Source: a virus
Reading direction: 5' to 3' (one strand)
IMG/VR virus record: IMGVR_UViG_3300025889_000489
Span: 1 to 33,547 of that record
Length of the DNA: 33,547 bases
The notes beneath the pieces were generated by a model, which did not search any database, had not been told where the DNA came from, and worked only from the letters and a program-made list of their open reading frames with translations. Shown here piece by piece: positions 1 to 33,547 of this stretch (positions are counted from its first letter, which is position 1; each line of letters begins with the position of its first letter). Both the position numbers and the translations under genes were made by a program.

Positions 1-1
1 G

Positions 2-148
2 ACTGTCACCACGTGTATCTCGGATGCCGCGCTTACCTCAATCGCCGTCAGCCTTAAGCGCATCGCAGATGCCATGGACGGCGGCAATGCCTCTCAAGGC
101 ATCCAGAACAGCCTTTTCTTCCTCGAACAGGGGATGCATGGGCAATGA
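2..148 (+). CDS. partial hypothetical protein (C-terminal end)
   Basis: The window opens inside a reading frame that runs without a stop from base 2 to the TGA at 146-148. The start codon lies upstream of the window. The visible 48 residues are acidic-amphipathic (…SLKRIADAMDG…) with no recognisable domain. The stop overlaps the ATG of the next small ORF by four bases (ATGA), the usual arrangement of coupled phage genes, and this is the main support for it being real. Function unknown. Confidence 0.5.
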   Translation, partial: TVTTCISDAALTSIAVSLKRIADAMDGGNASQGIQNSLFFLEQGMHGQ

Positions 149-261
149 GCAAGTCCACGATCTCCACGTTCGAGTTTTTCCAAATGTTCCCCGACGCGGA
201 AGCCGCGCGGGACCAAATCAAAAAGGCGGAAAGGAAGGCGAAACGTGAGGAAGGGGAGTGA
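145..261 (+). CDS. 38-residue hypothetical protein
   Basis: ATG at 145 overlaps the preceding stop (ATGA). The 38-residue product begins MSKSTISTFEFFQMFPDAEA and ends in a highly charged Lys/Glu helix. The FEFFQMFPDAEAAR stretch recalls the short N-terminal helix of IS1595/ISXO2-type transposases (F-x-x-F-P-x-x-x-x-A), but the zinc ribbon and catalytic domain that should follow are absent. It may be a stand-alone phage helical peptide. The resemblance is by eye and may be chance. Too short for the usual ORF cutoffs; coupling to the upstream frame is the main reason to keep it. Confidence 0.45.
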   Translation: MSKSTISTFEFFQMFPDAEAARDQIKKAERKAKREEGE

Positions 262-325
262 ACTATATAATTCCCTTTTCTTTTGCCCGTTCCCCTTATG
301 GCTTCGGGAGTCATCTATATAGTTC
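260..325. repeat. 10-bp inverted repeat in leader of the A1-like gene
   Basis: GAACTATATA at 260-269 is exactly mirrored by TATATAGTTC at 316-325, with 46 bases between. Each arm sits in a GGGA…TCCC frame. The pair lies in the only non-coding stretch (262-387) upstream of the gene at 388, so a regulator-binding or promoter-proximal role is plausible but unproven. No clear sigma-70 promoter was seen here. Confidence 0.4.
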
Positions 326-387
326 CCCAAAAATGTCGTTCCTGAAAAGGTTCGATGAATTGATGTTGGCACGTCATAAGGCATAAC

Positions 388-1992
388 ATGCAGAATCTCG
401 ATGACTACTCGCCTAAGCAGTTGCGTAAGGCGATTGAGAAGTGCGGCTCGATCCGTGAGCTTTCACGCCAGACCGGCATTCCCCGCTCCACGATACAGGA
501 CCGCCTGTATCGCGAGCAGAAGATGGATTTCCAGACGAAGCAGGCAACCCGACCGCTCGTTGTCAGCAAACCACGTAAGGGCCTTGTGAAGCGCTACATC
601 TTTTCCAGCGCGCAGAACAACACGCCAGTGCATCGCGGCTTTCTGACAAATCTGGAAGCCTACGCCACCTATCTCAATGCCGAGATTATCATCGGCACCT
701 ACACGTACAACAAGACCTTGTTCGCAGGAACGCCGGAGGAAATGACCTTCCATCCGGCTATCAAAAAGTACATCTCGAATGAGCGCATCGAGATTGGCGA
801 CAAGATCGTCTTCTGCGGGGAAATGAACATCTCCCCAACTGCTGTGAACCCGTTGTCAGGCTTTGAAACCTACACGCGCAGTAAGTGGGGAATTTTCCCG
901 CACCCACGGGTTTCGATGGAAAGCATCGCAACCATGTTTACAGAACCGGCAAAAATCATCATGTCCACCGGGACGTGTACGCGGCCTAACTATATTCAAC
1001 AGAAGGCTGGGATAAAGGCCGAGTTCCATCACGTGATCGGGGCCGTGCTCGTAGAGATTGATGGTGATGGCGACATCTTTGCACGCCACTTGATTGCTGG
1101 CCCACCTTACGGATCGTTCCGCGATCTGGATCACTACGTGTTTAATGGCTACGTGTCGGCAGGACACCCGGTCGAAGCGATCACGTGGGGCGACGTGCAT
1201 CTTGAGCAGATGGACGACGACGTTGCGCGCGGCTCTTGGGGCATCGACAGCGATCTGGAATGGGCAGTAGGTAACGAGCACTGCATGCTCGATGTGCTGC
1301 GCCCGAAGTACCAGTTCTTCCACGACAGCCTCGACTTCCAAGCACGCAACCATCACAATATCAACGATCCGTACCATCGTTTCGAGATGTACTGGAACGA
1401 CAAAAATCGTGTGCATGACGCCCTCGAAAAGGTCGCCAACTTCCTAGAAATCACGCAACGCGACGGATGCCGCAGCCTCGTCGTTGAGAGTAACCACGAC
1501 AAGATGCTCCTGCGTTGGCTCGCGGAAGCCGACTACAAGAACGATCCTGCGAATGCGCTCTTCTTCCTTCAAAGCCAGTTGCGGCGCTACTTAGCAATCG
1601 CTGAGAGACAGACAGACTACAATCTGTTCGAAGACATCTTGCGCTCGGACATGGGAGCCGAACTAGGCGCGGTCACATTCCTGCAAGAGACTTCAAGTTT
1701 CCCTATCTGCAACGGCATTGAATGCGCGCTGCACGGACACAAGGGATCGGGCGGCGCCAAACCTTCAATGAAGACGTTCGCTCGCATGGGGCCGAAAGCC
1801 AACATTGCCCACACCCACGCTGCGGGCATTCTGGAAGGCATTTATCGTGCTGGTACCTCGTCCAAGCTTGACATGGGATATAACAAGGGTGGTCTTTCCA
1901 ACTGGAACCACTCCCACATTGTTACTTATCCTAACGGCAAGCGCGCCATCATAACAATGCAAGGTTCGAAATGGCGCGCCGAGAACACATGA
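388..1992 (+). CDS. HTH + calcineurin-like phosphoesterase, T5 A1-like protein
   Basis: 534 residues. Residues 1-45 form a helix-turn-helix of the Fis/Psq type (SIRELSRQTGIPRSTIQDRL). The rest carries metal-binding motifs of the calcineurin-like phosphoesterase fold: GDVH (268-271), an FHD at 311-313, SNHD (368-371), HGHKG (449-453) and AHTH (474-477). This combination and length resemble the pre-early A1 protein of phage T5, which is needed for second-step DNA transfer and host DNA breakdown. A nuclease or phosphodiesterase acting on host DNA early in infection is therefore inferred. AAGG seven bases upstream of the ATG supports the start. It is the first gene of a coupled set: its stop lies within the start region of the next gene. 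The fold is fairly sure; the A1 relationship is likely; substrate is unknown. Confidence 0.82.
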   Translation: MQNLDDYSPKQLRKAIEKCGSIRELSRQTGIPRSTIQDRLYREQKMDFQTKQATRPLVVSKPRKGLVKRYIFSSAQNNTPVHRGFLTNLEAYATYLNAEIIIGTYTYNKTLFAGTPEEMTFHPAIKKYISNERIEIGDKIVFCGEMNISPTAVNPLSGFETYTRSKWGIFPHPRVSMESIATMFTEPAKIIMSTGTCTRPNYIQQKAGIKAEFHHVIGAVLVEIDGDGDIFARHLIAGPPYGSFRDLDHYVFNGYVSAGHPVEAITWGDVHLEQMDDDVARGSWGIDSDLEWAVGNEHCMLDVLRPKYQFFHDSLDFQARNHHNINDPYHRFEMYWNDKNRVHDALEKVANFLEITQRDGCRSLVVESNHDKMLLRWLAEADYKNDPANALFFLQSQLRRYLAIAERQTDYNLFEDILRSDMGAELGAVTFLQETSSFPICNGIECALHGHKGSGGAKPSMKTFARMGPKANIAHTHAAGILEGIYRAGTSSKLDMGYNKGGLSNWNHSHIVTYPNGKRAIITMQGSKWRAENT

Positions 1993-2447
1993 TCAAACTC
2001 TTGGCTGACGCCAAGATAGGACAGCGCCGCTCGCGCATGTTGAAACGGTTTGTGTGGAGCGGTCGTGTTGCCCCCAAACCACGAACCGGGCGTGTGGGTC
2101 ACGTCTACCGCATCTACGATAGCGGCGGCAAAGTCGTAGGTGAGTATACGTCGTTGAAGGGTATGGCTAAGTACGCTTTCAACGGCGCTCTCTCACGTGA
2201 AGAACTTGTTGCGCGGATGCGCCACAAGTTGAAGTACAACGGCTGCACCATCGTCAAGGAACAGGCTCCTGATACGCCGCGCTTCTATCAGAAACTTATT
2301 TCAATCCCCGCTTCAATGGTGAGTGTTTTGGAAGTTTTGTCGGCCCATTTAGGCAAACCGGCAGGGACCCTGATGCGCGAGGCGATCACCACCTTCGTTA
2401 ACCAAGAGGTTGAGAAACTTCCAGATCATTTGAAAGAACACTTGTGA
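1971..2447 (+). CDS. putative DNA-binding protein with C-terminal ribbon-helix-helix (paralogue 1)
   Basis: 158 residues from ATG 1971 (AAGG at 1961-1964). A second ATG at 1989 overlaps the previous stop as ATGA, and the product would then be 152 residues. The N-terminal half is basic. A middle segment (YRIYDSGGKVVGEYTSLKG) resembles small modular DNA-binding repeats (NUMOD-like). The C-terminal ~45 residues read as a ribbon-helix-helix: a strand (FYQKLISIP) then two helices with LGKPAGTLMREAITTFV. The next gene has the same architecture at lower identity, so the two are tandem paralogues. A phage transcription regulator is the simplest reading. Target unknown. Confidence 0.75.
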   Translation: MARREHMIKLLADAKIGQRRSRMLKRFVWSGRVAPKPRTGRVGHVYRIYDSGGKVVGEYTSLKGMAKYAFNGALSREELVARMRHKLKYNGCTIVKEQAPDTPRFYQKLISIPASMVSVLEVLSAHLGKPAGTLMREAITTFVNQEVEKLPDHLKEHL

Positions 2448-2453
2448 GCCGCA

Positions 2454-2476
2454 CTCACACGTGTTAGTTAGATTAT
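2454..2476 (+). promoter_or_regulatory. ACACGTGTTAGTT motif, copy 1 (putative operator/promoter)
   Basis: ACACGTGTTAGTT at 2457-2469 is exactly repeated at 6063-6075, where it overlaps a TTGACA -35 hexamer. Here the -35 would be the poorer CTCACA (2454-2459) and a GATTAT (2471-2476) could serve as -10, but spacing is wrong for a standard promoter. ACACGTGT is itself an 8-bp palindrome, so a protein-binding site is equally possible. It fills the short gap between the two RHH paralogues. Confidence 0.4.
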
Positions 2477-2492
2477 CACCCGGCTACAAGCA

Positions 2493-2933
2493 ATGACTAG
2501 AATTGGAAATAAAATGTTGAACGTTGACGACCTGAACATGCTTCCTAATCGAAAAACACGAACCCGCATTGCGGTCGTCGTAACCGACCGTGACGGCAAT
2601 AAGGCGTACTACCGATCCATCGGCGCGCTCGCAAAAGAGTGGGACGTGACTGGAACCGCGATCAAAACCGCCGCGATCATGAAGGCGGAACTGCAAAATA
2701 AGTACGTTGAACTGGTTCCCGCCTCTACCATCGAGGAATTTCTGCCCCGGCGCCTACCTCGCCGCACTGATAAGCGGGAGAAGGGAGTCCTTATCACCGG
2801 CTCAGTCTCGCAGGACACTTACAAGCAGTTGATGGAACTGGTTCTGCGTACCGGCATCTCCCGGTCCAAGCTTATTAGAGCGGCTGTCGAGGCATTCGTC
2901 GCAAGTTACGAACAGAATGATCAGATCGCGTAG
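2493..2933 (+). CDS. putative DNA-binding protein with C-terminal ribbon-helix-helix (paralogue 2)
   Basis: 146 residues. The layout matches the preceding gene: a basic N-terminus, a VVVTDRDGNKAYYRSIGALA segment aligning with the middle segment of paralogue 1, and a C-terminal ribbon-helix-helix (VLITGSVSQDTYKQLMELV, then GISRSKLIRAAVEAFV) typical of Arc/MetJ-class DNA binders. A later ATG at 2514 would drop the first seven residues. The first ATG lacks a strong Shine-Dalgarno, so the start is uncertain. It probably acts as a homo- or heterodimer with paralogue 1. Function as a regulator is inferred from the fold only. Confidence 0.75.
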   Translation: MTRIGNKMLNVDDLNMLPNRKTRTRIAVVVTDRDGNKAYYRSIGALAKEWDVTGTAIKTAAIMKAELQNKYVELVPASTIEEFLPRRLPRRTDKREKGVLITGSVSQDTYKQLMELVLRTGISRSKLIRAAVEAFVASYEQNDQIA

Positions 2934-2967
2934 GGCGGTTTTTCAGTGTGTCCGCCGCCTTATGTAT

Positions 2968-3049
2968 GGACGCCGCTGCTGGTGCAAACTCGGATCGATA
3001 CCGGGCTTAGGCGTGGTCGCTGATGGGTTCAATTCCCATCGCGGCGTCC
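2968..3049 (+). tRNA. tRNA-like element, atypical tRNA-Ser(CGA)-like
   Basis: 82 nt in the gap before the polymerase gene. The ends pair perfectly over nine bases (GGACGCCGC with GCGGCGTCC). Inside are a minimal D-like hairpin (TGC-TGGT-GCA), an anticodon-like stem (CTCGG/CCGGG) with a 7-nt loop ATCGATA whose U33 position is T and anticodon would be CGA (Ser), a short variable arm (GGCG-TGGT-CGCT, class II style) and a T arm GATGGG-TTCAATT-CCCATC with a perfect B-box (GGTTCAATTCC). Odd points: acceptor plus T helix is about 15 bp rather than 12, the D loop is too short, and there is no encoded CCA. It may be a degenerate tRNA or a structured leader. The T arm and ends are clear; aminoacylation is doubtful. 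Confidence 0.45.
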
Positions 3050-3071
3050 TCTATTTCTCTAAAGGTATGAA

Positions 3072-5984
3072 ATGGCTCGTTACATATACGACGTTGAAAC
3101 TAACGGTCTTCTCAAGACGATGGACCGCATCCACTGTCTCGTTATGCGAGACGTGGACACACGCGAAACGTTTCGCTTCCGCCGCGTGGACGAGGATTAT
3201 CCTGCGGTCATCGACAAAGAGCACACGGAACCGGGGCGCCTTCTCTATAAAGCGACACCCGCGCAGGACAACATCGCGGAAGGCATCCGCATGTTGGAGG
3301 AAGCTGATGAACTGATTGGCCATAACATCATCCACTTTGACGAGAAGGCAATTCGTCTCGTTTTTCCTGATTACAATCCCAAAGGCAAAATCACCGACAC
3401 GTTGGTTCTGTCGCGGATGATTATCCCTGACACGAAGTCTGGCGACGCGATGCTCGTGAAGCGTGGGAAGTTTCCTGGCTATCTGGTTGGCTCTCATTCA
3501 CTCGACGCGTGGGGCCATCGTCTCGGTAAGAACAAAGGCGACTATCAGAAAGTTATGATTGGCAAGGGCCTCGACCCGTGGGCGTCGTGGAGCCCCTATA
3601 TGGAGGACTACTGTATCGCTCCATCACACAGGTTACTGGGAACAGACCTTCGCTGGCGCCCTGCATCAGAGTTCTCTGTAGGCGATACCGTTCTCGGTTT
3701 TGACGAATATGGAAACCGTAGGCGCTGGCGTTCAGCAGAGATTGAAAGTATTCGTTATGAAGACGCACCTGTCTTTGATGTTGAGTTGGAAAACGGAGAC
3801 GTAATCACTACCACCGCTGAACATCGTTGGTTGGTTAAGAAAACCAATCCACACAAGGAAACGCTGCGCTATAATTGGGTCGAGACTAAAGACCTTGTTC
3901 CGGGCGTTTCGTCTGTTCCTAAAATGTTAGAAGTGTGGGACGAGGATACGTCAAAGGAAGCCGGATGGCTCGCCGGTATCATGGACGGAGAGGGGAGTAT
4001 GTCTCCCAATTGTCGCCAACTTAGAGTTTCCCAAAACCCTGGACCCGTTTTAGAGCGGATCGATGCGGCCATCACCGCGTACGGTACCTGCGCATCTGGT
4101 CGCGTAGTCAAGAAAAACTCTCGCTGTGAGGTTCGTTATATTTGTGGGTTTTTAGCAGAACGTCTAAAGTTTCTTGGAACAGTTCGTCCAGAACGCCTGA
4201 TTTCCAAAGTCGATTTTAATAAGATCGGCTATATGCAGGCGCGATATGGATGTCACAAGGTTGTTTCTGTACGCCCAGCGGGCGTTCAACAAATTATCAA
4301 GATACAGACATCTTCTAGGACCTTCATTGCCGAAGGTTATCCTATGCACAATTGCGAGAATGACATCGATGTGAACGAAATTTTGTATCACGCGATCACG
4401 CAGGAAATGCCACCAGACTCGGCAACCGATCTTGAACATCAAATCCATGAAATCGTCGGCGTCATGGAGCAGAACGGCTATTTTTTCGACGCGGCGCAGG
4501 CCGAAACACTGACAAAAACCTTAGAGGAAAAACGCGACCAATACGTCGTAGACGTTAAGGCGAAATTCGGCTCTTGGTTCAGGCCCGTTCGCAAGAAAAT
4601 CGTCAAGGCACAGTGGGATGACCCGAACGGCGTCAACGCTGCGAAGACGTACGAGGAACCCGACACCGAGTGGGGTGAGGATTACTCTCGCGCTGTGTGG
4701 GGACGGATGGTGTTCCCAAAGGTCACGTACCGAAATCACAAGAAACTTTCCGACCGCACCGAGGGCTGTCCGTTCGTGCCGATTGAGCGCGTGGACTTCA
4801 ACCCTGGTTCGCGTCCACAGATCATTGACCGCTTTACGACCGTCTACGATTGGGTACCGCACGAATTTACAGACGCGGGCAATCCGCAGGTCGATGATGC
4901 TGTGCTCAACAAACTTACGAAGCGCATCCCCGAAGCCAGCGATCTGTCTGAAATTCTGTTCTACAACAAGTTGATCGGACAAGTCGCCACCGGCAAGGAA
5001 AGCTGGCTCAACAACTACAAGAAAGATGGCGACGGGCGCATACACCCATACACGAACGTCGGTGGCACCGTATCTAATCGCTGCTCACACTCCGGCCCGA
5101 ACATCGGACAAGTTCCGGCGATCAAGGACGCGAAGATTGATGCGGAAGGTCGGGTATGGGACGGAGATACCCAACTTTTGATAACTCCCGACGAGTATGT
5201 GCGGGTCGGCGAGAAGAAAGTTTTGCTCAAAGGCAGGCACGGTGACTACGGTTACGAGTGTCGCGATCTGTTCTTCACGCCTGAGACGATCAATGACGTG
5301 CCATGGATGCAGGTAGGCGTTGACTTGTCCGGTATTGAGTTCCGCATGCTTGCGGAAATCTGTTACGAGTTTGATCAGGGCGAATTGATCAACGTCGTTC
5401 TGTCCGGCGACATTCACCAGATCAATATGGACAGCACCGGCATCACAGAGCGCGCTATCGTAAAGCGCGTGCTGTATGGTTTGATGTACGGGGCTGGAAT
5501 GTGGAAAATCGGGCACACCATTGACCCGTACGCCACCGACGCCGCCAAGAAAGCGCTGGGAGCCACCGTACACGCCAAGCTGATGAAGGGCCTGCCAGCC
5601 CTCGCTAAGGCGATTAAGAAGACGCAGGCGGAAGCCGAGCGCGGTTATTTGATCGCGTTGGACGGACGCAAACTTATGGCGCGCTCGACGCACTCGGCGC
5701 TCAACCTGCGTTTGCAGGGCAATGCTGCGACGATTGCAAAGAAGTGGGTGTGTCTCACCGAGGATATGCTTTTTGAACAAGGTCTAAATCACGGGTGGAA
5801 TGGCGATTTTGTTTTTTATGCGTTTGTGCATGATGAAATCGCCGCAGGCACCAAGAAGGATTTGGTTGATCTGTATAAAACAACGTGTGTGGACGCCGCG
5901 CGCAAGGCTGGAGAGTTTTTTAACTTGAAGTGCCCAATCGACGCAGAAGCAAAAGTTGGTCATTCATGGTCCTCGACGCACTAA
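3072..5984 (+). CDS. polA: DNA polymerase I-family (family A) with 3'-5' exonuclease, intein-containing
   Basis: 970-residue precursor; about 723 after intein removal, a normal size for a T7-like phage replicative polymerase. Exonuclease motifs: Exo I DVET near residue 8, Exo II GHNIIHFD (83-90), Exo III Y-C-E-N-D split by the intein (Y180, then C428-D431). Polymerase motifs: A DLSGIEFR (751-758), B R794…K798…Y802-G803, C VHDE (919-922). All catalytic positions are present, so the mature enzyme should synthesise and proofread phage DNA. AAAGG just upstream of ATG 3072 supports the start. It follows the tRNA-like element and precedes the nuclease operon. Confidence 0.96.
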   Translation: MARYIYDVETNGLLKTMDRIHCLVMRDVDTRETFRFRRVDEDYPAVIDKEHTEPGRLLYKATPAQDNIAEGIRMLEEADELIGHNIIHFDEKAIRLVFPDYNPKGKITDTLVLSRMIIPDTKSGDAMLVKRGKFPGYLVGSHSLDAWGHRLGKNKGDYQKVMIGKGLDPWASWSPYMEDYCIAPSHRLLGTDLRWRPASEFSVGDTVLGFDEYGNRRRWRSAEIESIRYEDAPVFDVELENGDVITTTAEHRWLVKKTNPHKETLRYNWVETKDLVPGVSSVPKMLEVWDEDTSKEAGWLAGIMDGEGSMSPNCRQLRVSQNPGPVLERIDAAITAYGTCASGRVVKKNSRCEVRYICGFLAERLKFLGTVRPERLISKVDFNKIGYMQARYGCHKVVSVRPAGVQQIIKIQTSSRTFIAEGYPMHNCENDIDVNEILYHAITQEMPPDSATDLEHQIHEIVGVMEQNGYFFDAAQAETLTKTLEEKRDQYVVDVKAKFGSWFRPVRKKIVKAQWDDPNGVNAAKTYEEPDTEWGEDYSRAVWGRMVFPKVTYRNHKKLSDRTEGCPFVPIERVDFNPGSRPQIIDRFTTVYDWVPHEFTDAGNPQVDDAVLNKLTKRIPEASDLSEILFYNKLIGQVATGKESWLNNYKKDGDGRIHPYTNVGGTVSNRCSHSGPNIGQVPAIKDAKIDAEGRVWDGDTQLLITPDEYVRVGEKKVLLKGRHGDYGYECRDLFFTPETINDVPWMQVGVDLSGIEFRMLAEICYEFDQGELINVVLSGDIHQINMDSTGITERAIVKRVLYGLMYGAGMWKIGHTIDPYATDAAKKALGATVHAKLMKGLPALAKAIKKTQAEAERGYLIALDGRKLMARSTHSALNLRLQGNAATIAKKWVCLTEDMLFEQGLNHGWNGDFVFYAFVHDEIAAGTKKDLVDLYKTTCVDAARKAGEFFNLKCPIDAEAKVGHSWSSTH
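3612..4352 (+). mobile_element. intein in DNA polymerase (247 residues, single visible LAGLIDADG motif)
   Basis: Residues 181-427 of the polymerase. It starts with Cys181 after …MEDY, has a block B-like TTTAEHRWLV (247-256), a LAGLIDADG-type GWLAGIMDGEGS (298-309) and ends FIAEGYPMHN with the +1 residue Cys428, the classic His-Asn/Cys junction for class 1 splicing. Only one convincing LAGLIDADG motif is visible, and the ~110 residues between splicing blocks suit a small or decaying endonuclease. Removal restores Y-C-E-N-D, the Exo III motif. Precise boundaries are set by the Cys1 and HN/C signals. Confidence 0.92.
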
Positions 5985-6100
5985 AAACACGCCTACAAAC
6001 ATATATTCAGTACGATCCCGCTGCTAGGTGAGTTCGCTCGGTTTGAGTAGTCAGGTGTGTTGACACGTGTTAGTTGTTCTGCCATAAAGAAAGGTACCTT
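5985..6100 (+). promoter_or_regulatory. putative phage promoter (TTGACA-N17-CATAAA) with ACACGTGTTAGTT motif
   Basis: The 116-base gap after the polymerase gene holds TTGACA at 6060-6065, a 17-base spacer and CATAAA at 6083-6088. The spacer begins with the motif ACACGTGTTAGTT shared with 2457-2469. The core TTGACA-NN-TGTTAG recurs at 13649. This would start transcription a few bases before the AAGG Shine-Dalgarno of the zinc protein gene and drive the recombination/nucleotide genes. Bases 5985-6050 show nothing else recognisable. Confidence 0.5.
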
Positions 6101-6325
6101 ATGGAAAGACAGAAGACGCACGCTGGAAGGCATCGCGACCGCGATGGCAGATCAATGGGGTTAGAGGAAGGCTCTCCGTGTCCTCACGAGGACTGCAACG
6201 GAACCTTGGAACTTGCCAAGGTTGAAAACTGTTCGTGCCACATAAATCCGCCCTGCTCGGCGTGTGTCGCGTGCCAGCTTGAATGTAATGAATGCTACGA
6301 TGTTTTTGAGGTTAGGTATGAGTGA
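6101..6325 (+). CDS. small Cys-rich zinc-ribbon protein
   Basis: 74 residues from ATG 6101, which has AAAGG six bases upstream; an upstream in-frame TTG at 6074 is less likely. A Cys/His cluster fills the C-terminal half: CPHEDCNG, then NCSCH, then CSACVACQLECNEC. This indicates one or two zinc ribbons. No catalytic residues are seen. It overlaps the start of the nuclease gene by eight bases, so the two are translationally coupled, and a helper or nucleic-acid-binding role next to the Cas4/RecB-like nuclease is possible. Function unknown. Confidence 0.8.
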   Translation: MERQKTHAGRHRDRDGRSMGLEEGSPCPHEDCNGTLELAKVENCSCHINPPCSACVACQLECNECYDVFEVRYE

Positions 6326-7409
6326 GAAAGAACCGTTCGTCATTGACTTCAAAAAGGTCTTTGACGACTACATGGCGAACAATCAAAAGGTGTGGGCGCA
6401 TGATCGTTCCACAACAATTGGCGCCTCCGAAGCCTTCAATTGCATGCGCCAACTTCTCATGGAGAAGCGCGGCAGCGAGTTCAGCGTTTCTCCCGACGAA
6501 GACTACAACGAGCGTTGGGGAGCCATCGAGCGGGGCAACCTGATTGAGAACTATTTCGTCGTCCCGGCGATGCAGTTCCTTCCCAAACCACTACGCGCAG
6601 AGTTCGTTGGCGATGACCAGCACACACACGTGCTGGTGCGCAACAGCGCAACCCCTGACGGCCTGCTCACCGAGGTACCGACTGATTGCGAAGTCATCAT
6701 CAAGTACGGCGACGACGAGTTTCTTATTCCGCAAGTGCCGACTGGATGCATCGGCTTGGAAATCAAGTCAATCGATCCTCGCGCGCATCTGGACGAGGAA
6801 CGCACCAAGCATATGTTCCAGTCGCAGATCGGCATGGGGATCATTCGGGAAATCACCGACTGGAAACCGGAATACTGGATCATCCTCTACGTTGACGCAG
6901 CGTGGCTCGACAACATTCGCCCGTTCGTCGTGACATACGATCCCGGCATCTACGCCGCAGCGAAGAAACGCGCCAATGACATCTGGCGCTTTGAAAACAT
7001 CACCGACGCGATGCCCGAGGGCAAGCTTGACGGCGGCTGCAAGTATTGCCGTTGGAAGCGGGCCTGTGGCGAAGCCATCGTCAACGAGCACGCGTCATTC
7101 AGCAAGAAGGGTCCTGACCCGTTCTTGATTGCAGAACTTGATCCGATTGTTAGGCACGCCATCCAGACGAAGGAGGCGGCTGACACAGCGGCGCAAGAAC
7201 ACGAGGCTGCAAAGCAGCGTGTGAAAGACTGGCTCAGCGAGAACAAACATTCGAAAGCCGGAAACGAAAATTGGAGTGTGTCATGGTCAACGTCAGACGG
7301 CAGGCCAACGCTTGATAAGCAAGCCTTGCGTGACGACGGCATCGATCCAGAAAAGTACATGCGCAAAGGCGCACCGTACGACACTCTCCGCATCATCAAG
7401 CGAACCTAG
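6318..7409 (+). CDS. PD-(D/E)XK nuclease, Cas4/RecB-like with Fe-S cysteines
   Basis: 363 residues from ATG 6318 (GAGG six bases upstream); an in-frame ATG at 6264 lies inside the zinc protein gene and is rejected. Nuclease motifs: Asp114 in PDG, Glu148-x-Lys150 in LEIKS, and Gln168 of a QxxxY-like motif. Four cysteines match the Cas4/AddB iron-sulphur pattern: Cys42, then Cys241-x2-Cys244-x5-Cys250. The protein is expected to be a metal-dependent DNA exonuclease used in recombination or end-processing. It is followed after eight bases by the 251-residue accessory protein. Confidence 0.9.
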   Translation: MSEKEPFVIDFKKVFDDYMANNQKVWAHDRSTTIGASEAFNCMRQLLMEKRGSEFSVSPDEDYNERWGAIERGNLIENYFVVPAMQFLPKPLRAEFVGDDQHTHVLVRNSATPDGLLTEVPTDCEVIIKYGDDEFLIPQVPTGCIGLEIKSIDPRAHLDEERTKHMFQSQIGMGIIREITDWKPEYWIILYVDAAWLDNIRPFVVTYDPGIYAAAKKRANDIWRFENITDAMPEGKLDGGCKYCRWKRACGEAIVNEHASFSKKGPDPFLIAELDPIVRHAIQTKEAADTAAQEHEAAKQRVKDWLSENKHSKAGNENWSVSWSTSDGRPTLDKQALRDDGIDPEKYMRKGAPYDTLRIIKRT

Positions 7410-7417
7410 AGGAATAC

Positions 7418-8173
7418 ATGAGTACCGAACTTATCAAGCGGGCCGCGAATACCGGCCTCACTGCTCTCGCTACCGGCGCCGATGCGCTCATGCAAGCAGC
7501 AACCAGCGCAGGCGTTGCGGGCTCGTCCGGCAAGCGTCTGTCCCACAGCGGCAAGTCTGGCGAGTGGAAGCTCGCTGGTCAACTTGTTGACGAAGGTAAG
7601 GCCTTCATCTTCGACATGCTTGGCGTCCGCCAGCAGTGGATAGCATGGAAGGATCAGAAGCCGGTCGGCAACATCACCGAGAAACTTATCGGTGGCAACC
7701 CGCTTCCTGCCGAAGTCGATCTGGAAGACTTCTGGAACGGTCGTAAGAAAGGCTCTGACGGCTGGCAGAAGAACCTTGTGTTCGACATCATTGATGCCGA
7801 AACGGGCGAGACGTTCGAAGTGACGCTCAAGGCCGACAGTTCCTATCGTCCGGCATGTCGCCTCATCACCGAGTACGCAACGAAGGTGAAGACACAGAAG
7901 GATGAAGCTGGCGACGACAAGATGCCGATCATCGAAATTGGTGACAGCAAGTTCTTCGCCAAGGCCGCGAACGAGTGGCTTCATGCTCCGGTACTCACGA
8001 TTGTCGATTGGGTATCGCAGACGGAAGTCGCGCAGATCGTGGAAGCCGGTGAAGCCTCTCGCGGCGAAGCTGGGAACATGGGCGACTACGCCGAAGAAGC
8101 CCAGGCTGCGAAACCCGAAACCGCTCAGGCAGCGCGTCCGGCTCCTGCCGTCCGCACTGGTCGCCGCGTCTAA
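7418..8173 (+). CDS. conserved phage protein, possible ssDNA-binding/replication accessory
   Basis: 251 residues; GAGG six bases before ATG 7418. The central region (about 40-205) has alternating strands (SGEWKLAG, WIAWKDQKPVG, GWQKNLVFDIIDAETGETFEVTL, HAPVLTIVDWV). The C-terminal ~45 residues are a low-complexity Ala/Glu/Pro tail ending in Arg residues. Phages often carry such a protein beside a RecB-like nuclease, and an OB-like ssDNA-binding role has been a common guess; no diagnostic motif is seen here. The acidic tail is compatible with an SSB-like partner-binding tail, but it ends TGRRV rather than in the usual aromatic tip. Treat as hypothetical. Confidence 0.85.
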   Translation: MSTELIKRAANTGLTALATGADALMQAATSAGVAGSSGKRLSHSGKSGEWKLAGQLVDEGKAFIFDMLGVRQQWIAWKDQKPVGNITEKLIGGNPLPAEVDLEDFWNGRKKGSDGWQKNLVFDIIDAETGETFEVTLKADSSYRPACRLITEYATKVKTQKDEAGDDKMPIIEIGDSKFFAKAANEWLHAPVLTIVDWVSQTEVAQIVEAGEASRGEAGNMGDYAEEAQAAKPETAQAARPAPAVRTGRRV

Positions 8174-8193
8174 CAGCGTCAAAGGAGCTAACA

Positions 8194-8652
8194 GTGACAA
8201 GGGACAAACGCGCCCCCAACACCACCCCGTCGCAGAGCCAGACCTCTGCGGCGGGGACCAATCCGGTAAAGGCGCCCACCGTGACGCCAACCCAGGACGA
8301 AACCAACCCGAAGGACCTGTTGGGCATCAAAAAGCCCCCAGTGTCATTGATCCCGTCAGCGGCGCTGTTGCACGAAGCAATGGCAATGAAGAACGGTGCT
8401 GAGAAATATGGGGCCTTCAATTTTCGCCAGAAGAAGGTTCAGGCGATGATCTACGCGGACGCCGCGTTTCGGCATCTGCTCGCGTGGATTGATGGTGAAG
8501 AAACCGCTCCCGATAGCGGCGTGCATCATCTAGGACACGCACGTGCGTGTCTGGCCATCCTGCTTGACGCGCAAGCGTGCGGCAACCTCGTTGACAACCG
8601 CCCGTCCACAGGACGCGCGGCTGCGATCATTGAGGCTCTGACTGTAAAATGA
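8194..8652 (+). CDS. DUF5664-type protein (dATP/dGTP diphosphohydrolase-like, N-terminal family)
   Basis: 152 residues from GTG 8194, supported by AAAGGAG seven bases upstream. The first ~35 residues are a Thr/Gln/Pro-rich linker. From residue ~38 the sequence NPKDLLGIKKPPVSLIPSAA followed by ALLHEAMAMKNGAEKYG, DAAFRHLLAWIDGEE, DSGVHHLGHARACLAILLDA and DNRP is the conserved pattern of DUF5664, recently labelled dATP/dGTP diphosphohydrolase. All conserved His/Asp/Glu positions are present. It may hydrolyse dNTPs or bind nucleotides during phage nucleotide metabolism, in keeping with thyX, nrdJ and dut downstream. The biochemical label is from family naming, not shown here. Its stop overlaps the HNH gene start (ATGA). 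Confidence 0.85.
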   Translation: MTRDKRAPNTTPSQSQTSAAGTNPVKAPTVTPTQDETNPKDLLGIKKPPVSLIPSAALLHEAMAMKNGAEKYGAFNFRQKKVQAMIYADAAFRHLLAWIDGEETAPDSGVHHLGHARACLAILLDAQACGNLVDNRPSTGRAAAIIEALTVK

Positions 8653-9149
8653 TGTCACAAAGTGAAGCGTTGGAAAAATATAAATACGACCGGAAAACAG
8701 GTAAAGTAACGCGTCGGAAAAACACAGGACGCTGGAAGGCTGGAACCGAGGTAGGGACGAAACACAAATACGGTCGAACAGACACCGTTTTTCTTCGTTG
8801 GAAGCAGTGTAATGGCGCACGCCCGCTGACGCACTTAATCTGGCTTATGGAGAAAGGGGCGTTCCCGTCTCCAGAAGTTGATATTGATCATAGAAACAAC
8901 GATCCGCTAGACAATCGTTGGGACAATCTGCGAGAAGCGAGTAGGTCGGAGAACTGTATTAATCGCCGCAATTGGGGGAAGTACCCTAAAGGGGTCAGCA
9001 AAACCAAGGACGGTAAAAAATTTCGCGCACGCATTACGGTCTACGACAAAACCCGTATGTTAGGAAACTATGACACGGCTGACGAAGCCCACGCTGCGTA
9101 TAACTGCGCGGCAGGTTGGGCTTTCGGAGAATGGAGTTATAACGCGTGA
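8649..9149 (+). CDS. HNH homing endonuclease with AP2 domain
   Basis: 166 residues; two consecutive ATGs at 8649 and 8652. An HNH_3-type core is seen: LTHLIWLMEKG, then VDIDHRNNDPLDNRWDNLR (Asp-His, Asn, Asn spacing) and ASRSENCINRR. An AP2-like DNA-binding domain follows: KGVSKTKDGKKFRARI, LGNYDTADEAHAAYN. This is the layout of free-standing phage homing endonucleases, which nick a target in a phage lacking the gene. Base use looks more AT-rich than its neighbours, in keeping with independent transfer. It sits directly before the G-rich pentamer array and thyX. Confidence 0.93.
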   Translation: MMSQSEALEKYKYDRKTGKVTRRKNTGRWKAGTEVGTKHKYGRTDTVFLRWKQCNGARPLTHLIWLMEKGAFPSPEVDIDHRNNDPLDNRWDNLREASRSENCINRRNWGKYPKGVSKTKDGKKFRARITVYDKTRMLGNYDTADEAHAAYNCAAGWAFGEWSYNA

Positions 9150-9253
9150 TAACCACCGCCGCGTGATTAACCGTCAAACTATCTAACACTTGATAGCTGA
9201 AATGACCTCTGTGATAAAAAGATACCCTGACATGCGTTCAATGTCCGCCGAAT

Positions 9254-9445
9254 GGTCAAAAGCACGGTCGGGTTGGGCTAGGCTCGGCTCGGCTCGGCAA
9301 GGATCGGCAAGGCGTGGGACCTTTGTGGTCAAAGGCGCGGCTCGGCTAGGCTTGGCAGGGCTCGGCGGGGCACGGCGCGGCATGGGACCTTTACGGTCAT
9401 AAGATATGGCTCGGCTAGGCTAGGACTGGCGGGGCGGGGCATGGT
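9254..9445. repeat. three-copy ~70-bp G-rich array with 5-nt GG periodicity
   Basis: GG dinucleotides recur almost exactly every five bases in three blocks (9266-9320, 9334-9388, 9408-9445), mostly as GGCTN/GGCAN pentamers. Each block starts with GGTCAAAAG, GGTCAAAGG or GGTCATAAG (9254, 9327, 9396). The first two blocks end in TGGGACCTTT followed two bases later by GGTC, which forms a GACC-N5-GGTC mini-hairpin. Unit spacing is 73 then 69 bases. Five-base periodicity is incompatible with coding, so this is a DNA or RNA element. Two-tetrad G-quadruplexes are possible. Confidence 0.75.
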
Positions 9446-9469
9446 TTCACACGATGGTGTGTGAATTTT
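9446..9469 (+). terminator. hairpin plus T-run before thyX (weak terminator or attenuator)
   Basis: TTCACAC (9446-9452) pairs with GTGTGAA (9459-9465) around a 6-nt loop, followed by TTTT (9466-9469). It ends only four bases before the GGAG Shine-Dalgarno of thyX, so it could also modulate thyX translation. The stem is AT-rich and moderate in strength. Confidence 0.4.
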
Positions 9470-9485
9470 AATAACGGAGTTTACG

Positions 9486-10514
9486 TTGACTATCACAGCA
9501 AAGGTCGTTCTCGACTCGATCAGCGAAGAAGGTGTGCGCCTCACTACGATGGAGCTTACCTATCCTCGCTTTATTCACAGCGAATTTATGACGCATCGCG
9601 TTTTTTCGCGCAACGCATCATCGTCTCGTGCTATCCCGGTCGAGAAGATGATCGAACGGATTGTACGCGAACCGGCTGAACCTATCCATTGGGGCAAGAA
9701 CCAGCCGGGTATGCAAGCGAACGAGGAACTGGTTTGGGACACACTCGTGCAGACACGCAAGGCGTGGCTTGAGGCGCGTGACGCCGCAGTCAAGTTTGCT
9801 GCGCGTATGCACAGCCTTGGTGCCCACAAGCAGATCGTCAATCGCGTATTGGAACCGTTCTCTCATATCACCGTACTCGTGACGGCGACCGAGTGGGAGA
9901 ATTTCTTCAAACTTCGTCGCCATCGCGACGCGCAGCCCGAAATTCATGAACTAGCCGACGTGATGTATGAAGCCTATCAAGCCTCAACACCGCGTCTTCT
10001 ACAGCACGGCGAATGGCATCTACCCTACGTCTACGACGACGATCTTGATGAAATCATCAAGACGGCGCTTCACCAGACGCAGGACACGATGTTTGGTCAA
10101 GCAACGCTCGATGACGTTGAGCGAGCTACGACACGTATTGCGTGTCGCATCAGCACGGCACGTTGCGCGCGTGTGTCATACCTGAACCACGACGGAAGTA
10201 ACCCCGATCTGGCGAAGGATGACGCATTGTTTCACAAGTTGATGACCGCTCAGCCTCTCCACGCATCACCGGCTGAACATCAAGCAACGCCGGATCGTAT
10301 TGTGCGCTACGGCGCTGTCTCAACTATCGGCTGGGAGAACCCGCAGTATCACGGCAATCTTGTTGGCTGGCAGCAGCACCGGAAGTTCTTCCTTGGGGAG
10401 AATACGCCGTCTAACCAATTGACAAAGCACGGCGTTTTGACTGCTCATACGGTGAACAAAGTTACTTCGCTTCACAGTGTTAAACCAGTTGACACGCCCG
10501 TTAACCTGAGTTAA
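9486..10514 (+). CDS. thyX: flavin-dependent thymidylate synthase
   Basis: 342 residues, starting at TTG 9486 with GGAG eight bases upstream. The ThyX signature is at residues 36-48 (THRVFSRNASSSR, matching the RHRx7S motif apart from Thr for the first Arg). Further family features are EWENFFKLRRHRDAQPEI (about 140-157), the SARCARVSYLNHDG region and LHASPAEHQA. The enzyme makes dTMP from dUMP with FAD, NADPH and methylene-tetrahydrofolate. It is longer than typical bacterial ThyX (~220-250), like several phage versions. It sits between the G-rich array and nrdJ, forming a dNTP supply group with nrdJ and dut. Its last bases overlap the putative nrdJ promoter. Confidence 0.95.
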   Translation: MTITAKVVLDSISEEGVRLTTMELTYPRFIHSEFMTHRVFSRNASSSRAIPVEKMIERIVREPAEPIHWGKNQPGMQANEELVWDTLVQTRKAWLEARDAAVKFAARMHSLGAHKQIVNRVLEPFSHITVLVTATEWENFFKLRRHRDAQPEIHELADVMYEAYQASTPRLLQHGEWHLPYVYDDDLDEIIKTALHQTQDTMFGQATLDDVERATTRIACRISTARCARVSYLNHDGSNPDLAKDDALFHKLMTAQPLHASPAEHQATPDRIVRYGAVSTIGWENPQYHGNLVGWQQHRKFFLGENTPSNQLTKHGVLTAHTVNKVTSLHSVKPVDTPVNLS

Positions 10515-10517
10515 CTT
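10489..10517 (+). promoter_or_regulatory. putative promoter for nrdJ (TTGACA-N17-TAACTT)
   Basis: TTGACA at 10489-10494, 17-base spacer, TAACTT at 10512-10517, overlapping the 3' end of thyX. The spacer holds GTTAAC-CTGA-GTTAAC, a dyad resembling GTTAAC-CTA-GTTAAC near 21270-21290. Transcription from here would read the hairpin/T-run at 10544-10582 before reaching nrdJ. Confidence 0.4.
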
Positions 10518-10543
10518 CGAGTCTTCACGCAATGCACTACAAC

Positions 10544-10582
10544 AGGCCTGTCGGGGCTCCCCGTTCCGGCAGGCCTCTTTTT
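10544..10582 (+). terminator. strong intrinsic terminator/attenuator between thyX and nrdJ
   Basis: An 11-bp stem (AGGCCTGTCGG with CCGGCAGGCCT, one G-T pair) with an 11-nt loop is followed by C and TTTTT. This is a textbook Rho-independent terminator. It ends 18 bases before the nrdJ ATG and lies downstream of a putative promoter, so it may act as an attenuator. Confidence 0.8.
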
Positions 10583-10600
10583 GTCTCAACAGGTATCCAC

Positions 10601-13600
10601 ATGACCGCCACGCCTTCCACACGCGCCCAGATTGTTGAGGCGCGCACCTACCTACGTCCACTTGATGACGCGGGCACTGTTTTCGAGACGCCCGAACAGG
10701 CCGCAGACCGCATCATAGGCCATCAGCGCTGGCTTTGGGAGCGCGCCAAGGGCGGTATGCACCGCGTCACCGAAGTCTCAGACCTGCCGCCACTGAAATT
10801 TGACGATCCTGTTGGTTATCGTGTCGAAGACGGCTGGGTCATGATCCGCCTCACCGATGACGAGGAAGCTGAGTTGCAGGAATTGAAGAACCTGTTCCTC
10901 GACCGCAAACTTACCGTCTCCGGGCGCACGCGCTGGCTCGGCGGAACTACCGTTGCCAAGGAACGCGAAAGCACACATTTCAATTGCAGCTTCCTTGAAG
11001 TGCGTAGCGTGCATGACATTGTGGACGCTACGTGGCTCCTGTTGCAGGGCTGCGGCGTCGGCTTCCGCCCTGTCATCGGCACGCTCAACGGCTTCGCACA
11101 ACCGATGGAGATTGAAGTAATTCGCTCACAGCGTGGCCCTTATGAGAAAGGGCCTGAGAACAACGTCGAGACGTTCGATCCCGTCACGAAGACGTGGACG
11201 ATCAAAGTTGGTGACAGCAGCAGCGCGTGGGCTAAGTCAGCCGGTAAACTGGTCGCGGGTAAATACCATGCGAAGAAACTTGTGCTCGATTTCTCACTCG
11301 TGCGCGGTGGTGGTGGACGCCTCAAGAACTACGGCTGGATCAGCAGTGGAGACGCACAGATCGCAAAGGCGTATAAAGCAATTGCGCTCATTCTCAACGA
11401 AGCTGCCGGACGGCTTCTGACACGTATCGAAATCCTCGACATCATGAACTGGCTCGGAACGATCCTGTCGTCGCGTCGCTCGGCAGAGATTGCCGTCATG
11501 GCGTACAACGAGCCTGAGTGGCAGGACTTCGCTTTGGCGAAGAAGGATATGTGGACGACCGGGCGTGATCACCGTCAAATGTCCAACAACTCGATCATGT
11601 TCTACCAGAAGCCAACAAAGTACCAACTCCAACGCATCTTCAAGATGATGATGGATGCTGGCGGATCGGAACCCGGCTTCATCAATGCGCAGGCGGCTAT
11701 GAAACGGGCGCCCTGGTTCAAGGGCGTGAACCCGTGCGTGCCAGCTGACACACGCATTCTTACAGACAAGGGCTATATACCGATAGCGGACGCGGTTGGG
11801 ACCGAAGTTCGCGTATGGAACGGCAGCGCGTGGTCGGCTGTTACCCCGTTCTCTACGGGCGTCAATCCGTTGGTGACTGTGAACCTGTCTGACGGCACGT
11901 CTCTGAAATGCACACCAACACATGAGTGGGTTGTTAAAGACACGTATCGTTCTCCGCCCCGCAAGGTAGCGGCGCAAAGTCTGTCGGCTGGCATGCGTTT
12001 GGCGAAGTTTGATATGCCAATTGTTTCCGGCGGCGAGCGCGTGTCTGGAGATATGTATTCACAGGGATTCTATTCTGGCGACGGGAATACCGGACTAGAA
12101 TTTTCGTGGGTCTATGAGCCTAAATTTAGTGTCATCCCGGCGCTTGTCGGACGCGTCACAGATAAAGTGAGCCACGGTCGCGTCAGGTGGACACACGGCC
12201 CGATGCGTGAAAAGACGTGGGTGCCTCATGGCGCTACTCTTGAACAGCGTGTGGACTGGCTAGCTGGACTGTTGGACGCAGACGGGACCACCGTGTCTGA
12301 CCTTTCTGGCGCCGCCTTGCATTTGTCTAGCTGTGATCTTGATTTTCTGAAAGAGGTACGCCTACTGCTGACTACGATGGGCGTCCAAGCGAAAATCAAC
12401 CTGATGCACGCGGAAGGCAAGGACTTTGATGGTTACGTTTGCCGGGCGTGTTGGCGGCTTCTTATTAACACCGCAGATACGCATCGCCTAGTCAACGAAT
12501 GCGGACTAAAAACACTGCGTCTGCAAATCGGCAAAGATGCGGCGCAGCGTGATGCTCGCCGTTTTGTAACGGTGACCAGCGTCGTTGATACCGGGCGTAG
12601 TGAGGAAACGTACTGCTTTACGGAGCCCCAGAACAACACCGGAACATTCGAGGGGATCGTTACCGGACAGTGTTGCGAAATCATGCTGGGTGACCGCTCG
12701 ATGTGCAATCTAGTGGAAACTGTTCTCCCGCGCTTCAACGACGACGTTGAAGGCCTTCACCGTGCTCACCGGCTTGTTGCCCGCGCCAACTACCGCCAAA
12801 CCTGCGTCAATCTTGATGACGGCGTACTACAGCGTGGTTGGCACGAACTGAATGAGTTCCTTCGCCTCTGCGGCGTCGGCGTAACAGGCGTTGTGTCGTG
12901 GGATCATTGGCGTGATCCGGCTGCGTGGGAAGACCTACGTAACATCGCCGTCAACGGCACTCACAGCATGGCAGACGAACTCGGCCTACCGCGCTCTAAG
13001 GCAGTGACGACGGTGAAGCCGTCCGGCACGCAGAGCAAGGCGCTGGGCATCGTCGGTCACGAAGTGCCAGAAGGCATCCACATGCCCATCGGACGATTTA
13101 TTTTCAACCGTATCCGCTTCTCTACCCACGACCCGATCATCAACAAGTTGCGTGAAGCCAACTACGCTATCGAACCCGACCCGTCAGACGCTACAGGTGT
13201 CCTGGCAGTGATCCCGGTGGAATTTGCTGGGATCAAGTTCGACACGGTTCAGGTTGGCGACGAAACCATTGAAGTCAACAACGAGAGCGCTATAGCGCAA
13301 CTTGATCGCTATAAACTGTTGATGGACAACTACGTGGATCACAACGCGTCGATCACCATCTCCTACGATCCCGAGGAAGTCCCCGAAATTGTGGACTGGC
13401 TGATGGCGAATTGGGACACCTACGTTGGTGTCTCGTTCATCTATCGTCAGGACGCCACACGCACGGCGGCAGACCTAGGCTACAAGTATCTCCCGCAGAC
13501 CCTCGTCAGCGAGAAGACTTATAGGGCGTACGCTGACAACCTTCTGCCCGTCAACCTGTCCGAGAACGCGGCGGCTGAGATGCTTGCCGATAGTATGGAA

Positions 13601-13630
13601 TGCGCGGGTGGTGCGTGTCCGGTACGGTAA
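10601..13630 (+). CDS. nrdJ: adenosylcobalamin-dependent (class II) ribonucleoside-triphosphate reductase, intein-containing
   Basis: 1009-residue precursor from ATG 10601 (an in-frame ATG at 10532 lies upstream of the terminator and is rejected); about 697 residues after splicing, close to the monomeric RTPR of Lactobacillus leichmannii. Active-site parts: Cys129 in NCSF (partner of the reducible disulphide), extein NP-C-C-E-I with Cys691 as the predicted thiyl-radical cysteine, Cys702 eleven residues on (same spacing as RTPR C408-C419), KPSGT, and a C-terminal Cys1001-x4-Cys1006 pair that re-reduces the active site. It converts NTPs to dNTPs using coenzyme B12, which must come from the host. 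No cobalamin riboswitch was found upstream. Confidence 0.96.
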   Translation: MTATPSTRAQIVEARTYLRPLDDAGTVFETPEQAADRIIGHQRWLWERAKGGMHRVTEVSDLPPLKFDDPVGYRVEDGWVMIRLTDDEEAELQELKNLFLDRKLTVSGRTRWLGGTTVAKERESTHFNCSFLEVRSVHDIVDATWLLLQGCGVGFRPVIGTLNGFAQPMEIEVIRSQRGPYEKGPENNVETFDPVTKTWTIKVGDSSSAWAKSAGKLVAGKYHAKKLVLDFSLVRGGGGRLKNYGWISSGDAQIAKAYKAIALILNEAAGRLLTRIEILDIMNWLGTILSSRRSAEIAVMAYNEPEWQDFALAKKDMWTTGRDHRQMSNNSIMFYQKPTKYQLQRIFKMMMDAGGSEPGFINAQAAMKRAPWFKGVNPCVPADTRILTDKGYIPIADAVGTEVRVWNGSAWSAVTPFSTGVNPLVTVNLSDGTSLKCTPTHEWVVKDTYRSPPRKVAAQSLSAGMRLAKFDMPIVSGGERVSGDMYSQGFYSGDGNTGLEFSWVYEPKFSVIPALVGRVTDKVSHGRVRWTHGPMREKTWVPHGATLEQRVDWLAGLLDADGTTVSDLSGAALHLSSCDLDFLKEVRLLLTTMGVQAKINLMHAEGKDFDGYVCRACWRLLINTADTHRLVNECGLKTLRLQIGKDAAQRDARRFVTVTSVVDTGRSEETYCFTEPQNNTGTFEGIVTGQCCEIMLGDRSMCNLVETVLPRFNDDVEGLHRAHRLVARANYRQTCVNLDDGVLQRGWHELNEFLRLCGVGVTGVVSWDHWRDPAAWEDLRNIAVNGTHSMADELGLPRSKAVTTVKPSGTQSKALGIVGHEVPEGIHMPIGRFIFNRIRFSTHDPIINKLREANYAIEPDPSDATGVLAVIPVEFAGIKFDTVQVGDETIEVNNESAIAQLDRYKLLMDNYVDHNASITISYDPEEVPEIVDWLMANWDTYVGVSFIYRQDATRTAADLGYKYLPQTLVSEKTYRAYADNLLPVNLSENAAAEMLADSMECAGGACPVR
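11735..12670 (+). mobile_element. intein in nrdJ (312 residues, LAGLIDADG endonuclease)
   Basis: Residues 379-690. It starts at Cys379 (CVPADTRILTDKG), has block B TPTHEW (438-443), two LAGLIDADG motifs (GFYSGDGN, ~489-496; WLAGLLDADG, 553-562) and ends FEGIVTGQ with +1 Cys691. The C-terminal residue is Gln rather than Asn, a rare but known variant. Two dodecapeptide motifs suggest a working homing endonuclease. Removal restores GVNP-CCEIML, so the +1 nucleophile is the enzyme's own radical cysteine. Confidence 0.93.
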
Positions 13631-13648
13631 CTATGATTGTCAAACAGG

Positions 13649-13677
13649 TTGACATCTGTTAGGTTGGATAGTAGTTT
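13649..13677 (+). promoter_or_regulatory. putative promoter (TTGACA-N17-TAGTTT) before the small membrane protein
   Basis: TTGACA at 13649-13654, then 17 bases, then TAGTTT at 13672-13677. The sequence shares TTGACA-NN-TGTTAG with 6060-6073, so the two are probably one promoter class. It lies in the 114-base gap after nrdJ and would start the dut/lysis transcript. Confidence 0.5.
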
Positions 13678-13744
13678 GCAGTGTCCCAACGGTGCCGCGC
13701 CAGTCACTTGCGGGCTGTTCATGAACTAAACCACGGAGAAACCT

Positions 13745-13870
13745 ATGGATTTCCTTATTTTCGTCGGCATCGTCGCTGTCGTTGGCTTCGTCCTTTACAA
13801 GAAGGTCCCGAAGGTCAAGTCGGCAGTCGATAAGGTGCTCAGCAAGGTAAACGGCGACAGCGGCGCGTAA
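13745..13870 (+). CDS. 41-residue single-span membrane protein
   Basis: ATG 13745 with GGAG seven bases upstream. The product has one hydrophobic helix (FLIFVGIVAVVGFVLY, residues 3-18) followed by a basic amphipathic tail (KKVPKVKSAVDKVLSKV). No known family was recognised. It is the first gene after a putative promoter and precedes dut and the lysis genes, so a small holin or membrane regulator is possible. It is too short to assign. Confidence 0.7.
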   Translation: MDFLIFVGIVAVVGFVLYKKVPKVKSAVDKVLSKVNGDSGA

Positions 13871-13888
13871 GCCCCGTCCTCGCCCGCG

Positions 13889-13920
13889 CTGGTAGATTGG
13901 GACTTATCCCAGTCTACCGG
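13889..13920 (+). other. strong 14-bp hairpin between membrane protein gene and dut
   Basis: CTGGTAGATTGGGA (13889-13902) pairs with TCCCAGTCTACCGG (13907-13920) with two G-T wobbles and a CTTA loop. No T-run follows, so this is more likely an RNA processing or stability element than an intrinsic terminator. It sits 15-27 bases before the dut start. Confidence 0.6.
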
Positions 13921-13947
13921 CAACACTTCCCATAAATGGAGCGCCCT

Positions 13948-14418
13948 GTGTTTACTCTTCCAATCAAGATTTTTAAGATGCACGACGATGTTGTTGATCC
14001 GTCGTACGGCAGCGAGAAAGCAATCGGCCTTGACATCAGCGCTTATATCAAGCGCTGTGACCCATCAGTTCGTGAACTGGCAATCCAGCCCGGTCGGCGC
14101 GTCACTATCCCCACCGGTATCAAGATGGCTATCTACGAGGAAGGCTGGTACGCCCGCATTGCTCCGCGTAGCGGGCTTGCTGTGAAACACGGCGTAGACG
14201 TTCTCGCTGGCGTAATCGACACCGATTATCGCGGTGAGATTATGGTTGTGCTAGTTAATCTCGGGCAGCAGCCCGTAGTCATCAAACACGGCGAGAGGAT
14301 CGCCCAGATCATTTTCGAAAGCGCTGACCGCGCCGACATCAAATTTGTCGCCACAGAGGCCGAACTTGGTAACACGGCGCGTGGTGAAGGCGGCTTCGGC
14401 TCCACGGGACGGTGGTAA
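13948..14418 (+). CDS. dut: dUTP diphosphatase
   Basis: About 156 residues. GTG 13948 is chosen because GGAG lies six bases before it; the alternative ATG at 13936 (160 residues) has no Shine-Dalgarno. The trimeric dUTPase motifs are in order: AIGLDISA (motif 1), APRSGLA (2/3), GVIDTDYRGE (3, with catalytic Asp and Tyr), HGERIAQIIF (4) and RGEGGFGSTG (5, the nucleotide-capping tail). It hydrolyses dUTP to dUMP, preventing uracil in phage DNA and feeding ThyX. Its TAA overlaps the ATG of the endolysin gene (TAATG). Confidence 0.95.
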   Translation: MFTLPIKIFKMHDDVVDPSYGSEKAIGLDISAYIKRCDPSVRELAIQPGRRVTIPTGIKMAIYEEGWYARIAPRSGLAVKHGVDVLAGVIDTDYRGEIMVVLVNLGQQPVVIKHGERIAQIIFESADRADIKFVATEAELGNTARGEGGFGSTGRW

Positions 14419-15293
14419 TGCTGACGATCAAGAACCATTGGGTCAAAGAGGCAGAAGAACTCTCGACCAAGAAAAAGGGACCCGGAGAACTGCGGGGACC
14501 CGATGGTATCGTCATGCACTACACGGCAGGTTGGAAGACGGAAGGCGACATCGCTACGCTGACGACCAGCGACCGCCAAGCCTCTGTGCAGTTCATCGTT
14601 AGCCGCGAAGGTAAAATCTATCAGTGTATGCCTGCCAACTGGCGGGCGTGGCACGCAGGACCATCCAAGTACAATGGTTGGAGTGGCCTGAACAACAACT
14701 TCATCGGAATTGAAATCTGCAATGCCGGATGGATCAAGAAAACCTCTGATGGAAACTACGTTGATCAGTACGGACAGCGCATCAGCCCTGCCGGAAAATT
14801 TCTGGACTACACAGCCCGCTCTACCGCTACTCAGCCGCAAACATGGCATCACGAGTATCATCCTCGCCTCGCCAAGGGCGAATACGCGTGGGAGCCTTTT
14901 TACCCGGCGCAACTCGATGCTGTGGAAGCGCTAACGGAAGCGCTGATCAAGTATTATCCGACGATTAAACACATCGTGTCGCACGAGGAAATCGATACCC
15001 GTGGCTGGAAAACAGACACAGGCCCGGTATTTCCTATGCGTCGTTACACGAAGTTGCTTGATGACCGTGATAAAGGTTTCAACCCGGATAAGCTGTATAA
15101 AATCACGAGTGAGATAGGAAAGGTAGTTGCGATCTGCGATACGCCCAGCGCCGCAGCAACGCACATCTATGTGGCATTAGTCGGGCAGGTGTTTTGGGTC
15201 GATGACGAACGCGGGGATTGGTTCCACATATTCGGAGACGGCCTACCGAACGGTGGATGGGTGCGCAAGAAATTTCTTGTGCCAGTAGGTTAA
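14418..15293 (+). CDS. endolysin, N-acetylmuramoyl-L-alanine amidase (Amidase_2) with C-terminal SH3-like domain
   Basis: 291 residues from ATG 14418. The Amidase_2 zinc site is visible: His34 (VMHYTAG), His189 (VSHEEID) and Asp200 (TDTGP). GIEICNAG near residue 97 is another family block. Residues ~225-291 form a small beta-rich region (YKITSEIGKVVAI … WFHIFGDGLPNGGWVRKKFL) like a bacterial SH3 cell-wall-binding module. It cleaves the amide link between MurNAc and the stem peptide to lyse the host. No signal peptide is visible, so a holin is required. It is followed after 10 bases by the spanin-like pair. Confidence 0.93.
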   Translation: MLTIKNHWVKEAEELSTKKKGPGELRGPDGIVMHYTAGWKTEGDIATLTTSDRQASVQFIVSREGKIYQCMPANWRAWHAGPSKYNGWSGLNNNFIGIEICNAGWIKKTSDGNYVDQYGQRISPAGKFLDYTARSTATQPQTWHHEYHPRLAKGEYAWEPFYPAQLDAVEALTEALIKYYPTIKHIVSHEEIDTRGWKTDTGPVFPMRRYTKLLDDRDKGFNPDKLYKITSEIGKVVAICDTPSAAATHIYVALVGQVFWVDDERGDWFHIFGDGLPNGGWVRKKFLVPVG

Positions 15294-15303
15294 GGAAACT
15301 AAC

Positions 15304-15711
15304 ATGCCTGCATTTCTACTAACAATCGTCGCCTTCCTTGGTGGATGGCGCAACCTCGTGGCAGCGAGCCTCATCGCAGGCGCCGTTGGCACAGCCGCGT
15401 ACTACGTCCATCAGTACGACAAGCGCGGCACTGAGATTGCTATTCTGAAACGCCAACTAGGTGAGAAGAACAGCGCTCTGGAAGTCGCCCGCATCAACAT
15501 CGAATTGGCGAACCGCGCAGCCGACGCGCTGAACACACGGCTTGCTCAGCGTGATGTTGATCTGGAAGCCTTCTGCAAAATTCTCAACACCATCGAGACG
15601 GACACCGACCCCGACGCCGATGGTCCTGTTGGTACCCCGGTCGATAAGGCACTTGAGGCCTTGAAGCAACTTGATGACAACAAGGCCAAGAAAGAGGAAA
15701 AGCCTCAATGA
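15304..15711 (+). CDS. inner-membrane spanin-like protein (Rz-like)
   Basis: 135 residues; AAGGA upstream of ATG 15304. It has an N-terminal hydrophobic segment (about 3-34), then a periplasmic coiled-coil region (EIAILKRQLGEKNSALEVAR … DALNTRLAQRD) and an acidic/Pro-Gly tail. The topology, position after the endolysin and overlap with a small secreted protein are those of an i-spanin (Rz). The two hydrophobic stretches also leave a holin possibility open. Its stop overlaps the next ATG (ATGA). Confidence 0.8.
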   Translation: MPAFLLTIVAFLGGWRNLVAASLIAGAVGTAAYYVHQYDKRGTEIAILKRQLGEKNSALEVARINIELANRAADALNTRLAQRDVDLEAFCKILNTIETDTDPDADGPVGTPVDKALEALKQLDDNKAKKEEKPQ

Positions 15712-16016
15712 TGAAGCCTCTGATCATTTCCCTCGTAGCGCTACTGGCGCTCACGGGTGCCGACAGCAGCGGTGGCTGCGACGGCGAATACATTCCCACC
15801 GTCGAACAGATTGACCTGAACATTCCCTCAGAGCTTAGGCAGTGCAAATACGCCCCGAAATCACCGGGCAAAAATGCGAGCCGACGCCAGACAGCGAAGT
15901 ATCTCATCAAGCTCTACGACGCGTGGGAAGACTGCTACGGCAACAACAAGCAGATCGACAACCTTTACAAGCAGTACAAGGTGAAGGTCGAGAAGCTTAG
16001 GCGGAAGTACAAGTAA
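15708..16016 (+). CDS. small exported protein, o-spanin-like (Rz1-like)
   Basis: 102 residues. A signal peptide (KPLIISLVALLALTGA) is followed by SSGGC, a poor lipobox: Cys is in place but -3 is Ser rather than Leu. The mature part has two further cysteines (LRQCKYAPKSPG, WEDCYGNN) and a charged C-terminal helix. Overlap with the upstream i-spanin-like gene is typical of Rz/Rz1 pairs. It is longer than classical Rz1, so it may be a variant o-spanin or an unrelated secreted lysis accessory. Confidence 0.75.
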   Translation: MMKPLIISLVALLALTGADSSGGCDGEYIPTVEQIDLNIPSELRQCKYAPKSPGKNASRRQTAKYLIKLYDAWEDCYGNNKQIDNLYKQYKVKVEKLRRKYK

Positions 16017-16035
16017 CTTGTGCGAGAGCCTTCTG

Positions 16036-16067
16036 ATGGTGGTCATCGTGCTTATGATGACCACCAT
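16036..16067 (+). other. perfect 12-bp hairpin; overlaps a 21-codon membrane micro-ORF (16036-16101)
   Basis: ATGGTGGTCATC (16036-16047) is exactly complementary to GATGACCACCAT (16056-16067), loop GTGCTTAT, with no good T-run after it. The same bases open a 21-codon frame (MVVIVLMMTTILVIFFRTGK plus Lys) whose TAA at 16099-16101 overlaps the ATG of the next gene. Either the RNA hairpin or the micro-peptide (membrane span with basic tail) could be the functional element. No strong Shine-Dalgarno precedes it. Confidence 0.5.
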
Positions 16068-16100
16068 CCTCGTTATCTTCTTTCGAACGGGTAAGAAATA

Positions 16101-18359
16101 ATGGTCAAAAGTATCTCTGCCGGTATGACGACTGCGCTTGACGCAGATGTGACGCAACTTGCTCTCTGCGTTGAGATTGAGCGAGACGACGGGCGTGTGT
16201 ACCGTATGACTAACCACGACACCGACCTCACAGTGTCGGGCAAGGTCTACCGCAGCGATATTTCCTTCAACCTGTCCGCCATCAGCAGCACGTCGGGGCT
16301 CGCCGTTGATAACACGGAACTGACGCTCGCGCTGGACGGCACGCTTTTCGTTGCCGAAGATTTTCAGAACGGCGCGTTTCGCAACGCGCAAGTCACTGTG
16401 TTCCGTACGAAGTTCTCGGATACTTCTGTCGGACGCCTTGTAGTCAGGAAAGGATGGTTCGGTGAAGTCAACTTCAACCAGCACGGATATGTTCAAGTCA
16501 CTATCATTGGACTACTCAAAGTCCTTGATCTCATGGTGGGTCGCCTCTATCAGCCTGCTTGCGATGCCGATCTTGGCGACAAGCGCTGTCGCATCGCGAT
16601 TGATGGGGGTCAAGCGTACGCCCACGACAACATCTATCGAGTAGGTGATTGGGTCTACGTCTACGACGAAGCATCTATGACTTCAATCCCCATCACTAAC
16701 CACGACTTCGAAGACGACGGCGCCCGCACCGTTGCGCAGGCCATCACCGGCTGGACAAAATCAAGCCCTGCTGCGTGGGTGGTCGCCAGTTCCTCCAGTG
16801 GTCTTAATGACTACGGGCTCGACGGTGGCGCGTTCTCACTATTCGGCACAACGTTTACCGGCGATCAGGACGTTGAGCAGTTCGTTTATCAGGACATCGA
16901 TCTTGTAACGGCAGGCCTCAGTGCTACCGACATCGACGCCGGAAAGATTTCGTGCCTGTTCTCCGCAGCGATGGCGAACTACACAGGCGTCTCCGACAAG
17001 CCGCGCCTGCGTGTTGAGTTCATGAACGCGGCGAGCGAGATTATCGACCGCAAAGATACTCGCTACATCGATCTGTACGCCGAAGACGATTGGGAGCGCC
17101 ATCACGTAGGTGGGCCTATCATCGCTGGCGCACGTACCGCCCGTGTATACCTGTACGCATACGTCCCAGCGACAGTTAATGCCTCACGCGCTGCCTTTGA
17201 TGATGTTAAGGGGTGGTGGTGGGATCACACGTTGGGAAATCCCAACGGCGACATGATCCACAAGGTATCACGCATCTACAGCACGGCAGGCGCAATCGAC
17301 TCCTGGGGCTCGGCACAGAACGGTCCTGCCGTCGCTGGCGAGACGTACATCAAACGTCCGCGTAACCCGTCATTCGAAGCTGGAGCCCCTGTGGCGAATA
17401 GCCAAGGCCCTACGGCAACCGTTGGGTCGGTATGGCGGCGCGTCAACGGAGCTAACGGCGGTGACTGGTTCAGCGTAGGTACGACGCTCGGCGGCATTAG
17501 AGCGCCGTGGAACACCTACATGCTCATCGGCGGCGACAACAGCAGCGGCGTGCAGAGCACGTACGGCGTCTATCAGAACATGGTTCTGGTAGCGGATTGG
17601 GGCCTAGACGTAGCCGAGGTTGACCTTGGACACTACGTTGGTGAGTTCGTGATGACGAACGTGTTCGGTGACGCCACGAGCGCCGTACGCGTGCAACTCG
17701 CATGGAAGAACGCTGGCGGCTCTGTGATCAGCACCGACACGGTGATTGACTGGACCGTCAACGCAGGCGCTCCGATTGAGGTTGATACGAGCGGTCGCTT
17801 CGCTATCCCCGTCAACGCACGTTCTGTTGACATCTATCTATATGTGCGCTCTCCGGTCGGCAGCAGCGCAGCGAGCGTCGCTATCGATGACGTGAGGATG
17901 TACCTGCTCAACGCCTACGCGGCGTCGTCCAAGGACGTTGAGTTTGGTCAAGGTGTGGACGGAACCGTCTTCGACTATGATAGCGGTGATTTCACATTCG
18001 ACGGCGATCTGATCTGGCAGGCGCACACGGCCCACATCGCGTACGACACTGTGGCAAGTGTGACAGACAAGAAAAACTTCACAGCTACATCACTCGCCGG
18101 ATCAGATGGCTCCTACAATACGGCGCTAATTCGCTGGATCAGCGGCGATAACGCTGGACGTAAGAACGTGATCCGCACGTGGACTTCGACCGGCAAACTG
18201 ATCAAGACATACTTCGACCAGATGCAGGACGTTCAGGTTGGTGATCGCTTCCAGATCATCGCGCCGTGCTTCCACCGCTTCACGGAAGACTGTGTAGTAC
18301 GCTTCGATAACGCGTTAAATTTCCGTGGCTTTCCACATCTACCAGGGAGGCGCGGCTGA
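16101..18359 (+). CDS. DUF2163/BR0599-like tail hub protein with large central insertion
   Basis: 752 residues from ATG 16101. The N-terminal ~195 residues are DUF2163 (SISAGMTTALDADVTQLA … GRLYQPACDADLGDKRC). The C-terminal ~100 are the BR0599 domain ending NFRGFPHLPGR. These ends match the gene transfer agent hub protein g13. Between ~198 and ~625 lie two beta-sandwich, carbohydrate-binding-like modules, each opening with NHDFEDDG/NPSFEAGA and closing with …AAFDDVK/…VAIDDVRMYL. Cys154, Cys163, Cys723 and Cys731 lie in the two terminal domains and may form the metal/Fe-S or disulphide site described for GTA and lambda-type hubs. Unusually, it lies after the lysis genes, opposite in strand to every other tail gene here. 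Confidence 0.88.
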   Translation: MVKSISAGMTTALDADVTQLALCVEIERDDGRVYRMTNHDTDLTVSGKVYRSDISFNLSAISSTSGLAVDNTELTLALDGTLFVAEDFQNGAFRNAQVTVFRTKFSDTSVGRLVVRKGWFGEVNFNQHGYVQVTIIGLLKVLDLMVGRLYQPACDADLGDKRCRIAIDGGQAYAHDNIYRVGDWVYVYDEASMTSIPITNHDFEDDGARTVAQAITGWTKSSPAAWVVASSSSGLNDYGLDGGAFSLFGTTFTGDQDVEQFVYQDIDLVTAGLSATDIDAGKISCLFSAAMANYTGVSDKPRLRVEFMNAASEIIDRKDTRYIDLYAEDDWERHHVGGPIIAGARTARVYLYAYVPATVNASRAAFDDVKGWWWDHTLGNPNGDMIHKVSRIYSTAGAIDSWGSAQNGPAVAGETYIKRPRNPSFEAGAPVANSQGPTATVGSVWRRVNGANGGDWFSVGTTLGGIRAPWNTYMLIGGDNSSGVQSTYGVYQNMVLVADWGLDVAEVDLGHYVGEFVMTNVFGDATSAVRVQLAWKNAGGSVISTDTVIDWTVNAGAPIEVDTSGRFAIPVNARSVDIYLYVRSPVGSSAASVAIDDVRMYLLNAYAASSKDVEFGQGVDGTVFDYDSGDFTFDGDLIWQAHTAHIAYDTVASVTDKKNFTATSLAGSDGSYNTALIRWISGDNAGRKNVIRTWTSTGKLIKTYFDQMQDVQVGDRFQIIAPCFHRFTEDCVVRFDNALNFRGFPHLPGRRG

Positions 18360-19102
18360 TGGGTAAGCGCGTAGCCGATATGACGCCGGAAGAACGTGAT
18401 AAGGAGAGAGCGCGGCATGCCAAATATCGCGCTGAAAATCCTGATAAGGTGAGAGCGCAGCAGGCCAAATATTACGCTGAAAATTCTGATAAGGTGAGAG
18501 CGCGGCGGGCCAAATATTGCGCTGAAAATCCTGATAAGGTGAGAGCGCAGCAGGCCAAATATTACGCTGAAAATCCTGATAAGGTGAGAGCGCAGCAGGC
18601 CAAATATTACGCTGAAAATTCTGATAAGGTGAGAGCGCAGCGGGCCAAATATTACGCTGAAAATCCTGATAAGGTGAGAGCGCGGCATGCCAAATATCGC
18701 GCTGAAAATCCTGATAAGGTGAGAGCGTGGCAGGCCAAATATTGCGCTGAAAATCCTGATAAGGAGAGAGCGCGGCGGGCCAAATATTGCGCTGAAAATC
18801 CTGATAAGGTGAGAGCGTACCATGCCCGGCGCAGAGCCCGCGAGTTGCGTGCCGAACCACGTTGGCTTTCACTGACACAACGTATGGCAATCAACGAGGC
18901 CTACGCACGTGCGTGCGAGTTAGATAGACTAACAGGCATAACACATCACGTAGATCACATCTGGCCGTTGAAAGGCAAGACCGCATCTGGACTACACGTT
19001 CCGTGGAACCTGCGCCCTATTCCAGCCGAAGACAATTTGAAGAAATCCAACAAGCGTCCGAAAGAACCGGGCTGGACCCAGGATCATGAGTGGTCTGTAT
19101 GA
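18359..19102 (+). CDS. HNH endonuclease with N-terminal 15-residue tandem repeats
   Basis: 247 residues. Residues ~10-158 are a highly charged helical repeat region (AENPDKVRAQQAKYY, ~nine copies plus a partial one). The C-terminal HNH core is HHVDHIWPLKGK … LHVPWNLRPIPAEDNLKKSN, preceded by a helix (MAINEAYARACELDR). The start overlaps the DUF2163 stop by one base (TGATG). The repeats probably form a long coiled or solenoid DNA-binding arm. It is likely a homing-type nuclease inserted after the tail gene, but it could be a packaging or recombination HNH protein. Confidence 0.88.
   Translation: MGKRVADMTPEERDKERARHAKYRAENPDKVRAQQAKYYAENSDKVRARRAKYCAENPDKVRAQQAKYYAENPDKVRAQQAKYYAENSDKVRAQRAKYYAENPDKVRARHAKYRAENPDKVRAWQAKYCAENPDKERARRAKYCAENPDKVRAYHARRRARELRAEPRWLSLTQRMAINEAYARACELDRLTGITHHVDHIWPLKGKTASGLHVPWNLRPIPAEDNLKKSNKRPKEPGWTQDHEWSV
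18428..18832 (+). repeat. nine tandem 45-bp repeats in the HNH gene
   Basis: Units start at 18428, 18473, 18518, 18563, 18608, 18653, 18698, 18743 and 18788, in frame, each encoding 15 residues; a partial unit precedes them. Differences cluster at a few codons (GCAGCAG/GCGGCGG/GCGGCAT). High DNA identity means copy number can change by slippage or recombination, and it creates long spurious ORFs on the other strand. Confidence 0.95.
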
Positions 19103-19230
19103 AAAAACACGCCTTCACCGTGCGCTTCATATCGTGGTGGTGTTGCGCCCGCTGCGGAATGCTGGCGCTGAATAACGCCGCGTCACGTAAGGCCGCGTCC
19201 AAACCTTGCCCAGGATCAGATGCCGACTGA
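19099..19230 (+). CDS. 43-residue Cys-rich protein
   Basis: ATG 19099 overlaps the HNH stop (ATGA). The product has WWCCARCG near residues 13-20 and a later Cys in KPCPG, a small zinc-finger-like pattern. No family was recognised. It is the last plus-strand gene before the convergent junction. Coupling and composition support a real gene. Confidence 0.6.
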   Translation: MKKHAFTVRFISWWCCARCGMLALNNAASRKAASKPCPGSDAD

Positions 19231-19428
19231 GCTATACACAGTTTTGCTTTTTTGTATATAACTCAGTATGTCCTTGGAGAATTAGGCTATAGCCTGTTGT
19301 TAACGCCGGATAATTAGGTTACAGCCTGTTGCTGTATATCCCAATGTATCCCGAGGCGTCAGGTCAATTCATACTCGCACTTGGTTGACGAAAACTGGAC
19401 AAAAGAAGCGCGCTTATCGCGTAAAGCA
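19231..19428. other. convergent intergenic region with paired 20-bp repeats and T-run
   Basis: Plus and minus transcripts meet here. A TTTTTT run at 19245-19250 follows a weak stem. AATTAGGCTATAGCCTGTTG (19280-19299) is repeated as AATTAGGTTACAGCCTGTTG (19312-19331). The first copy contains the perfect palindrome AGGCTATAGCCT, the second a G-T-paired version. Termination in both directions is expected. No gene is seen in it. Confidence 0.55.
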
Positions 19429-19650
19429 TCACGCGTCAATCTCAGGCTTGGTTACGCACGAGAACTTGACGATGCGGAACTTTGGATGTTCCTCCGACCA
19501 CTTCGCCAATTCAGGCAACGCGTTGTGGAAGCACTGCTGCGGCGTCAATGCGTGATCCGCAGCAAACTGCATTTGCTGATCGTGGCAGACGGTAGGGTCG
19601 GTGATTAGGCAGGCAAGGAATTTGACATAGACTGCAAAGGTAGGTGACAC
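19429..19650 (-). CDS. 73-residue conserved-looking hypothetical protein
   Basis: Minus strand, start GTG at 19650-19648 with AGGAG six bases upstream, three bases after the ligase stop. It has an N-terminal hydrophobic patch, Cys residues in LACLITDPTVCHDQ and LTPQQCFHNALPELAKW, then EEHPKFRIVKFSC. The pattern (…CxxDPxVC…ALPELAKW…HPKFRI…C) looks like small proteins common in alphaproteobacterial phages and prophages, but no function is known. It is the last gene of the minus operon. Confidence 0.8.
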   Translation of the reverse strand: MSPTFAVYVKFLACLITDPTVCHDQQMQFAADHALTPQQCFHNALPELAKWSEEHPKFRIVKFSCVTKPEIDA

Positions 19651-19653
19651 TTG

Positions 19654-20586
19654 TTACTCCTGTTCACATTGGAAGTCGATAGGATCGCGAAAACCCTTGA
19701 AAATCGGAAAGCGCGGAGAGCCATCTTTCGTTATTTCCTGATACTTAAGCGTTACCCATTTCCCGATCAGGTCATCTTTCTGCGACCATAGTTGCGCACG
19801 GTCGGCGGTATTGAACCCGCTACCGATGTCGAACTTAGCTCCGTTAGGAAACTCACATACGAGCGCGCCTAGGACGTTCTGTCCTATCATCGTCTCTACG
19901 CGTACTGGGCGCACCAGATACCCGCGCTCGTCAATCTCGGGCTCAGCAACGTTACTCCTCAACTCGCGGACGCCTACGACCCGCGCTTCCGTATCGTGCC
20001 AGCGCTTGTACTTCATAAGCGCCATGTCAGAGAGACGGCTGTCACCGAACTTGTAGTTGGCTATTGGGCTACGCAGCATCACGCCTTCATATCCCTGCGA
20101 GACGTAGTGCTGTTCCCAAAAACGGAACTCATCGAGCGACTTCACGTGCTGCTGTTCGACGTGAACTAGCCAGTCGTGTCCACGATGATTGATCAGGTTG
20201 TCGAGAACCAACTTCAACCCGTTGTGCCGCGCGTCGAAGAAGATGTCGGGCTGGTTCCACTTGTCGAATACGTGGAACTTGAAATTGGTGATGTCACCCT
20301 CGCCGGACATGACGACACTCTGCGTACGGTTGAACACGCCCTTCGCTGTGGGATCACCGATGATCAGCTCACCGTCCAACCCTTCTGGCGCGCACGACAG
20401 AAGTTTGCGGATACGTTTGTTGGGAAGCAACTTGAGCGTACGCGTCAACGGGAGCCCGTTCTTGATCACGCAGCGGATGCCGTCAAGTTTGGGAGAAAGG
20501 TAGAGCGGGAACTTCAACGCGCTCAAGTTTTCTTCCCCCAACTTCGCGGCGCGCATGGGCCTCATTACAATCTCAGCTTCCAGCAT
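19654..20586 (-). CDS. ATP-dependent DNA ligase
   Basis: 310 residues. Nucleotidyltransferase motifs: I KLDGIR (Lys33 is adenylated), III LDGELI (~70), IIIa FHVFDKW (~104), IV EGVMLRSP (~168), V LMKYKRW (~189), followed by an OB domain (…GKWVTLKYQEITKDGSPRFP). It is T7-like in size and seals nicks in phage DNA replication. Its ATG shares one base with the DUF2460 stop (TGATG), so it is translated as part of the tail operon, an unusual place for a ligase. A second Met at residue 8 is a possible alternative start. Confidence 0.95.
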   Translation of the reverse strand: MLEAEIVMRPMRAAKLGEENLSALKFPLYLSPKLDGIRCVIKNGLPLTRTLKLLPNKRIRKLLSCAPEGLDGELIIGDPTAKGVFNRTQSVVMSGEGDITNFKFHVFDKWNQPDIFFDARHNGLKLVLDNLINHRGHDWLVHVEQQHVKSLDEFRFWEQHYVSQGYEGVMLRSPIANYKFGDSRLSDMALMKYKRWHDTEARVVGVRELRSNVAEPEIDERGYLVRPVRVETMIGQNVLGALVCEFPNGAKFDIGSGFNTADRAQLWSQKDDLIGKWVTLKYQEITKDGSPRFPIFKGFRDPIDFQCEQE

Positions 20587-21212
20587 CAGGCGTCCTCAAG
20601 GATCAGTTCGACCAGCCCAATGCTCGACCAACTTTCCATCAGGAAGCCCTCGTGCGCAGCGGCGAAGGCGTCGGTGTCGAAGCGTACCGGCACGTCGAAC
20701 TCGCCCGTGACGGTCACAGCAAGCCCACCGGCAGGCTTGTTGCCCCCGGTGAAGGTGACGGTACCTGTCGTTGTGTTGAGCGTGTAGTGCGTTGTAAGCG
20801 TCTGCGTAACGTCATTGACCTTGACGACGAACCCGGTGGCAATTGGCTTGAAGATGCGGCGGATATAACTGTTGGCGCCTACCGTGTAGGTCTTCCTGAT
20901 CTTGAACGCAGCGGTTACGCCGTCGCCTGTGCCGATATTCTCATCGGTCAATTCGTAGTCGCCCCAATCCTTGAAGCGAAACCCGTAGGCGCGGCCCTGC
21001 ATCGCGTAGAACCATGCACGCAGGGTATCCATGTCGGTCTTGTTCTTGACGGCATGTGAAACGTCGTACCGGGCCTTTGACGTGGCCCAGCCGATCCCAC
21101 GCTGCTCTTTACCGCTGTGTCCCTCAAAGACCCAGGTCTTGAAGTTAGGACCGCCCGACGAACCGTAGCTTATGTCGTCAGGAAAACGCGGGGTTTCGAT
21201 GAAATCTGCCAT
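20586..21212 (-). CDS. DUF2460 distal tail protein (GTA g12-like)
   Basis: 208 residues. The DUF2460 pattern is seen: IETPRFPDDISYGSSGGPNF, then a V..GHSGKEQRG-type strand, a helix with LRAWFYAMQGRAYGFRFKDWGDY, and a C-terminal beta domain ending VPVRFDTDAF … LVELILEDA. In the Rhodobacter GTA the family forms the distal tail ring joining tube to hub. Here it lies after the fibre genes rather than directly after the tape measure. Start ATG 21212 lies in the stem of a hairpin with AAGG in its loop. Confidence 0.9.
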   Translation of the reverse strand: MADFIETPRFPDDISYGSSGGPNFKTWVFEGHSGKEQRGIGWATSKARYDVSHAVKNKTDMDTLRAWFYAMQGRAYGFRFKDWGDYELTDENIGTGDGVTAAFKIRKTYTVGANSYIRRIFKPIATGFVVKVNDVTQTLTTHYTLNTTTGTVTFTGGNKPAGGLAVTVTGEFDVPVRFDTDAFAAAHEGFLMESWSSIGLVELILEDA

Positions 21213-21247
21213 AAATGACGCCTTATGCTAGATAGCCTGTCATTTAT
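21211..21247 (-). promoter_or_regulatory. hairpin covering DUF2460 start codon
   Basis: In the minus-strand transcript, ATAAATGAC (21247-21239) can pair with GTCATTTAT (21219-21211). The latter includes the first two bases of the DUF2460 start codon, and the AAGG ribosome site lies in the 19-nt loop. It could limit translation of DUF2460 and the coupled ligase. Confidence 0.45.
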
Positions 21248-21288
21248 AGCACCTAAACTACGAATGTCCAGACTTGTTGTTAACTAGG

Positions 21289-22344
21289 TTAACGGTACCG
21301 CACGCCCCACACAGCCGAGTTTAGCGGCGTGACGCTCGCCCACGCCGCAGCAGTGTTGGGATCAACGAAGTCGAACTTCCGCTTCCACGCGTACGACGTG
21401 CTCAGGGTAAGGTCAGCAGTTGCCACGACCGTCCCTCCGCTGTCCGTACGCAACTGAATGCTGCCTGAGCCGTCGTTACGCGCGAGCGCTGTGTGGAGCG
21501 AGAACAGGATGTTCGAAGCTGCGCTGAGCGTAGCCATCGACACGTAGTTGTCCTGATTAGTGGTACTTGACGAAATGTAATCCGTGTCATCGTTATACGC
21601 ACCCAGCGCATCATCAACGCACTGGAAGTTTGATCCGGCAGAGGCCGTCCAGTTTGCCGTAGCACCATCAGCATCAGGGATGACTGTCTCAACGCGCACA
21701 TCACCCAACAGCCCGTTGAACGGCGCCGAGCCTGACGAGTCGTTGACGTAGAAGTAATCAACGTCCGTGTTGGTAATGCCGTCAAAAAACCGCACAGCAT
21801 TTGGCACAGTTGCCGTCGCGTATAGGAAGTCGATGCCGGATACGCTGATGACCTGCGCGCCGTCAACGTACACAGTAGCCGTTCCGCTGTTTACGCAATC
21901 AACCTGCATTTCAATAAGCGACCAGTGACCATTTTCCAGCCACGGGCCGCTTGCGCGGGCGACGATTGTCCCCAGCGCGTTGACAAGCTCCATAGCCCCA
22001 ACATGAATGTTGAGACGGACGCTTTTGAGGTTTGACGCGACGCCGGTAGTAACGCAGAATAGTTCCTGCATCGCCACTACCGACGATGTGGACGTACGCT
22101 TAACGAGAGCGCCCATATTGACGACCGTTCCAGTAGCCGCGCCATCGCGAAACGGGAGCGAAATGTCACGGCTTGCAACGGCTCCATAACGAAGACACGC
22201 GTCACCAAAGCGCCCGTTGCTGGCTGACATCGAGGCAAGTGTGGTACCGCCGTTCGTGTAGTCTGGGTTATCGCTACAGAACTCAGTCCAGCCGGTAGAG
22301 CCGTCCTTGTATTTAGCGAACGCTTCGTAATACAAAAGTGCCAT
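21289..22344 (-). CDS. putative tail adhesin, ConA/LamG-like domain (paralogue 2)
   Basis: About 351 residues from ATG 22344 (MALLYYEAF…), one base after the preceding stop; an in-frame ATG at 22359 is less likely. The N-terminal ~200 residues resemble a jelly-roll lectin fold (GRFGDACLRYG … GHWSLIEMQVDCVNSGTATVYVDGAQV … AVRFFDG). The C-terminal half shares a block with the gene at 22564-23598: GDVRVETVIPDADGATANWT and NDDTDYISSST. A receptor- or glycan-binding tail tip protein is the likely role. Confidence 0.8.
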   Translation of the reverse strand: MALLYYEAFAKYKDGSTGWTEFCSDNPDYTNGGTTLASMSASNGRFGDACLRYGAVASRDISLPFRDGAATGTVVNMGALVKRTSTSSVVAMQELFCVTTGVASNLKSVRLNIHVGAMELVNALGTIVARASGPWLENGHWSLIEMQVDCVNSGTATVYVDGAQVISVSGIDFLYATATVPNAVRFFDGITNTDVDYFYVNDSSGSAPFNGLLGDVRVETVIPDADGATANWTASAGSNFQCVDDALGAYNDDTDYISSSTTNQDNYVSMATLSAASNILFSLHTALARNDGSGSIQLRTDSGGTVVATADLTLSTSYAWKRKFDFVDPNTAAAWASVTPLNSAVWGVRYR

Positions 22345-22345
22345 G

Positions 22346-22564
22346 TTAGCCGCTCGCAATTATATACATGATTGACGTGCTGCCGCCACCACCACCGCCA
22401 CCACTAGACGCTACGCTCTGTAGCACTTCCATAGCAACAGCCGTAACGCGCGCAGCGGGGACAGGAGGGTCTTGCAAGACCTCCATCGCAACCGTGGTGA
22501 CACGTGCGGCAGGATCAGGTTGATAAACAACCTGCAATACCTGTTGTGTAACCCGATCAGCCAT
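22346..22564 (-). CDS. 72-residue repeat protein with poly-Gly linker
   Basis: Its ATG overlaps the upstream stop (TAATG), and its stop is one base from the next ATG. Three repeats of ~20 residues are visible: RVTQQVLQVVYQPDPAA, RVTTVAMEVLQDPPVPAA, RVTAVAMEVLQSVASS, followed by seven glycines and a short hydrophobic end. Small repeat proteins of this kind (R-V-[ST]-x-x-x-x-E-V-L) occur among phage tail fibre genes, function unknown. It is tucked between the two adhesin paralogues. Confidence 0.8.
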   Translation of the reverse strand: MADRVTQQVLQVVYQPDPAARVTTVAMEVLQDPPVPAARVTAVAMEVLQSVASSGGGGGGGSTSIMYIIASG

Positions 22565-23598
22565 TACGTCACGACCTCTACACCAACCTCAAGAGCATTG
22601 ATCGTTGTGTCCGTCCATGCAATCGACCCGTTAGGATCAAGTGGGAAGAAGTCACCGTAGAACCAACGATACAATGTTGGCAGACCGCGCGTGTTTCCAA
22701 CACTTTCAGACGCGCTCGAATTGATCAACGAGCGCACAGTACGGTCGCCTGCATCTGTTTTCTTGGCGCGATACCTAACCTGCACGCCGTGAATTGCAGA
22801 CGGAGTGTCTGCCAGATTGCCCATAGCAAACCGGCTTTCTTGCCCGGCTGTCGATGACGAAATGTAATCCGTGTCATCGTTCGCTGCATTAGGCGTTTCA
22901 TCAACGCATTGGAAGTCCGACCCAGCGCTGGCGGTCCAGTCCACTGTAGCGGCGTCGGCGGTAGGCGAATGCGTTGTGATCTTGGTATCACCAAGGAAGT
23001 CGTTTACTGTCGAACCCGTTGCGTCGTAGATCACGACATCATCGATATAAGCTTCGTTGGGATTAGACGCACCACCAGCACCAAGTTCAATAACACTTGC
23101 ACCAGAACCGGTTGAGTTGGTGTCCTGAGACGTGGCGTTGATAACGGTAGAGCCGTTGACCTTGACTTCAACAGCGCCGTTCGATGACGTGGTTCCGAGC
23201 GTCACCTTGACTTCAATCCAGTGCCACGAACCGGGCGTGAGTGAGTTACCTGCCTCACTGGTATTCGCACCGGAGCTGGGCTGTAGCGTAATGTTACCAG
23301 ACGCATTGTGCGAGAGAGTGATCAGCGGAGCGGTGGTGTCGGAAATAAGACGCACCAACTGCGCCGTAGCAACGCCTGTGTGTTTATAGGCAAAACCGAA
23401 GTAGACCACCGCACCATAAAGCACAACAGGGAACGTCTTAGTCCACTGGGTAAATGCCATGGTGAATTGAAGGGCGCCACCACCAAAACGACCGCCGCTT
23501 GTGTTTATGGTGCAGCCCGACTCCGGGCTCCAACCGCCGTCAGCCGCTTGCGCCGTGTCAGCGTAGCAATCAAAACCGTCCATAAATAGAAGTGCCAT
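22564..23598 (-). CDS. putative tail adhesin, ConA/LamG-like domain (paralogue 1)
   Basis: 344 residues. The N-terminal part is a predicted lectin-like beta-sandwich (MALLFMDGFDCY … GGRFGGGALQFT … GSWHWIEVKVTLG … AYIDDVVIYD). The C-terminal part (GDTKITTHSPTADAATVDWT, NDDTDYISSSTAGQ) is shared with paralogue 2 and is probably a tail-tip docking or trimer module. TAATG coupling at both ends shows it is part of one operon with its neighbours. Likely host-surface or glycan binding. Confidence 0.82.
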   Translation of the reverse strand: MALLFMDGFDCYADTAQAADGGWSPESGCTINTSGGRFGGGALQFTMAFTQWTKTFPVVLYGAVVYFGFAYKHTGVATAQLVRLISDTTAPLITLSHNASGNITLQPSSGANTSEAGNSLTPGSWHWIEVKVTLGTTSSNGAVEVKVNGSTVINATSQDTNSTGSGASVIELGAGGASNPNEAYIDDVVIYDATGSTVNDFLGDTKITTHSPTADAATVDWTASAGSDFQCVDETPNAANDDTDYISSSTAGQESRFAMGNLADTPSAIHGVQVRYRAKKTDAGDRTVRSLINSSASESVGNTRGLPTLYRWFYGDFFPLDPNGSIAWTDTTINALEVGVEVVT

Positions 23599-24350
23599 TA
23601 CACACGTGCTCCTGCGAGATTGAACCCGACATCGGCAAGCGTGGCGTCTCGCGGCGTCGGGGCTTCGATGGTTAGACGATCACCGGCTGCAAGCGTTGTT
23701 TCAGCGCCCGTTGTGGCGAACGTAAACGAGCCGCCAGTGTTGATTGTGATAGTGCCGATGGTTGAGCCATTCTTCTTTACGGTGAATGCGGCAGACGACG
23801 TGGGGTTAGTCCCCACGTGCCCGTACGAACCTGCGAAGTCGTCGGGCCACTCAACGCCGCGTACGGCTACGAACTTGAAGACTTCTGCGCCGTCACCCGG
23901 CCGGCCTGGGATATAGAGGCCAACATCGTACGGAGGGTTCGTCGCTGCCTGTCCCTTTGAGATTAGGTAGATGTCTTCATAACTTTGGAAGAACGTTCCG
24001 CTCTCACCCGGAAGCAGATCAACGTCAGCGCCGGTGCCCGACGACGCCTTGATCGTTGCCGTGTAGGTGCTGTCTTCGTTGATAACGGCGAACACACGCA
24101 CCGCGTTGACAGAATTGATCTGCGAGGGAAACGTTACGTTGAAGTTGGCTGAGCCGCCAGACACGCGGAACACATAGTTACGCGTCGCCTGCGCTTCGGT
24201 CCAAGCAACGGGACCGGCGCCAGCCGCGCTGTTCGACACGGATTTATTATGTGCCTGCTCCAACGCTGCGATAGCGTTATTGATGGTCACATATTTATTA
24301 TTCTGGCTTTCACCGATTTCGGTGACACCGAGAATTAGTGACGTACTCAT
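23598..24350 (-). CDS. tail fibre/tip protein (DUF2793-like N-terminus)
   Basis: 250 residues, AGGTGA upstream of ATG 24350. The N-terminal stretch MSTSLILGVTEIGESQNNKY with VTINNAIAALEQA is like DUF2793-type proteins, which open many alphaproteobacterial tail fibres. Residues ~150-250 are beta-rich and glycine-rich (SYGHVGTNPTSSAAFTVKKN … ITINTGGSFTFATTGAET). It sits between the hub and the adhesins, as expected for a connector or fibre. Exact role unproven. Confidence 0.75.
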   Translation of the reverse strand: MSTSLILGVTEIGESQNNKYVTINNAIAALEQAHNKSVSNSAAGAGPVAWTEAQATRNYVFRVSGGSANFNVTFPSQINSVNAVRVFAVINEDSTYTATIKASSGTGADVDLLPGESGTFFQSYEDIYLISKGQAATNPPYDVGLYIPGRPGDGAEVFKFVAVRGVEWPDDFAGSYGHVGTNPTSSAAFTVKKNGSTIGTITINTGGSFTFATTGAETTLAAGDRLTIEAPTPRDATLADVGFNLAGARV

Positions 24351-24359
24351 TTAATCACC

Positions 24360-27300
24360 TTACAGATGTTGCAGCCGCTTCGCGTTGAACACGCCGGGTT
24401 CGTTGCCGGTAACGGAAGTGCTAACGTGAACCAGAATATACAGATCGTCAGTTGTGTTGTCAAACCCATCTGCCGTCTGGTTAGCTGTGGTATACTCGTA
24501 GGAAGATACCGTAACAATCTCTTTACGGAGATAGGTCGTCGGATCGTCCAGATTGAAGGTTGAGAAGTCGGTGAGCAGGTACAGCGTGTACTCCTCACTC
24601 GGACCATCAGTGAACGCCTGCAACTCGGTACCGTCGTCCACCCATTCGCCGTCGTAGCGGGTGCGGTACTGCCATACGAAATCAGCGTTACCGCTCATAT
24701 CGTACTCGGCTTCAAGCCCACCCACGGACCAGGGGCGAACGTTGGAAGCTACGACACGGCGAATACATTCCGGCTGGAACGGGTTATTGCTGATCAAGCG
24801 GGCGCGGATCACCTTAGACGGGTTATCACCGAACGGAACCGTGAGCGTGCGGAAACTCGTATAGTCGAGAATACCTGCGTTGTTGCCGAGCAGCACGAAC
24901 CGCTCGCCGGAATAGTGCCCGACAGAAGCGGCGCCATCCGTACCGTACTTGGCACGAATAAGGTTCGTCAGCGAGTACGTGCCGTCGCCGTTGTCAGTTA
25001 CCGTCTGGAATTGCATCAACTCGCCGCCGATGACGCAAAGATTGATCAACCCATTGTTGATCATCGCATCCTCAGACGCCGCGCTTGCCAACGCTACGCC
25101 AGTCGTAGAGAGCATCTTGACGACAATCGTGGACTCGGTGTCCGTCGAGTAATACGAGACAGGCGTCTTAGGTGGCGTGATGACCGTACCCCAAGTGGGG
25201 AATGTCGTGATCGCCGGAACCAACAGATCATCGCCGCCGTCGATGCTGACCTTGAAGTCGCGCGGCAGAAGCTCTTGGTTCTCAATCGTGTTGAAGGCCG
25301 TCACCGTGTAAAGGTAGTTGGCCTCGTAGTCCGCAAGCACATTCGGATATGCGTACGGGATCGGGATCATCTCGATGTCGATGACAGGATCGAGCACGGA
25401 AATTGTGGAGCCGTCGAAGCGTCCGGTGATGCCGAACACGTTGACCTGATCGGTATAGATTTCGGGGTCTTCAAGAACCGCCGTCACTTCGATCAAGCCG
25501 TCAGCGCCTTCCGACAATTCACGGATACGGCACACAACGTCGCGCGTACCAGACATGGTAAGCGTGACCGTATCACCCGGCTCCAAGTAGGCGTACCGGC
25601 GCGGGATGCGGAAGTTGAAACTCGTCTCGTAAATGACCTTGGAGTAGAGTAACACTTCTGCCAACGTCTTCGCCGTCTCAGCATCAAGCACAATCGGAAC
25701 CGTGACTTCAATCGGCGCGTCCGCATCGAAGTCTAGGTTCGTGTACTTGGGCAGAACAAAGTTCTGAACGTTCTGCTCGTACTCACGACCGATGTCACGA
25801 TACGTGATAGTGATCTTACGCGCAGCGGCGAAGTCGGGATCGGTTCGCTCAGCAAGCCAGCCGTTCTGATCAACATCGGCAAGGTCTTCATTCGGAACGG
25901 TTGCTACAGATGCGGCGCCGCGCCCCTTGTAGACGATCTGTCCGTTGCTCTCGATGATGTCGAACGTGAAGACGGTAGCCAGTTCGTTGTAGGCGGTTTG
26001 TAGCGCAGTTGGGGCAGAAATAGTGTAGCCGTCCAATGTCAGGGCGGTCAGGTCATCCACACCAATCAATTCGTCGCTGACGCCTACGCGCTCCAACAAC
26101 TGACCAACAACAGAACTCACCGTCACCGCAGACCGCGCGGTGCGTCCGAGGTAGACCTTGCAAATCTGGTTCGTCGCCTCGTCGGTGACGTAGGTAAGCG
26201 TATTCTCAAAGCCGTTGTAGAATTGACCAATACCCGTATCGGTGGCACCGGGAAGACTCTCGGCAGTCAGGTCGTAGATGGGGATGGTGACGGTTCCGTC
26301 TACGGTATTGATCTGATAGATACGATCCTGGGGCCACTCAAGCCACGCGTACGTGCTGTTGGTGATCATCTCCGACGATGCCCACCCTTGTGTGGAATTG
26401 TTTGAGTATTTGACCGGAACCGACCAGATCACTTCGCCGGAGTACGGGTTGTACTTGACCATACGCGCAAAGTCGCTCAGACCGACTTCAGTACAGCGCG
26501 CAACGATGATGACCGTGCCATCCTCAGTATCATACATGAGTTTGACTACCTGCGTCGCGATACCTTCACCGAAGAAGTGCGACAACGAAATAGTATCGAT
26601 CTGAGTATGGACAGGACTGAATGGAGTCGCCTCGACGTACGAATTGTCGTACGAGATTACCCATATAGCAATCTCGGTTTTCTCATTCTGAGCGGCAGTC
26701 ACGCACAAAACGTTTGTTCCGTACGTGCTCGTAGTGCCGTCCGCAAAGGTCGGGTTATCCGCCTGTAGTGAAGGGGTCAACTGAATGGCGTATGCGTATA
26801 CGTCATTGTAGTTGGGGAACACCGAGTTGTTGAAACTCAGCATGTTCAACGTATTGTTGTTCGGGTTGACCTGCGCAAACGCGTAGCAACCGCCGAACAC
26901 ACTGAACCCCAGGAAGATGTCAGCAGGCATGCCGTCAGCGCCGCGCGCCACAAACGAGATGCACGTATCCTGCAACGCAGCAAAGCCGTCGCTTGCCATC
27001 GTCGACAGTGTAGCGTTGCCAGGACCGAGAATGTCGTTGACGAGGCCCGTATAGGCGTTGATGACGCTGATCGTATGCGCGTTCCCGAAGCTCGCACCTT
27101 GGAGGTAATGTCCGTTAGATAGCGAGAGCGTCTGGCGAGCGCGGAAAGATAATGAGCCGGTAAAGTTAGGCTCTACCGGCAACTGTCTAATCTGTTCGAA
27201 CGTCGTGTTGTTGATCAGCGTGTAGCCCGCGACATTCAGACCGGCGCCCGTGCCGGTCGAGTCTCGCGAGTGAACCGTGATCGTGTTGAAACTGGGATCA

Positions 27301-28154
27301 TAGGTCAGGAAGATGGGCTGTGCGTCATCAAACTCCTCGATAGGAGACGGGAACTGGAAATACGAACGTGGCGTGATGCCGGTCGTGTTCGCCAGAACTT
27401 CAACAGCCAGATCAGGAACGGCGTTGTCAGCCGACACGTAGTTCTCAACAAAGATGTAGGCGACACCACGATACGCGGGTGTTGTTCCGACACCTTCGAT
27501 GTCGATCATCGCCTGCGGAGGAAGTTGGGACTCAGTACCTTTGAAGATCGTGAACTTCGTGACCTTGTTGCTGATGCTGAGATTGCCGAACGGGCCTGCG
27601 GGGTCGGTGATGTCGATCTGCAACGACTTCAAGTTGCCGTCAGCATCGGCCTGCACGACGCCGTTCACGTCTGTGTCGGCTGTGTTGTCATAGATCAGGA
27701 CGTTGTTCGACCAGATGCGTAGGACGTTCGCAAGTTCGCCTTCACAGATCGCCAGAGCGAAACTGACGCTGTAGTATAGCCCCTGCTCTCCGGTATCTTG
27801 GATCGTGTAGTAGTTGGGCGTGCTGTTCGCCCAAATGACGTTGCCCTTCAACTTGTCAGCGCCGAAGACGAGCGGGATCGGCTGACCGTACGACGAGTTA
27901 GCGTAGTTGGTCAGTTTCTCAGGCGTAGGTAGTGGCGTAACAGGCACAGGCACAAGCGCGGCGCCGTCACAAGGCTGCGGTTTGCAGAACAACTCACACA
28001 TACCAGCCCAGGACGAACTAAGCCCCAGCGCTTTTGATATGCTCATGGCCGCAATCTGGCTGACCTTGCAGCAGTCAGCCCCGCCTCCCCCGCCACCGCC
28101 AGTGGTAGGGTTAGGTTGTGGCTTGAACGAATATGGGCCGATAAACTGAGGCAT
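24360..28154 (-). CDS. tail hub/host-specificity protein (GTA megatron/gpJ-like) with probable beta-propeller insertion
   Basis: 1264 residues; AAGGAG five bases before ATG 28154. After a Gly7 run and a Cys-rich N-terminus (~25-62), the hub core begins: SYGQPIPLVFGADKLKGNVI (88-107), YYSVSFALAICEGE (127-140). Residues ~280-690 are a WD/PQQ-like series of strands (…VISVINAYTG…, …MVKYNPYSGEVIW…, …IYQINTVDGTVTI…) that fit a beta-propeller. From ~700 the gpJ-like fold resumes (SSVVGQLLERVGV … RKITITYRDIGREYEQ). It forms the baseplate tip that contacts the host surface. Confidence 0.88.
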   Translation of the reverse strand: MPQFIGPYSFKPQPNPTTGGGGGGGADCCKVSQIAAMSISKALGLSSSWAGMCELFCKPQPCDGAALVPVPVTPLPTPEKLTNYANSSYGQPIPLVFGADKLKGNVIWANSTPNYYTIQDTGEQGLYYSVSFALAICEGELANVLRIWSNNVLIYDNTADTDVNGVVQADADGNLKSLQIDITDPAGPFGNLSISNKVTKFTIFKGTESQLPPQAMIDIEGVGTTPAYRGVAYIFVENYVSADNAVPDLAVEVLANTTGITPRSYFQFPSPIEEFDDAQPIFLTYDPSFNTITVHSRDSTGTGAGLNVAGYTLINNTTFEQIRQLPVEPNFTGSLSFRARQTLSLSNGHYLQGASFGNAHTISVINAYTGLVNDILGPGNATLSTMASDGFAALQDTCISFVARGADGMPADIFLGFSVFGGCYAFAQVNPNNNTLNMLSFNNSVFPNYNDVYAYAIQLTPSLQADNPTFADGTTSTYGTNVLCVTAAQNEKTEIAIWVISYDNSYVEATPFSPVHTQIDTISLSHFFGEGIATQVVKLMYDTEDGTVIIVARCTEVGLSDFARMVKYNPYSGEVIWSVPVKYSNNSTQGWASSEMITNSTYAWLEWPQDRIYQINTVDGTVTIPIYDLTAESLPGATDTGIGQFYNGFENTLTYVTDEATNQICKVYLGRTARSAVTVSSVVGQLLERVGVSDELIGVDDLTALTLDGYTISAPTALQTAYNELATVFTFDIIESNGQIVYKGRGAASVATVPNEDLADVDQNGWLAERTDPDFAAARKITITYRDIGREYEQNVQNFVLPKYTNLDFDADAPIEVTVPIVLDAETAKTLAEVLLYSKVIYETSFNFRIPRRYAYLEPGDTVTLTMSGTRDVVCRIRELSEGADGLIEVTAVLEDPEIYTDQVNVFGITGRFDGSTISVLDPVIDIEMIPIPYAYPNVLADYEANYLYTVTAFNTIENQELLPRDFKVSIDGGDDLLVPAITTFPTWGTVITPPKTPVSYYSTDTESTIVVKMLSTTGVALASAASEDAMINNGLINLCVIGGELMQFQTVTDNGDGTYSLTNLIRAKYGTDGAASVGHYSGERFVLLGNNAGILDYTSFRTLTVPFGDNPSKVIRARLISNNPFQPECIRRVVASNVRPWSVGGLEAEYDMSGNADFVWQYRTRYDGEWVDDGTELQAFTDGPSEEYTLYLLTDFSTFNLDDPTTYLRKEIVTVSSYEYTTANQTADGFDNTTDDLYILVHVSTSVTGNEPGVFNAKRLQHL

Positions 28155-28162
28155 GAGGCTCC

Positions 28163-31100
28163 TTATGCCTTCTTATTACGCTGCGTCGGGTCTTCCCGCT
28201 TATTGGCTGCGCCAAGACGTGCGCCGATGCGGTCAAACTCGGATTTGAACTCCTGCATGATCTGTGCCTTAGACTTGCTAAAGCTCGCAGCATCGGGAGT
28301 CTGGATATTCATTTGAATAGTGATCGGCGCGCGGCCTTCCGAACGCGGCGCAACGCTTGACACGCTCGTGCGGCTGCGCGACACGATGGACTCGCCCATA
28401 CGGCTCGTACCGCGATACTCGCGCGTCAACGTATCCATGAGCGCCGACACTTCTGCTGGCATCTGGACAGGAACACTACGTCCATCAGGAAGTGGGATCA
28501 CTGCTTCATCAGGATGCAACGTCGCGGAGAAGCCGCCCCGTGTATCTTTCCAAGCATTCGGTGAACCTGTGGCAAAGCCCATAGAGAAACTATTGGTACC
28601 GCCGTAACGCTGTCCTCTTGCGAACTGCTTCGCGCGGGTTTCGTAGCTCGACTTCATCTGCGGCGTCTGCGCGTTCTTCGCCATCTCACGATAGTAGGCG
28701 GCGGCGAGCGTCGGGTTAGACCACAGATAATCCTCGTAGGCAGACGCAGCATATCCAGCCGCGTTCTGCGCGTCGGCGTAGGCCTGACGATCACCAGGGT
28801 TGAGCATGATGCGTGGGGCGTTGCCCGTACCGTACTGGAAGTACGGCGCGTTATTCCAGATCGACTCGGCACGATCATTGGCCTGCGAAAGAGCGTTGCT
28901 CAAGGACTTCGCCTGCTGAGCAAACTCAAACAGCGTACCGGAGCCTCCGGTACCGCCAGTCAGTGCGCCGCCCGTGCCGATGTTGCCACCAGCAGAGCCG
29001 CCAAGTCCGAGGGTACCACCGCGGCTTGTGCCGCCGCCTGAGATACCACCGCCACCGCCGAACGACTTGAGCGCAGCAACGCCATTCACGACGGCGGCAA
29101 TACCGAGGGCCACTTTGTCGATGCTGTTCTTGAGAACAGACGTATTGGCGTTCACAGCTTCCCTGACACGCGCGACTTCCGTCTTCGTGTCAATCTGCAC
29201 GGTATACATCGCACTCATGATACCGGCGATTGCCGACATATCACCACCACCACCGCCAGCAATAGGGATCGCGCCACCACCTGTCAGAGGTACGACGGCT
29301 TCGTTGGGATGGAGTACGGCAGGGATACCGCCAGAACCGAGGATTTGGTTCGTATTCTCAATACCACCGGCAAGTTTCGGCGCGCCTTTCCACAGCGCAG
29401 CGGGGAGGTTACGCCACTTCTTGTTGGTCCCCTTGTGTGAGATACCGCCGCCAGAGAACAGCGACCCGCTGTCGAACATACTTCCTTCGAAGCCGATAGG
29501 CCCCTTCGCTTCCGGCATGCTCGTACCGTAGTCACCGCCGCTGGTAAGCGTAAAACTCGTCGTGCTGCTCTCAACCTGACGCTGCGTAGAGGCGAGCGAC
29601 TGCAACGCGCTCTCAAGGCTGCGAGCCTTAGACGTGGCGCTGCTCATGCTTGAGTCCATGTTGCGATAGCTGTTGGACGCTTTGTCAGACGCGTCGGCGG
29701 CAGAACTGGTGGCGCTACTTGCGCCTGACATTGCTGAACTATACTTCTCAGCGCCGCGTGCGACGTTGGTCATCGCCTCCTGCACTTTCTCCATGCGGGC
29801 GGCGAGTTCTTCCATCTTCTGCGCGTGTTCTTCGGCAGTAAGTGAGCCAGCCTTCAACTGCTCATTGTAGTTGGCAATAAGGCCCTGGATAACACCGATC
29901 TCAGCCCCAAGAACCTGCTGCGCCTGCGCAAGTTGCGTAGTGCTGATGCCCCAATCGTTCGAAGCGTTGGCGGCGGCGTACATCGCCTCACCCATCGTAT
30001 CGACTTCGCCATTGATGCCTTGCGCCGCCGCATATAGTTGGTTAGCGCTCTGTGCCGCAGTGGACGTTGCGCCAGCGAACATATTGTAGGCAACGACAGC
30101 CGCGCCAATAGCGACAGCGACGGCGGTGATAACAGGATTGAGCATCGCGAACGAAGCTATGGCAGATGCTACCGCCATACCGACGCTGCCGAGCGAAGTG
30201 ACGAGCGGAGCGAGAGACGACAGGCTCAACACACTCGCAGCCATACCGAGCGTCTTGAACGTAGCGCCGAGCGTGCCCGCCGCCACGACGGCGCCACCAA
30301 ACACGGCAGCAATACCGCCGAACGGGCCGGACAACAAATTGGTGATCGCCGCGCCGAGGTCTATAGCCATAGCCGCGATTGAACCAAGAGTAGCCCCGAG
30401 AGACGCCGCCGCACCGGAACTTACAAAATTCTGAACGGCGCTGGCGAGGTTATTCACAGACGGCGTGATGGCGTCGAAAAAGCCTCCGCTCACCGACATC
30501 TGTAGTTCGGCCCACGCATTGCCCATACGGTTTGACGCGCCGATCCACGTCTTCGCCATCGCTTCGGCAGCAGGACCCATCTCCTGCGCCAACAAGGCAG
30601 CAAACTTGCCGACGTTGCTGGAAGCGACTTGTCCAGCTTCCATCATCTTAGAAAGCTCTGCGGTGCCGATACCCATCGACTTAGCAAACAACTGCACAGC
30701 GCCGGGGATCGCGTCACCCAACTGCTGTTTCAATTCTTCGGCAGTGACCGTGCCTTTGTTGAACATCTGTTCAACAGCCTTGAACACACGCTGGGTCTTG
30801 ATCGCATCCGCGCCAACACCAGCAAGACCAACGGACAGGTCTTTGAAAATCTGATTGGCTTCCGCGCCGCTCCGTCCTGACAAACGGATCGCGGTGGCAA
30901 ACTTAGGATAGGTATCGACAAGTTCCCGCAACGGCAGACCTAGTTGTTCCGCAGTCGCGCGCAACACGTCTAGAGACGCCGCCGAGCCACCTACGTCCTT
31001 CATCGATACGTCAACGATGGACCGGAACGATGCCATCTGCTTTTCAATGTCGTTGAGGCCTGAGACAAACCGCCCGAACCCGACAGCACCAAGCGTGACG

Positions 31101-31669
31101 CCGAAACCGGCAAGCACGCCGTTGAGGGAGTTCATACCGGAGCCGAACGAACTTGCGCTCGCTCGCGCCGCCGTCATGGACGCACTCAGCGAATTGACCT
31201 GATTGACGCTGTTGAGAAGCGCTGCCGGAACCCGGAACCCGCGCATGGATGCGGTGAGGCTACGCGTCTGCGCGGACGCGTTCTGCGCAGCCGCCGCGAA
31301 ACTATTGAGCGCCGCGCCAGCCTGTGCGAGGCCTGGAGGAATGCGGATGCTGGCAAGAGCCGTGGACAATGCCTTGACGTTCGCCGTAACCTTGGCGATG
31401 TCAACGCGACCGATGGAGTTGAGCCCGCGCGCCAGCGTAGACAAGTCCTTCGCCGCGCCGAGTTGATTGACGGCTCGCGCAAGGCTATCGATAGACGAAA
31501 TGGCACCAGACGGAATGCCGGTAATGCCGTTGAAGGCCTTGACAAGGTTAGTGAACCGCGTCGCTTGCGGCATCCCGTCAAGCGCGGCTTTTAGGTTCTT
31601 CGCGGCGGCGGTAACGGCCTCAAGATTGGCTTTGGCGTTACCGGCGCTGATTTGAAGTTCAAGGGCCAA
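28163..31669 (-). CDS. tail tape measure protein
   Basis: About 1168 residues. TTG 31669 is chosen, with GGAG nine bases upstream; TTG 31684 is the alternative. The N-terminus is a long Ala-rich helical region. The tape-measure N-terminal domain is seen at IFKDLSVGLAGVGADAIKTQ … AVEQMFNKGTVTAEELKQQLG … LFAKSMGIGTAELSKMMEAG. A hydrophobic stretch (GGIAAVFGGAVVAAGTLGAT … LNPVITAVAVAIGAAVVAY) is membrane-active-like, followed by coiled coil and Gly-rich parts. It sets tail length; at ~1.5 angstrom per residue the tail would be about 175 nm. It follows the frameshifted chaperones, the standard order. Confidence 0.95.
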   Translation of the reverse strand: MALELQISAGNAKANLEAVTAAAKNLKAALDGMPQATRFTNLVKAFNGITGIPSGAISSIDSLARAVNQLGAAKDLSTLARGLNSIGRVDIAKVTANVKALSTALASIRIPPGLAQAGAALNSFAAAAQNASAQTRSLTASMRGFRVPAALLNSVNQVNSLSASMTAARASASSFGSGMNSLNGVLAGFGVTLGAVGFGRFVSGLNDIEKQMASFRSIVDVSMKDVGGSAASLDVLRATAEQLGLPLRELVDTYPKFATAIRLSGRSGAEANQIFKDLSVGLAGVGADAIKTQRVFKAVEQMFNKGTVTAEELKQQLGDAIPGAVQLFAKSMGIGTAELSKMMEAGQVASSNVGKFAALLAQEMGPAAEAMAKTWIGASNRMGNAWAELQMSVSGGFFDAITPSVNNLASAVQNFVSSGAAASLGATLGSIAAMAIDLGAAITNLLSGPFGGIAAVFGGAVVAAGTLGATFKTLGMAASVLSLSSLAPLVTSLGSVGMAVASAIASFAMLNPVITAVAVAIGAAVVAYNMFAGATSTAAQSANQLYAAAQGINGEVDTMGEAMYAAANASNDWGISTTQLAQAQQVLGAEIGVIQGLIANYNEQLKAGSLTAEEHAQKMEELAARMEKVQEAMTNVARGAEKYSSAMSGASSATSSAADASDKASNSYRNMDSSMSSATSKARSLESALQSLASTQRQVESSTTSFTLTSGGDYGTSMPEAKGPIGFEGSMFDSGSLFSGGGISHKGTNKKWRNLPAALWKGAPKLAGGIENTNQILGSGGIPAVLHPNEAVVPLTGGGAIPIAGGGGGDMSAIAGIMSAMYTVQIDTKTEVARVREAVNANTSVLKNSIDKVALGIAAVVNGVAALKSFGGGGGISGGGTSRGGTLGLGGSAGGNIGTGGALTGGTGGSGTLFEFAQQAKSLSNALSQANDRAESIWNNAPYFQYGTGNAPRIMLNPGDRQAYADAQNAAGYAASAYEDYLWSNPTLAAAYYREMAKNAQTPQMKSSYETRAKQFARGQRYGGTNSFSMGFATGSPNAWKDTRGGFSATLHPDEAVIPLPDGRSVPVQMPAEVSALMDTLTREYRGTSRMGESIVSRSRTSVSSVAPRSEGRAPITIQMNIQTPDAASFSKSKAQIMQEFKSEFDRIGARLGAANKREDPTQRNKKA

Positions 31670-31693
31670 TGTGGGAAACTCCAACGGATAAGC

Positions 31694-31734
31694 GGGTTAA
31701 CCCTAGCATGTTAATTTACTTGACACAAGTAAAT
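31694..31734. promoter_or_regulatory. paired palindromes between chaperones and tape measure
   Basis: ATTTACTTG-ACA-CAAGTAAAT (31714-31734) is a perfect 9-bp inverted repeat, and GGGTTAACCC (31694-31703) is a perfect 10-bp palindrome. They fill the only gap between the chaperone fusion and the tape measure gene. Operator or RNA hairpin are both possible; there is no T-run for a terminator. Confidence 0.5.
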
Positions 31735-31738
31735 ATCT

Positions 31739-32616
31739 TTAACGTCTAGGGCGTTGAGGTTTCCCACCCGCGTTGCGCGGTTGGCGTCTATTTATGTGGA
31801 AATCCAAATAGATAGCGTCCAATTTGCTGACCATGTAAAGAAGGTCATCGCGCATGGTTGCATCATGGATTTCCTCGAAATCCGCGTACGCAAGAATTTC
31901 CGATAATTGAACGGCTTGCGGACGCCCGTCGATATACAGGCGCTTTGACGAAAGCATTTCGAAAGCATTGTATAACCACTGTGCGGAAGGCATAAGAACA
32001 GGTGCGCTATCAAGGGCTTTGACAGCAACACCTTCTTTCTTGAGGTCTTCCAGCCACCCGCGATTTCTAGCCTTGGTACCGTTCCGCAGCCAGTAATCGA
32101 GGGTGGCCTTTAGTTTCCCTCAATTTCCTGACGCTCAGCAGTGCGGAAGTTGGCCATGTCCATCGAAATCATCAACAGTTGCGTACGAAGATTTGGCAGT
32201 TGATCCATCAACGCCCGCGCAGCATCCGGCGAATAAACCAGAGGCACACCATCGCGACCAACAATAGCCGGACCACGCCAATCAGCAATGATCGCGCCCA
32301 TCTGCTCATTCACAATCCGCACGGAAATGTGCTCAGGATACTCGCCGGTTTTCTTGTCGGCGTGTTTACTGAACGCAAGCTGCAACTTGTTCCGAACAGT
32401 CTGCACAGCCTTGGCGGTGAACCGCCGAAGTTTGAAATCTGCGCCGGGAATGATGTTGTTGAACCAACGCCCTTCTTCTTCCTCAACGAGGTTCGTCTCA
32501 TAGACTTCGAAGATCGACTTGGGGGCGGTTGTCTCAACAGCGGCTTCAAGGATAAGTGTGTCGAGGTCATTCGCTTCGACTGACGAGGCGTCAGCCTTTT
32601 TGGTAGTCTTGGTCAT
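31739..32616 (-). CDS. tail assembly chaperone fusion (gpG-T-like) made by -1 frameshift
   Basis: Predicted 292 residues: all 168 residues of the upstream chaperone, a -1 slip at G-GGA-AAC (32119-32113), then 124 residues in the new frame. The downstream frame is open without a stop from the slip (LKATLDYWLRNGTKARNRGW…) through MPSAQWLYNAF (31993) to the stop at 31739-31741; the first 40 of these residues precede any ATG. In lambda, G and G-T bind the tape measure and tube protein during tail assembly in a fixed ratio. Location between tube and tape measure genes fits exactly. Confidence 0.88.
32110..32616 (-). CDS. tail assembly chaperone (gpG-like)
   Basis: 168 residues, ending IEGN and TAA directly after the slippery heptamer. 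An acidic N-terminus (EANDLDTLILEAAVE) is followed by a fold with EEEEGRWFNNIIPGADFKLRRFTAK and helices through RTAERQEIEGN. It is the abundant, non-shifted product. It starts at ATG 32616 with only a weak GAG upstream. Confidence 0.88.
   Translation of the reverse strand: MTKTTKKADASSVEANDLDTLILEAAVETTAPKSIFEVYETNLVEEEEGRWFNNIIPGADFKLRRFTAKAVQTVRNKLQLAFSKHADKKTGEYPEHISVRIVNEQMGAIIADWRGPAIVGRDGVPLVYSPDAARALMDQLPNLRTQLLMISMDMANFRTAERQEIEGN
32113..32119 (-). other. programmed -1 frameshift site G-GGA-AAC
   Basis: On the minus strand, frame 0 reads GAG-GGA-AAC-TAA. Slipping back one base gives GGG-AAA in the two tRNA sites and continues CTA-AAG-GCC. This is the X-XXY-YYZ pattern (lambda uses GGGAAAG). 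The stop follows immediately. Confidence 0.9.
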
Positions 32617-32663
32617 GTGTTACACTCGTCTGGTAAAGTGTAGTTATGTCTGACAGAGAAGCA

Positions 32664-32704
32664 GACCCCCGACGCCGGAAAGGAGCGAAACAGCGTCGGG
32701 GGTC
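32664..32704 (-). other. 12-bp GC-rich hairpin between tail tube and chaperone genes
   Basis: GACCCCCGACGC (32664-32675) and GCGTCGGGGGTC (32693-32704) pair perfectly around a 17-nt loop. In the minus transcript it follows the tube gene; no T-run comes after it. It probably causes partial termination or protects the abundant tube mRNA, a common phage arrangement. Confidence 0.65.
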
Positions 32705-32724
32705 ACTCGGTGCCGCGCCAGACT

Positions 32725-33546
32725 TTAGGCGACCGAGGAAGGATAGACCGACGAGAAGCGGTCGATCATGAACTGAGTGTTAAGGACCGGATCGCGCTGG
32801 GCCTCCCACTCCATGTCTTCCATCACGTCCTGATCAATACCGTTCGGAGAAATCGGATCGCTCGTGATCTTGATCGCCGGAACAGTGTAGTAGTACGAGA
32901 TGTGATCCACGTCTTCGAAGTTGAACTGCAACGAGGTCGTGGTGTGGTTGATGAAGTCGTCGTAGAACGAGAAGTCTTCGAAGTACGCAGACAGCGAACC
33001 CGAGAGCATGAAGCGCCCGTAGCCGATGCCAGCCGGGAACTTCGAACCAACGGCGGGCTGCTCGCGGAGAGAAGCGTCACCGTTCAACTCGATAGAGCGG
33101 ATAGCCGACGACAGGACAGAACCATCCTTATAGATGGAGCCGACGTTCGCCGTAGCGTTGAAGACTTCGGTGTTGGTCGTGGCTAGAACCGTGTAGGCAA
33201 CGGTATTTCCCAGCACGTCCGTGGACGAGTGAGAGACGTTGCCGCCCATCACCGACCAGTTAGCCGTCACAAGCTCCTTCGCCTCGACGCTCATGGAGAA
33301 CGAGCCGATGCGCAAGCCGGTGCGGTTGAAATACTTAGTCACGTCTTCGAAGCCGGTCTGCATAGAGAACGACTGCTTGGTGATGTCACCAAGCGTGCCG
33401 GGGTTACGCAGATGCGAGCCTTTGACGACAACCGTCAGACCGCCGCCGTTAGCGTCAGCCGTCAGCGTCTCGACCGTGGTGAAGGTGTCGTTGTCAACAA
33501 CCGTATCGACAGTGAAGATGCCGGACTTGGAAGCAGAGCCGCCAGC
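32725..33546 (-). CDS. major tail tube protein (5' end beyond window)
   Basis: At least 273 residues; the frame is open past ATG 33363 to the window end, so the true start is outside. The upstream part reads SKSGIFTVDTVVDN … GGLTVVVKGSHLRNPGTLGD. The main body has the tail-tube pattern DITKQSFSMQTGFEDVTKYF then FNRTGLRIGSFSMSVEAKE (tube strand with G-x-S-x-S), NWSVMGG, GSLSAYFEDFSFYDDFI and IKITSDPIS. It polymerises into the tail tube around the tape measure. Position before the chaperones and tape measure supports this. Another Met at 33363 should not be taken as the start. Confidence 0.85.
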   Translation of the reverse strand, partial: AGGSASKSGIFTVDTVVDNDTFTTVETLTADANGGGLTVVVKGSHLRNPGTLGDITKQSFSMQTGFEDVTKYFNRTGLRIGSFSMSVEAKELVTANWSVMGGNVSHSSTDVLGNTVAYTVLATTNTEVFNATANVGSIYKDGSVLSSAIRSIELNGDASLREQPAVGSKFPAGIGYGRFMLSGSLSAYFEDFSFYDDFINHTTTSLQFNFEDVDHISYYYTVPAIKITSDPISPNGIDQDVMEDMEWEAQRDPVLNTQFMIDRFSSVYPSSVA

Positions 33547-33547
33547 A

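What the first reader, a model, noticed from the sequence alone, without database searches (positions are those of the whole stretch)
9254..9485. Three-copy pentanucleotide (GGNNN) array upstream of thyX
GG recurs nearly every five bases for ~55, ~55 and ~38 bp, in three ~70-bp units. Each unit opens with GGTCA(A/T)A; the first two close with GGGACCTTT and a GACC-N5-GGTC mini-hairpin. The phase cannot encode protein, and the units differ in bases while keeping period and borders, which suggests selection for structure or spacing. I know of no named phage element like it. It could be an RNA scaffold, a protein-binding array, a G-quadruplex tract or an origin.
Basis: seen in the sequence. Interest (0 to 1): 0.75.

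Follow-up and report, generated by a model that had tools for sequence, protein, structure and literature searches.

The report
Phage guide-RNA array of VIPR type
The odd five-letter repeat in front of this phage's thyX gene is almost certainly a set of three guide RNAs of VIPR, a CRISPR-like phage weapon first described in a 2026 preprint; this copy is unusual because no matching VIPR protein gene was found in the 33.5-kb piece of genome held.

Summary
Three runs of GG in strict 5-nt phase (11, 11 and 8 GGs) lie at 9266-9444, between an HNH gene and thyX, far beyond chance. G-quadruplex, origin and slippage readings are not supported. Pattern scans found GGCNN arrays in at least 120 viral stretches, with GGC fixed and NN near random; same-pattern arrays in bacterial genomes are mostly uniform microsatellites. 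85 of 120 viral array loci encode one ~200-aa protein family (PHROG 4652), against 0 of 79 control loci; arrays share its strand 216:7. That family matches PDB 36pp 'SUSP1 Vipr protein' (E 8e-44) and folds like Cas7/Csm3 RAMPs. A 2026 preprint (PMC13142463) describes exactly this: VIPR, in which Vipr binds vrRNAs of GGY/NN repeats and the NNs pair with DNA with one base skipped. The window therefore carries three vrRNAs, probably in the thyX 5' leader. A near relative (upstream flank 581/584 identical) has two units with a rewritten guide: guide turnover. No Vipr gene was found in the window fragment or the relative's 13-kb record, and no target above chance, so function here is inferred. By-product: tRNA-like minihelices punctuate some other VIPR-type arrays. 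Verdict: new member of a known kind.

The parts
9254..9265 (+). leader of vrRNA 1, GGTCAAAAGCAC; resembles the 3' half of the tails of units 1 and 2
   Evidence: sequence
9266..9315 (+). vrRNA 1 repeat tract, 10 x GGYNN (one GGA); NN = CG TG TA TC TC TC AA TC AA GT
   Evidence: reading frame of the code from PMC13142463
9316..9331 (+). tail of vrRNA 1, GGGACCTTTGTGGTCA, predicted GACC-N5-GGTC hairpin
9334..9383 (+). vrRNA 2 repeat tract, 10 x GGCNN; NN = GC TC TA TT AG TC GG AC GC AT
9384..9399 (+). tail of vrRNA 2, GGGACCTTTACGGTCA
9408..9442 (+). vrRNA 3 repeat tract, 7 x GGYNN (short; one GGA); NN = TC TA TA CT GG GG AT
9443..9470 (+). 3' hairpin of unit 3 (stem 9446-9452 / 9459-9465) and T-run; a different tail, terminator-like
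   Evidence: fold of 9445-9478: -8.3 kcal/mol, z -2.1
9486..10514 (+). thyX (TTG start, AACGGAG just upstream); the array lies in its probable 5' leader
   Evidence: (phrog_85, E 8e-94)
8649..9149 (+). HNH endonuclease gene directly upstream of the array
   Evidence: phrog_99, E 8e-39

Best explanation
The segment encodes three vrRNAs (guide RNAs) of a VIPR system. Each is a tract of GGY/NN pentanucleotides followed by a hairpin tail. By the published mechanism, a small RAMP protein (Vipr, a Cas7 relative) binds the RNA, and the variable NNs pair with double-stranded DNA with one target base skipped per step, blocking transcription of a competing phage, satellite or prophage. That several Vipr subunits coat the RNA, holding GGY and presenting NN, is my inference from the Cas7 comparison and the six chains in 36pp. 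Shown here: the array, its phase, its code-like conservation, guide turnover between two near relatives, and, across other phages, a tight genetic link to Vipr. Inferred from the preprint: RNA processing, complex formation and DNA recognition. Inferred without support in the window: that a Vipr (elsewhere in this phage, or supplied in trans) uses these guides, and what they target.
For: (1) GG phase far above shuffles; Y at position 3 in 25 of 27 repeats. NN diversity there is about 7 distinct per 10 units (random expectation 7.6), while same-pattern arrays in bacterial genomes mostly have 1-3. Single interruptions hit position 3 78 times (GGT 59, GGG only 3), G1 25, G2 23. (3) The PHROG 4652 family is in 85 of 120 array loci, 0 of 79 thyX control loci, and among 120 bacterial-genome loci only in 5; arrays share its strand 216:7, median distance 183 nt. 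(4) That family equals Vipr: PDB 36pp, E 8e-44; AlphaFold model pLDDT 97 matches Csm3/Cas7 RAMPs, Foldseek E about 1e-5. (5) PMC13142463 describes vrRNAs of 9-16 YNNGG repeats plus a structured 3' tail; SUSP1 read here shows such arrays on both sides of vipr/vap. (6) Window versus L002: upstream flank 581/584 identical, thyX 927/1030, but array 212 versus 130 nt with one wholly different guide, while phase, tails and unit 3 are kept.
Against: No Vipr in the 33.5-kb window (best E 0.37), none in L002's 13-kb record, none in 40 records of thyX relatives. Unit 3 has 7 repeats, below the 9-16 reported, and another tail. No target above chance for the guides with the 1-nt skip rule. Expression not seen. 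The source is a preprint whose supplement could not be read here.
Confidence: 0.87

Rival explanations
1. Orphan guide cassette (a special case of the best explanation): the phage carries vrRNAs only and relies on a Vipr made by a co-infecting phage, prophage or host, in the way mini-CRISPR arrays in phages use host Cas proteins.
For: No Vipr in the window, L002's record or thyX relatives. Of 120 array loci, 27 with diverse NN arrays lack vipr in the locus, and whole records supply one in only about four of them; one record of 105 kb (G034, L094) has an array and no detectable Vipr. The preprint reports satellites with their own vrRNAs.
Against: Window and most such records are fragments; 85 of 120 loci do have vipr nearby; Vipr types too diverged for profile A1 would be missed.
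Confidence: 0.25
2. Decaying remnant of a VIPR locus whose vipr gene was lost; the array now drifts.
For: Unit 3 is short, with GGA in place of GGY once; unit 1 also has one GGA; no vipr seen.
Against: GG is kept in all 27 repeats; the guide was replaced between near-identical relatives while phase and tails were kept, as expected under continued use.
Confidence: 0.12
3. A cis-acting leader of thyX (attenuator, or a TRAP-like ring-protein site) unrelated to VIPR.
For: The array sits directly before thyX and ends in a terminator-like hairpin; TRAP binds 11 triplets spaced by 2-3 nt (own knowledge).
Against: TRAP family absent from 33 array-bearing records; linkage of such arrays is to Vipr, not thyX (85 of 120 array loci against 0 of 79 thyX loci). 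A side effect on thyX is not excluded.
Confidence: 0.06
4. G-quadruplex tract, R-loop or replication origin, or slippage microsatellite.
For: Two-layer G4 (GGN3) is formally possible; G-rich on the sense strand.
Against: C rather than A or T at position 3 and avoidance of G there; random NN speaks against recent slippage; link to a RAMP-fold protein.
Confidence: 0.02

Closest known systems
VIPR (Viral Interference Programmable Repeat) vrRNA arrays, phage SUSP1 and P. fulva prophage (PMC13142463)
   Same: tandem GGY/NN repeats of about 10 units, hypervariable NN, hairpin tail after each tract, several units in a row, intergenic, phage genome
   Different: no vipr or vap beside it; array in front of thyX; third unit with 7 repeats and another tail; tail GGGACCTTTNNGGTCA found in no other fetched locus; mostly GGC where SUSP1 has mostly GGT
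GGCNN arrays beside PHROG 4652 genes in Mycobacterium cluster F (Zizzle) and J (LittleE) and Gordonia (Pipp) phages
   Same: same pentanucleotide code, same strand logic, units gained and lost whole
   Different: Vipr homologue adjacent; units end in GGCA (cluster F) or in tRNA-like minihelices (LittleE)
Class 1 CRISPR crRNA arrays and Cas7/Csm3 RAMPs
   Same: RAMP protein with a periodic guide RNA, variable part followed by a constant part
   Different: guide letters are interrupted every two bases; no repeats/spacers, no Cas genes
TRAP (MtrB) leader of the Bacillus trp operon
   Same: triplets spaced by 2 nt, about 11 per site, before a gene
   Different: GGC not (G/U)AG; no TRAP gene in array-bearing records

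Membership tests
VIPR vrRNA array | 9-16 tandem YNNGG repeats (GGY alternating with NN) | tested here: met
   units 1 and 2: 10 repeats each (Y 9/10 and 10/10); unit 3: 7 repeats, Y 6/7, below the stated range
VIPR vrRNA array | NN hypervariable while GGY is conserved | tested here: met
   7, 8 and 6 distinct NN in the three runs; L002 has a different guide in the same frame beside a 581/584 identical flank; family-wide
VIPR vrRNA array | structured 3' tail after the repeat tract | tested here: met
   GGGACCTTTNNGGTCA after units 1 and 2 and after L002 unit 1, predicted hairpin; unit 3 has another hairpin; no covariation available, so structure rests on prediction
VIPR system | vipr (RAMP) gene in the locus | tested here: inconclusive
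   not adjacent and not in the 33.5 kb held, but the record is a linear fragment
VIPR system | vap accessory gene | tested here: inconclusive
   neighbours are HNH endonuclease and ThyX; no dedicated vap search; rest of genome not held
VIPR system | vrRNA expressed and bound by Vipr | not testable with these tools
   needs small-RNA sequencing and pull-down
VIPR system | DNA target matching NNxNNx (1-nt skip) | tested here: inconclusive
   no exact full-length match in IMG/VR for units 1 and 2; shorter 8-NN cores give hits without extra flanking matches; one 1-mismatch match in 385 alphaproteobacterial genomes, about 0.1 expected, reading into a stop
TRAP-bound leader | TRAP/MtrB protein available | tested here: not met
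   0 of 33 array-bearing records; control B. subtilis positive
Y RNA / Ro60 RNP | TROVE-domain protein available | tested here: not met
   0 of 33 array-bearing records; control Deinobacterium positive
microsatellite | near-identical tandem units | tested here: not met
   6-8 distinct NN per run; bacterial-genome microsatellites mostly 1-3

The most novel reading that the evidence does not exclude
Phages can carry vrRNA cassettes without any vipr gene and act in trans through a Vipr of another phage, prophage or host, so that guide arrays and effector spread separately. The window array, its relative L002 and about 23 other Vipr-less array records would be such orphan guide cassettes. A second unexcluded novelty in the wider class: tRNA-like minihelices between arrays (LittleE and others) let RNase P or RNase Z cut polycistronic vrRNAs into single guides.
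Probability: 0.25. Interest if true: 0.75.

Novelty: new member of a known kind. Interest (0 to 1): 0.5.

Why it matters
VIPR is a newly described RNA-guided system proposed as an ancestor of CRISPR. This locus adds a Vipr-less array in a phage with no near match in the phage collection. It also gives a natural experiment in which a guide was replaced between relatives with near-identical flanking DNA, bearing on how new guides are acquired, a question the preprint's main text does not settle. The survey also ties PHROG 4652 and several mycobacteriophage, Gordonia and Felix O1-type genes of unknown function to this system, and shows tRNA-like punctuation in some arrays.

Tried and rejected
Rfam on the window and 20 array loci: no hit. 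TRAP and TROVE partners: none. Protein-coding reading: rejected by phase shifts between units and by NN statistics. Microsatellite: rejected by NN diversity. G4/origin: no support. BLAST with a pure array query: no match, probably the low-complexity filter. Early literature searches missed the preprint; it was found only after the PDB name 'Vipr'. Target decoding with the NNxNNx rule in IMG/VR, the window and 385 alphaproteobacterial genomes gave nothing above chance. Crude ORF calling around arrays (29) was superseded by the Vipr-strand count. Searches failed on a wrong handle.

Full report
What is there. On the + strand between an HNH endonuclease gene (8649-9149) and thyX (9486-10514, TTG start) the window holds three runs of GG spaced by exactly five bases: 9266-9317, 9334-9385 and 9408-9444. 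An 11-slot score of 11 is never reached in 2000 dinucleotide shuffles of the same segment (maximum 9) and the rest of the window reaches 6. Before the tails, position 3 is a pyrimidine in 25 of 27 repeats. Units 1 and 2 end in GGGACCTTTNNGGTCA (9316, 9384); unit 3 ends in a 7-bp hairpin and a T-run, followed by AACGGAG and the thyX start.

The same place in a relative. L002, an independent IMG/VR contig, keeps HNH and spacer (581 of 584 identical) and thyX (927 of 1030). Its array is 130 nt instead of 212 between the same anchors: two units instead of three. Unit 3 differs by little; the other unit has a guide unlike either window unit, in the same frame and with the same tail.

A widespread class. 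In arrays of ten or more units the viral ones show about seven distinct NN among ten, near the random expectation of 7.6; arrays of the same pattern in bacterial genomes mostly show one to three and are microsatellites. The bacterial-genome pattern was longer than the viral one, so the two sets are not exactly matched; the NN comparison uses only chains of ten or more in both. Within chains, single exceptions fall on position 3 (78, of which 59 GGT and only 3 GGG) far more than on G1 (25) or G2 (23). Arrays lie on one strand in 35 of 36 records, and the backward control pattern gives 3 matches in all. Among cluster F mycobacteriophages whole units ending in GGCA are gained or lost, and the few point changes seen by eye fall on NN.

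The partner protein. LittleE gp34 beside its arrays led to a family (PHROG 4652, unknown function) present in 85 of 120 array loci, in none of 79 thyX control loci, and in 5 of 120 bacterial-genome loci. Arrays share the gene's strand 216 to 7, at a median distance of 183 nt. The family profile matches PDB 36pp 'SUSP1 Vipr protein' with E 8e-44. An AlphaFold model of a member (pLDDT 97) matches Csm3/Cas7-type RAMPs by Foldseek.

What is known. PMC13142463 (bioRxiv 10.64898/2026.04.26.720920) reports VIPR: Vipr, a RAMP homologue, with vrRNAs of 9-16 YNNGG repeats and a structured 3' tail. NN dinucleotides specify a DNA target with one skipped base per step; the complex represses transcription, and many targets are satellites and prophages; hammerhead-interspersed and staggered arrays are mentioned. 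The SUSP1 locus read here shows GGY/NN arrays upstream and downstream of vipr/vap, and wV8 likewise.

Conclusion for the window. The array meets the RNA-side features of VIPR (repeat code, variable NN, tails). The protein side is not seen: no Vipr in the 33.5-kb fragment, in L002's 13 kb or in 40 records of thyX relatives. About 23 other records with diverse arrays also lack a detectable Vipr, one of 105 kb, but most are fragments. So this is filed as a VIPR vrRNA array; a complete VIPR system is not claimed. Decoded guides (unit 1 CGxTGxTAxTCxTCxTCxAAxTCxAAxGT; unit 2 GCxTCxTAxTTxAGxTCxGGxACxGCxAT; unit 3 TCxTAxTAxCTxGGxGGxATxTT, whose last TT comes from the tail) have no target above chance in what could be searched.

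By-product. Linkers in some VIPR-type arrays are tRNA-like: a 5-7-bp acceptor-like stem, 9-12 nt that nearly always contain GG, and a T arm with loop TTCGANY. With one scan such elements occur 15 times within 150 nt of arrays and twice elsewhere (0.187 versus 0.0009 per kb; the 15 include LittleE counted in two overlapping loci), in LittleE (4), L104 (2), L182 (3), L086 and L087; stems differ in sequence while pairing is kept. Pairing was required by the scan itself, so the enrichment near arrays, not the pairing, is the evidence. ARAGORN and Rfam, run on part of these loci, do not call them. The preprint's main text mentions hammerheads but not these; its supplement was not available.

Noticed in passing
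L083 (LittleE) near 107, 242, 1563 and 1706; L104; L182; L086; L087: tRNA-like minihelices (acceptor-like stem, short GG-containing loop, T arm TTCGANY) punctuate vrRNA-type arrays; 15 near arrays versus 2 elsewhere; possible RNase P/Z processing signals.
   Followed up: partly
window 10532-13630: Ribonucleotide reductase ORF of 1032 aa, about 300 aa longer than relatives, with a LAGLIDADG domain at residues 573-653: probably an intein.
   Followed up: partly
window 18397-18817: 45-bp tandem repeat, 9.4 copies at 92% matches, inside ORF 18359-19102 (15-residue protein repeat overlapping an endonuclease VII-like match).
   Followed up: no
window 16101-18359: Baseplate hub protein whose N- and C-terminal domains are separated by about 500 residues without a Pfam match.
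   Followed up: no
G025 (L340-L342), 27867-30247 of the contig: A 55-kb phage contig with long vrRNA-type arrays on both strands flanking a Vipr homologue and its neighbour gene, the exception to the one-strand rule among 36 records.
   Followed up: partly
L430 1259-1316 and 2652-2709 (phage wV8): GenBank 'repeat_region DR_4' of Felix O1-type phage wV8 lies in the intergenic regions that hold the vrRNA arrays around a Vipr homologue annotated as hypothetical.
   Followed up: partly
L094 (G034, 105 kb), near 5129: A diverse array of about 14 units with no detectable Vipr in a 105-kb record: candidate orphan vrRNA.
   Followed up: no
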